A stretch of 36,649 bases of DNA from Candidatus Beckwithbacteria bacterium (lineage in GTDB: Bacteria > Patescibacteriota > Microgenomatia > UBA1400 > UBA1449): positions 1 through 36,649 of the forward strand of contig JAAZOH010000032.1 of assembly GCA_012797845.1 (NCBI GenBank). The letters are read 5' to 3'. This document shows, in pieces, positions 1 to 36,649 of the stretch. A program made the position numbers and the translations under genes. Under the pieces are notes generated by a model. It was not told the DNA's origin. It ran no database searches and worked only from the letters and a program-made list of their open reading frames with translations. Positions within the stretch are counted from its first letter, which is position 1, and each line of letters starts with the position of its first letter.

Positions 1-1759
1 TACTAAAACCCTCTTCGAGATAAGTCGGAAGTTTCCATAAACTGCCAAATGGTGGCACTGAGCCAGGTTCCAAGCCTGTAGCTTTTTTAAGCAACTCCTT
101 ACTACCGATTGAAACATCCTTTTTACCGGTAATCTGCCTAAGAGCTTTTAAATCTAACTTTTTGTCAGCTGATAGTACGGTCATAATGGCTTGACCGTCA
201 GCTTCTAAAAGCAGCGCTTTTGCGTTTTCTTCTGGTTTAGTTTTAGAAATAGCAATAGCTTGCTCACAGGTGAAAACAGGCTCGTGTTCAAATATTTCGA
301 AAGCAACTTTTTCTGTTTCCAGATAATTTTTGATTTGCTCAAAGATTGAACCAGCTGGCTTACTACCCATTGAGCGGACCTGAACCCCAAGCTCTTTAAG
401 CTGCTCGTCAGTAGCTTGCGAGGGTGCATTAACTACAGCAGTGATACCAGAAGTGGCACAAGGAAAAGCCATAACTTCTCGTAAATTGGGTTCGCCTAAA
501 ATAACCATCAAAAGCCGGTCAAAACCAGGAGCAATGCCACCATGAGGTGGGACACCATATTGGAAAGCGGTAAGTAGGTGTTCAAATTGCTGGCTTTGTG
601 CTTTGCTAAAACCAATCAAGTCAAAAATCTTTTGCTGGATTTCCGGCTGGTGAATTCGGATGCTACCACCGCCCACTTCGTAGCCATTTAAGACCAAATC
701 ATGTTGCAAGCCCCGAACTTTGGTTGGATCAGTGTCTAAAAGAGGAATATCATCTGGATGGGGAGCGGTAAACATATGGTGAGATGGGGCAAACTTAGCG
801 CTTCCAGAACCATGGAAAAAATCATCCTCAGATTGCTCAGTAAATAGTGGAAAATCTAGAGTCCAAGCAAAGGCTAGTTCATTAGGATCATTTTTATTTT
901 GGCGTAAGTCCGGTTTATCAGTGCCATATTTTTCCATAACTTCATGGTGAGAAAGGCGAGGCCAGGGACTTTGACTGATATGTTTATCCGGGAATAAAGT
1001 TTCTACCATTTTAGTAAAGATCGCTTCAATTAATTGAAGAATATCTTCCTGGGTCACAAAAGACATTTCGATATCAAGCTGGGTAAACTCACCATAAGCC
1101 CGGTCAGCTCTGGCATCTTCATCTCGAAAACAGCGGGCAAATTGAAAATAGCGCTCCAGTCCAGCTACCATCAGCATTTGCTTATACTGCTGAGGGCTTT
1201 GAGGAAGGGCGTAAAATTTTCCGGGTTGTAATCTTGATGGGACTAAAAAGTCCCGAGCGCCTTCTGGAGTGGTTTTAGTCAGCATAGGAGTTTCAGTTTC
1301 CACAAAATCCTGAGCAATTAGTTCGTTGCGTAGAAACTGAGCTACCTTGCTGCGCAGTTTCATATAAGCATTGAGCCGAGGCCGGCGCAGATCTAGATAA
1401 CGGTATTTAAGCCGTAACTCTTCAGCGATTTCATGACCACTAGTATCAATCGGGAATGGCAACTCTTTTGATTTGTTAATAATTTGAAAACCTTTAACCT
1501 GAACCTCGACTTCTCCGGTTGGCAAGTTAGGATTAATCATATTGTCTGGCCGTTTGGCAACCAGGCCATGAATTTCTAGCACATCTTCGGGATGGACTTT
1601 GCCCAATTTGCTATCGCCAACTACTTGGACTTTGCCACTGCGGTCCCGCAACTCGATAAAAACGACTTTACCGTGATCACGGATAGTATTGACCCAGCCA
1701 TTCAATGTTACTTCCTGACCAACTAATTCTGGGGTTTGGAGAGTGAGAGTGCGAGACAT
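1..1759 (-). CDS. aspS: Aspartyl-tRNA synthetase fused to a YbaK-type editing domain (3' end outside window)
   Basis: Charges tRNA-Asp with aspartate in the cytoplasm. The ATG lies at 1759-1757 and 586 codons are visible before the window edge. Residues about 1-110 form the OB-fold anticodon-binding domain. The class II core follows, with bacterial-type signatures (TPEGARDFLVPSR, CFRDEDARADR) and motif 3 (GIAPGFDRLLMVILGEPNLR). The usual GAD insertion is missing: PDLR near residue 283 runs almost straight into FAWTLDFPLF. After the synthetase ends near residue 465, a second domain begins that matches the YbaK/ProX deacylase family: Lys514 in ENAKALLL fits the family's catalytic lysine, and GLEPGSVPPFG (562-572) is its signature loop. 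The OB-fold loop reads RDHG; His here is the residue seen in non-discriminating AspRS, which also aspartylates tRNA-Asn. The T-box leader upstream suggests control by uncharged tRNA. The synthetase call is certain; the fusion is read directly, and its editing role is inferred. Confidence 0.95.
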   Translation of the reverse strand, partial: MSRTLTLQTPELVGQEVTLNGWVNTIRDHGKVVFIELRDRSGKVQVVGDSKLGKVHPEDVLEIHGLVAKRPDNMINPNLPTGEVEVQVKGFQIINKSKELPFPIDTSGHEIAEELRLKYRYLDLRRPRLNAYMKLRSKVAQFLRNELIAQDFVETETPMLTKTTPEGARDFLVPSRLQPGKFYALPQSPQQYKQMLMVAGLERYFQFARCFRDEDARADRAYGEFTQLDIEMSFVTQEDILQLIEAIFTKMVETLFPDKHISQSPWPRLSHHEVMEKYGTDKPDLRQNKNDPNELAFAWTLDFPLFTEQSEDDFFHGSGSAKFAPSHHMFTAPHPDDIPLLDTDPTKVRGLQHDLVLNGYEVGGGSIRIHQPEIQQKIFDLIGFSKAQSQQFEHLLTAFQYGVPPHGGIAPGFDRLLMVILGEPNLREVMAFPCATSGITAVVNAPSQATDEQLKELGVQVRSMGSKPAGSIFEQIKNYLETEKVAFEIFEHEPVFTCEQAIAISKTKPEENAKALLLEADGQAIMTVLSADKKLDLKALRQITGKKDVSIGSKELLKKATGLEPGSVPPFGSLWKLPTYLEEGFS

Positions 1760-1769
1760 ATCTTTTTTT

Positions 1770-1851
1770 GTGTCATTCTGAGTCCTGAGTTTATCGAAGG
1801 GCGAAGGATCTTGTAAGATCCTTCAGTCATTTCATTTCTTCAGGATGACAC
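1770..1851. repeat. Dispersed palindromic repeat, copy 1 (aspS leader)
   Basis: Ends pair as GTGTCAT/ATGACAC plus CTGA/TCAG. An inner perfect 10-bp palindrome, GAAGGATCTT/AAGATCCTTC, lies at 1803-1824. Read on the minus strand, the repeat ends in AATGACA 11 nt before the aspS ATG. Four other copies in the window share the TGTCATT...AATGACA ends. Confidence 0.75.
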
Positions 1852-1874
1852 TAATATTATTTTAATAAGGCTCA

Positions 1875-1942
1875 TCCGCCTGCGTTCTTGAGGTTGCACA
1901 TAGGCTTATTCAGCCTCGTTTACCTCATGATACTGCGGCGGA
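1875..1942 (-). promoter_or_regulatory. Nested stem-loop in the aspS leader, downstream of the T-box terminator
   Basis: On the minus strand three nested helices are visible: TCCGCC/GGCGGA (1937-1942 with 1875-1880), TGAGGT/ACCTCA (1922-1927 with 1889-1894) and AGGCT/AGCCT (1912-1916 with 1902-1906). Two internal loops separate them. An 8-bp AT-rich hairpin, GTTGTACT/AGTACAAC, lies between this and the T-box terminator. It could be a second regulatory element or a mobile palindrome. No family was recognised. Confidence 0.4.
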
Positions 1943-1981
1943 TTGTTGTACTATTTTTATTTTAAAAATCTAAAGTACAAC

Positions 1982-2142
1982 AAAAAACCGCCCGAGCTTT
2001 TTAAAAAGAGCCATAAGGCGGTACCATCTTTTATTATACTTTTCCAGCTATCACGGGCTTACCCGACTTAGTTTTGGCTAAGTAGCGTGTTGTTTTGCAA
2101 CTTATCTGGTGTCAGCAGACTCAAACGCTTTTTCTAAATTAT
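1982..2142 (-). promoter_or_regulatory. T-box riboswitch with minimal specifier hairpin, upstream of aspS
   Basis: The antiterminator is textbook. AAAAGA (2032-2027) pairs with TCTTTT around the 7-nt bulge TGGTACC (2026-2020), and GCC/GGC closes a TTAT loop. The competing terminator is ACCGCC/GGCGGT followed by T6 (stem 2022-2017 with 1992-1987). Upstream lie CGGG-TAAG-CCCG and ACTTAG/CTAAGT hairpins. Instead of the long canonical Stem I there is a 4-bp hairpin, TCTG-CTGACAC-CAGA (2119-2105), whose loop shows the Asp codon GAC (2113-2111). The bulge UGGU is compatible with the acceptor end of a tRNA. Uncharged tRNA-Asp should stabilise the antiterminator and allow aspS transcription. The element aligns with the serS leader at 32555-32702. 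Confidence 0.88.
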
Positions 2143-2148
2143 GCTCTT

Positions 2149-2177
2149 ATTATAAGAAAGAAATGATTAATGGTCAA
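2149..2177 (-). promoter_or_regulatory. Sigma-70-type promoter of the aspS T-box transcript
   Basis: On the minus strand a TTGACC -35 box (2177-2172) is separated by 17 bp from a perfect TATAAT -10 box (2154-2149). Transcription should begin near 2142, just before the T-box fold. Confidence 0.8.
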
Positions 2178-2202
2178 TGAGCTAGCAATATTAAATATGT
2201 GA

Positions 2203-2232
2203 TTGACAGATTGATAAAAGTGTTTTTACAAT
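2203..2232 (+). promoter_or_regulatory. Sigma-70-type promoter of the first small gene
   Basis: Consensus TTGACA (2203-2208), an 18-bp spacer and TACAAT (2227-2232). It points into the structured leader and small ORF at 2395. It is back to back with the aspS promoter, about 25 bp away. Confidence 0.7.
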
Positions 2233-2239
2233 ATACGTA

Positions 2240-2382
2240 TATGATAAGTAATTCTGCTTACCAATTTATTACCTTTCAAGTCCGCGCTCTTTGGATGCTT
2301 ATTTGCGCGGATAATACAGGAGGTAAAGCGTAAATAGATAAAAATATAAAAACGTAAACCTCCTGAAAATGGAGGTTTTTTA
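2240..2382 (+). promoter_or_regulatory. Attenuator-like leader, copy 1
   Basis: A TCCGCGC/GCGCGGA hairpin (2281-2311 region) precedes three mutually exclusive segments: CAGGAGGT (2317-2324), ACCTCCTG (2358-2365) and GGAGGTTT (2371-2378). The first two can pair over 8 bp. The second and third form a hairpin followed directly by a T-run, which is a classic intrinsic terminator. The small gene starts just after it. A second leader with the same plan lies at 3409-3537. The first segment is also an ideal ribosome-binding sequence. Confidence 0.6.
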
Positions 2383-2394
2383 ATGAGGAGAAAT

Positions 2395-2565
2395 ATGAAT
2401 GAAACAATTGAACATTTAAGTGAAAGAGAAATTAACGAAGCTATTGGCTTAGATCCTGATAAGATTGCAGCTGTTGGGGAATTAGTAGCAGAGGCAGCAG
2501 AAGCTGGTAATTGGGATAAACAAATAGAAGAATTAGGTTTAGGAAGCGATTATTGCGATGACTAA
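2395..2565 (+). CDS. Small acidic hypothetical protein (56 aa)
   Basis: I do not recognise this protein. It has 56 residues, is strongly acidic and probably helical, with an Ala/Glu-rich centre (VGELVAEAAEAGNWDKQIEE) and a CDD tail. It has no membrane segment or signal peptide. I chose the ATG at 2395 because AGGAG sits 4-5 nt upstream. An in-frame ATG at 2383 would fall right against the terminator T-run. Most genes in this window lack a Shine-Dalgarno sequence, so the strong one here sets this locus apart. The attenuator-like leader suggests conditional expression. The protein resembles the 69-aa product at 3561 in size and acidity, but I see no sequence similarity. It is probably real given its promoter, leader and ribosome-binding site. 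Confidence 0.6.
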   Translation: MNETIEHLSEREINEAIGLDPDKIAAVGELVAEAAEAGNWDKQIEELGLGSDYCDD

Positions 2566-2765
2566 TTTTTTTAAAAAGTAAAAATTGAAGAAAGGTGAGA
2601 AAAAAATACCAAATCATGAAAGTGAAAGAAAATAAATTGCCATATAGCTGGTCCATTAATAGGTAATTTATTAAAAATAATAGGAAAATTTAGCTCATTA
2701 AAAATTGGAGTAGTAAATAAAAATCAGATTCAAAAATTTTCAAAAAATTGAAGATTTCTGTGCCT

Positions 2766-2840
2766 GATTTTGTCTGTTGAACCAATCTGGTCTGGTTCAT
2801 GCCTTAGGTCTGTGGCCTAAGTGAAAGCGGAGGCAAAATC
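2766..2840 (+). ncRNA. Candidate three-way-junction RNA element upstream of a small basic ORF
   Basis: An outer helix GATTTTG (2766-2772) / CAAAATC (2834-2840) encloses two hairpins: GAACCA/TGGTTC (2779-2784, 2793-2798) and CTTAGG/CCTAAG (2803-2808, 2816-2821). GCCT just before the outer helix could instead pair with AGGC, giving an alternative fold. The element ends 28 nt before the start of the 38-aa ORF, so it is most likely a cis-acting leader. No Rfam family was recognised by eye. Between 2566 and 2765 I see only AT-rich sequence. Confidence 0.45.
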
Positions 2841-2868
2841 TCTTGAACTATCTGGTAAAGGAGACTAT

Positions 2869-2985
2869 ATGTGTACATATGTTAATCCTAATAAGCGAAA
2901 TCCAGAAGTAAGAAAACGCAATCGAGATCGACTGAAGGAGCAAAACAGAAAGGCTCGGAGGAAGAGATTGAGCAAGAAGCAATAA
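2869..2985 (+). CDS. Very small, highly basic protein (38 aa)
   Basis: The ORF begins with MCTYVNPNKR and runs on with about sixteen Arg or Lys residues, ending in RLSKKQ. It has 38 residues. The ATG at 2869 is preceded by AAAGGAGA, a good Shine-Dalgarno sequence at correct spacing. The composition would fit an RNA-binding or ribosome-associated peptide, but no family is recognised. The three-way-junction element lies just upstream and a strong hairpin (3030-3069) downstream. It sits between the two acidic small proteins, on the same strand. Its reality rests on the ribosome-binding site, the biased composition and the context. Confidence 0.5.
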   Translation: MCTYVNPNKRNPEVRKRNRDRLKEQNRKARRKRLSKKQ

Positions 2986-3029
2986 GTAACCATATATTCT
3001 TGCTAAGTCGGTGATCGCTTTCGCCGAAA

Positions 3030-3069
3030 AGTGCCTTTGCGGCAAAACGCAAACTGCCGCAAAGGCACT
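3030..3069. repeat. Perfect 15-bp stem-loop
   Basis: Arms 3030-3044 and 3055-3069 (AGTGCCTTTGCGGCA and its exact reverse complement) flank a 10-nt loop, AAACGCAAAC. There is no immediate T-run in either direction, so it is not a plain terminator. It follows the 38-aa ORF and may protect or end that transcript. Confidence 0.7.
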
Positions 3070-3197
3070 CTAGAATTTTAAAACCAACCAGTAAGTAAAA
3101 AAATATAAACACCATCAGAGAAAACATTGCTACTCCAGCCAGGAGAAAATAAATTTAAAAATAATAGCATTTTAAAATTTATAACTCCCTCGGCACT

Positions 3198-3295
3198 AAG
3201 TCAGTAACACATCACATATGTGGAGTTAAAATATGAATCATGGGTAGTGAGTATGAATTATGATTTTGACTCCAGATCAAATGTGTTACTGACTT
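3198..3295. repeat. Long imperfect hairpin with 15-bp perfect terminal arms
   Basis: Outer arms AAGTCAGTAACACAT (3198-3212) and its exact complement (3281-3295) enclose a second helix, TGGAGTTAAAAT/ATTTTGACTCCA (3221-3232, 3263-3274), with one G-U pair. Nearly the whole 98 nt can fold into one rod. It could be a small RNA or a MITE-like palindrome. No target-site duplication was seen. Confidence 0.6.
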
Positions 3296-3303
3296 TTCAA
3301 AAT

Positions 3304-3352
3304 AAGACTTGCCTTGGCTGGCAATAGCGTCAGTCTAAGGCAAGTCTTTTCA
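3304..3352 (+). terminator. Strong stem-loop, likely terminator
   Basis: Arms AAGACTTGCCTT (3304-3315) and AAGGCAAGTCTT (3337-3348) form 12 bp. GGCTG/CAGTC extends them after a short internal loop, and the 3' arm runs into TTTTC. It lies 9 nt after the 98-nt rod, so the two may end one structured transcript. Confidence 0.5.
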
Positions 3353-3408
3353 AAAAAATTGAAACAAAATATATTTAGTACTTTTTTATGAAGCAGTACT
3401 TACCAAAA

Positions 3409-3537
3409 CAAAATCCTATCGCAACCATTAGCAGTCTTATTCTTGGGCTTATTATTGTCGTGGATTTTGGAGGAGGTAAGATTTGAAGAAATTTATAAAT
3501 TTATAAAAATTAACCTCCTCACAAAGGAGGTTTTTTA
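3409..3537 (+). promoter_or_regulatory. Attenuator-like leader, copy 2
   Basis: Same plan as 2240-2382. GAGGAGGT (3470-3477) pairs with ACCTCCTC (3513-3520) over 8 bp. Alternatively AACCTCCT pairs with AGGAGGTT (3525-3532), followed by a T-run. The first base pair has changed from C-G in copy 1 to G-C here, a compensatory change supporting the 1:2 pairing. TTG at 3483, 5 nt after GGAGGT, opens a 7-codon ORF (MKKFINL). Upstream sequence aligns with copy 1 (TCTT, GG, CTTATT, GGAT). CAAAATCC/GGATTTTG frames the upstream loop. Confidence 0.6.
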
Positions 3538-3560
3538 TGTTTAAAAGGAGGTGAGTTAGT

Positions 3561-3770
3561 ATGATAAAAGGAGGTCGAGAAAGTTCTTTTACTGGATGGG
3601 AGTTGGTGATAGCTGAATTTGCAGAAAAACGTCGTTTTATTGCTGCAGTATATGGTGAAGAGATATTGAATGATTTATCCCCACAAGATACTAGATTATT
3701 ATATAGACATGCTCAATTGGTTGGTTTATGTGGTCAGCAAGAACAGCAAGAATTCGATAAGGCAGCTTGA
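3561..3770 (+). CDS. Small hypothetical protein (69 aa)
   Basis: I do not recognise this protein. It has 69 residues, is soluble and likely helical (GWELVIAEFAEKRRFIAAVY, then ILNDLSPQDTRLLYRHAQLV), with a Gln-rich tail. It has no signal peptide or membrane segment. AAAGGAGGTGA lies 9-10 nt upstream of the ATG and matches the full anti-Shine-Dalgarno sequence, the strongest ribosome-binding site in the window. The gene follows attenuator-like leader copy 2. It ends 12 bp from the convergent end of recJ, and TTGATT/AATCAA with a T-run across that gap can act as its terminator. Confidence 0.6.
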   Translation: MIKGGRESSFTGWELVIAEFAEKRRFIAAVYGEEILNDLSPQDTRLLYRHAQLVGLCGQQEQQEFDKAA

Positions 3771-3782
3771 TTTACATTAAAT

Positions 3783-5510
3783 CTAATCAACTTTTTTTAT
3801 ATCTTTAATAATAAGCTGAAGTGATTGATTGCCGTTCCAAGTATTCAAATCAAGTTGGTAGGCGATATCAGTGGTATCACCTTGTTGAAGATTGCTAAGC
3901 CAATCGCCAGCGGAAAAGTAGATGGCATCAATATTAGAATTTAGAGATTGCTGATGTAAAGTTAGTTTTAAGTGTTTGGCTTGCTGTCCAACTGGTCGTA
4001 GAGATTCCACTTGAACATTGCGGGTAATAAAGACAGGTCGGGAATTTGCCAGGCCAAAAGGGGCAAATTTTTCTAAATCGTGATAGAGATCAAAACTTAA
4101 ATCATTAAAATCTAGTTCTAGATCAGCTTCCAAAGTAGGGACGAGTAGTTTTCCGTCAATTATTTCTTCGGCTCTGGCTTGTAGTTTATGAGAAACAGTG
4201 GCAATTTTATCAGTTTCCAAAGAAAAACCAGCTGCCATAGGATGGCCGCCCAACTCCAAAAATTCCTCCTCAAATTCTCGAAGTAGAGCAATAATATCAA
4301 CTCCTGGAACAGAGCGAACTGAGCCTTTAGCGACACCATCCAAAGTAGCCATGACAATAGCAGGGCGGTGAAATTGCTCAGTTAATTTACCGGCAATCAG
4401 ACCAATCACCCCGGGATTATAGGTAGTTGAATCAGTAATTAAAAGCTTTTCTAGATGTTCTTTGTCAGTAAAAAGTTTTAGAGCATTGTCTAAACTTTGT
4501 TTAGTCAAACCCTGTCTGGTTTTATTGATACTGCCCAAATCAAGAGCTAAACGAATAGCCTTACCCTGGTCTTTGGTGCAGAGTAGGCGAAGAGAATTAA
4601 GACTATGCTCTAATCGGCCGGTAGCATTAAGTCTGGGGGCAATGATAAAACCGACATGGTAAGTATTTAAATCAGCGTTGAGATCGATTTGGGCTTCGGT
4701 CATCAAAGCTTTTAAGCCTGGTCTAGATGTTTTGGCTAGCAGCTTTAAACCCAAGCTGACGATTTGACGATTGATGCCTAGTAAAGGAATGATATCGGCG
4801 ATGATGCCAATGGTAGCTAGCTCTAGTAAATTTTCCAGAAAGTTTGGTTTTTGACCTTTAAAATGCTGCCAGATTTTTTTAGCTAGCAAAAAAGATACTC
4901 CAGCCCCAGCAGTTTGAATTGAGTGAATCACCGCTAAAGCATCTGGATAGGTTGCCTTGGTTTTAACCTTATTTTCCGGATATTTATGAGAAGTATGGTG
5001 GGCTTCGTGATGATCAGTGATAATAACATCAATGCCCAACTTATTGGCATGCTGAACTCCCTCAAAAGCAACGATACCATTATCAACGGTCATTAAAAGA
5101 TCTGGTTTGCCCAGCTGTTTGATAACTGCATCAATACCATCAGGTTTGAGACCATAACCTTGTTCTTCCCGGTGGGGTAGGAAAGGCATGACCTTAAAAC
5201 CTAAAGCATGCAATGTTTCCCACATGATAGCGGTAGCAGTAATACCGTCAGCATCATAATCACCATAGATGACAATTTTTTCTTTATTTTTTAGAGCTTT
5301 TTCTAGGCGTTTTAAAACCTTAGTGATTTGGGTTTTGGGAATCGCTAATTTTTCAATACTAATATCTTCCAGTTTAGCTTTTTGAAAAAAGACTTCCTGA
5401 TCTTGTTTTGACGATAAGCCACGATTTTTTAGCAATGCATCAATGATGGCTTGCAAACGATTTTTAGTATCTGGTTTGAGGTGGGATTTGACCTGCCACA
5501 CTGATTGCAT
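3783..5510 (-). CDS. recJ: Single-stranded-DNA exonuclease RecJ
   Basis: A 5'-3' single-stranded-DNA exonuclease of the DHH phosphoesterase family, acting in recombination and mismatch or base-excision repair. At 575 residues it has normal RecJ length. The metal-binding motifs are all present: DYDADG at 84-89, VDNG at 142-145 and TDHH at 165-168. The DHHA1 signature GGHPMAAGFS lies near residue 405. The C-terminal part (about 450-575) is the OB-fold region that grips DNA. The ATG at 5510 opens MQSVWQVKSH, with no Shine-Dalgarno sequence. The gene is divergent from the CCA-adding enzyme, with 46 bp between starts, and convergent with the small ORF at 3561. No defect is visible. Confidence 0.96.
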   Translation of the reverse strand: MQSVWQVKSHLKPDTKNRLQAIIDALLKNRGLSSKQDQEVFFQKAKLEDISIEKLAIPKTQITKVLKRLEKALKNKEKIVIYGDYDADGITATAIMWETLHALGFKVMPFLPHREEQGYGLKPDGIDAVIKQLGKPDLLMTVDNGIVAFEGVQHANKLGIDVIITDHHEAHHTSHKYPENKVKTKATYPDALAVIHSIQTAGAGVSFLLAKKIWQHFKGQKPNFLENLLELATIGIIADIIPLLGINRQIVSLGLKLLAKTSRPGLKALMTEAQIDLNADLNTYHVGFIIAPRLNATGRLEHSLNSLRLLCTKDQGKAIRLALDLGSINKTRQGLTKQSLDNALKLFTDKEHLEKLLITDSTTYNPGVIGLIAGKLTEQFHRPAIVMATLDGVAKGSVRSVPGVDIIALLREFEEEFLELGGHPMAAGFSLETDKIATVSHKLQARAEEIIDGKLLVPTLEADLELDFNDLSFDLYHDLEKFAPFGLANSRPVFITRNVQVESLRPVGQQAKHLKLTLHQQSLNSNIDAIYFSAGDWLSNLQQGDTTDIAYQLDLNTWNGNQSLQLIIKDIKKVD

Positions 5511-5543
5511 AGGTATTGGTTACATTAATATTGTTTCTCACGT

Positions 5544-5549
5544 TATAAT
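5544..5549 (+). promoter_or_regulatory. -10 box of a leaderless cca transcript
   Basis: Perfect TATAAT with 7 nt to the ATG at 5557, so transcription should start at or next to the start codon. The -35 region (TACATT at 5521-5526, 17-bp spacer) is weak. Confidence 0.5.
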
Positions 5550-5556
5550 AACTTTC

Positions 5557-6969
5557 ATGAACCTGCAAGTCCCAGTCCTAGTCGAAAAAGTTTTAAACTA
5601 CCTCCAAGAGCACAATTTTGAAATTTATATTGTAGGTGGTTCGGTTCGTGATGTCCTTTTGGATAAACAAGTTAAAGATTGGGATTTTACGACCAATGCC
5701 AAGCCGGAACAGTTACAAGAGCTTTTCCCAGAGTCGTTTTATGATAATGGTTTTGGCACAGTCGGCGTTACTGTTGAAGAACTCATAGCCCAATTTAGCC
5801 TTCAAAATTATGAGTTTGCCAAAGAAGGTTTAGAATTGGGGGATGTTTTTGAAATTACTACTTACCGCACCGAAGGCACGTATTCTGATTTTCGCCGGCC
5901 AGACGAAGTGGCTTGGGGCGAAACAATTGAAGATGATTTGAAGCGGCGGGATTTTACTATCAATGCTTTAGCTCTGTCTAAAAAAAATGGTGAGTTTGAA
6001 CTAATTGATTTGTTTGGTGGCCAAGAGGACTTAAAGCAAAAACAGATCAAAGCAGTTGGTGACCCCAAACTTAGATTTAGCGAAGATGCCTTGCGGATGT
6101 TGCGGGCTGTCAGATTAGCTGCTCAACTGGGATTTTTGATTGAGGCAAATACGCTGTCAGCAATTAAAGATAATGCTCCACTACTCAAACATATTTCCGG
6201 AGAACGAATTCGCGATGAGCTTTTAAAAATGTTAGTCGCACCTTATTTTACTGACGGGATGAAATTGATGCTCGCAACCGGTCTCCTGCATTATGTTTTG
6301 CCGGAAATGGAGGAAACCGTTGGTGTTGAGCAAGCTGGTCATCATACTAAAGATGTCTGGCATCACAGTCTGGACGCAGCTGCAGCTTGCCCTTCACCAG
6401 ATCCTATTATCCGTTTAGCAACGCTTATTCATGACAGCGGTAAAGCTAAAGCTTACCGCAAGCAAAATGGCAAAATTACGTTTTATGGACATGAAGTAGT
6501 AAGCGGGAGACTGGCTAAAAAAATTGGTGAACGCTTACATTTATCTAACCGCGATAAAGAACGATTATTTATCCTAGTTCGTTATCATATGTTTGCCTAT
6601 AATCCGGAAATGACAGATGCTGCGATTCGTCGTTTTATCCGTAAAATTGGTCTAGAAAATATCAATGACATGATGATGCTTCGGATTGGTGATCGAGTAG
6701 GTGGTGGTTCCCGCCAAACTTCCTGGCGCTTACGGGAACTGCAACAACGGATTGGTCAAGTGCTCTATACCCCCATGCAAATAAAAGACCTGAAAGTTTC
6801 TGGCCATGATGTGATGGAAATACTGGGAATTTCAGGTGGGCCTAAAGTCGGAGAAATTTTAAATATTTTATTTGAAGAAGTAATGGAAAATAGTAATAAA
6901 AATGATCGCGACTATCTATTGGGCCGGATTAAAGAATTTAGTAATTTTGAAGAAGACACCTCTTCTTAA
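5557..6969 (+). CDS. cca: CCA-adding tRNA nucleotidyltransferase with HD domain
   Basis: Adds or repairs the 3' CCA of tRNAs. It belongs to the class II nucleotidyltransferase superfamily: GGSVRD at 27-32 and the catalytic pair in DWDF at 41-44. KRRDFTINAL follows near residue 128. The tRNA-binding helical region comes next, and then an HD phosphohydrolase domain (LIHDSGKAKAY). The frame stays open upstream to 5443 inside recJ, but ATG 5557 is preferred: MNLQVPVLVEKVL is the usual N-terminus, and a TATAAT box (5544-5549) lies 7 nt before it. That spacing implies a leaderless mRNA. The protein has 470 residues. The tRNA-Glu in this window ends ACCC rather than ACCA, so an enzyme like this is needed. 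Confidence 0.94.
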   Translation: MNLQVPVLVEKVLNYLQEHNFEIYIVGGSVRDVLLDKQVKDWDFTTNAKPEQLQELFPESFYDNGFGTVGVTVEELIAQFSLQNYEFAKEGLELGDVFEITTYRTEGTYSDFRRPDEVAWGETIEDDLKRRDFTINALALSKKNGEFELIDLFGGQEDLKQKQIKAVGDPKLRFSEDALRMLRAVRLAAQLGFLIEANTLSAIKDNAPLLKHISGERIRDELLKMLVAPYFTDGMKLMLATGLLHYVLPEMEETVGVEQAGHHTKDVWHHSLDAAAACPSPDPIIRLATLIHDSGKAKAYRKQNGKITFYGHEVVSGRLAKKIGERLHLSNRDKERLFILVRYHMFAYNPEMTDAAIRRFIRKIGLENINDMMMLRIGDRVGGGSRQTSWRLRELQQRIGQVLYTPMQIKDLKVSGHDVMEILGISGGPKVGEILNILFEEVMENSNKNDRDYLLGRIKEFSNFEEDTSS

Positions 6970-7010
6970 TGTTTCCTCCTAGTTGCCCAATTTCAATATT
7001 TTAACCTCTT

Positions 7011-8045
7011 ATGGACTTTCAACGCTTACAGCAATTTTTACAAGACACGGGTCAGCCGGCTTACCGTTTTTCTCAAATCGTTTCTGATCTAGTTATGAAT
7101 CAGACCCAACGCTATGATGATATTTTTACTATCCCAAAATCACTCAGAGAAGAGTTAGTTAAGGCTGTCCCAATACTTTCAGTTAAACCTATTGCTGTGC
7201 AAATTTCGAAGAATAAAGATACGTATAAAGCTTTGCTTGAACTAAACGATGGTAAGCAAATCGAAACTGTCCTAATGCACCCGACTTCAGAACTATGGTC
7301 AGTTTGCCTTTCTTGTCAGGTGGGTTGTGCTATGACTTGTGCTTTTTGTGCTACTGGCAAAATGGGCCTAACACGTAATTTAAGAGCTGAAGAAATCTGT
7401 GACCAGGTTTTGTTTTGGAAACACTACTTGGCTCAACACAAGCTTTCTCATCGGATTTCTAATCTGGTATTTATGGGAATGGGTGAACCATTTGCCAATT
7501 GGGAAAATGTGTCTGCTAGTATCATCTGGTTGACTGATCCAAAACTATATGGTTTTGGGCAAAGACACATATCAGTCTCAACTTCTGGATTGGTCCCGGG
7601 GATTAAGCAGTTTGCAGATACTTTTTCTCAAGTCAATCTGGCCATTTCTCTTCATGCTCCCAATGATACGTTGCGTAGTCAGCTAATGCCTATCAATAAA
7701 CGCTATGCTTTAGCTGAGCTAATTTCGGCCATGAAATACTATTTAGCTAAAACTAACCGCCAGATTTTTATTGAATATTTGCTTTTGCATGAAGTTAATG
7801 ACAGTGATAAACAAGCTGTAGAATTAGGAAATTTGCTCACGGATCAGTTTGGCGATAGCAAACATCTGATTCATGTCAATCTTATCGTGTATAACCAAAC
7901 CGATACAGATTTTAAACCAGCTACCAAAGACCAAGCCGAACATTTTGCCGCTATTTTAAAAGAGTTTCGGATTAGTGCTTCAATCAGAAAAAGTTTGGGG
8001 ACTGACATTGCTGGAGCTTGTGGGCAGTTGAGTGCCAAAAACTAA
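7011..8045 (+). CDS. rlmN: Dual-specificity 23S rRNA / tRNA adenine-C2 methyltransferase RlmN
   Basis: A radical-SAM enzyme that methylates A2503 of 23S rRNA and A37 of some tRNAs. The 4Fe-4S cluster ligands are Cys106, Cys110 and Cys113 in GCAMTCAFCATGKMG. Cys99, seven residues before the cluster, and Cys337 in GACGQL match the two further conserved cysteines of RlmN. Cys337 is the residue that carries the methyl group. MGMGEPFANW and SVSTSGLVPGI are standard family blocks. At 344 residues it is a compact but complete RlmN. The start at 7011 gives an N-terminus typical of the family. It lies 41 nt after cca with no terminator visible, so the two may be cotranscribed. Confidence 0.96.
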   Translation: MDFQRLQQFLQDTGQPAYRFSQIVSDLVMNQTQRYDDIFTIPKSLREELVKAVPILSVKPIAVQISKNKDTYKALLELNDGKQIETVLMHPTSELWSVCLSCQVGCAMTCAFCATGKMGLTRNLRAEEICDQVLFWKHYLAQHKLSHRISNLVFMGMGEPFANWENVSASIIWLTDPKLYGFGQRHISVSTSGLVPGIKQFADTFSQVNLAISLHAPNDTLRSQLMPINKRYALAELISAMKYYLAKTNRQIFIEYLLLHEVNDSDKQAVELGNLLTDQFGDSKHLIHVNLIVYNQTDTDFKPATKDQAEHFAAILKEFRISASIRKSLGTDIAGACGQLSAKN

Positions 8046-8387
8046 AACTTTTTAAGTTTTACTATTTTTAGTTTCTTTATTATCAGATCTTGTTTCTATT
8101 TTTTCTTTCCTGCTTGCCGGCAGGCAGGGCTTGTCCAAAAGTATTAAAGCCTATTTCTTTGTGCTGCCAAAGAAATAGGCAAAAGAAAGCTCTCGCTTAG
8201 ACATTGATCTTCAAGAAGCTGTTTTGTTCATAACTATTGGCTTCTAAGTTTCCCTCAGAGGAATACAGAAGCCATTTTTAAAGGAATTCACAAAACAGCT
8301 TCTTGATAGCTGCGATGTAAAAAGCGAATTAATAAAACAAAAATGAGTTTTTCTAGTTCCTAGTTACCAGATCCTAAATCCTAATCG
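8046..8387. repeat. Gene-free spacer with two inverted repeats
   Basis: CCTATTTCTTTG/CAAAGAAATAGG (8150-8161, 8168-8179) is a perfect 12-bp hairpin. A larger cruciform follows: a 17-bp perfect stem TCAAGAAGCTGTTTTGT/complement (8211-8227, 8290-8306), inner arms TGGCTTCT/AGAAGCCA (8238-8245, 8267-8274) and outer arms TCGCTT/AAGCGA (8193-8198, 8322-8327). A GC-rich palindrome, GCTTGCCGGCAGGCAGG, lies near 8112 and also occurs in the dispersed repeats. It separates convergent rlmN and the membrane protein, so it may end both transcripts. No ORF was found. Confidence 0.6.
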
Positions 8388-9722
8388 CTACCAGCTGAAA
8401 AAGCCAAAGAGTTGCATTAAGACAGTTTGAGCAAAAACTGCTATTAAAAGCGTAAGCTGTGAAATTTCACTTATTTTAATTTTTTCAAAATACTTTGCCA
8501 GCAAGATAAATAAAAAAGGATAGATAAAGAGTGCTGCCCGGGCAGTTTCGCCGGTATAGTAAGCGCCAGCCAAAAAGAAAAGTAGCAACGATACAATAGC
8601 TGTAAAAGCAGTCGAGCTAAGATGAAAAGGTCTTTGCCATGGTTTTAAACTTTTCAAAGCTCGATATAAAAGCATGGTTACAAAAGGTCCAGCAAAAACC
8701 AAAATTTCCAGACAATCTTCTATTCTAGTCATAAGATAGGAAAGCGGTTGAACTAAGAGGTAAAAACCTGATGGGCCTTCAAAGCTGTGGGCAATTTGAA
8801 AGCTAGTCAAATAGTTATATCCCAAAATCTCATTAGCTCCAATTATTACCCCCAAACTTATAAGAAGCAGTTGGATTGATTTACTGATATTTTTATTGCG
8901 CTGCCAATCATCAAAAACTAAAACCGGAATCAAAAATAGCACTCCAAAAGTTAAAAATATACTTATGGTAAAAAATAATAGACTTAAGATACATTTATTG
9001 ACCGATTTGGAATGTTGCCAAAAATAAAAACAAGCCAGAAAACAAGTCAAAATGACGGTATCAAAACTGGCTAGAAAATAAATTTGGACAGCCGGAATAA
9101 GGCCAAGTAAAACAGTGGTAAATAAGGCTGTTTTTTGGCTAACATATTGACTGATTAATTTAAAAAAGAGATATAAGCCTACAAGTCCAATGCCCAAAAT
9201 TACAAGACTAACAAAAATTGGCTGATCCCAAATTTGGCGCAGATAGTAAAAAAAGAGCATAGCTCCAGGTGGATGAACCCGGCTATGATCCAAAAGTGTG
9301 GGTTGAATCAATGTATAGTTTTGTAAAAAATTTGGAACTGAGTGAATTTTAGAAGCGTCCTGCCAATACTCCACGCCACCTGATTTAACCGGGAAAATAA
9401 AACCTTCATGGATACCGCCAAACAGATTAGTTCCCAGGATTAGAGCAGCTAGAAAAAGCAGATAGTATACAATTGAAACAGTTTTGTTTTGCAATAATTT
9501 GATAAAACCTGCAAAAAGTAAAACGACAGCTAAGAGAGTAAGTAAATCCTGCCAACTTGGTAATTTGGGCATCACAATACTAATAGGCCAAAGAGCATCC
9601 ATATCAAAATATATTTGACTGCGGAGTTGTCTCAGGCCAAGATTAAATAATACTAAAATGAAGATGAAAGCAAAAGGTAATAAAAACCAATCCCGTTTTA
9701 TAAATAACTTTTTTGGATTCAT
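8388..9722 (-). CDS. Polytopic membrane protein, GT-C glycosyltransferase-like
   Basis: This 444-residue protein has about ten to twelve hydrophobic helices. After the first helices an extracytoplasmic loop contains HSRVHPPGAMLFFYYL. The HPPG pattern is frequent in GT39/ArnT-like (GT-C fold) enzymes, which transfer sugars from a lipid carrier on the outer face of the membrane. The expected acidic catalytic residue may be the Asp/Glu in FGGIHEGF or DHSRVH, but I cannot assign it. I chose ATG 9722 (MNPKKLFIKRDWFLLPF): the open frame extends to 9791, but that would overlap the divergent gene. The function is inferred from topology and one motif; the target is unknown. Confidence 0.6.
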   Translation of the reverse strand: MNPKKLFIKRDWFLLPFAFIFILVLFNLGLRQLRSQIYFDMDALWPISIVMPKLPSWQDLLTLLAVVLLFAGFIKLLQNKTVSIVYYLLFLAALILGTNLFGGIHEGFIFPVKSGGVEYWQDASKIHSVPNFLQNYTLIQPTLLDHSRVHPPGAMLFFYYLRQIWDQPIFVSLVILGIGLVGLYLFFKLISQYVSQKTALFTTVLLGLIPAVQIYFLASFDTVILTCFLACFYFWQHSKSVNKCILSLLFFTISIFLTFGVLFLIPVLVFDDWQRNKNISKSIQLLLISLGVIIGANEILGYNYLTSFQIAHSFEGPSGFYLLVQPLSYLMTRIEDCLEILVFAGPFVTMLLYRALKSLKPWQRPFHLSSTAFTAIVSLLLFFLAGAYYTGETARAALFIYPFLFILLAKYFEKIKISEISQLTLLIAVFAQTVLMQLFGFFSW

Positions 9723-9729
9723 ACAAAAA

Positions 9730-10452
9730 ATGCAGCCAAAATACTTTCTTATTGTTGGCATTAGTGTACTGGCCGCATCTTTTTGGTGCAACGCACAATT
9801 TACTCGTATACAGACTGCAAATTTGGCTTTTAACCAAAAACCACCATATGCTCTAAAAACCTCAAACCGTTGGCAGTTGCCGCCTTATTTACAACCTTAT
9901 AAAAAGCTTGACTTACCACAAAGCACATTTTTGACCCAAATCAAGCCGCAAACACAAAGTGTGACCATTAGTTTTTTTTACAATTGCCAGCCAAATTGCC
10001 AAGACTTAGACTTGCAACTTAAAACTAAACAAGGCCCGCCCATGAGTATTTTATTAAGCTCTCAGAAGTTGGAAAATCTGGATTGGTTTTATGTGGAAGA
10101 TAGTGGAATGCTGCTTTATCAAAAATATCCTAAATTTACCTCGCTAACAGATTTTTTTCAAAATCGAAAGAATGCCTGCATTATTGTTGAAGACAATCTT
10201 ATCCAATTGCTACATTTACAAACTTTGCCAAATATTCACAAGCTATCGCAAACTGAAAACCTGAATGATTGTGACTATTTGCTTTCGACCTATTTTAAGC
10301 CTCGAATGTTTTGGGGTTGGGCCAGTTTCCAAAGGACATTAGATTTGATGAATGCTTATAGAGATGAAAACAGTAATTTAGTCTGGACTGTTACTTATCA
10401 AGGCAATAATCAGCCGGAGATTTTAATGACCGAGCCAGTGGTTTCTTATTAA
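9730..10452 (+). CDS. Hypothetical anchored or secreted protein
   Basis: I do not recognise this protein. The ATG at 9730 gives MQPKYFLIVGISVLAASF, a signal-peptide or signal-anchor segment, followed by about 215 residues predicted outside the membrane. No good lipobox is visible. Six or more cysteines are scattered through the domain (NCQPNCQ, NACII, NDCDY), so disulphides are possible. The frame is also open from ATG 9658. I prefer 9730 because it places the hydrophobic segment at the N-terminus and leaves 7 nt to the divergent membrane-protein start. The close divergent pairing suggests a joint role at the cell surface, but nothing in the sequence names it. Confidence 0.6.
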   Translation: MQPKYFLIVGISVLAASFWCNAQFTRIQTANLAFNQKPPYALKTSNRWQLPPYLQPYKKLDLPQSTFLTQIKPQTQSVTISFFYNCQPNCQDLDLQLKTKQGPPMSILLSSQKLENLDWFYVEDSGMLLYQKYPKFTSLTDFFQNRKNACIIVEDNLIQLLHLQTLPNIHKLSQTENLNDCDYLLSTYFKPRMFWGWASFQRTLDLMNAYRDENSNLVWTVTYQGNNQPEILMTEPVVSY

Positions 10453-10453
10453 T

Positions 10454-11020
10454 TTAAACTCCTAATCCCTTCATTTGTGATCTAGTTTGGAAGTAGGCTT
10501 CAGCCATTTCGAAGATACGTTTTTCAATACTTTTTTGGGCAAAAAAATTAAAATCCGGTGAATCAAAAATAGTCTGTACATCAAAGCTTAAGCAGTTTTT
10601 AATATGTTCCACTGCTTCCTGGAAAACAGTCACTACTGCCAGAAGTTGATCATTGCGAATCATAAGAGCTAAAAAGTAGTCTTTGTTTTGATTGCCAGAA
10701 CTAAGTTCGGTTGCTTTTTGTAAGATAAAAAATTCCATGCGTTGAGGTGAACTAACGGCTTCATTGATCCAGAAATCAATTTGTTTACCTAGACTTTTTA
10801 TTTCAGTGATACTAGTTTTCCAGCTGTCATTGCTACTAGCTATAGCGCTATCATGAACCTGATTCCAAAATGGTTCATGAATTGGAGTGTAGATGTAGTG
10901 CTCAAGCTGTTGGCGAGAAGATTGCAAAACCCGCAGTACATATAAGCGCAGCTTTTCTTTTTGTAAGCTTTGGCCTTCGAAAAACGAATTGATGGTTTGG
11001 CTAAGGTTCTGGGCAGGCAT
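10454..11020 (-). CDS. Hypothetical helical protein
   Basis: This is a 188-residue soluble protein that I do not recognise. It lacks a signal peptide and membrane segments and is rich in Gln, Ser and Phe. Long amphipathic helices are likely (EKLRLYVLRVLQSSRQQLEH near the N-terminus; SIEKRIFEMAEAYFQTRSQM at the C-terminus). Its stop codon is 1 bp from the stop of the convergent upstream gene. It is divergent from the Ig-like/c-subunit fusion gene, with 73 bp between starts, so the two may share a control region. No enzymatic motif was found. Confidence 0.6.
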   Translation of the reverse strand: MPAQNLSQTINSFFEGQSLQKEKLRLYVLRVLQSSRQQLEHYIYTPIHEPFWNQVHDSAIASSNDSWKTSITEIKSLGKQIDFWINEAVSSPQRMEFFILQKATELSSGNQNKDYFLALMIRNDQLLAVVTVFQEAVEHIKNCLSFDVQTIFDSPDFNFFAQKSIEKRIFEMAEAYFQTRSQMKGLGV

Positions 11021-11054
11021 ATCTCTATTTACTAGCTTGGTCTAAAAATAGTAA

Positions 11055-13070
<2,016 letters not shown>

Positions 13071-13077
13071 GCTCCGG

Positions 13078-13107
13078 TTGCTTTTTACTGTCTTTTTTCA
13101 ATACAAT
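13078..13107 (+). promoter_or_regulatory. Putative promoter of the b/delta genes
   Basis: TTGCTT (13078-13083), an 18-bp spacer and TACAAT (13102-13107), with about 25 nt to the ATG at 13133. It would allow the stator-like genes to be expressed separately from the fusion gene. Confidence 0.45.
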
Positions 13108-13132
13108 AAACTAATACTAGTATCTGCCCACT

Positions 13133-13654
13133 ATGGTTGTTTCGACCTTTCTTATTTATACCTTCGTGACTGTTGCCGAACTTGGCATTTTATTTTTGTT
13201 ATTTTATCGGCGTCATAAGCGACAAGAACAACAACTTGACCAGTTTTTAAAAGAGGCTCGAGAAAAACTTCAGGTTCACAAAGAAGAAGCTCAAAGTCAG
13301 GCCAATAAAAAAGTAGTCAAAGCTTTTGAACTCATAAAAAGATTGCAACATGTTGCCTCCGAACTGGAAGGCCAGGTTCAGGAAGAATACGAAGCTATTT
13401 TAGAAGAAGCTAAAGAGCAAAAGAAACAAATTTTAGAAGAAGCTAAAACTCAGGCGTCTAGTTTTGATCAAGCTATTTCACAAGATCTGGAAGAATACAA
13501 ACAAGAACGTTTTGCAGAAGTTGAGAAAAATCTGGTTAAACTGGTAATTAGCGTGACTGAAAAAGTAGTTGAGCGTTCACTCTCTTATGAAGATCATATT
13601 GGGCTGATCCAAGAGGCTTTAGAAGAAGTTAAAAAACAAAAACAACGGATATGA
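13133..13654 (+). CDS. atpF: ATP synthase b-subunit-like stator protein
   Basis: The F-type b subunit is the peripheral stalk that links the membrane sector to the catalytic head through delta. This 173-residue protein has the full layout. One N-terminal membrane helix (about 5-24, VSTFLIYTFVTVAELGILF) is followed by a basic RRHKRQ border. A long charged coiled coil runs to the end, rich in Glu, Lys and Gln with almost no Pro or Gly. Length is normal for the family. Its stop overlaps the start of the delta-like gene (ATGA), so the two are translationally coupled. No a-subunit gene is next to it. The alternative, a generic coiled-coil anchor, is made unlikely by the c-like and delta-like neighbours. 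Confidence 0.8.
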   Translation: MVVSTFLIYTFVTVAELGILFLLFYRRHKRQEQQLDQFLKEAREKLQVHKEEAQSQANKKVVKAFELIKRLQHVASELEGQVQEEYEAILEEAKEQKKQILEEAKTQASSFDQAISQDLEEYKQERFAEVEKNLVKLVISVTEKVVERSLSYEDHIGLIQEALEEVKKQKQRI

Positions 13655-14235
13655 GCGAAAATAATGGTGTCGAAAAGCTAGCTCAAAAACTATTAGAGCA
13701 AATTAATACCACCTCAGAGCTAAAGAAGATCTCAGTTGCTTTGGAGACATTATCCCAATCTAAAAACTTTAAAAGTCATGCTAATGATGTGGTCAATGAT
13801 AAAAAACTGACCGATTCACTTAAAAAAACTCAAATCATAGATTTATTTTCTGATTTTGAAATCCCCTTACTACAAACCTTTTTCAGAGAACTTCTGGGAG
13901 ATAAAGAATTTTGGCTTTTTGATAGTGATAAATTTGATTATTTTGATGAGTTTGTCCAAAAATTTCAACTACTAACTGAGAAGGTTATGGTTATTAATGT
14001 AGTAGCTGCAGTGGAAGTTTTGCCCATAGATCTTACTAAAATGGCTAAAGATCTCAGCAAAGCCTTGGATAAACAAGTTATTATTCATCTGCAAGTTGAT
14101 CCTAAAATTATGGGGGGAGCTAAAATTAGAGTTGGTAATCTGATTTTTGACTACAGTTTGCGTTCCAAATTTTCCCAGTTTGAGCGACAATGGATTTCTC
14201 AGCTGGAAAAAACTTCGGAGATGGTAGGGGAGTAG
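13651..14235 (+). CDS. atpH: ATP synthase delta-subunit (OSCP)-like protein
   Basis: The delta/OSCP subunit sits on top of the alpha-beta head and binds the C-terminus of b. This 194-residue protein has a helical N-terminal domain (about 1-115) and the diagnostic C-terminal strand region, VDPKIMGGAKIRVGNLIFDY (about 151-170). That matches the VDPSLIGG-like family block, followed by a final helix. It overlaps the b-like gene by 4 bp. Alpha, gamma, beta and epsilon genes, which normally follow delta, are missing: a convergent HAD gene begins 4 bp later. Either they lie elsewhere in the genome or the complex is reduced. The N-terminal domain is diverged, but the family call is fairly secure. Confidence 0.82.
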   Translation: MSENNGVEKLAQKLLEQINTTSELKKISVALETLSQSKNFKSHANDVVNDKKLTDSLKKTQIIDLFSDFEIPLLQTFFRELLGDKEFWLFDSDKFDYFDEFVQKFQLLTEKVMVINVVAAVEVLPIDLTKMAKDLSKALDKQVIIHLQVDPKIMGGAKIRVGNLIFDYSLRSKFSQFERQWISQLEKTSEMVGE

Positions 14236-14238
14236 AGT

Positions 14239-14871
14239 TTAGTTAAGGAGCAAATTTGGTATTTCAAACAAGCTTTTAGCTATAGTAATTTTTTGCTCAT
14301 CAAAAACCCTCAAACTATTTAAAGAAACTCCTATAAATCTGATCCCAGCATCACGAGCAGCTTCCCAATCACAAAGGCCATCACCCACATACACCATTTC
14401 ATTTTTGCTAATTCCAAATTGACTAAAAAACTCTAAAGTTGGTCTGAAAACTTCAGGGTTTGGTTTATGAACTTTGCTGTGTTCTTCGCCTTGAATAAAA
14501 TCAAATTTATTAATATTAAGGCCTGCTTGTTTAGCATCATGCTTCAAAAGTTTGCAGGAAATAGCAGTTACTACGCCTAGTTTATAATCTCCTGAAAGTT
14601 TATCTAAGAGTTTGTTGGCTTCTCCATAGGCTTTGGTGGGGAAATTATGCAAAATGGAAAAATATTTTTTAGCAATTAGTTCTGGAGCTTCAATATGACT
14701 AAAAACATTGCCAGCAAAAGTCAAAAACGGTTCTCCCCAATGTTTACCTAGTTTTTCATCAGTAATTTCCAAATCGTAAAAATGCTTGCCGGCAAACTTG
14801 AGAGCCTTATAACGGCATTGTCTAGTTTTAACTAGCGTATCATCAAAATCAAAGATTACGGCTTTAATCAT
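14239..14871 (-). CDS. HAD-superfamily phosphatase
   Basis: A haloacid-dehalogenase-like hydrolase of 210 residues, probably a small-molecule phosphatase of the phosphoglycolate phosphatase/5'-nucleotidase type. Motif I is DFDDTLVKT at the N-terminus, with nucleophile Asp and acid/base Asp. Motif II is the Thr in VVTAIS, motif III a Lys near KVHKPNPEVF, and motif IV GDGLCDWEAARDAG. The helical cap between motifs I and II makes it a C1-cap member. I chose ATG 14871 (MIKAVIFDFDDT). An in-frame start at 14883 lies inside the tRNA-Glu gene and adds nothing conserved. The start is 3 nt after the tRNA discriminator base, so the gene is presumably cotranscribed with the tRNA and released as a leaderless message. 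The substrate cannot be told. Confidence 0.88.
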   Translation of the reverse strand: MIKAVIFDFDDTLVKTRQCRYKALKFAGKHFYDLEITDEKLGKHWGEPFLTFAGNVFSHIEAPELIAKKYFSILHNFPTKAYGEANKLLDKLSGDYKLGVVTAISCKLLKHDAKQAGLNINKFDFIQGEEHSKVHKPNPEVFRPTLEFFSQFGISKNEMVYVGDGLCDWEAARDAGIRFIGVSLNSLRVFDEQKITIAKSLFEIPNLLLN

Positions 14872-14874
14872 GGG

Positions 14875-14946
14875 TGATCCCACCGGGAATCGAACCCGGG
14901 TTTTCAGGATGAGAACCTGATGTCCTAACCGCTAGACGATGGGACC
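14875..14946 (-). tRNA. tRNA-Glu (anticodon CUC)
   Basis: On the minus strand the 72-nt gene folds as a cloverleaf. The acceptor stem is GGTCCCA/TGGGATC, followed by a D-arm with AGCGGTTAGGA. The anticodon stem TCAGG/CCTGA carries loop TTCTCAT with anticodon CTC, and the T-arm is CCGGGTTCGATTCCCGG. The discriminator is A at 14875 and the next bases are CCC, so CCA is not encoded. It reads GAG codons. The 5' 23 bp are duplicated at 15274-15296. Confidence 0.95.
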
Positions 14947-14947
14947 A
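14925..14947. repeat. 23-bp direct repeat, copy A (5' end of tRNA-Glu)
   Basis: Identical over exactly 23 bp to 15274-15296; the flanking bases differ on both sides. The copies are 349 bp apart and bracket the GIY-YIG gene. Confidence 0.9.
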
Positions 14948-14951
14948 TTAA

Positions 14952-15200
14952 TTATTTACTTATTAATCTTTTCAGTACTTCTTCTTTAGCTTTTTGATTT
15001 TTCTTAATATAGATTTCTCTTTTTCTAGCTAAAGTTTTTGTCAAATAAGCTTCATAATAAATCAGTTTTATGGGAATTTTAGACTTTAGCGATTTAGTTT
15101 TACCTTGATTGTGTTGTTTGATCCTAGTTATTAAATCATGAGTAAAACCAACGTAAACTGAGTTATCAATACTACTTATTACAAAATAAACATAAAACAT
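14952..15200 (-). CDS. Small GIY-YIG (URI/UPF0213-like) nuclease-domain protein
   Basis: An 82-residue single-domain member of the GIY-YIG superfamily. The two halves of the signature are seen as FYVYFVISS and SVYVGFTHDL, followed by the conserved Arg in LITRIKQHNQG and the Glu in YYEAY. A basic C-terminal helix (TKTLARKREIYIKKNQ) follows. I prefer ATG 15200 because MFYVYF is the canonical domain start; the frame is open to a TTG at 15251 in a hairpin. Homologues are small nucleases of mostly unknown role, and larger relatives are homing endonucleases and UvrC. The gene sits exactly between tRNA-Glu and a duplicate of that tRNA's 5' end, which suggests it arrived by insertion at the tRNA. Confidence 0.88.
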   Translation of the reverse strand: MFYVYFVISSIDNSVYVGFTHDLITRIKQHNQGKTKSLKSKIPIKLIYYEAYLTKTLARKREIYIKKNQKAKEEVLKRLISK

Positions 15201-15244
15201 AATTTTATTAACTTCGTTATATAAAAATTCAAAGAACGATGTCT

Positions 15245-15272
15245 CACTCAAAGAGTGACCACTCTTTGAGTG
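15245..15272. repeat. Perfect 13-bp palindrome beside the tRNA fragment
   Basis: CACTCAAAGAGTG (15245-15257) and its exact complement (15260-15272) are separated by 2 bp. It abuts the displaced tRNA-Glu fragment and may be the end of the inserted segment. Confidence 0.8.
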
Positions 15273-15273
15273 G

Positions 15274-15296
15274 CTAACCGCTAGACGATGGGACCA
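15274..15296 (-). pseudogene. Displaced 5' fragment of tRNA-Glu (23-bp direct repeat, copy B)
   Basis: Identical to the first 22 nt of tRNA-Glu plus one upstream base, then the match stops abruptly. There is no anticodon arm, so it cannot be a functional tRNA. Confidence 0.85.
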
Positions 15297-15363
15297 AACT
15301 CCAAATTAACTCATATATTTTAACATGAATTTGCCTATCTTCAGCATTTTCTCATACTTATTT

Positions 15364-15537
15364 GTATATAATACGTGATAAGGATTGAAGCTGTTAATTT
15401 AACAATTATATCAATCAAAATTATAATTCAGATCTACTTTTATATAGAAAATGCGTATTGACGATATTGGACTCATCTTTTATAGTTTTCGTCATACTTA
15501 GCTGTCTATATAAATTCCCTAATCGGGAGTTTTTTTT
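15364..15537 (+). ncRNA. Candidate small RNA ending in an intrinsic terminator
   Basis: A TATAAT-like box (about 15366-15371) is followed by a region with no ORF. It contains a 10-bp perfect helix, TTTATATAGA/TCTATATAAA (15439-15448, 15505-15514). Inside is a second helix, GTATtGACGA/TCGTCATAC (15455-15464, 15489-15497), with one bulge. A terminator TCCC-TAATC-GGGA plus T8 follows (15516-15537). The rest of the 15297-15657 spacer holds only the greA leader. The small-RNA call is inference from structure plus terminator. Confidence 0.45.
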
Positions 15538-15657
15538 AAACGCTAAAAAAGTTTAAAAGAACAAAATTTATCAAAGAGATAATAAAATTAAAACTGGTTT
15601 TTAAGAGCATACAATACTTATAAACAGTACTGCGGATGTAGTTAAAAATCAGGGAAT

Positions 15658-16128
15658 ATGGTAAAGCAAAACAACCAGGTCCACATGACCAAAGAAGGCT
15701 TGGAAGAGTTACAAGAAGAATTGCAACAACTTAAAGATATCAAACTTCCTCAGATGATTGATCGAGTAGCTAAAGCTCGTGACTTTGGGGATTTGTCAGA
15801 AAACGCTGAATACAGTACTTCTAAAGCCGAGCTGGAGCTGATGGAAGGACGAGTTGATGAGCTCGAAGATATTATTGCCAGAGCCAAAGTGATTAATAGC
15901 AATGGGACGAGCAAAAAGATTGGTTTAGGAAGTAAAATAACCGTTGAAATCAACGAAAAGAAACATCAATTCACTTTAGTAGGTGAGTGGGAAGCTGATC
16001 CGACTGAAAAGAAAATTTCTCATGACTCACCACTTGGTAAAGCTTTATTGGGTCGAGGTGAAGGTGATAAAGTTGAGGTTGAAGCACCCGCCGGTAAGGT
16101 TTTATATCATATTGTTAAAATTCATTAA
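15658..16128 (+). CDS. greA: Transcription elongation factor GreA
   Basis: Rescues backtracked RNA polymerase by stimulating transcript cleavage in the active site. This is a standard 156-residue GreA. The N-terminal coiled-coil hairpin (about 8-80) has the acidic tip DFGDLSENAEY, whose Asp and Glu hold the catalytic metal. The C-terminal FKBP-like domain (about 85-156) shows IGLGSKITVE and ISHDSPLGKALLG. The ATG at 15658 gives the expected N-terminus (MTKEGLEELQEEL follows nine residues in). A TACAAT box at 15610-15615 may be its promoter. An intrinsic terminator follows the stop, so it appears monocistronic. Confidence 0.96.
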   Translation: MVKQNNQVHMTKEGLEELQEELQQLKDIKLPQMIDRVAKARDFGDLSENAEYSTSKAELELMEGRVDELEDIIARAKVINSNGTSKKIGLGSKITVEINEKKHQFTLVGEWEADPTEKKISHDSPLGKALLGRGEGDKVEVEAPAGKVLYHIVKIH

Positions 16129-16162
16129 CCATCAAGCAGTTTACCTGCTGTTTGAATCAATT

Positions 16163-16186
16163 ACCCCCAGAAATTGGGGGTTTTTG
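16163..16186 (+). terminator. Intrinsic terminator after greA
   Basis: Stem ACCCCC/GGGGGT (16163-16168, 16176-16181) with a 7-nt loop, followed by TTTTT. It separates greA from lysS. Confidence 0.85.
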
Positions 16187-16234
16187 ATGGTAAAATTAAA
16201 AAATATATTACAGAAAATGTAAAAGGAAAAAGTT

Positions 16235-17725
16235 ATGGCACAACCATTTGACCAGCTTCGAGAAGTTCGTCTTAAAAAACTACAAGATTTACAGCAATCA
16301 GGAATAAACCCATATCCGGCTCAAGCTGATAGAGAACAAACTGTATCTCAAGCTTTGACTATGATGGATCAGGAGGTCATTATTGCTGGCCGAATCCGTT
16401 CAATCAGAGGTCATGGCAATTTATCTTTTTTAGATATTGAAGATCAAAGTGGCAAAATGCAGGCCATGATTCGTAAAGATTTAGTTTCCGAGGTTGTGTT
16501 TAATTTGGCTAAAAAGCTCGATATTGGAGATTTTATTAGCTGTAGTGGTAAAGTATTTAAAACCCAAAGTGGTGAGTTGACCATTGAAGTTCATGATTTA
16601 CAAATCCTGTCTAAAGCTCTGCGGCCTTTACCGGATACTTGGTACGGACTTAAAGATGTGGAGGAACGTTATCGCAAACGCTATTTGGACATGATTTTAA
16701 ATCCAGAAGTCCGGCAAAAAATTATCATCAGAACTCAAGTCATCCAAAAACTGCGGGAATTTTTGATCAAAGAAGGCTTTATTGAAGTGGAAACGCCTAT
16801 TTTGGAAGTGACTGCTTCTGGAGCTTTAGCTAAACCTTTTACCACTCATATTAATGCCTATGATATGGATCTCTATTTGCGGATTTGTATGGGCGAGCTG
16901 TGGCAAAAGAAACTGATTATTGCTGGTTTTGAAAAGACGTTTGAAATCGGCCGGGCGTTTCGTAACGAAGGAGTAGATCGAGAACACAATCCTGAGTTTA
17001 CTATGTTGGAGTACTATTGGGGTTATGCTGATTATCAGAAAAATATGGATATGCAGGAGCAACTGATAGGTTATGTAGTTAAAGAAGTTACCGGTGACTA
17101 TAAAATTCAAACTGAGCATGGAGAAATAGATTTTACACCACCATATCCTAGAAAACGGTTTCGAGATCTGATCCTAGAATACACGCAAGTAGATATTGAT
17201 GCGTATCAAAATTTGGAAGATTTGCAAAAAGTACTGGCAGAACATGGTTTGGAAGTTGATAAAGCGTGGGGAAGAGGACATTTGGTTGATGAATTTTATA
17301 AAGCCCAGGTGCGACCCAAGCTTATTCAACCAGTGTTTCTAACCCATCATCCTAAAGATCTGAAACCTTTAGCTAAAGAAGATCCTGAGTATCTAGGCTA
17401 TACCCAAAGTTTTCAGCTTTTAGCTAGTGGTTTTGAAATCTCCAATAATTATTCAGAGCTCAACGATCCTATTGATCAAGCGCAGCGTTTTGCCAAACAG
17501 TCCGAATTGGAAGCTGGAGGTGATGATGAAACCATGTCAGCTGATGATGAATTTGTGGAAGCTTTAGAATACGGGATGCCACCAACTTCCGGAACCGGAA
17601 TTGGTATTGATCGCTTTGTAGCGCTTTTAACTAATTCTCATCATATCCGGGAAGTTATTGCTTTTCCGCTGATGAAACCGCAGCAAGAGAATAGTAAAGC
17701 ATTGGCAAATAGTAAAGAGATTTAG
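16235..17725 (+). CDS. lysS: Lysyl-tRNA synthetase, class II
   Basis: Charges tRNA-Lys. The 496-residue protein has the N-terminal OB-fold anticodon-binding domain (about 45-150) and a class IIb catalytic core. Motif 2 is FRNEGVDREHNPEFTMLEYY, and motif 3 is GTGIGIDRFVALL followed by REVIAFPLMKP. It begins MAQPFDQLREVRLKKL with AAAGGAAAAAG upstream, a modest ribosome-binding site. Length and motifs are normal. Unlike aspS and serS in this window, no T-box leader is visible; the greA terminator lies just upstream and the leader is only about 50 nt. Kinship with AspRS and AsnRS is excluded by overall pattern and the N-terminal region. Confidence 0.96.
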   Translation: MAQPFDQLREVRLKKLQDLQQSGINPYPAQADREQTVSQALTMMDQEVIIAGRIRSIRGHGNLSFLDIEDQSGKMQAMIRKDLVSEVVFNLAKKLDIGDFISCSGKVFKTQSGELTIEVHDLQILSKALRPLPDTWYGLKDVEERYRKRYLDMILNPEVRQKIIIRTQVIQKLREFLIKEGFIEVETPILEVTASGALAKPFTTHINAYDMDLYLRICMGELWQKKLIIAGFEKTFEIGRAFRNEGVDREHNPEFTMLEYYWGYADYQKNMDMQEQLIGYVVKEVTGDYKIQTEHGEIDFTPPYPRKRFRDLILEYTQVDIDAYQNLEDLQKVLAEHGLEVDKAWGRGHLVDEFYKAQVRPKLIQPVFLTHHPKDLKPLAKEDPEYLGYTQSFQLLASGFEISNNYSELNDPIDQAQRFAKQSELEAGGDDETMSADDEFVEALEYGMPPTSGTGIGIDRFVALLTNSHHIREVIAFPLMKPQQENSKALANSKEI

Positions 17726-17795
17726 AAGAGAGATTTTCCCTGCTCAAACCAATTTAGAAAAAATATTTTAAATAAGCTCATGGTAATTTGATTTG

Positions 17796-17801
17796 TAAAA
17801 T
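17796..17801 (+). promoter_or_regulatory. Putative -10 box, leaderless hypothetical gene
   Basis: TAAAAT with 6 nt to the ATG at 17808. No good -35 box was seen. Confidence 0.35.
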
Positions 17802-17807
17802 CTTATT

Positions 17808-18296
17808 ATGTCACCTGCAATAGAAGCCGAAAGTGATCGAAGAATTGTTTTAACCAATGAAGTAGGACGTCTTGACCCTGCTCTTTGTCATTGGGCGATA
17901 AGACAACAATTGCTCAAATACCTGCATTGGAATGGAAACCCCGATCAATATCCAAAATGTTTTTGTGTTCATCCAGGAGATTTTTATGAAAAATTCTGCG
18001 GAGATGTCGGAAGGCTTATGCTTTGCTCTGATTCCATGGAAGAATTACATATTCTTGATGATAATAACGGTTTTAGTATGGTAGGAAGAAGGTATGAAAT
18101 AGAAGTCCCTCCTTATTCAGGGCAACTGTTTTTGGATGTTTTGCTGGAAATGCAAGGGGATGTCTGTATTGCAATATGGGGAATAAGAGGCCAAAAGTTA
18201 GATTCTATAAAAAGAGGAAAAGCACAAAATTTAGCTTTTAGCGTTTCTGAGCTAATGCCTACTTCTCTTAAACATCTTCTCCCACAAAACCAGTAA
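17808..18296 (+). CDS. Hypothetical protein (162 aa)
   Basis: A soluble 162-residue protein that I do not recognise. It has five cysteines (ALCHW, KCFCVHPG, EKFCGD, LCSDS, DVCIA), a WNGNPDQYP segment and an alternating strand-like C-terminal half (YEIEVPPYSGQLFLDVLLEM). It has no signal peptide or membrane segment. Its last 45 bp overlap the 3' end of secF on the opposite strand, so the two genes are convergent. Base composition is closer to GC-balance than in neighbouring genes, which may mean later acquisition. The start is supported by a -10-like box 6 nt upstream. The function is unknown. Confidence 0.6.
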   Translation: MSPAIEAESDRRIVLTNEVGRLDPALCHWAIRQQLLKYLHWNGNPDQYPKCFCVHPGDFYEKFCGDVGRLMLCSDSMEELHILDDNNGFSMVGRRYEIEVPPYSGQLFLDVLLEMQGDVCIAIWGIRGQKLDSIKRGKAQNLAFSVSELMPTSLKHLLPQNQ

Positions 18297-19136
18297 GGGT
18301 GCGGCAGTAAAGGTTGAAGAGTACGTTCCAGAAATGGTGCCGATTAGCAAAGCAAAAACAAACCATTTAATCGTTTCTCCGCCTAATAAATACAAAGCCA
18401 ACAGCATAAAAATAATGGTCATAGAGTTGTTGACCGAGCGACCTAGTGTTTCATTCACGGCTTTATTGACAATGGTTTCATAGGGTATGCCACTATATTT
18501 ACGTAATGATTCTCTGATCCGGTCATAAACTACAATTGTGTCATGGACCGAAAACGACAAAATGGTTAAAACCGCAGTCATGAAAAGTGTGTCAATTTCT
18601 ACACCTTTAAAGTGACCTAAAAGGGAGAAGATACCAAAGACTACTAGGGTATCGTGGAGCATAGCTAAAATGGCGCAAATGCCATATTTTTTATCATTAA
18701 ACTGTTTCCAGACAAACAGTAAAATCACTATCACAGCTAAACCAATGGCAGCCATAGTTTTATTGAGAGTTTCACTGCCCAAAATTGGCCCTAAGGTTTC
18801 AAACTGTTTTTCGGTAACGGTTGCTCCAGCAGCGCTGGCAATTTTTTCTTGAAGTAAGGTATTTTTACTTTGATTAAACTCTTTAGCTCGAAGGGTGAAT
18901 GTGTTATTAGTGCTTTGATTTAGCTCTAAAATTTCAATGTTTTCTTTTTTAGCTGCAGCTTCAATAACTGATTTTTGGATAGGTTTTTGACTATTAACCT
19001 GTAGTTGTAAGACTGTACCGCCGGTAAAATCAATCGAAGGTTTGAGTCCCCAATTTAATAATGAATAGATACCAGGCACAATAAAAATACTCGAAAAAAT
19101 AAAGTATACCCAGTAGTATTTCATGAACTTGATCAT
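18252..19136 (-). CDS. secF: Protein-export membrane protein SecF
   Basis: Forms the SecDF complex with SecD, which uses the proton-motive force to help pull exported proteins through SecYEG. The 294-residue protein has an N-terminal membrane helix, the exported P1 region (SIDFTGGTVLQLQV is the family hallmark) and five further helices. The conserved segment SVHDTIVVYDRIRESLRK is present, as is FALLIGTISGTYSSTFTAAP near the end. It overlaps the upstream secD by 4 bp (ATGA), indicating a coupled operon. The many exported proteins here, including the large Ig-like fusion, need this route. Confidence 0.95.
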   Translation of the reverse strand: MIKFMKYYWVYFIFSSIFIVPGIYSLLNWGLKPSIDFTGGTVLQLQVNSQKPIQKSVIEAAAKKENIEILELNQSTNNTFTLRAKEFNQSKNTLLQEKIASAAGATVTEKQFETLGPILGSETLNKTMAAIGLAVIVILLFVWKQFNDKKYGICAILAMLHDTLVVFGIFSLLGHFKGVEIDTLFMTAVLTILSFSVHDTIVVYDRIRESLRKYSGIPYETIVNKAVNETLGRSVNNSMTIIFMLLALYLLGGETIKWFVFALLIGTISGTYSSTFTAAPLLVLWEKMFKRSRH

Positions 19137-20488
19137 AGCTGTGTTTCCTTTCCTCTATACAAAACTCGCAATAATGTTCGAGTGACCACAATACCGGTAA
19201 ACAAGCTACAAACCACACCGATTAGCAATGTTAAAGCAAAACCACGAACTGTACCAGAAGTAACCAACCAATTAAAATTCAAGGGATTAAGTAAAATGAG
19301 AGCAGTCATAATGGTGGCAGTATTGGCATCTTTAATACTATCCCAGGCTCTGCCAAAACCTAGTTCCATGGCTTGGCGCCAAGCTTTGCCGGTGCGAACC
19401 TCTTCTTTCATTCGCTCAAAAATCAGAATATTACTATCTACAGCCATGCCAACGGATAGGATAAAACCAGCCATACCAGGTAGTGTCAAAGTAATTGGCA
19501 CCAGTTTATAAATACTTAAGGTGATCAAACCATAAATGACTAAAGCAATATCAGCAATTAAACCCAGTCGGCCATAAAGAGCAGCCATAAAAGCCATAAC
19601 GATAAAAAGACCAATAAAACCAGCGGTTAAACTTTTATTGACCGATTCTTGACCAAGACTAGGCCCAATGGTTCGTTGCTCGATAACTTTAATGGGGACT
19701 GGTAAAGCTCCAGCATTTAATTGAATCGAAAGCGCTTTGGCACTATCAGTAGTAAAGTTTCCAGAAATCACAGCCTGACCAGTAGTAATGGCTTCTTGAA
19801 CAGTTGGAGCAGTGACCGGAATTTCATCCAGGAAAATAGCCACTGGTTTGCCAACATTTTCTTTAGTAATAGTGGCAAATTTTTTAGCACCATCGCCAGT
19901 AAATTCTAGACCAACTTGGGGAAGACCATTATTAAATTGCACGGATGATCTTTTCAAATCTTTACCAGAAAGGTCAGTAGTTACAAAATCAGTATATGGT
20001 ACAGCACTAGCTGTGGAATCCTTAAGTTGCGGTGGTAGGACTCTAAACTCAAGCTGGGCGGTTTGGCCAATTAAACTAATAGCTTGATTAATATCTTGAA
20101 TACCTGGAAGCTCAGCGATAATTCGATAATCATTGCCAACCTTTGAAGTTTGAATAGATGGCTCAGTAACTCCGTAAAGATCTACCCGACGACTAATAAC
20201 TTCTTTAGCAGCTTCCAAGGCTGTTTGGCGATCACTAGTTTTAACTTTACTCATATCAGCCTGTAAAACAATTTGGGTTCCGCCTTGTAAATCTAAACCT
20301 CGTTGAATATCGAGACTACGATGGAATTCAAGTTTGCCAAGTTTAAAATTGATTTCCGGGGAAGAAATGGTAGCGTTAATAGTTTTACCAAAAATAGTTT
20401 GATGAATTTGGAAATTTTTAGGAAGAGAAATAATAGCAGTGATTATAGTCAGGCCAATGATAATGATAAAAAGGCGTTTTGCTTGCAT
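19133..20488 (-). CDS. secD: Protein-export membrane protein SecD
   Basis: The partner of SecF in the SecDF export motor. The 451-residue protein has one N-terminal helix, then the large exported P1 region beginning with RGLDLQGGTQIVLQ, with the base/head parts containing AELPGIQDINQAISLIGQTA. A C-terminal five-helix block follows, with GMAVDSNILIFERMKEE, the RND-family segment that includes the functional Asp. Length is somewhat short compared with E. coli SecD (about 615) but typical for many other bacteria. The ATG at 20488 lies 7 nt after the AATGACA end of a dispersed palindrome and no Shine-Dalgarno sequence is seen, so the repeat may shape translation initiation. Confidence 0.95.
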   Translation of the reverse strand: MQAKRLFIIIIGLTIITAIISLPKNFQIHQTIFGKTINATISSPEINFKLGKLEFHRSLDIQRGLDLQGGTQIVLQADMSKVKTSDRQTALEAAKEVISRRVDLYGVTEPSIQTSKVGNDYRIIAELPGIQDINQAISLIGQTAQLEFRVLPPQLKDSTASAVPYTDFVTTDLSGKDLKRSSVQFNNGLPQVGLEFTGDGAKKFATITKENVGKPVAIFLDEIPVTAPTVQEAITTGQAVISGNFTTDSAKALSIQLNAGALPVPIKVIEQRTIGPSLGQESVNKSLTAGFIGLFIVMAFMAALYGRLGLIADIALVIYGLITLSIYKLVPITLTLPGMAGFILSVGMAVDSNILIFERMKEEVRTGKAWRQAMELGFGRAWDSIKDANTATIMTALILLNPLNFNWLVTSGTVRGFALTLLIGVVCSLFTGIVVTRTLLRVLYRGKETQL

Positions 20489-20495
20489 TCATTTT

Positions 20496-20579
20496 TGTCA
20501 TTCCGAACGAAGTTAAATGATTTTGCCAATAAAATTCCTGCCTGCCGGCAGTCAGGTCTCCACTTCGGTCAAAATGACA
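20496..20579. repeat. Dispersed palindromic repeat, copy 2 (before secD)
   Basis: TGTCATT/AATGACA ends with an internal CCTGCCTGCCGGCAG palindrome. The minus-strand AATGACA ends 7 nt before the secD ATG. Confidence 0.75.
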
Positions 20580-20664
20580 CTACACATATTTTAGACAAAA
20601 ACAGGCGAGAAACAAGAGGAAAAAGAGAGGTAAAAACACTTTTTATTTGTTTTTTATTTTTAAG

Positions 20665-21246
20665 TTATGATACCAATTCTTCTTCGTCTCCCAAAAGCAT
20701 AATACGAGAGCCCATAAGGATTTGGGTGATAAAAGGATCTCGGCGTTTTTTTCTAAAATCAAATTCTTCTTTAGTCATGACTGAGTAGTTGATTTCCCGA
20801 TCCAGCTCTTTTTCAAATTTAGCAACAACAGAAGCTACTTGAGGAATTACGATTTCACCCACAATTAGCAAGTCTACATCTGTTTCGTTGTGGGGTCGGT
20901 GACGAGAAAATTTGCCAGATAACACAGCAAAGCGGATTTTGCCAATGCGATTGCGGTCTTTGATAATAGCTTGACCAAGACCAACAGTTTTGGCAGTAAG
21001 TTGAACTAATTCGTTGTAAAAAAGATAGTCTTTTTTGAAACCGTAATAAAGACGGTTACCACGCGACTCTTTTTTGACCATGCCTTTTTCTTCCATATGT
21101 TGGAGCTCGCGACGAACAGCGTTAATTTCCTCCTTGGAAAGACGAACCAGCTCTCGAACATAGTAGATTTTAGCTGGATCTGTTAGGAAAATTTTTAAAA
21201 GTTTAACGCGAACGCGGGAGATAAGAAAATCTTGAAGTTTGGCCAT
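20665..21246 (-). CDS. Winged-helix DNA-binding protein with nucleotidyltransferase-like domain
   Basis: A 193-residue, two-domain protein. Residues about 1-75 form a winged helix of the ArsR/MarR type (KIYYVRELVRLSKEEINAVR, then a wing with RGNRLYYGFKK). Residues about 90-185 resemble a minimal nucleotidyltransferase (MNT/pol-beta) domain: TDVDLLIVGEI carries the paired Asp of the catalytic DxD, but the preceding Gly-Ser motif is altered (LSGKFSR). Such fusions occur in transcriptional regulators of archaea and candidate-phylum bacteria; their target and any transferase activity are unknown. The ATG at 21246 sits 7 nt after a dispersed palindromic repeat. No toxin or antitoxin partner is adjacent. 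Confidence 0.78.
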   Translation of the reverse strand: MAKLQDFLISRVRVKLLKIFLTDPAKIYYVRELVRLSKEEINAVRRELQHMEEKGMVKKESRGNRLYYGFKKDYLFYNELVQLTAKTVGLGQAIIKDRNRIGKIRFAVLSGKFSRHRPHNETDVDLLIVGEIVIPQVASVVAKFEKELDREINYSVMTKEEFDFRKKRRDPFITQILMGSRIMLLGDEEELVS

Positions 21247-21251
21247 GTTAC

Positions 21252-21338
21252 TTTGTCATTCTAAGTGAAGTTGAAGAATCTTCCTTAAAAGATTCCTGCC
21301 TGCCAATAGGCAGGTCTCAACAAGCTCGGAATGACAAA
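21252..21338. repeat. Dispersed palindromic repeat, copy 3
   Basis: Perfect 10-bp ends TTTGTCATTC (21252-21261) / GAATGACAAA (21329-21338), with an internal CCTGCCTGCC...GGCAGG palindrome. The minus-strand AATGACA ends 7 nt before the ATG of the winged-helix gene. Confidence 0.78.
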
Positions 21339-21420
21339 ATTGATTAGTCTTCCTAATTAAAGCCAATTATAGCATACGAGTACATAATGTGATCCTTGTC
21401 TTATAAATAATCCTATAGTA

Positions 21421-21449
21421 TTGACTAAAGTTTGTATTTTGAATACAAT
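21421..21449 (+). promoter_or_regulatory. Sigma-70-type promoter of the secreted-protein gene
   Basis: TTGACT (21421-21426), a 17-bp spacer and TACAAT (21444-21449). Transcription would begin near 21456, immediately before a terminator-like hairpin. Confidence 0.7.
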
Positions 21450-21455
21450 ACTAGC

Positions 21456-21732
21456 CAATAAAAGAGCGATATTGCTCTTTTTGTTTAGATATCCTTTAAA
21501 AACTATTTGCAGTTTTTGTAAAAGATATCTTAGTACATTAAAAATTCCAAGAACTAAATACAGCGAATCCAAGCAGAGATTGAATACATTTTAAATTTCT
21601 ACCTGGGTTCGTTGTCAAAATTTCCTATTTCCACTGAGATAGATGGCTTGTAAGGAGCTGAAAGGATAATCAGTGATTTATCTGTATGTATTGGTGAAAG
21701 GAATATTCCATAACCTTGAAAGGGGATAAATC
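21456..21732 (+). promoter_or_regulatory. Structured 5' leader of the secreted-protein gene
   Basis: Three elements are visible. First, AAAGAGC-GATATT-GCTCTTT plus a T-run (21461-21482), terminator-like and within 30 nt of the promoter. Second, a bipartite hairpin with AGATATC/GATATCT (21487-21493, 21524-21530) around AAAAACT/AGTTTTT. Third, GATTTATC (21675-21682), which can pair with GATAAATC (21725-21732) directly before the ATG and so hide the start. A Shine-Dalgarno-like AAGGGG sits between. No other gene is visible in this 277-nt stretch. Confidence 0.5.
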
Positions 21733-22722
21733 ATGAAGAAGATTTTTGTATGGGTGTTGTTGGTTGCTGTTTTATCGTCTTTAGCTCCTGTAGCTTTAGC
21801 GCAGGAACCAGAAGTATGCTCTGATTCGAGTTGTATGACTTGGACCTGGGCAGATGCTTGGGCCCAAAATCTTGATGTGGACAGGATTCCGGTAGGTTTG
21901 CATCCAGGTGAAAAAGCAACAATCAGTCTGGTTAGCACCTTTGCTACTAAGCAAGTCGGTTTTGCTGTAACCAGTGAAGGTGGTATCAGTTTGTCGCAAA
22001 TTGGCTTTGCCAATTTGAGTTGGGAGCTTGAGGGCCAGCGAGATGGACATTGGGCAATGTATGCCAATGTAATATCTTCTGGGTCAGGGTCGTTTGGCTG
22101 GCTCTCGACAGGGCTTTTCCGGTTGAAAGAGGTGATTGAATTCACCCCTAACAAACCTGGGGTTTATGCTCTGAAAGGGCTTGGGGAGGTCACCTCAATT
22201 TCCTCTGCTTTGGCGGGGAGGTTGAATGATGGATCTTGGTGTCTTTCTCAAGCAATAGCTTGGGATGAGATTCAGAAGGAATGGGTCATTACGGTTCTTC
22301 CCTGGCCAACTCCATCATGGAAACCAGTTGCTGAGAAGGTTGTTATTAAAGGGCTTAATAGCCCTGTGGCAGTTGAGGAACTTGGTGCATTAGACTATCA
22401 GTGGATTGAGCTTAAAAAACTCAATCTGACTGACCAAGGTTTTGTCTGGGAAGAAATTCCTCCTGGTCATCCGGCTGATCAGGGAACAAGTCAGACTGGT
22501 CGTTATGAGCTCACCTTGTTGTGCCAAGAGGGTGAATTTCTCTTGGGGGGAAATGTTCGTTCTTCAAGATCGAAATGCATTTATTCAGCCAAGCCTTGCA
22601 ATAAAGATGGGAAGTGTCTTGAGCCTCGAGTGCTTCTCGTAGAAAATACTGGCTTGGACGGTACTCAGACCTTCAACTGGTTTGATCAGGAGTGTACTGA
22701 TCAAATAATTGCTTTCAAGTGA
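21733..22722 (+). CDS. Secreted protein of unknown function
   Basis: A 329-residue protein that I do not recognise. Residues 1-23 are a clear signal peptide (MKKIFVWVLLVAVLSSLAPV, cleavage after ALA). The mature part is rich in Trp, Gly and beta-strand-like segments, with eight or nine cysteines concentrated near the two ends (EVCSDSSCMTW; CIYSAKPCNKDGKCLEP; DQECTDQ), suggesting disulphides. No transmembrane anchor or sortase motif is seen. Base and codon use are clearly more GC-balanced than in neighbours, and the gene has a true Shine-Dalgarno sequence and a long structured leader. Recent transfer is plausible. A hairpin pair at 22737-22824 follows it. Confidence 0.7.
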   Translation: MKKIFVWVLLVAVLSSLAPVALAQEPEVCSDSSCMTWTWADAWAQNLDVDRIPVGLHPGEKATISLVSTFATKQVGFAVTSEGGISLSQIGFANLSWELEGQRDGHWAMYANVISSGSGSFGWLSTGLFRLKEVIEFTPNKPGVYALKGLGEVTSISSALAGRLNDGSWCLSQAIAWDEIQKEWVITVLPWPTPSWKPVAEKVVIKGLNSPVAVEELGALDYQWIELKKLNLTDQGFVWEEIPPGHPADQGTSQTGRYELTLLCQEGEFLLGGNVRSSRSKCIYSAKPCNKDGKCLEPRVLLVENTGLDGTQTFNWFDQECTDQIIAFK

Positions 22723-22736
22723 TGGTTCTTGGAATT

Positions 22737-22824
22737 GGGTAAGCGTTTTATCGCTACTGTATATTAAGGTATGCGAGCTTACCCGGTTCCCAGAGAAAAT
22801 TAATAAATAATTTTTTCTGGGAAC
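22737..22824. terminator. Two hairpins between convergent genes, probable bidirectional terminator
   Basis: GGGTAAGC/GCTTACCC (22737-22744, 22777-22784) is followed by GTTCCCAGA...AAAA/TTTTTTCTGGGAAC (22786-22794, 22816-22824). They lie between the ends of the secreted-protein gene and the DUF3048 gene. Confidence 0.5.
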
Positions 22825-22842
22825 ATATTAAAATTTACTTCT

Positions 22843-24096
22843 TTAGTATTCCAAAGTCTTATTCCCCTTAGCTAAATTGCTAATCCAGATTTTACCTGGA
22901 ATAAAGCTGATTTCTTTGCCAGTATCAGCATCTTCAAAAATAGTTCGATCAGTTCTACTATCTTTGGTCCAGGTGATTTCAGTAGCATTACCATTTTGGA
23001 ATAAAACTCCAGTACCTGTACCAATTGTATCGTAAAGCAAATGGGCATTACTGGGATAGCCGTCATCAGCATTACTCTCCACTGAATACATAACTATGAT
23101 ATTTTTAGCTGAAAGCTGTTTATTGGTGTCTAGGTCAAGATGTTCCTTGCCAGCATTGCTGCGCAAATACACTTTTTTCTCAGGATCAAATTTCCAAGAG
23201 ACAGAGTAATCACCAGCTGGCGAGTTTTCCCAAAAATCATAGCCAATAGTAGTTACATCACCAATCTTAGGTTCTTTCCCCTCTTCATAAAACTGCCAAG
23301 GTACAAAGTCTTCATCCCAAGCATTGCCCTCGCTATCAACATTGGTCCATTCCCGTTTTTTAGCCAAAGCCCATAAACGTTCAGTGGTGGAATACATGGT
23401 GTGTTCAGTAGCGACTGTGTGTCCCATGCGCTCATAGTCACGCCAGTATGTGGGGTAACCAATGGCAAATTGATTAAGATCATTCCCCATGGAACCACCC
23501 CAACCATAATCTTCAATTTGACCCAAAGCATCAGCTTCGCTGGTACCACCAGGACAACCATGGTTGCAGTTAGCTCCGCCCACATGAGCATATAACGGGT
23601 TAGCACCGTACTCAGAAGCCCAGTTGATAAAGTAGCTGCGGGCACTACGAACTGGTCCAACAATAGCTTCGTGAGACTGGGCATCACAATAAAAGACCCC
23701 CATAAACCTGGTAATGCCGCCTTCAGCTACAGTTTCGTAAACAATATCAGCACTAGATAAACCGGATTGAGGCCGAGCTTCTTCATGGTTTTCAATCATA
23801 ATAAGCAAGGGGCGACGTTGTTCCCAGGCCTCTTTCTCTTTTTCTGTAAAAAGTTGGCCATTCATAGGACAAATAGCAGTTTTGGGGCCGCTAGTATCAA
23901 TAAGCTGTTTGTAATCTGCGGTATTATCTTCCTTCTCTTCTTGATTGATAGCCTCCTCTTCCTGATTACCTTGGGGACTAATGAATTCTAATGAAGGTGG
24001 AGCAACTACATACGTAAAAACCGCATAAGAAATGCCGGTTGAAAAAAGGTATAAACCTAAAAAGGCTACGAAGCCTAAAAGAGCAGTTTTTTTCAT
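22843..24096 (-). CDS. DUF3048-family membrane-anchored protein
   Basis: A 417-residue protein with an N-terminal anchor (LLGFVAFLGLYLFSTGISYAVFTYVV) and an acidic spacer (NQEEEAINQEEKEDN). The DUF3048 domain pair follows (YerB-like). Hallmarks are LIMIENHEEARPQSGLSSAD, IVYETVAEGGITRFMGVFY and GPVRSARSYFINWASEYGA. The C-terminal half ends with the usual VLFQNGNATEITWTKDS and GKIWISNL segments. DUF3048 proteins are extracytoplasmic and of unclear biochemical role; B. subtilis YerB is the namesake. A hairpin at about 24146-24171 separates it from the upstream DUF4446 gene, so it is likely its own unit. No lipobox was noticed. Confidence 0.9.
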   Translation of the reverse strand: MKKTALLGFVAFLGLYLFSTGISYAVFTYVVAPPSLEFISPQGNQEEEAINQEEKEDNTADYKQLIDTSGPKTAICPMNGQLFTEKEKEAWEQRRPLLIMIENHEEARPQSGLSSADIVYETVAEGGITRFMGVFYCDAQSHEAIVGPVRSARSYFINWASEYGANPLYAHVGGANCNHGCPGGTSEADALGQIEDYGWGGSMGNDLNQFAIGYPTYWRDYERMGHTVATEHTMYSTTERLWALAKKREWTNVDSEGNAWDEDFVPWQFYEEGKEPKIGDVTTIGYDFWENSPAGDYSVSWKFDPEKKVYLRSNAGKEHLDLDTNKQLSAKNIIVMYSVESNADDGYPSNAHLLYDTIGTGTGVLFQNGNATEITWTKDSRTDRTIFEDADTGKEISFIPGKIWISNLAKGNKTLEY

Positions 24097-24143
24097 ACTA
24101 TAATATTTAGTTTGTTTTAATAATATAAAAACAAAAATAAGAT

Positions 24144-24172
24144 TTCCTTGAGAATTTCTACAAGGAAATAAA
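24144..24172 (-). terminator. Hairpin after the DUF4446 gene
   Basis: TTTCCTTG/CAAGGAAA with a 10-nt loop; on the minus strand it is followed shortly by TTATTTTTG. It probably ends the DUF4446 transcript. Confidence 0.5.
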
Positions 24173-24196
24173 ATTAAACATCACCTTTTAAGTGTA

Positions 24197-24685
24197 TCAT
24201 GGCTTTATGTGGCATGCACTGGCAATTACTTTCTGTTCTTCTTCAGAGAGATCGCCGTCAATTCCTTTACCTTGAAAAACCTGTTTTGAATAAACTCGCG
24301 TTGTTTCACGGTTATGTAGGGAAGAAATTAAAACTCCAGTTTTTTGATTATCCAGCAGAGCTAAAACAAAACTTTGATCGCCACCGGTATCGTCAAAGGG
24401 ATTGAAGCGTAAAAAGCCAACTTGCTGGAGATGAAAATCACATTGGGATTTTAATGTTTCCATCTCGCCAATCAATGATTTAAGTTCAGAACCCTGGAGT
24501 TTTTGGGCTTTTAAAATATCTTCTAAAATTTGTTCCAAGTTTTTCTTATCAATTTTTTTAATCAGGCTGTTGTAGTGTTTTTTAAGAGATAAAAATAAGA
24601 CAGTCAGGATTGTTAGCCAAACAATACTAAGACCAGCTATAAGAGCTGGAATTAACGTTATGGGATTTGATAAAAACTCGTTCAT
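24197..24685 (-). CDS. DUF4446-family membrane protein
   Basis: A 162-residue protein with one N-terminal membrane helix (PITLIPALIAGLSIVWLTIL), then a coiled-coil stretch (KKIDKKNLEQILEDILKAQK) and the DUF4446 core with its diagnostic FLRFNPFDDTGGDQSFVLAL, LHNRETTRVYSK and LSEEEQKVI. The family function is unknown; it is common in Gram-positives and candidate-phylum bacteria. I chose ATG 24685 (MNEFLSNPITL) over the longer open frame from 24787. A TTGACA-18-TACAAT promoter lies immediately upstream, 8 nt before this ATG, making the message effectively leaderless. This also avoids overlap with the divergent gene at 24780. Confidence 0.88.
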   Translation of the reverse strand: MNEFLSNPITLIPALIAGLSIVWLTILTVLFLSLKKHYNSLIKKIDKKNLEQILEDILKAQKLQGSELKSLIGEMETLKSQCDFHLQQVGFLRFNPFDDTGGDQSFVLALLDNQKTGVLISSLHNRETTRVYSKQVFQGKGIDGDLSEEEQKVIASACHIKP

Positions 24686-24693
24686 GTGATTTG

Positions 24694-24723
24694 ATTGTAC
24701 GGAGCTTTTTATGGTCTTGTCAA
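24694..24723 (-). promoter_or_regulatory. Promoter of the leaderless DUF4446 gene
   Basis: On the minus strand a consensus TTGACA (24723-24718), an 18-bp spacer, TACAAT (24699-24694), then 8 nt to ATG 24685. It is the clearest leaderless promoter in the window. Confidence 0.75.
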
Positions 24724-24779
24724 ACAGGGAGTTAAAACCTAGAATAATGGGCAGAATATTACATATATAAAATAATTCT

Positions 24780-25100
24780 ATGGCCAAAAAAAGAAAAACC
24801 TTAGCTCAAAAAAAGAAGGCACTACAACGAAAACAGGAACAATTAATGCAGGTCCGATCCAGTGAAACCGAACAGGGAAAACTGCATTACGAAGCAAAAG
24901 AATCTATTGATTCTAAGAAAACTTCAAAAACTAAAGCCACAAAAATTTTAAAAAATGATGATCAAATTCTAGTTGTTCCGGAAAAATATATTCGCCAGGA
25001 TTTGACCAAAACTGCCTTGCTGTCGGTTTTGTTTACGGCTATTATTTTGGGATTGTATTGGTATGTGGAACTAGGTGGAAAAGCTGCGCTGGGCATGTAA
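24780..25100 (+). CDS. Small single-anchor membrane protein
   Basis: A 106-residue protein that I do not recognise. A very basic, Lys/Gln-rich N-terminal half (AKKRKTLAQKKKALQRKQEQ) is followed by a single C-terminal membrane helix (TALLSVLFTAIILGLYWYVE). This layout implies a cytoplasmic basic tail that could touch nucleic acid or ribosomes. TAAAAT lies 6 nt before the ATG. It is divergent from DUF4446 (promoters back to back) and ends 10 bp before the next gene, so an operon is likely. Such small basic membrane proteins are frequent in candidate-phylum genomes. Confidence 0.6.
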   Translation: MAKKRKTLAQKKKALQRKQEQLMQVRSSETEQGKLHYEAKESIDSKKTSKTKATKILKNDDQILVVPEKYIRQDLTKTALLSVLFTAIILGLYWYVELGGKAALGM

Positions 25101-25110
25101 TAATGCAAGC

Positions 25111-25947
25111 ATGAAGAAAAATTTTTCAATCAAAAATGTTTTGCTTCTCTTAGTAGTTTTTTTAATTTTTATAGTAGCTTTTTCCAGATTTGTATATCCA
25201 AGTATTGGAGATAGACTTCCTTCTCAAATATCTACGGGTGTAGATATGTTGTTTTATAGTTCACCAGCGGGGTGTACTTTAATGGGTCAAAATTATAATA
25301 ATTATACTGGCTCCGTAAATAAATGTACTCCTAAATATAGCTTTCCAGCTTATCGAAGTAGCTCATCAGGTAATGATCCTTTTGTTGCATTAAAACCAGT
25401 AATTTATTTATATCCTACCAAAGTTCAAGTAGTTGATGTAAATTTAGATATTTTAGGGAAAATAATTGTTTCATATCCAAAATATAATGAGCAAATAAAA
25501 GGATGGAGTGTGACTGCTTTTCCAGATGGCCATTTGATTAATAAAGCTGATAATAAGGAGTATAGCTATCTATTTTGGGAAGCTGAAACAAATGATCTTA
25601 ATATAGACTTGGTTTCAGGTTTTGTGGTTAGAGGTCAGGATACAGAAAAATTTTTACAAGAGAAATTAGCTGAGATAGGTTTATTACCCAAAGAATACAA
25701 TGAATTTATTGTTTACTGGCTACCTAAAATGCAAAATAATCCATATAATTTAATTCATTTTGCTGGCGATACTTACACTGATTCAGCCCAACTAACAATT
25801 GCTCCCAAACCAGACTCAGTACTAAGAGTTTTTATGGTTTACAAGCCATTGGCAAAATCAATCAATGTTTCTCCTCAGATTTTTCCCAAGTTTGAACGTA
25901 ATGGTTTTACCGTAGTTGAGTGGGGCGGTACAGAAATTAAAGATTAA
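25111..25947 (+). CDS. Hypothetical membrane-anchored protein with KPVIYLYP motif
   Basis: A 278-residue protein. MKKNFSIKNVLLLLVVFLIF is a signal-anchor. The external part contains KPVIYLYPTKVQVVDVNLDI, then GWSVTAFPDGHLINKADNKE and YLFWEAETN. I have the impression that this set of motifs recurs in uncharacterised proteins of candidate-phylum bacteria, but I can name no domain. I chose ATG 25111 over the open frame from 25075, because it starts with the basic-hydrophobic signal and follows the previous stop by 10 nt. The stop overlaps the end of the convergent aminopeptidase gene by 4 bp. Confidence 0.7.
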   Translation: MKKNFSIKNVLLLLVVFLIFIVAFSRFVYPSIGDRLPSQISTGVDMLFYSSPAGCTLMGQNYNNYTGSVNKCTPKYSFPAYRSSSSGNDPFVALKPVIYLYPTKVQVVDVNLDILGKIIVSYPKYNEQIKGWSVTAFPDGHLINKADNKEYSYLFWEAETNDLNIDLVSGFVVRGQDTEKFLQEKLAEIGLLPKEYNEFIVYWLPKMQNNPYNLIHFAGDTYTDSAQLTIAPKPDSVLRVFMVYKPLAKSINVSPQIFPKFERNGFTVVEWGGTEIKD

Positions 25948-27164
25948 ATCACAAACTCCCCATTGTCATAAATTATCTTCTTGCTGCAATTTTTCAAAAC
26001 TGCAGTGACAGTACGTTTAGTAGTTGAAACGATATCAGTATGGACTGCACTATCATTGAAACCTAGGCTTTTCCATTGGGCTTTGGTAACTTTCCCTGGA
26101 TCGCCAGCATAACAGTCATGATAGGATTTGCCTAAAGCAATATGAGTATTGCCCTGAGGGCCACCAACATTTTCATCAAATAAGGTTTCGGCCATAAACT
26201 TGGTGATTTTGGAAAAACGTTTATCAGTTAGAGAAAACTCACCAATTTTGTCTGCGTTTGGGGTTTTGATCATTTCTAGTAGCACTTTTTCATTTTGAGA
26301 GGCTTTGGCTTTGACTACCTTGCCTTTAGCAAATTCCAGCTCAACACCTTTGATCAAATTACCATAACGATAAAGAGGTTGATTAAATTTGATCCAACCA
26401 TGTGTGTCCCGCCAATCAGGTGAGGTGAAAATCTCAAAACTAGGGATGTTGCGACCACTACCACCAGCCCATTGCCGTTTTTCACCCAGGCTAATCAAAA
26501 GGTCCACATCTGAACCTTTTACATGTAAAGTATCAATTGGAAGCTGATTTAATTTTTTAATAATTATTTCACTTTGAGCAAAAGTTTGTTGCCAAGCTTT
26601 GATAGGATCTTTTTGATTAAGATAACACCCTTTAATAATTTGCTCCCAGTAATCTTCAAGTGAAAGTCCGGCTTCTTTAGCCATTTGAGGAGTAGCATAC
26701 AGAGCCAAAGTCCAAGTAAATTTACCTTGATTTTCTTTAATATCAAGCAGTTCTCGCCAAGGTTTTTGAGCTAGCTGAGCAGTCATAATTTTGGCTGGAT
26801 CAATCCCTTTGAGCGCTTGTTTATTGACCTCAGAAATAATGGCAATAGAATGGTCAATTTGTTTAACCAAGCCTTGAACATAAGCTTTGGGATAAAATTT
26901 TAATTGCTCATCTGAAGCTAACTCAAAAAAGTCCCGAGATGGATTAAGTGATTTTTCATCATCAGGCAAATATTGAGAGATGAAGTGACCCCCAGCTTTT
27001 AAGACTGCTTTACGTAACTCTATGAAAAGTGGCTTGGCAGACTCTGATGCAGAAATTCGGACTACTTCACCTTTTTTAATGCCATTGCCGCTATTTAGAG
27101 CAAAGTTGACTAAAACGTTGGCATATTTTTCGAAAGTGTGTTGAGAAGGTTGGTATTTTGGCAT
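25944..27164 (-). CDS. M29-family aminopeptidase
   Basis: A metallo-aminopeptidase of the AmpS/PepS/AmpT (M29) type that removes N-terminal residues from peptides in the cytoplasm; 406 residues is the normal length. The C-terminal metal-site blocks are present: GVELEFAKGKVVKAKAS, LFDENVGGPQGNTHIALGKS, YHDCYAG and DSAVHTDIVS (Glu, His, His and Asp ligands). The N-terminal domain begins with FEKYANVLVNFALNSGNGIK, the family's opening helix. It is divergent from an M24 peptidase, with a dispersed repeat between them, so two peptide-degrading enzymes flank one intergenic region. Confidence 0.93.
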   Translation of the reverse strand: MPKYQPSQHTFEKYANVLVNFALNSGNGIKKGEVVRISASESAKPLFIELRKAVLKAGGHFISQYLPDDEKSLNPSRDFFELASDEQLKFYPKAYVQGLVKQIDHSIAIISEVNKQALKGIDPAKIMTAQLAQKPWRELLDIKENQGKFTWTLALYATPQMAKEAGLSLEDYWEQIIKGCYLNQKDPIKAWQQTFAQSEIIIKKLNQLPIDTLHVKGSDVDLLISLGEKRQWAGGSGRNIPSFEIFTSPDWRDTHGWIKFNQPLYRYGNLIKGVELEFAKGKVVKAKASQNEKVLLEMIKTPNADKIGEFSLTDKRFSKITKFMAETLFDENVGGPQGNTHIALGKSYHDCYAGDPGKVTKAQWKSLGFNDSAVHTDIVSTTKRTVTAVLKNCSKKIIYDNGEFVI

Positions 27165-27188
27165 ATGGGTTACAATAGATTAATATTA

Positions 27189-27274
27189 TTGTCATTTCGA
27201 TCGAAGTGGAGACCTGCCTGCCGGCAGGCAGGAATTTTATCGAAAAGATCCTTTGACTTCGCTCAGGATGACAA
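27189..27274. repeat. Dispersed palindromic repeat, copy 4
   Basis: TTGTCAT/ATGACAA ends enclosing the perfect palindrome CCTGCCTGCCGGCAGGCAGG. It lies between divergent aminopeptidase and M24 peptidase genes. ATGACA at its right end could serve as a -35 box, with TAACAT 16 bp downstream. Confidence 0.78.
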
Positions 27275-27301
27275 GGTGGTAATGGATTTTAACATGTACT
27301 T

Positions 27302-28405
27302 ATGTCTATTTCTAATCTAGAAGTTCAAAAGCGTCTTAGAAAATTTCAAGCTATTTTAAAAGCAAAAAAACTAGATTGTTTACTACTGCTTAGTGCTGAG
27401 CAAATTTTTTACCTGACCAATTTTGCTTTTCAAGATAGAAATGGACGGGAAGCTTTGTTACTAGTTGAAGAGAGCAGCTTAACTTTGTTAGTACCAGCTA
27501 TGCATCAAGATCAGACTAAAACAGTTTTTCCAAATATTACTATCAAAACTTTGTCGGCTGGAATGAGATATAGCCAACTGCTTGAACCTAGAATTAATTC
27601 CAAAAAAGTTGGTGTAGAAGGAATGGTTTTGACTTTAGCAGAAGCTGCAGTTTTTAAAAAAATGAGAGCTAAACTTACTGATGTTAATCAGGAATTACGA
27701 ATGGTGCGAGCTATTAAAACTCAGACAGAGATTGCAAATATTACCAAGGCTCAAGATATTACCCAAAAGGCTTTGGTTTCGGTTTTAACCAACATAAAAC
27801 TTGGAATTTCTGAAAAAGAATTAGCCAGAAAATTAGATATAGCAATGGAAACATTAGGAGCTGATGAACTGGCCTTTCCGACCATTGTGGCTTTTGGTAA
27901 GCATAGCGCTGTCCCTCATCACAAAGCTGGTAAAACGAGATTAAAAAATGACAATATTGTTTTGATTGATATGGGAGCTAGAGTAGGTGAGTATAACGGG
28001 GATTTAAGCCGGACTTTTTATTTTGGTAAAGCTACAGATATATTTAAAAAGCGGTTTGAATTAGTGCAAACCGCTCAGCAAGCAGCTTTGAAAAAAATAA
28101 AAGCTGGGGTAGAAATTGCAGATATCGACCAGGCTGCCCGAGCAGTATTTGAAAAAGCTGAAGTGCTAGATCTTTATTTACATACTACTGGTCATGGGTT
28201 AGGAATTGGAGTTCATGAGTTTCCCAGCTTGTCGTATTTGCAAAAAGATAGACTAGAGGAGGGGATGGTAATTACTGTCGAACCGGGTTTGTATGAAGAT
28301 GGTTGGGGAGGAATTAGACTGGAAGATGTGGTAGTAGTTGCCAAAAATGGCTATAAAATGTTAGGCACCTTGGATCAACATTGGAGTCTCCCCTATGGTG
28401 GCTAA
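27302..28405 (+). CDS. Xaa-Pro aminopeptidase-like M24 peptidase
   Basis: A 367-residue protein of the PepQ/PepP pita-bread family that cleaves X-Pro bonds. The N-terminal creatinase-like domain (about 1-130) includes LDCLLLLSAEQIFYLTNF. The catalytic domain holds the five metal ligands: Asp in LIDMGARVGEYNGD and Asp in DLSRTF, His in HTTGHGLGIGVHE, Glu in VITVEPGLY and Glu in GGIRLEDVVVV. The ATG at 27302 is the first possible start, since a stop codon precedes it in frame. Its last 11 bp overlap the next gene's start, suggesting cotranscription. Confidence 0.94.
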   Translation: MSISNLEVQKRLRKFQAILKAKKLDCLLLLSAEQIFYLTNFAFQDRNGREALLLVEESSLTLLVPAMHQDQTKTVFPNITIKTLSAGMRYSQLLEPRINSKKVGVEGMVLTLAEAAVFKKMRAKLTDVNQELRMVRAIKTQTEIANITKAQDITQKALVSVLTNIKLGISEKELARKLDIAMETLGADELAFPTIVAFGKHSAVPHHKAGKTRLKNDNIVLIDMGARVGEYNGDLSRTFYFGKATDIFKKRFELVQTAQQAALKKIKAGVEIADIDQAARAVFEKAEVLDLYLHTTGHGLGIGVHEFPSLSYLQKDRLEEGMVITVEPGLYEDGWGGIRLEDVVVVAKNGYKMLGTLDQHWSLPYGG

Positions 28406-30005
28406 AACCTGGGTCTCTACCCTACTTATTATTGTATTTTTTTTAATTACTACCCTGTGGTATTTTTGGCCAGTAGTGACTCATTTTGATAGCTATTTAC
28501 CAGATAATTATGATGGCTTGTTTATTACCTGGTCGATAAATCGAATTGCTCAAAATTTTCCAGTCTGGCCTGGAAAATTGATGGAGGGCAATATCTTTTA
28601 TCCTAACCCTTATACGCATGCATATTCAGACTTATTTATTACCAGCGGCTTGTTGGCTAAGCCATTATTAGTTTTATGGCCAGAATCACTTGTTGGTTAT
28701 AATTGGACTTTATTGGTCGGACATTTTTTACTTTTAGTTTTTACGTTTTTATTTTTAGATAGTTTAGCCGAAAATAAATGTATTGCTGGAGTGCTGGCTT
28801 TAGTTTTTGGTTATAGCCAAATCCATTTACATTACTTGCCACACCTGCAACTGTTTACTATTTTTTTATTGCCTCTTTCGGGTTGGTGTTTGATCAAATT
28901 TGCCAAAAATAAAAAAAATTGGTGGCTCTATGGATGGTTTTTAAGCCTATCTTTTCAACTTATTAATAGTATTTTGCCTGGGTATTTTATTGTCGCTTCA
29001 TTTTTAGTTCTGTATATTTATTTGCCAGAATTGAGATTACAAGTTAAAAAATCTTGGAAAGCATTAGTGCTGGGAAGCAGTTTCACATTATTAATTGCCG
29101 GGCCATTTTTATGGATATATTTTCAGGTGTCCAAATATTTTAATTACAGTCGACCTTTGACTGAAGTTATCCATTTTTCCCTAAGTCCTGAACAGCTTTT
29201 GACAAAGTTTTTCTCGCCAGTTTTATTTGGGCTGTTCGTAGTTGCTATGGGAGTAGTTATATTTACCAAGAAAAAGCCGCCATACCTAGTCTGGATCTGG
29301 GCTAGCTTAGGCTCATTAATACTAGCTTTGGGACCAGCTCTGCACTGGCAAGAGCAAACAGTCAAAATCCCCTTTCATATCCCCCTGCCATATCTATTGC
29401 TCTATTTTATTGTCCCTGGCTTTCAAAGCATGCGGACGCCTTCGCGGTGGGTACTACTAGCTGGTTTTTTTATAACCGTTGTCTTGGCGCTATTTTTACA
29501 ACACGTTTTTGCTAAGAAAAAAACTAGCTTAACAATTGTCTTGCTAAGCATAATCATATGTGCTTGGATGGTGATGCCAAGGTTTGATCACTACTATCAA
29601 ATTCCTAAAACCAAGCAATATCCTGCGGTTTATAGTTGGCTTAAAAATCAGCCAGGACAAGTTGTGATGGAGCTGCCTATGACAGCTTGGGGAGGTTCCG
29701 ATCAAAATAAACAAGAAGTATATCGAATGCTTTATAGTCTGAATCATAAGAAGCAATTGGTAAATGGCTATAGTGGTTTTTTCCCGCCAGATTATGTAAC
29801 TTTGGTTAATGTGTTACAAGCTGAGTTTCCTAGTCAAAAAACGCTGAAACTTATAAAGGATTACCAGGTTGACTACTTAATTGTTCATCAGGATGAATTT
29901 AGAAGAATGGGTGAGAGCGATATTGAAAATAAAATTGAAAAGACTATAGCTTTGCAAGCTGATGAAAAATTTGAGAATGATTTGGTTTATATATTGAGAA
30001 AATAA
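28395..30005 (+). CDS. Polytopic membrane protein, GT-C-like
   Basis: A 536-residue protein with about eleven hydrophobic helices in the first 400 residues and a soluble C-terminal domain (about 405-536). The first outside loop, DSYLPDNYDGLFITWSINRI, then NIFYPNPYTHAYSDLFITSG, resembles the acidic first loop of GT-C glycosyltransferases and related uncharacterised membrane proteins. FQSMRTPSRWVLLAGFF near residue 340 is another block I associate with such proteins. A role in surface glycan or protein glycosylation is plausible but inferred. It overlaps the M24 peptidase by 11 bp. Confidence 0.65.
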   Translation: MVAKTWVSTLLIIVFFLITTLWYFWPVVTHFDSYLPDNYDGLFITWSINRIAQNFPVWPGKLMEGNIFYPNPYTHAYSDLFITSGLLAKPLLVLWPESLVGYNWTLLVGHFLLLVFTFLFLDSLAENKCIAGVLALVFGYSQIHLHYLPHLQLFTIFLLPLSGWCLIKFAKNKKNWWLYGWFLSLSFQLINSILPGYFIVASFLVLYIYLPELRLQVKKSWKALVLGSSFTLLIAGPFLWIYFQVSKYFNYSRPLTEVIHFSLSPEQLLTKFFSPVLFGLFVVAMGVVIFTKKKPPYLVWIWASLGSLILALGPALHWQEQTVKIPFHIPLPYLLLYFIVPGFQSMRTPSRWVLLAGFFITVVLALFLQHVFAKKKTSLTIVLLSIIICAWMVMPRFDHYYQIPKTKQYPAVYSWLKNQPGQVVMELPMTAWGGSDQNKQEVYRMLYSLNHKKQLVNGYSGFFPPDYVTLVNVLQAEFPSQKTLKLIKDYQVDYLIVHQDEFRRMGESDIENKIEKTIALQADEKFENDLVYILRK

Positions 30006-30008
30006 AAA

Positions 30009-30560
30009 CTATTGCAAAAGTTCAACTTGGTCGCCAAGCTGAAGGTTGTATTTTTGAGCCCAACCAGATGGCAGCTCCAAAACCCAATCTACTATTTCAG
30101 GAGGGGAATATCGAGGCAATTCTTCAAGAGGGGTGTTGGGTGGAAAATTTGGAACATCTTTTTCGATATACACGACTTTTTTATCTCTAATAAAAACCAT
30201 GTCAAGAGAAAAATTCATATCTGGCATCCAAAACGTGACTTCTCGAGCTTGGGGAAAAATAAACAACATACCGTTATTTTGTGCCAAATTGCTTCGGCCA
30301 GACAAACCTTGAGTGATTTTTTCTGGAGTATCAGCAATCTCTACCAAAACCAACTGGCTTTTCACCAGAAGTTTATGAGTATAGTCATATCCAAGTAAAT
30401 CCTGATTGCTGTCCCCGCTTCCATCTTCGGCAACAATTTTTGGTGTTGTCTGCTTGCTACCCGTGCCCACCAACTGTTTAAAATCTGGTTTGATAAGGAT
30501 AAGCAAGGCTATAAAACAGCAAACAATAAGGCCTAGGACAATAGCTAAAACTTTATTCAT
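30009..30560 (-). CDS. DUF192-family exported protein
   Basis: A 183-residue protein with an N-terminal signal-anchor (MNKVLAIVLGLIVCCFIALL) and a linker, then a DUF192 domain from about residue 65: VEIADTPEKITQGLSGRSNL, NNGMLFIFPQAREVTFWMPD, MNFSLDMVFI and a C-terminal VLELPSGWAQKYNLQLGDQV. DUF192 proteins are small beta-barrel, extracytoplasmic proteins of unknown biochemical role. ATG 30560 overlaps the stop of the upstream gene (ATGA) and is preferred over a TTG two codons earlier. A second, partial protein at the right edge of the window may belong to the same family. Confidence 0.9.
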   Translation of the reverse strand: MNKVLAIVLGLIVCCFIALLILIKPDFKQLVGTGSKQTTPKIVAEDGSGDSNQDLLGYDYTHKLLVKSQLVLVEIADTPEKITQGLSGRSNLAQNNGMLFIFPQAREVTFWMPDMNFSLDMVFIRDKKVVYIEKDVPNFPPNTPLEELPRYSPPEIVDWVLELPSGWAQKYNLQLGDQVELLQ

Positions 30561-31189
30561 GAACAAAGTAAAAATATGTTTGATAGGTTTCTGATCAGAT
30601 TTACGGTTTCAAATTCTTTATCTGTGGTTGTAATCAATTTTTCAGCAGCTATCTGATACTCACCAAAGAATAGATGATTAATAAGTAAAAATCCAGTCGA
30701 CTTAATCACTTTCTTTAAATCTCTTATAAATTTGGGGCTATAAAGTGTAGCGCTAATACTGTTTCCACAAAATAAGTCTACAATCACTAAATCATATTGC
30801 TCTTTTAGGTTTTTGACAAAGGTAAAAGCGTCAGCTTCAATTGGCTTTACTTGAGAGTAGCGATTAAGTCCAAAATACTGTCTAGCGAGCTTTATCATAA
30901 TTTGATCAATTTCAATCGCTGTAATTTGGGCTTGAGGCCACTTTTTAGTTAGTAAGGGAATTATGGTGCCACCACCTAATCCCAATAATAAAATACTTTT
31001 TACTTTTTCGTTTTTACTTTTTACTTTTTTTAGGGGTTTTTGCCAAAGATTTTTGACAATACTGCCTGATTGCAGTAAATCTCCGGCCACAATTTTGTAA
31101 CTGCCTAAATGTTTAATTAACTGAATTTTGCCACTAAAAGGAGAGTTAAACTCTTTGACAACCTGTCCTTGGAAAAAGGAGAGAGGCAT
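30557..31189 (-). CDS. Spermidine-synthase-like methyltransferase-fold protein
   Basis: A 210-residue protein with a Rossmann-type methyltransferase fold: glycine-rich motif I LLLGLGGGTIIPLL, acidic motif II AIEIDQIMI, then EADAFTF and DLVIVDLFCG. This pattern fits the spermidine synthase (SpeE)-like family. The Asp in VIVDLF occupies the expected post-motif position, but the aminopropyl-acceptor gate is not clear, so it may be an orphan methyltransferase rather than a polyamine enzyme. I chose ATG 31189 (MPLSFFQGQVV), which leaves 19 nt to the serS stop. The longer frame to 31273 would overlap serS and adds no conserved sequence. It is likely cotranscribed with serS and the DUF192 gene. Confidence 0.78.
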   Translation of the reverse strand: MPLSFFQGQVVKEFNSPFSGKIQLIKHLGSYKIVAGDLLQSGSIVKNLWQKPLKKVKSKNEKVKSILLLGLGGGTIIPLLTKKWPQAQITAIEIDQIMIKLARQYFGLNRYSQVKPIEADAFTFVKNLKEQYDLVIVDLFCGNSISATLYSPKFIRDLKKVIKSTGFLLINHLFFGEYQIAAEKLITTTDKEFETVNLIRNLSNIFLLCS

Positions 31190-31208
31190 ACTATTTTTAC
31201 TAAAGCGG

Positions 31209-32480
31209 CTATTTTTTAATAAGCTCTTTTCCCATAAAAGCTTGCAATGCTTCAGGCACAAGGATAGAGCCATCTTTTTGTTGATAACTTTCCATAATAG
31301 CTATCAAAATTCTGGGACTGGCAATAGCGGTATTATTAAGCATGTGGACATACTTAATCTCACCATCTTTAGTTTTGTAGCGGACATTGGCTCGACGGCT
31401 TTGGAATTCGCCCATAATCGAATCAGACATAGTTTCCCCAAAATCATTACGGCCTGGCATCCAGGTTTCGATATCATACTTTTTGATTTGTGGTTCACCC
31501 ATATCACCGGTGCACATCAGCATAACCCGGTAATGCAGGCCAAGTTCCTGAAGCATTTCTTCGCTGTAAGTACGCAGCTTTTCATGCCAGGATTTTGACT
31601 CTTCTATATCGTTTTTACATAAAATTACCTGTTCAACTTTGGTAAATTCATGAATGCGGTACATGCCTTGAGTATCCTTACCATAACTGCCGATTTCACG
31701 GCGATAGCACTGTGAATAACCAGCGTAGAGTTTTGGTAGTTCGCTTTCAGTTAAAACCTCATCCATATGGTAAGAAACTAGAGGTACTTCAGCTGTGCCA
31801 GCTAAAAAGCGTTCATCTTTTTCACCTTCATCATCAAAAGTTTTGTAGACATCAACTTTACCCCAGGGGAAATGGGCGGTATTTACAAAAGGCCGTTCAT
31901 GTAAAATAATTGGCGGTACTACGGGAGTAAAGCCTTTTTCAAGCAATTTTTTCAAAGCAAAATTCATCACGGCTAGATGAAGTAAAGCTCCGTCACCTTT
32001 TAGGTAATAACCCCTAAAACCAGCCACTTTAGTGCCCCGGTCAAAATCAACAATATCTAAATCTTTAGCTAGTTGAACATGGTCTTTGATAGGAAAATCA
32101 AATTCCGGTTTTTGGCCCCAGGTAGCCACTTGCACATTGCCGCTACTATCTTTACCAATAGGCACTTCTGGATCAGGGACATTGGGAATTTGCAGCATCA
32201 AACTGTCGTAATCAGCTTGAATTGTACTGAGTTTAGTTTCTAGCTCAGAGATTTGGCTGCGGATCTGTTTGCCTTTCTCGATAACTTCTGGACTGGGCTT
32301 ACCATAAATCCCTTCATTTAATTTGTTGCGCTGTGTTCTTAGTTCCTGGACCTGCTGCATAAGCTCTCGACGTTGCTGATCAACTTTGAGCAAGTTATCA
32401 ACTTTATCAGGTACGCCTTTATCGGCTGCAGCTTTTTTAACTAAGTCTTTATTATCTCTAATAAATTGAATATCTAACAT
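31209..32480 (-). CDS. serS: Seryl-tRNA synthetase
   Basis: Charges tRNA-Ser, and tRNA-Sec where present. The 423-residue protein has the long N-terminal coiled coil that clasps the tRNA variable arm (about 30-100, with QQRRELMQQVQELRTQRNKL). The class II core follows, with motif 2 CYRREIGSYGKDTQGMYRIH and FTKVEQVILC, and motif 3 TAIASPRILIAIMESYQQKD. Length and motifs are normal. The ATG at 32480 lies 8 nt after the AATGACA end of a dispersed repeat. A T-box leader with a UCC specifier lies upstream, so expression should respond to uncharged tRNA-Ser. Confidence 0.96.
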   Translation of the reverse strand: MLDIQFIRDNKDLVKKAAADKGVPDKVDNLLKVDQQRRELMQQVQELRTQRNKLNEGIYGKPSPEVIEKGKQIRSQISELETKLSTIQADYDSLMLQIPNVPDPEVPIGKDSSGNVQVATWGQKPEFDFPIKDHVQLAKDLDIVDFDRGTKVAGFRGYYLKGDGALLHLAVMNFALKKLLEKGFTPVVPPIILHERPFVNTAHFPWGKVDVYKTFDDEGEKDERFLAGTAEVPLVSYHMDEVLTESELPKLYAGYSQCYRREIGSYGKDTQGMYRIHEFTKVEQVILCKNDIEESKSWHEKLRTYSEEMLQELGLHYRVMLMCTGDMGEPQIKKYDIETWMPGRNDFGETMSDSIMGEFQSRRANVRYKTKDGEIKYVHMLNNTAIASPRILIAIMESYQQKDGSILVPEALQAFMGKELIKK

Positions 32481-32487
32481 ATGTGCA

Positions 32488-32552
32488 GTGTCATTCTGAG
32501 ATGAAATCGAAAAATCTTATAATAGATCCTTCGCTAACGCTCAGGATGACAC
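32488..32552. repeat. Dispersed palindromic repeat, copy 5 (serS leader)
   Basis: GTGTCATTCTGAG (32488-32500) and CTCAGGATGACAC (32540-32552) pair over 13 bp with one G-U. Internal GAAGGATC matches copy 1. It fills the space between the T-box terminator and serS. Confidence 0.78.
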
Positions 32553-32554
32553 CA

Positions 32555-32702
32555 TAAAAAAACACCACCATTACTCTTTCAAAGAGCCATGTGGCGGTGC
32601 CATCTTTTACTATACTTAATTCCTGCTGTCACGGGCTTACCCGGAAGAGCATTTCCTCTCTTCAGCTTGGCAGTTGGAAGCTGCCTCATAACGCTGTTAC
32701 TT
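32555..32702 (-). promoter_or_regulatory. T-box riboswitch with minimal specifier hairpin, upstream of serS
   Basis: The antiterminator is AAAAGA (32608-32603), the bulge TGGCACC (32602-32596) and the hairpin GCC-ACAT-GGC with TCTTT. The competing terminator is CACCGCCA/TGGTGGTG with an inner CTCTTT/AAAGAG, then T7 (32562-32556). The specifier hairpin GGCAG-CTTCCAA-CTGCC (32685-32669) shows the Ser codon TCC (32678-32676) at the same loop position as GAC in the aspS element. A GAAGAG/CTCTTC hairpin and CGGG-TAAG-CCCG follow, as in aspS. CCGTGA.AGC.GGAA and the T-box itself are nearly identical between the two leaders. Confidence 0.9.
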
Positions 32703-32704
32703 TT

Positions 32705-33181
32705 TTAGATTATAGCAATTTTATTAATTTTTACCAAAGCAATTGTGTCTTCGATATAGCTTAATGTATTTGGTAATGTATCTAATTTCTTGATTTGGTT
32801 ATGGGTAAACCATTCTGCTTGAGCTGTTTCATGATCTGGATCATTAATCTTTACCTTTTGTTGACCAATACTTATAAGGTAGCAAGGCAAAATAACATGG
32901 GTGGCTATTTGACTATCATCATTACCATGTTCCCAGGTACTGGTTTTGACAATAGGATGAGGATATAAAATGATTGAGGTAACAGATAATTCTTCTTTAA
33001 ATTCTCTTATTACACACTGTTCAGGAGTTTCACCAAATTCCAATCCTCCGCCAGCTGGTTGCCATTTGAGATGCCACTGTTTATTGTGAGGAGCATATCG
33101 TTGGGTCAACAAAAATTCCAACTTACCATTTTTGCGGCGAAGAGGTAAGCCGACAATACCAACTACTATTCTTTTCTTCAT
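32705..33181 (-). CDS. NUDIX hydrolase
   Basis: A 158-residue NUDIX protein that would hydrolyse a nucleoside diphosphate linked to another group. The Nudix box is intact: GGGLEFGETPEQCVIREFKE followed by EL, with the REFKEEL metal-binding glutamates. The domain starts with KRIVVGIVGLPLRRKNGKLE and QRYAPHNKQWHLKWQPAGG. The substrate is not evident; (d)NTP clean-up or ADP-ribose hydrolysis are both possible. Its stop codon lies inside the serS promoter region, so readthrough could feed serS. ATG 33181 has no Shine-Dalgarno sequence. Confidence 0.9.
   Translation of the reverse strand: MKKRIVVGIVGLPLRRKNGKLEFLLTQRYAPHNKQWHLKWQPAGGGLEFGETPEQCVIREFKEELSVTSIILYPHPIVKTSTWEHGNDDSQIATHVILPCYLISIGQQKVKINDPDHETAQAEWFTHNQIKKLDTLPNTLSYIEDTIALVKINKIAII
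32709..32737 (-). promoter_or_regulatory. Sigma-70-type promoter of the serS T-box transcript
   Basis: On the minus strand TTGGTA (32737-32732), a 17-bp spacer and a perfect TATAAT (32714-32709). It overlaps the 3' end of the NUDIX gene. Confidence 0.75.
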
Positions 33182-33253
33182 GAAGTTATTTATGTTATGC
33201 TAAATATGAATTATTAAATTTAACATATTTTAGAATAAACTAAAATAAAAAAT

Positions 33254-33553
33254 ATGGCTCAAAAAGATTCAGGTGTATCAGAAGATATGAAAACCTTGGT
33301 AACAATCTTATTACTTATTTTTGTTTTTCCTATCGGGTTTATTGTAATGTGGGCATGGCCAAGATGGAAAACTTGGGTAAAACTACTCGTATCTTTACCA
33401 ACAATATTAATCTTTCTTTTTGCCCTCTTTATTTTTCTGGCAGTAGTTGCGGCTCCCTCAACTCAAATTAAAAGAGCTGAGTGTACAAAAAATTGTGCAA
33501 CATACTCTGAGGTTCAGAAGCCAGCGTGTATCACTGAATGCATGAGTGAATAG
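33254..33553 (+). CDS. Small membrane protein with Cys-rich tail
   Basis: A 99-residue protein that I do not recognise. It has two hydrophobic helices (TLVTILLLIFVFPIGFIVMW and VKLLVSLPTILIFLFALFIF) and then a short tail with four cysteines in two CxxxC pairs (ECTKNCATYSEVQKPACITE, then CMSE), compatible with a disulphide-linked external hairpin. TAAAAT ends 7 nt before ATG 33254, so a leaderless message is likely. It lies alone between the NUDIX and HD-domain genes. Confidence 0.65.
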   Translation: MAQKDSGVSEDMKTLVTILLLIFVFPIGFIVMWAWPRWKTWVKLLVSLPTILIFLFALFIFLAVVAAPSTQIKRAECTKNCATYSEVQKPACITECMSE

Positions 33554-33566
33554 GTTAATAGGATAT

Positions 33567-34130
33567 TTATAATCCTAATTCATTACTTATTCCCTGCATA
33601 GCTTTGAGGCAAATAGCGATAAAATCTTCTCTTTTAATGCCTAGTTTTGGTTCACAAAAATCAATGTTTTCCCGTAAAGCACCTTTGGCAAAATCTTTTT
33701 TACCCCATTTTTTCAAAACATCTTCAACTTTAACATCTGCCAGTTTTTTACTAGGCCGAACTAAAGTGACAGCGGTAATCAAACCAGTCAATTCATCGCA
33801 AGCATAGAGCGACCATTCCATATTGGTTTCAGGTTCAGAAATATCAGCTTTCCAGCCCCAGCCATGACGAAGAGAAGCTTTGATAATTTTAGGATCAACG
33901 CCTTTTTCTTCCAGCATTTCAACTATTTTGGAAGGGTGTTTTTCAGGAGTATCTTTAAACATTTCATAATCACCATCATGGACGATCCCAGCTACTTCCC
34001 ACATCTCCTCATCTTCATTAAAATATCTGGCCAAAGCTTTCATACAAGCGCCTACAGCCAACATATGCTTGACGAGATTTTTATTAGAAGTAGTGGAATT
34101 TACAAAATCAAGAGCTTCTTGTCTATTCAT
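33567..34130 (-). CDS. HD-domain phosphohydrolase
   Basis: A 187-residue HD-superfamily protein. The metal-binding pattern is visible as HMLAVGACMKAL (first His), GIVHDGDYEMF (the HD pair) and ASLRHGWGW (further His). A C-terminal region follows with CDELTGLITAVTLVRPSKKL, a block typical of bacterial HDIG hydrolases annotated only generally. It is likely a metal-dependent phosphomonoesterase or nucleotidase; the substrate is unknown. No REC, GGDEF or other partner domain is fused. The ATG at 34130 begins MNRQEALDFV. Confidence 0.87.
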   Translation of the reverse strand: MNRQEALDFVNSTTSNKNLVKHMLAVGACMKALARYFNEDEEMWEVAGIVHDGDYEMFKDTPEKHPSKIVEMLEEKGVDPKIIKASLRHGWGWKADISEPETNMEWSLYACDELTGLITAVTLVRPSKKLADVKVEDVLKKWGKKDFAKGALRENIDFCEPKLGIKREDFIAICLKAMQGISNELGL

Positions 34131-34181
34131 AATATTTGTCTAATTTAATAACAAGGAATTTTAGCAAGAATTAAAAGGGAG

Positions 34182-34970
34182 TTAAAGCTCATTCCAGACA
34201 TCAATAAAGCGCACATCAAGCTTGGGAAATTTCTTACTAATTTCTTCGGCTAAAGCTTTGACGCCAAAAACTTCAGTAGCATAATGGCCAACTGCAAAAT
34301 AGTGAAAGCCGGCTTCTTTGGCCATGCTTGAAGTACTTTCACTAATAACTCCAGTCAGATGAAGATCAATTTGTTTTTCTGCTATTTCCAAAAATTCAGA
34401 ACCAGTAGGTGTAGCCCCGCCCGAGCAAACTCCAATCCGGCTAATTTTGTCCGGTCCGCCTAAAACCATAAACACATCATGGTGAAAAAGGGTGGTGCAA
34501 TCTTTGGCAAAATCTTGGACAAAGATAGGACTTTTGGTTTTAGCAACAAAGCCCCAACCATCAAAATATGGTTCATCAGTTTGGACTAGGCCCAGGTTTT
34601 TAATAATTTGGGCATTGTTACCAATCTTAGGATGCATATCCAAAGCTGCATGGTAACCAGCGACAGTCAGTTCATTTTCAAAAATGATAGCCAATCTTTT
34701 TTGAGTAGCTAATGATAATTTAGATTTATAAATATATTTTGGGGTCAAAGATAAACCATGATGGGTGATACAAACTTGAGCTCCCCAGCTAGCAGCTTTT
34801 TGCAAAAACTCAGCATTACAGGAGACACCAACTGCAACCTTACTGACTTCCTCACTACCTTTAATTTGAATACCATTAGCTCCATAATCATCTGCTGATT
34901 CAGCTTTTTTTAGAAAATCTTGACCAAGAATTTGATTGTGAATTGTATTAAAAAATTGACTAGTGTCCAT
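34182..34970 (-). CDS. Nif3-like dinuclear metal-centre protein
   Basis: A 262-residue protein of the NIF3/YbgI/DUF34 family, which forms hexameric toroids with two metal ions per subunit. Family features seen are ADDYGANGIQIKG near the start, CITHHGLSL with the first metal-binding His pair, YHAALDMHPKIGNNAQI, RIGVCSGGATPT and FAVGHYATEVFGVKAL with the last metal ligands. It lacks the large PII-like insertion found in YqfO. The function of the family is unsettled (GTP cyclohydrolase-like or metallochaperone proposals). Its start overlaps the preceding gene by 11 bp, so the two are probably an operon. Confidence 0.9.
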   Translation of the reverse strand: MDTSQFFNTIHNQILGQDFLKKAESADDYGANGIQIKGSEEVSKVAVGVSCNAEFLQKAASWGAQVCITHHGLSLTPKYIYKSKLSLATQKRLAIIFENELTVAGYHAALDMHPKIGNNAQIIKNLGLVQTDEPYFDGWGFVAKTKSPIFVQDFAKDCTTLFHHDVFMVLGGPDKISRIGVCSGGATPTGSEFLEIAEKQIDLHLTGVISESTSSMAKEAGFHYFAVGHYATEVFGVKALAEEISKKFPKLDVRFIDVWNEL

Positions 34971-35346
34971 TAAGGCTTTCTGTGTTATGTATTTTAAAAA
35001 CTAAGAGATTTTTACTAGGATCACGTGGGTCTTTAATTTCAATAAATTGTCCTTTTATTTCTTCACCTTTATCCGTTACGACTCGAGCACTACCGTCATC
35101 TTGTATTGAGCTAATCAAACCTTCTTGTGCTTCTGGATTACAAAGTCCTATTATAGCTAGAGCTTCATACATATTTAAGCGATAATCTAATCCAGCTAAA
35201 GTACGCTTTAAACTGATGACAAATTCAGTTCGTTCATCAAATATCATATGTTGTTCCCATCCAGATGAGTCTGAGAAAGCTACAATCTCAATTTGATCCG
35301 GTAGACGATTCTGAAAATAAGCAAGTTGTTCATGTATTGTTGACAT
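34960..35346 (-). CDS. Hypothetical protein (128 aa)
   Basis: A soluble 128-residue protein that I do not recognise. It looks alpha/beta, with a mainly helical first half (STIHEQLAYFQNRLPDQIEI, NMYEALAIIGL) and a beta-rich C-terminal region (ARVVTDKGEEIKGQFIEIKD, NLLVFKIHNTES). It has no membrane segment or obvious catalytic motif. TAAAAT lies 9 nt before ATG 35346. It overlaps the Nif3-like gene by 11 bp, suggesting coexpression. Confidence 0.6.
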   Translation of the reverse strand: MSTIHEQLAYFQNRLPDQIEIVAFSDSSGWEQHMIFDERTEFVISLKRTLAGLDYRLNMYEALAIIGLCNPEAQEGLISSIQDDGSARVVTDKGEEIKGQFIEIKDPRDPSKNLLVFKIHNTESLNGH

Positions 35347-35418
35347 TTTTAAATTATTTTAGGCAGAAAAAATATTGTAATTGAATAATAATTGTGATTT
35401 TAGCACAAAAGTGATTTT

Positions 35419-36486
35419 TTAGTTTTCATAAGAGTTAGGTTCTGATTTAGTAACATTATCTGAAATAGCTGGGACATAGGCTACAAAATTATTATCTCCA
35501 GCAAAAACGTAAATTGGTTGCAAAAATTGCTGAGCTTCTTCGGCATCAAAATAAGCCAGGTAAATCCGGCGCACGACCACTGCCTGTAAGTCCTGCTCGG
35601 CACTGGCAATATACCCATCACCTTTTTTCAAGGTTTCCCAAGCGGAATCAATGGATTTGAGCGGATAAGTTTCTGGGCTTAAGTAATCGGCTGGAAAATA
35701 GTTGTAATCCAGCTCCACAATTTGTTTATTGGCGTCTGTAGATCCTGAAAAAATCATACTAATAATACCTTTGCTTGGGTCTGGAGTAAGGACTGGGAAA
35801 CCTTCGATATCATTACGGAAATAGTCCAATTTTACAAAATCAGCTTCAGATAAGCTTACGGCTGAAATCATTTTATTACCCGAGGCTTTTAAGTATGAAA
35901 CAGTGCCATTAGCATAATTAATATCGTCATGCAGAAGCTGGGTTTTTTCAAAAAACTGTTGAGCCATAACTAAAGTTCTGCTTTCACCCTGAAACTGCTT
36001 ATCGAGCAAAATACTCTCATCAATCTGCCAGTCATAACTTATGGTAAAAGCACCACTCACGATATTCATTTCCATAGTTAGGGGAGCAGGGATCTGACGC
36101 TGCCATTGATGCATTTCCGGTGAAAGGGCAGTTGATTTATTGGTAAAACCGATTTTTTCTGCTAAAGCTTGAGCTTGGTCTAATGCTAGTAAATTAGCTC
36201 GCTGATATGGCATGTAATAAACCGTAGCTCTATCTGGCATTTCTGGCAATGTGCCAGTAGGAGTTTCTAGAGTAAATTTGTATACATAATCTGATTCCGG
36301 AAGGATGAGTTTGGGTAATGCGCCAAAACCCATAGTTGGAGCTGGTGGGGGCGGGGGATTGAGATAATTATAAAGAGCGATGCCATAAATTACTGCAAAA
36401 CGTAGTACGATATAAGCTACTAGTCCAATAGCTGAGTATTTAATAGTTTTTCTGGCTGTTATAGCAGTTTGTGTGAGGCTAGGCAT
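35419..36486 (-). CDS. Hypothetical membrane-anchored protein (355 aa)
   Basis: I do not recognise this protein. An N-terminal membrane helix (SAIGLVAYIVLRFAVIYGIA) is followed by a proline-rich linker (YLNPPPPPAPTMGFGALP) and about 300 external residues. These are rich in Tyr, Asp and Ser, with strand-like repeats (YKFTLETPTGTLPEMPDRAT; ISYDWQIDESILLDKQFQGE; IVELDYNYFPADYLSPE). No signal cleavage site or catalytic motif is seen. A Pro-rich stem holding a globular domain away from the membrane suggests a surface role. The gene is divergent from the partial gene at the right edge. Confidence 0.65.
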   Translation of the reverse strand: MPSLTQTAITARKTIKYSAIGLVAYIVLRFAVIYGIALYNYLNPPPPPAPTMGFGALPKLILPESDYVYKFTLETPTGTLPEMPDRATVYYMPYQRANLLALDQAQALAEKIGFTNKSTALSPEMHQWQRQIPAPLTMEMNIVSGAFTISYDWQIDESILLDKQFQGESRTLVMAQQFFEKTQLLHDDINYANGTVSYLKASGNKMISAVSLSEADFVKLDYFRNDIEGFPVLTPDPSKGIISMIFSGSTDANKQIVELDYNYFPADYLSPETYPLKSIDSAWETLKKGDGYIASAEQDLQAVVVRRIYLAYFDAEEAQQFLQPIYVFAGDNNFVAYVPAISDNVTKSEPNSYEN

Positions 36487-36548
36487 GACTAACTAACTAA
36501 ATATAAACATATCTATTTTAGTATACTGGAACTAATAAATTAAGAGGT

Positions 36549-36649
36549 ATGCAAGTTCAGAATATAAGCCAAAAACAAATATTGGTTAGCAATCTGATTC
36601 AAGCTAAAGATTTGTTGACCAAAACCAGAGGTTTAATTGGTAAGAAAAA
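36549..36649 (+). CDS. Start of a possible DUF192-family protein (cut by window edge)
   Basis: Thirty-three codons are visible from ATG 36549, preceded by AGAGGT, a usable ribosome-binding site. SNLIQAKDLLTKTRGLIGKK resembles the opening of DUF192 domains (compare EIADTPEKITQGLSGRS in the complete protein near 30450). Too little is present to be sure. No signal peptide is seen, unlike the other copy. Confidence 0.4.
   Translation, partial: MQVQNISQKQILVSNLIQAKDLLTKTRGLIGKK

Follow-up and report, generated by a model that had tools for sequence, protein, structure and literature searches.

T-boxes have been divided into four classes (PMC10482949). Those that act on transcription generally need a long Stem I, which grips the tRNA elbow through its double T-loop motif (IDTM), since, in the reference view, the decision must precede the passage of the polymerase through the terminator (PMC7583486). 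Class III members have a short Stem I without IDTM, a specifier located in an apical loop of 5-6 nt and a Stem II that is needed, its S-turn being required for tight tRNA binding, and they are mostly translational (PMC10482949). An ultrashort Stem I has been described for ileS of Nocardia farcinica and Mycobacterium tuberculosis (Sherwood et al. 2015, as reported in PMC7583486). Since a specifier in the apical loop of a short Stem I is thus already published for class III, the novelty of the leaders presented here lies in their combination of features, their breadth and their host phylum. A search of the open-licence literature, subscription papers and preprints lying outside it, found no paper joining T-boxes with Patescibacteria, Parcubacteria or the candidate phyla radiation.

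The window (the whole stretch analyzed, 36,649 nucleotides) comes from the family of Candidatus Beckwithbacteria, and its host is therefore the candidate-phylum bacterium that the sequence-only reading had suspected. On the (-) strand, upstream of aspS (1759-2, start at 1759, running to the window edge), it carries at 2142-1982 what is very probably a miniature-Stem-I T-box riboswitch acting by transcription attenuation. This reading draws on features observed at the sequence level: the parts of the leader, their recurrence, the agreement of codon with gene and of UGGN with discriminator base, and the overlap of terminator and antiterminator. A sigma70-type promoter, TTGACC-17-TATAAT (2177-2149, (-) strand), shows 11 of 12 consensus matches, the aspS region containing two promoter-like sites where 1.1 are expected by chance. 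From the position of this promoter, transcription is expected to start at about 2142, so that no larger Stem I would lie 5′ of the miniature one.

Stem I (2129-2084, (-) strand), as delineated from the sequence, its folds and the pattern in relatives, comprises a basal helix, a k-turn-like junction, a specifier hairpin and a side hairpin. The basal helix has 5 bp (AGCGU/ACGCU, 2129-2125/2088-2084) and leads into an asymmetric junction, whose 5′ side ends in UUGA and 3′ side in AA and which resembles the T-box k-turn. The specifier hairpin GUCUG-CUGACAC-CAGAU (2120-2104), kept in relatives, is formed by strands 2120-2116 and 2108-2104, which make four Watson-Crick pairs and a terminal G.U, and by an apical loop of 7 nt (2115-2109). 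This loop holds, as had been claimed, the Asp codon GAC (2113-2111), followed by A2110, the conserved purine 3′ of the specifier; a tRNA-Asp(GUC) is encoded in the genome. A side hairpin, GUUG-CAAAA-CAAC (2101-2089), interrupts the 3′ strand of the junction. The earlier description of Stem I as just a 4-bp hairpin therefore stands for the specifier hairpin and falls short for the whole, which also includes the basal helix, the junction and the side hairpin. Five other leaders (L037, L038, L050, L052 and L075) have a side hairpin of unrelated sequence at this position of Stem I; the aspS Stem I of G002 and further leaders have none.

Downstream of Stem I, all on the (-) strand, are found a miniature Stem II of 6 bp with no recognizable S-turn (ACUUAG-CCAAAA-CUAAGU, 2083-2066) and an element near-invariant across aspS and serS leaders, CGGGUAAGCCCGUGAUAGC (CGGG-UAAG-CCCG-UGAUAGC, 2065-2047), which matches Stem IIA/B in its position and its F-box-like tail. 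The antiterminator (2032-2004), identified from the sequence and by model R1 (see below), consists of helix A1 AAAAGA/UCUUUU (2032-2027/2009-2004), bulge UGGUACC (2026-2020) and helix A2 GCC/GGC closed by UUAU. Its T-box UGGU (2026-2023) can in principle pair with the 3′ end of tRNA-Asp, the U forming a wobble with discriminator G73. The intrinsic terminator with its U-tract (2022-1983) shares a strand with the antiterminator; its arms ACCGCC (2022-2017) and GGCGGU (1993-1988), followed by U's, form a hairpin of -13.8 kcal/mol. The T-box antiterminator, which follows the consensus, and the competing terminator announced by the sequence-only reading are thus both present. The fold of the whole 191-nt leader is modest (z = -2.1).

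In the mechanism that we propose, the polymerase would start at about 2142 and immediately make a small kinked hairpin exposing GAC in its apical loop. Uncharged tRNA-Asp (anticodon GUC) would pair with this codon while its free NCCA end would pair with UGGU in the antiterminator bulge; the antiterminator, held by the tRNA, would then allow readthrough into aspS. With charged tRNA-Asp, whose end could not dock, the terminator at 2022-1983 would form and transcription would stop. tRNA binding, sensing of aminoacylation, control of readthrough and the k-turn at the junction are all inferred here from the leader and its relatives. Against such a switch speak the silence of RF00230 at aspS, the UGGU-G73 wobble and the lack of an S-turn in the aspS Stem II.

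Other features were observed between the leader and the gene. A structured element of ~68 nt (TCCGCC..GAGGT AAACGA GGCT GAATA AGCC..ACCTC..GGCGGA; window 1942-1875, (-) strand) lies between the terminator and the aspS start codon. A diverged copy with compensatory changes is found at the same place before glyS (L001, about 1430-1362, (-) strand), and these are the only two copies in the genome. The region also contains an inverted repeat of the small-mobile-repeat type (TGTCATCCTGA..TCAGAATGACA, window 1850-1771, (-) strand), and similar repeats precede serS and thrS. Furthermore, AspRS is fused to a C-terminal domain resembling the tRNA deacylase YbaK/EbsC (residues ~478-583), and long AspRS frames of a similar kind are present in several relatives.

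The Rfam model of T-boxes, RF00230, has a gathering threshold of 93 bits. It did not match the aspS leader at gathering or relaxed thresholds, even at E = 5, and scored 45.7 bits for the glyS leader and 30.5 bits for the thrS leader of the same genome, both below gathering. It exceeded its cut-off in nine of the 88 genomes of the order; the above-cut-off matches that were inspected are T-boxes with a long Stem I, and most have a Tyr- or Ala-like specifier; weaker matches add argG, argH and glyS leaders with a small Stem I. The long- and miniature-Stem-I designs predicted from these sequences coexist in one order. Also in this order, long-Stem-I T-boxes with Tyr-like specifiers (L150-L171) precede several genes, some of which encode TyrRS/TrpRS-like proteins. 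Since these relatives do include true T-boxes with a long Stem I and the AGAGA and GGUUGGUG motifs, the aspS leader could itself be a class I T-box whose long Stem I has an upper part that was overlooked or is unusually folded. However, its -10 box ends ~20 nt upstream of Stem I, which disfavours a long Stem I, the AGAGA motif is absent and the Stem I hairpins of relatives are equally small, and we consider this explanation highly unlikely.

The recurrence of the miniature leaders was assessed with model R1, a covariance model for which five leaders supplied Stem IIA/B and the antiterminator, Stem I being deliberately excluded. This core was matched in 54 of the 88 genomes of the order, which makes contamination unlikely, and in 25 of 379 genomes sampled across the phylum (E ≤ 1e-6). 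The genes located 3′ of miniature T-boxes are almost always aminoacyl-tRNA synthetase (aaRS) or amino-acid genes, and the phylum-wide leaders include those of tyrS (UAC in the loop), proS (CCG in the loop) and alaS. For analysis, 91 R1 matches were taken with their flanks, and downstream genes were called by motif from the protein start, aspS and serS of the window being checked with NCBIfam. Where the downstream gene is clear, it is ileS (n = 28), serS (n = 20), aspS (n = 15), valS (n = 6), a second ileS type (n = 5), trpS (n = 3), argS (n = 3), proS (n = 2), an aspS2-like gene (n = 2) or an aspartate aminotransferase gene (n = 1). Overall, within this order, the predicted miniature design without IDTM is employed in leaders for Asp, Asn, Ser, Ile, Val, Arg, Trp, Pro, Gly and Thr. 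One match labelled 'Deltaproteobacteria' (L135) has a SerRS close to that of Microgenomates L133 and probably belongs to a mislabelled or mixed bin.

Several of these loci deserve mention for their genes. In L048, L064, L078, L108 and L112, Ile (AUC) T-boxes precede a second class I synthetase with the motif GPITANNPMG, suggesting a second IleRS type. Aspartate aminotransferase-like genes in L052 and L248 are preceded by T-boxes whose specifiers are those of Asp (GAC) and Asn (AAC). A Ser-type T-box (L056/L149, genome G005) precedes a phosphoserine phosphatase-like gene, with serS further downstream.

The 75 curated Stem I share a short basal helix, a linker that is mostly GUUUGA and a hairpin of 4-7 bp. 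Of these 75, 63 have a specifier loop of 6-7 nt and 48 a GA or AA joiner, and the pattern RGC-GUUUGA-hairpin-RA-GCY recurs in relatives; GA/GA around an unpaired stretch fits a k-turn, as T-boxes have at this position. Relatives retain the specifier hairpin of the window with altered pairs, as in GCCAG-CUGACAA-CUGGC (G002) and GUUUG-CUGACAA-CAAAC (G038). Between the closest aspS relatives, GUCUG/CAGAC and GCCAG/CUGGC are distinguished by two double changes, with pairing preserved. Pair types vary widely in the hairpin and basal helix, GC, CG, AU and UA all being common at several positions; since the hairpins were selected for pairing, it is this diversity and not the pairing that counts as evidence. 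According to a crude pattern, 23 of 28 ileS leaders and all five leaders of the other ileS type have an S-turn Stem II; a short mini Stem II, with loops like GGUAAUAA, is seen in 14 of 20 serS and eight of 15 aspS leaders. All 15 glyS leaders have GGC in the loop of a small hairpin, and in none of them is a Stem II recognizable. In 14 of these 15, the specifier lies 54-83 nt from the T-box, a spacing that fits a linker plus Stem III, with no recognizable Stem II or IIA/B. For glyS, a consensus fold gave a stable alignment limited to Stem I and the antiterminator.

A permissive test for a codon cognate to the downstream gene in any hairpin gave 77 of 85 leaders as against 61.1 with shuffled gene labels; this test is weak since many hairpins qualify, and a blind two-tier pick was therefore used, in which the hairpin is chosen by its stem and basal-helix score, ignoring the codon. 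In 54 of 85 leaders, the blind-picked hairpin carries the codon cognate to the downstream gene, compared to a mean of 21.1 (SD 3.45, maximum 36) in 100,000 gene-label shuffles, which treat leaders as independent while related leaders are not fully so. Shared ancestry alone would not suffice to explain this agreement, because a gene keeps its codon across families while genes within one genome differ. The codons are Asp GAC, Ser UCC or AGC, Ile AUC, Val GUC, Trp UGG, Arg CGC and Pro CCC, nearly all C-ending. It counts against the proposed switch that for 10 of the 85 automatic curation yielded no two-tier Stem I holding such a codon, although most of those inspected by eye do have it, the loop being larger or interrupted. 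Among the 75 automatic picks, a few are chance hairpins.

These results bear on the possibility that GAC stands in the loop by chance and that the tRNA is selected otherwise, the antiterminator and terminator nevertheless being genuine. Any single leader does have a fair chance of a cognate triplet in some hairpin, as the 21 of 85 obtained with shuffled labels illustrate, but the observed agreement lies well above the shuffle maximum, GGC is found in every glyS loop and the C-ending bias is unlike coincidence, making this explanation extremely unlikely. The base directly 3′ of the codon is A in 56 of 75 curated leaders and the base 5′ of it is U in 44, A in 15 and C in 11. A strict mimicry of the anticodon loop, with U always 5′ of the codon, is thus not upheld; the 7-nt loop, often N-U-codon-A-N, perhaps holds the codon like an anticodon loop.

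The sequence-only reading had staked its proposal on homologous aspS leaders holding GAC or GAU. GAC is indeed found in both family relatives and in most of the order, but the small hairpins of L083 and L121, from one more distant genus, hold AAC, clear in L121 and in a short, less certain hairpin in L083. A true AsnRS gene (asnS) was detected above the curated cut-off in one of the 88 genomes of the order; given this near absence, the AspRS there probably acts on tRNA-Asn as well, with amidation following. Such a non-discriminating AspRS would make Asp-tRNA(Asn), so that AAC would stay cognate.

Model and pattern searches revealed four T-boxes in the genome of the window, others being possible: those of aspS, serS, glyS (L001) and thrS (L002). 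A search of this genome with the exact antiterminator pattern missed true sites. The serS leader, a second miniature T-box in the window (about 32696-32556, (-) strand), reads CAGC-GUUAUGA-GGCAG-CUUCCAA-CUGCC-AA-GCUG, with the loop CUUCCAA, then UGGCACCGC and a terminator. The thrS Stem I, read by eye, is also small (UUCAUC-ACAUAAA-CAGA-ACUCACCAA-UCUG-CUA-GAUGAA), with ACC in its loop. The discriminator base is G73 in tRNA-Asp and tRNA-Ser and U73 in tRNA-Gly and tRNA-Thr, and the UGGN is UGGU for aspS (the wobble), UGGC for serS and UGGA for glyS and thrS; it is therefore able to pair with the discriminator base in all four leaders. Across leaders, the last base of UGGN tends to be C or U for aspS and serS, and U predominates in the leaders of ileS, valS, argS and proS.

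The transcriptional output proposed by the sequence-only reading is supported by the aspS leader and by its relatives: a terminator, defined as a hairpin with a U-tract whose 5′ arm lies inside the antiterminator region, overlaps the antiterminator in 76 of 86 leaders, compared to 3.35 in shuffles. This result has to be weighed against a class III T-box acting on translation, the hairpin with its U-run being incidental, since Stem I fits the description of that mostly translational class (short, apical-loop specifier, no IDTM; PMC10482949). However, what competes with the antiterminator is, far more often than expected, a GC hairpin followed by a U-tract, and in aspS this hairpin lies more than 220 nt upstream of the start codon. 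We therefore regard a translational switch as very unlikely and retain transcription attenuation.

Compared to the known classes, the leaders combine features otherwise found apart. Like class III, they have a short Stem I with a putative k-turn, an apical-loop specifier followed by a purine, no IDTM and a predicted Stem IIA/B pseudoknot, and the ileS members of the Patescibacteria set also have an S-turn Stem II. They differ from class III in: (i) output (a transcription terminator compared to Shine-Dalgarno sequestration in class III ileS), (ii) range (at least ten amino acids in Patescibacteria compared to Ile in Actinobacteria), (iii) loop size (7 nt in aspS and mostly 6-7 nt in relatives compared to 5-6 nt), and (iv) Stem II (mostly without a recognizable S-turn in aspS and serS, and lacking in glyS). 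With class I (B. subtilis tyrS type; RF00230), they share the antiterminator with its UGGN bulge, the competing terminator, Stem IIA/B and the downstream aaRS gene, but they have no long Stem I, no IDTM (AGAGA and UGNRA) and no internal-loop specifier, and score far below the RF00230 gathering threshold. The glyS leaders resemble class II (B. subtilis glyQS) in having a linker in place of Stem II and IIA/B; whereas the Stem I of glyQS is long and bears an IDTM, theirs is a mini-hairpin, and neither known tRNA-clamping device is recognizable in their sequences. A class III-like sensor joined to a class I-like output thus makes a T-box that fits neither class definition in full.

We lean slightly towards the view that the T-boxes of Patescibacteria form a separate transcription-controlling class, in which both tRNA-clamping devices would be shrunk or missing and the tRNA would be captured by the codon loop and the NCCA bulge alone. 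This view is based on the IDTM being found in no miniature leader, on the S-turn being unrecognizable in most aspS and serS leaders and on the lack of Stem II in glyS. If true, it would contradict the need for the IDTM for speed in transcriptional T-boxes, with a large set of terminator-type T-boxes devoid of it, including glycine leaders also devoid of Stem II. Natural RNAs of roughly 115-150 nt would then allow a direct test of the minimal requirement of a T-box. For the Patescibacteria themselves, whose genomes are reduced, these leaders would represent a tRNA-sensing regulon that Rfam annotation at threshold has missed.

Follow-up and report, generated by a model that had tools for sequence, protein, structure and literature searches.

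The window analyzed here, the whole 36,649-nt stretch of contig JAAZOH010000032.1 from Candidatus Beckwithbacteria bacterium, carries ahead of its seryl-tRNA synthetase gene a leader RNA of ~147 nt (32702-32556, minus strand). Judged from its sequence, this leader is very probably (roughly 0.93) a transcription-attenuating T-box riboswitch with an ultrashort, Class III-like Stem I. It lies between a Nudix-like gene and serS (31209-32480, minus strand; 423 amino acids; TIGR00414, 441 bits), whose product has its best matches (74-75%) in "Dojkabacteria" T1Sed10_24 and "Beckwithbacteria" AS27yjCOA_127, with Collierbacteria, Roizmanbacteria, and Gottesmanbacteria next. These homologues put this metagenome-assembled genome in the Microgenomates group of the ultrasmall Patescibacteria.

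Architecture of the serS leader and its sister leaders

All elements of the serS leader are on the minus strand. A sigma-70-type promoter (32737-32709) comprising TTGGTA (32737-32732), a 17-nt spacer, and TATAAT (32714-32709) preceded by TG was placed, with a transcription start near 32702, by a promoter scan whose chance level is by itself not low. The ultrashort Stem I (32696-32663), delimited by covariation, consists of a 3- to 4-bp base, an internal loop, and a 5-bp hairpin with a 7-nt loop. Its base pairs CAGC (32696-32693) with GCTG (32666-32663), the internal loop is kink-turn-like (GTTATGA, 32692-32686, opposite AA, 32668-32667), and the upper helix pairs GGCAG (32685-32681) with CTGCC (32673-32669). 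The resulting specifier hairpin, GGCAG[CTTCCAA]CTGCC (32685-32669), displays the serine codon UCC (32678-32676) at positions 3 to 5 of its loop (32680-32674). Covariation also delimits a compact Stem II hairpin, GAAGAG[AGGAAATG]CTCTTC (32663-32644), which lacks an S-turn and whose first base, 32663, may alternatively lengthen the base of Stem I. The Stem IIA/B element that follows (32643-32620) is conserved in 35 leaders and is made up of a CGGG-TAAG-CCCG hairpin (32643-32632) and the conserved tail TGACAGCAGGAA, which as RNA reads UGACAGCAGGAA.

The T-box sequence TGGCACCGCC (32602-32593) is embedded in an antiterminator (32607-32581), both helices of which covary. On the 5' side are A1 (AAAGA, 32607-32603), the T-box bulge (TGGCACC, 32602-32596), and A2 (GCC, 32595-32593); after a loop, the 3' side continues with GGC (32588-32586) and TCTTT (32585-32581). 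An alternative intrinsic terminator (32598-32556) pairs 32598-32591 with TGGTGGTG (32570-32563) and ends in a T-run (32562-32556), so that the two structures are mutually exclusive, as is characteristic of T-boxes. Between the terminator and the serS start lies a strong palindromic hairpin (32553-32487, minus strand; -28.2 kcal/mol, z = -5.1), the arms of which are GTGTCATCCTGAG and CTCAGAATGACAC. The arm GTCATCCTGA is found again at 1840-1849 and at 27263-27272 of the window, which gives this hairpin the look of an interspersed repeat.

At the other end of the window, a sister leader (1982-2142, minus strand; covariance-model match of 109 bits) precedes aspS, an aspartyl-tRNA synthetase reading frame that is open at the contig end (2-1759, minus strand) and belongs to the AspRS cluster. 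Its parts, likewise on the minus strand, follow the order of the serS leader with one additional hairpin (2101-2089). They include a promoter (TTGACC-17-TATAAT, 2177-2149), a Stem I base pairing AGC (2129-2127) with GCT (2086-2084), a specifier hairpin, GTCTG[CTGACAC]CAGAT (2120-2104), with GAC at loop positions 3 to 5 (2113-2111), a compact Stem II (2082-2067), Stem IIA (2065-2054), the T-box TGGTACCGCC (2026-2017) with the bulge TGGTACC (2026-2020), and a run of 6 T (1987-1982). The sequence CGGGTAAGCCCG is common to both leaders.

A first-pass annotation, made from the letters alone, had paired these two leaders through a shared T-box, CGGG-TAAG-CCCG stem, and flanking sequence, and had read UCC and GAC at loop positions 3 to 5 with CT before and A after; every one of these observations was recovered. 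The CGGG-UAAG-CCCG stem, however, lies outside the specifier element; it is the counterpart of the canonical Stem IIA in the IIA/B pseudoknot. Nor is the serS leader the second of two: the genome (1.28 Mb in 46 contigs) has four leaders with a short Stem I. The other two, found as subthreshold matches of the Rfam T-box model, precede GlyRS (C25:4657-4842) and ThrRS (C29:20319-20502); visual inspection showed a short Stem I in both, with loops containing GGC-A and ACC-A, respectively. The search pattern then proposed, TGGNACCGCC, was too narrow, since the glyS and thrS T-boxes read TGGAACCGCG; across the whole genome, its exact matches in leaders were limited to serS and aspS, the remainder falling in nonleader places.

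Thus, in this genome, codon and gene agree in four of four leaders (UCC-serS, GAC-aspS, GGC-glyS, and ACC-thrS). The variable T-box base (C in serS, U in aspS, A in thrS and glyS) was further compared with the discriminator base N73 of the genome's own tRNAs, which is G in tRNA-Ser(GGA) and tRNA-Asp(GUC) and U in tRNA-Thr(GGU) and in both tRNA-Gly found. All four cases can pair, three by Watson-Crick geometry and one, Asp (G73 with U), by wobble. In serS, the UGGC of the bulge is complementary to the G73-CCA end of tRNA-Ser(GGA). A tRNA-Gly(GCC) was sought in the assembly and not found, though the glyS specifier is GGC, and the 39 tRNA matches of the genome include no Asn, Phe, or Tyr tRNA; the absent genes may reflect either assembly gaps or unusual tRNA genes.

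Codon-gene correspondence and covariation among relatives

Relatives were gathered with a covariance model (R1) built from the two window leaders, which gave 107 matches in 73 of the 373 genomes of the class. Clustering and NCBIfam models identified serS, aspS, ileS, valS, proS, and alaS among the downstream genes. For each leader, the specifier hairpin was chosen without regard to codons, as the one scoring highest when its 5'-flank profile and stem scores were added. At an offset of 1 to 2 nt from the 3' end of the loop, the cognate codon was found in 67 of 91 leaders of Ser, Asp, Ile, Val, Pro, and Ala synthetases, compared with a mean of 22.7 and a maximum of 37 in 5,000 shuffles of the gene labels. 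Of the 50 confident picks left at the strictest of five score thresholds, 48 held the cognate codon in the loop (shuffles, mean 24.5 and maximum 34), and the observed count exceeded every shuffle at all five thresholds.

Neither of the two exceptions, L125 and L192, holds up as a mismatch. In the Pro leader L125, a hairpin inserted in the loop defeats the automatic test and CCC is present; L192 has AAC (Asn) before a nondiscriminating AspRS, which is consistent. Most misses at lower thresholds came from picking the wrong hairpin, the cognate codon lying in a neighboring one; six leaders (L158, L164, L168, L178, L180, and L197) fall outside this account. Apparent AUA codons in the IleRS leaders L126, L150, and L173 were discarded, as these matches began inside the specifier hairpin and AUC stands just upstream.

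The codons seen were UCC (18 leaders) and AGC (5 leaders) for Ser, GAC for Asp, AUC for Ile, GUC for Val, CCG and others for Pro, and GCC for Ala. The occurrence of both UCC and AGC at the same loop position before serS is especially telling, because no single substitution links them. Non-synthetase targets fit as well: proBA has CCG, argH has CGC, aspartate aminotransferase and PEP carboxylase have GAC, a PGDH/SerB-like fusion before serS has UCC, and serine hydroxymethyltransferase has GGC; phosphoserine-phosphatase-like genes in operon with serS are also among the targets. Visual reading of short Rfam matches in the class extended the list to Gly GGC, Arg CGC, Pro CCC/CCU, Val GUC, and Phe UUC (pheS), and placed glycine codons before serine hydroxymethyltransferase and a formyltetrahydrofolate deformylase. 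In all, the short-Stem-I leaders cover about eleven amino acids, and codon and gene correspond in about ten specificities.

Several individual loci deserve mention in their own right. Leaders with AAC precede a nondiscriminating AspRS (L192:301) and an aspartate aminotransferase (L200:301); such a switch may sense the charging of tRNA-Asn where AspRS makes Asp-tRNA-Asn. Three leaders with the Arg codon CGC (L128, L147, and L148) precede proteins of 449 to 494 amino acids without a match in NCBIfam or Pfam, which makes these genes candidates for arginine-related genes. At L206, a tRNA-Ile with the genomic anticodon UAU was seen; its usual counterpart has a CAU anticodon modified to lysidine.

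For a hold-out test, a model designated R2 was run on 379 genomes drawn from the phylum, of which 61, mostly outside the class, gave matches. Twenty-two new leaders were examined; 18 had confident hairpins, and 17 of these carried the codon of the gene. The sole miss was a mis-chosen hairpin, with UGACAA directly upstream, before aspS. The comparison of codon and synthetase that the first-pass annotation had called for thus came out in its favor in both sets (48/50 and 17/18), and its idea of a minimal, reusable T-box with a codon matching the synthetase is borne out by ~91 leaders of the class and the 22 of the hold-out. Its claim that two leaders prove the codon position by covariation went too far; the position itself is supported, with two leaders being suggestive only and the class-wide and hold-out data making the case. 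Likewise, loop positions 3 to 5 describe 7-nt loops, and what stays constant across the family is that 1 to 2 nt separate the end of the codon from the stem's 3' strand, with A as the next base in 60 of 73 cases.

The proposed fold was assessed in 35 leaders, whose alignment was fitted to the structure and so leans toward it: 94.3% of cells were paired, compared with 69.3% in shuffles. Upper Stem I (98.8% paired) and the base helix of Stem II (95.3%) showed double changes at five of five pairs, as did antiterminator helix A1; helix A2 showed them at three of three. Two checks lean less in this way. In the first, the base helix of Stem I was examined, which was absent from the alignment model although its columns adjoin modeled ones; it was 97.1% paired (82.9% in shuffles) with double changes, occurring as AGC/GCU, CGC/GCG, GUC/GAC, GAC/GUC, UGC/GCA, AAC/GUU, and GGC/GCC. 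This helix pairs better than, and replaces, a candidate three-way-junction helix (GCUR/YAGC), two of whose four pairs were poor (5 and 13 cells unpaired in the 35 leaders). In the second check, UCC-type hairpins were retrieved by loop sequence alone, and all five positions were paired in every distinct leader sequence where the hairpin is the specifier, one of them with a terminal G-U, whereas the same loop sequence elsewhere was fully paired in 0.7% of cases. Class III T-boxes have a kink turn at the base of Stem I; here, between the two covarying helices of Stem I, candidate kink-turns read GUUUGA/(A or G)A, and relatives have GUUGAUG/GGAGC; serS itself, with GUUAUGA/AA, is a candidate by sequence only.

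Mode of control and competing explanations

We infer from the way T-boxes are known to work that the leader binds tRNA, senses its charging, and switches in the direction described here. By this analogy, the anticodon of uncharged tRNA-Ser(GGA) would pair with the UCC displayed at the tip of Stem I, and the free G73-CCA end of the tRNA would pair with UGGC in the T-box bulge. These contacts would hold the weaker antiterminator helix, allowing RNA polymerase to read into serS. With charged tRNA-Ser, the 3' end could not pair, the more stable terminator would form, and transcription would stop. Predicted folding energies are -15.3 kcal/mol for the terminator and -4.9 kcal/mol for the antiterminator in serS, and -13.9 and -5.0 kcal/mol in aspS, a difference in line with a switch whose on state depends on tRNA. 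Among 76 leaders with a confident Stem I, a run of T5 or longer lies 20 to 120 nt after TGGN in 69, compared with 10 control windows. In 73 of the 76 (control places, 7 of 27), a -10 hexamer with no more than one mismatch lies 13 to 60 nt upstream of Stem I, too close to leave room for a long Stem I. In the window leaders, the -10 hexamer stands ~25 to 30 nt upstream of the specifier hairpin.

The published short-Stem-I T-boxes are mostly translational (PMC10482949), so that an antisequestrator freeing a Shine-Dalgarno site, as in actinobacterial ileS, has to be considered here. We regard this as very unlikely given the GC-rich terminator hairpin followed by 7 T in serS (6 T in aspS), a terminator end that lies 75 nt before the serS start codon, and the T5 runs at the right place in most relatives. 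Another reading would be a decayed T-box that has lost Stem I and with it regulation, and the reduced genome and the missing distal Stem I and S-turn would suit it. Decay is nonetheless highly improbable, as compensatory changes across genera maintain the base helix, the upper stem, the base of Stem II, and both antiterminator helices, and serS leaders switch between UCC and AGC.

In E. coli thrS, an RNA operator is bound by the synthetase itself. A synthetase-bound operator mimicking an anticodon arm would account for the size of the specifier hairpin (5 bp and a 7-nt loop), but its loop holds the codon, rather than the anticodon, in every specificity, and the same RNA occurs before non-synthetase genes. 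As the T-box, the antiterminator, and the agreement with N73 would also be left without explanation, this idea is scarcely credible. A transcription-attenuating T-box remains the preferred explanation. Counted against it are the failure of the Rfam T-box model to recognize the window leaders, the six leaders outside the codon account, the Asp T-box base, which pairs with N73 by wobble only, and the combination of a short Stem I with a plain-hairpin Stem II in the serS leader, set against the published requirement for a long Stem I or Stem II (PMC7583486).

Relation to known T-box classes and graded reduction

T-boxes are divided into four classes. Members of Class III, such as N. farcinica ileS, combine a Stem I that is short and has no elbow-binding module with a specifier in an apical loop of 5 to 6 nt; they require Stem II and act mostly on translation (PMC10482949). 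According to a review, a long Stem I is in general necessary for transcriptional T-boxes, and a truncated one hardly binds tRNA when Stem II is missing (PMC7583486). The present leaders resemble Class III (Nocardia farcinica and Mycobacterium ileS) in their short Stem I, apical-loop specifier, and absence of the distal tRNA-elbow module, and also in the IIA/B element, the UGGN bulge, and the purine after the codon (PMC10482949, PMC7583486). They differ in having terminators, loops mostly of 6 to 7 nt, a wide amino-acid range, and hosts in the Patescibacteria, and in a Stem II that is a plain hairpin (Ser, Pro, Arg, and many Asp) or absent (Thr and Gly). The window leaders share the short Stem I and apical-loop specifier of Class III but have neither its S-turn Stem II nor its usual translational control. 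With Class I (B. subtilis tyrS type, Rfam RF00230), the leaders share the antiterminator/terminator switch, the T-box sequence, and the IIA/B element, but those of the window lack its long Stem I, internal specifier loop, and elbow-binding module. The genome's own glyS leader and L292, L296, L298, and L299 resemble Class II glycine T-boxes (B. subtilis glyQS) in having no Stem II or IIA/B; glyQS, however, depends on a long Stem I and elbow module, both of which these leaders lack.

The apical-loop specifier is already known from actinobacterial ileS; what appears to be new is the transcriptional mode, the amino-acid range, the group of bacteria involved, and the additional reduction. The TBDB short-Stem-I model has been applied to Actinobacteria and to class I matches with a truncated Stem I (PMC7778990), so isolated transcriptional cases may be known. 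In the literature searched, no paper joined T-box riboswitches with Patescibacteria or CPR; the T-box surveys Sherwood 2015, Vitreschak 2008, and Gutierrez-Preciado 2009 were outside its scope, and an earlier description of short transcriptional T-boxes is possible. The Rfam model RF00230 gave no match to the serS or aspS leader up to an E value of 10 and exceeded its cutoff in only 18 of the 373 genomes of the class; the window leaders thus escape standard annotation. Patescibacteria also carry long T-boxes above the Rfam cutoff (L235-L244; e.g., L237, L239, L241, and L244), and some genomes have both long-Stem-I and short forms. In Tumebacillus (Bacillota), the serS leaders L075, L081, L086, and L088 have GAG[CAUCCAA]CUC, with UCC at loop positions 3 to 5, above a kink-turn-like base (GAUGA/GGA), all of it between the promoter and IIA, and from these features also seem to be of the short-Stem-I type; L075 has the same IIA/B element (CCGGGAATCGCCCGTTAACGCGG).

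In most Ile leaders, the segment separating Stem I from IIA forms a lengthened Stem II that contains an S-turn-like sequence, whereas in Ser, Pro, Arg, and many Asp leaders Stem II is a plain hairpin, with a purine-rich loop in Ser, Pro, and Arg. As counted with one sequence pattern, which variants may escape, the S-turn occurs in 15 of 20 Ile leaders and in none of the Ser (0/24), Pro (0/7), or Arg (0/3) leaders. In the genome's own thrS leader, Stem I runs directly into the IIA/B element without Stem II, and five glycine leaders (L009, L292, L296, L298, and L299), inspected by eye, have neither. We lean slightly toward the view that Patescibacteria hold a graded series of reduced transcriptional T-boxes, at the extreme of which glycine leaders would read tRNA by the codon hairpin and the UGGN bulge alone. 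On this view, Ile leaders are the main ones to retain the S-turn Stem II, and those with GC-rich specifiers have lost it, a pattern suggesting that the amount of scaffold required by a T-box is governed by the strength of codon-anticodon pairing.

At ~150 nt, the leaders are of a convenient size for structural studies and for building tRNA sensors in which the codon can be swapped. The natural series from S-turn Stem II to plain hairpin to no Stem II lends itself to asking for the minimum of tRNA reading. The leaders suggest that a T-box controlling transcription can dispense with the long Stem I that is generally regarded as necessary, and they point to amino-acid starvation control in reduced-genome bacteria, in which little regulation is known.
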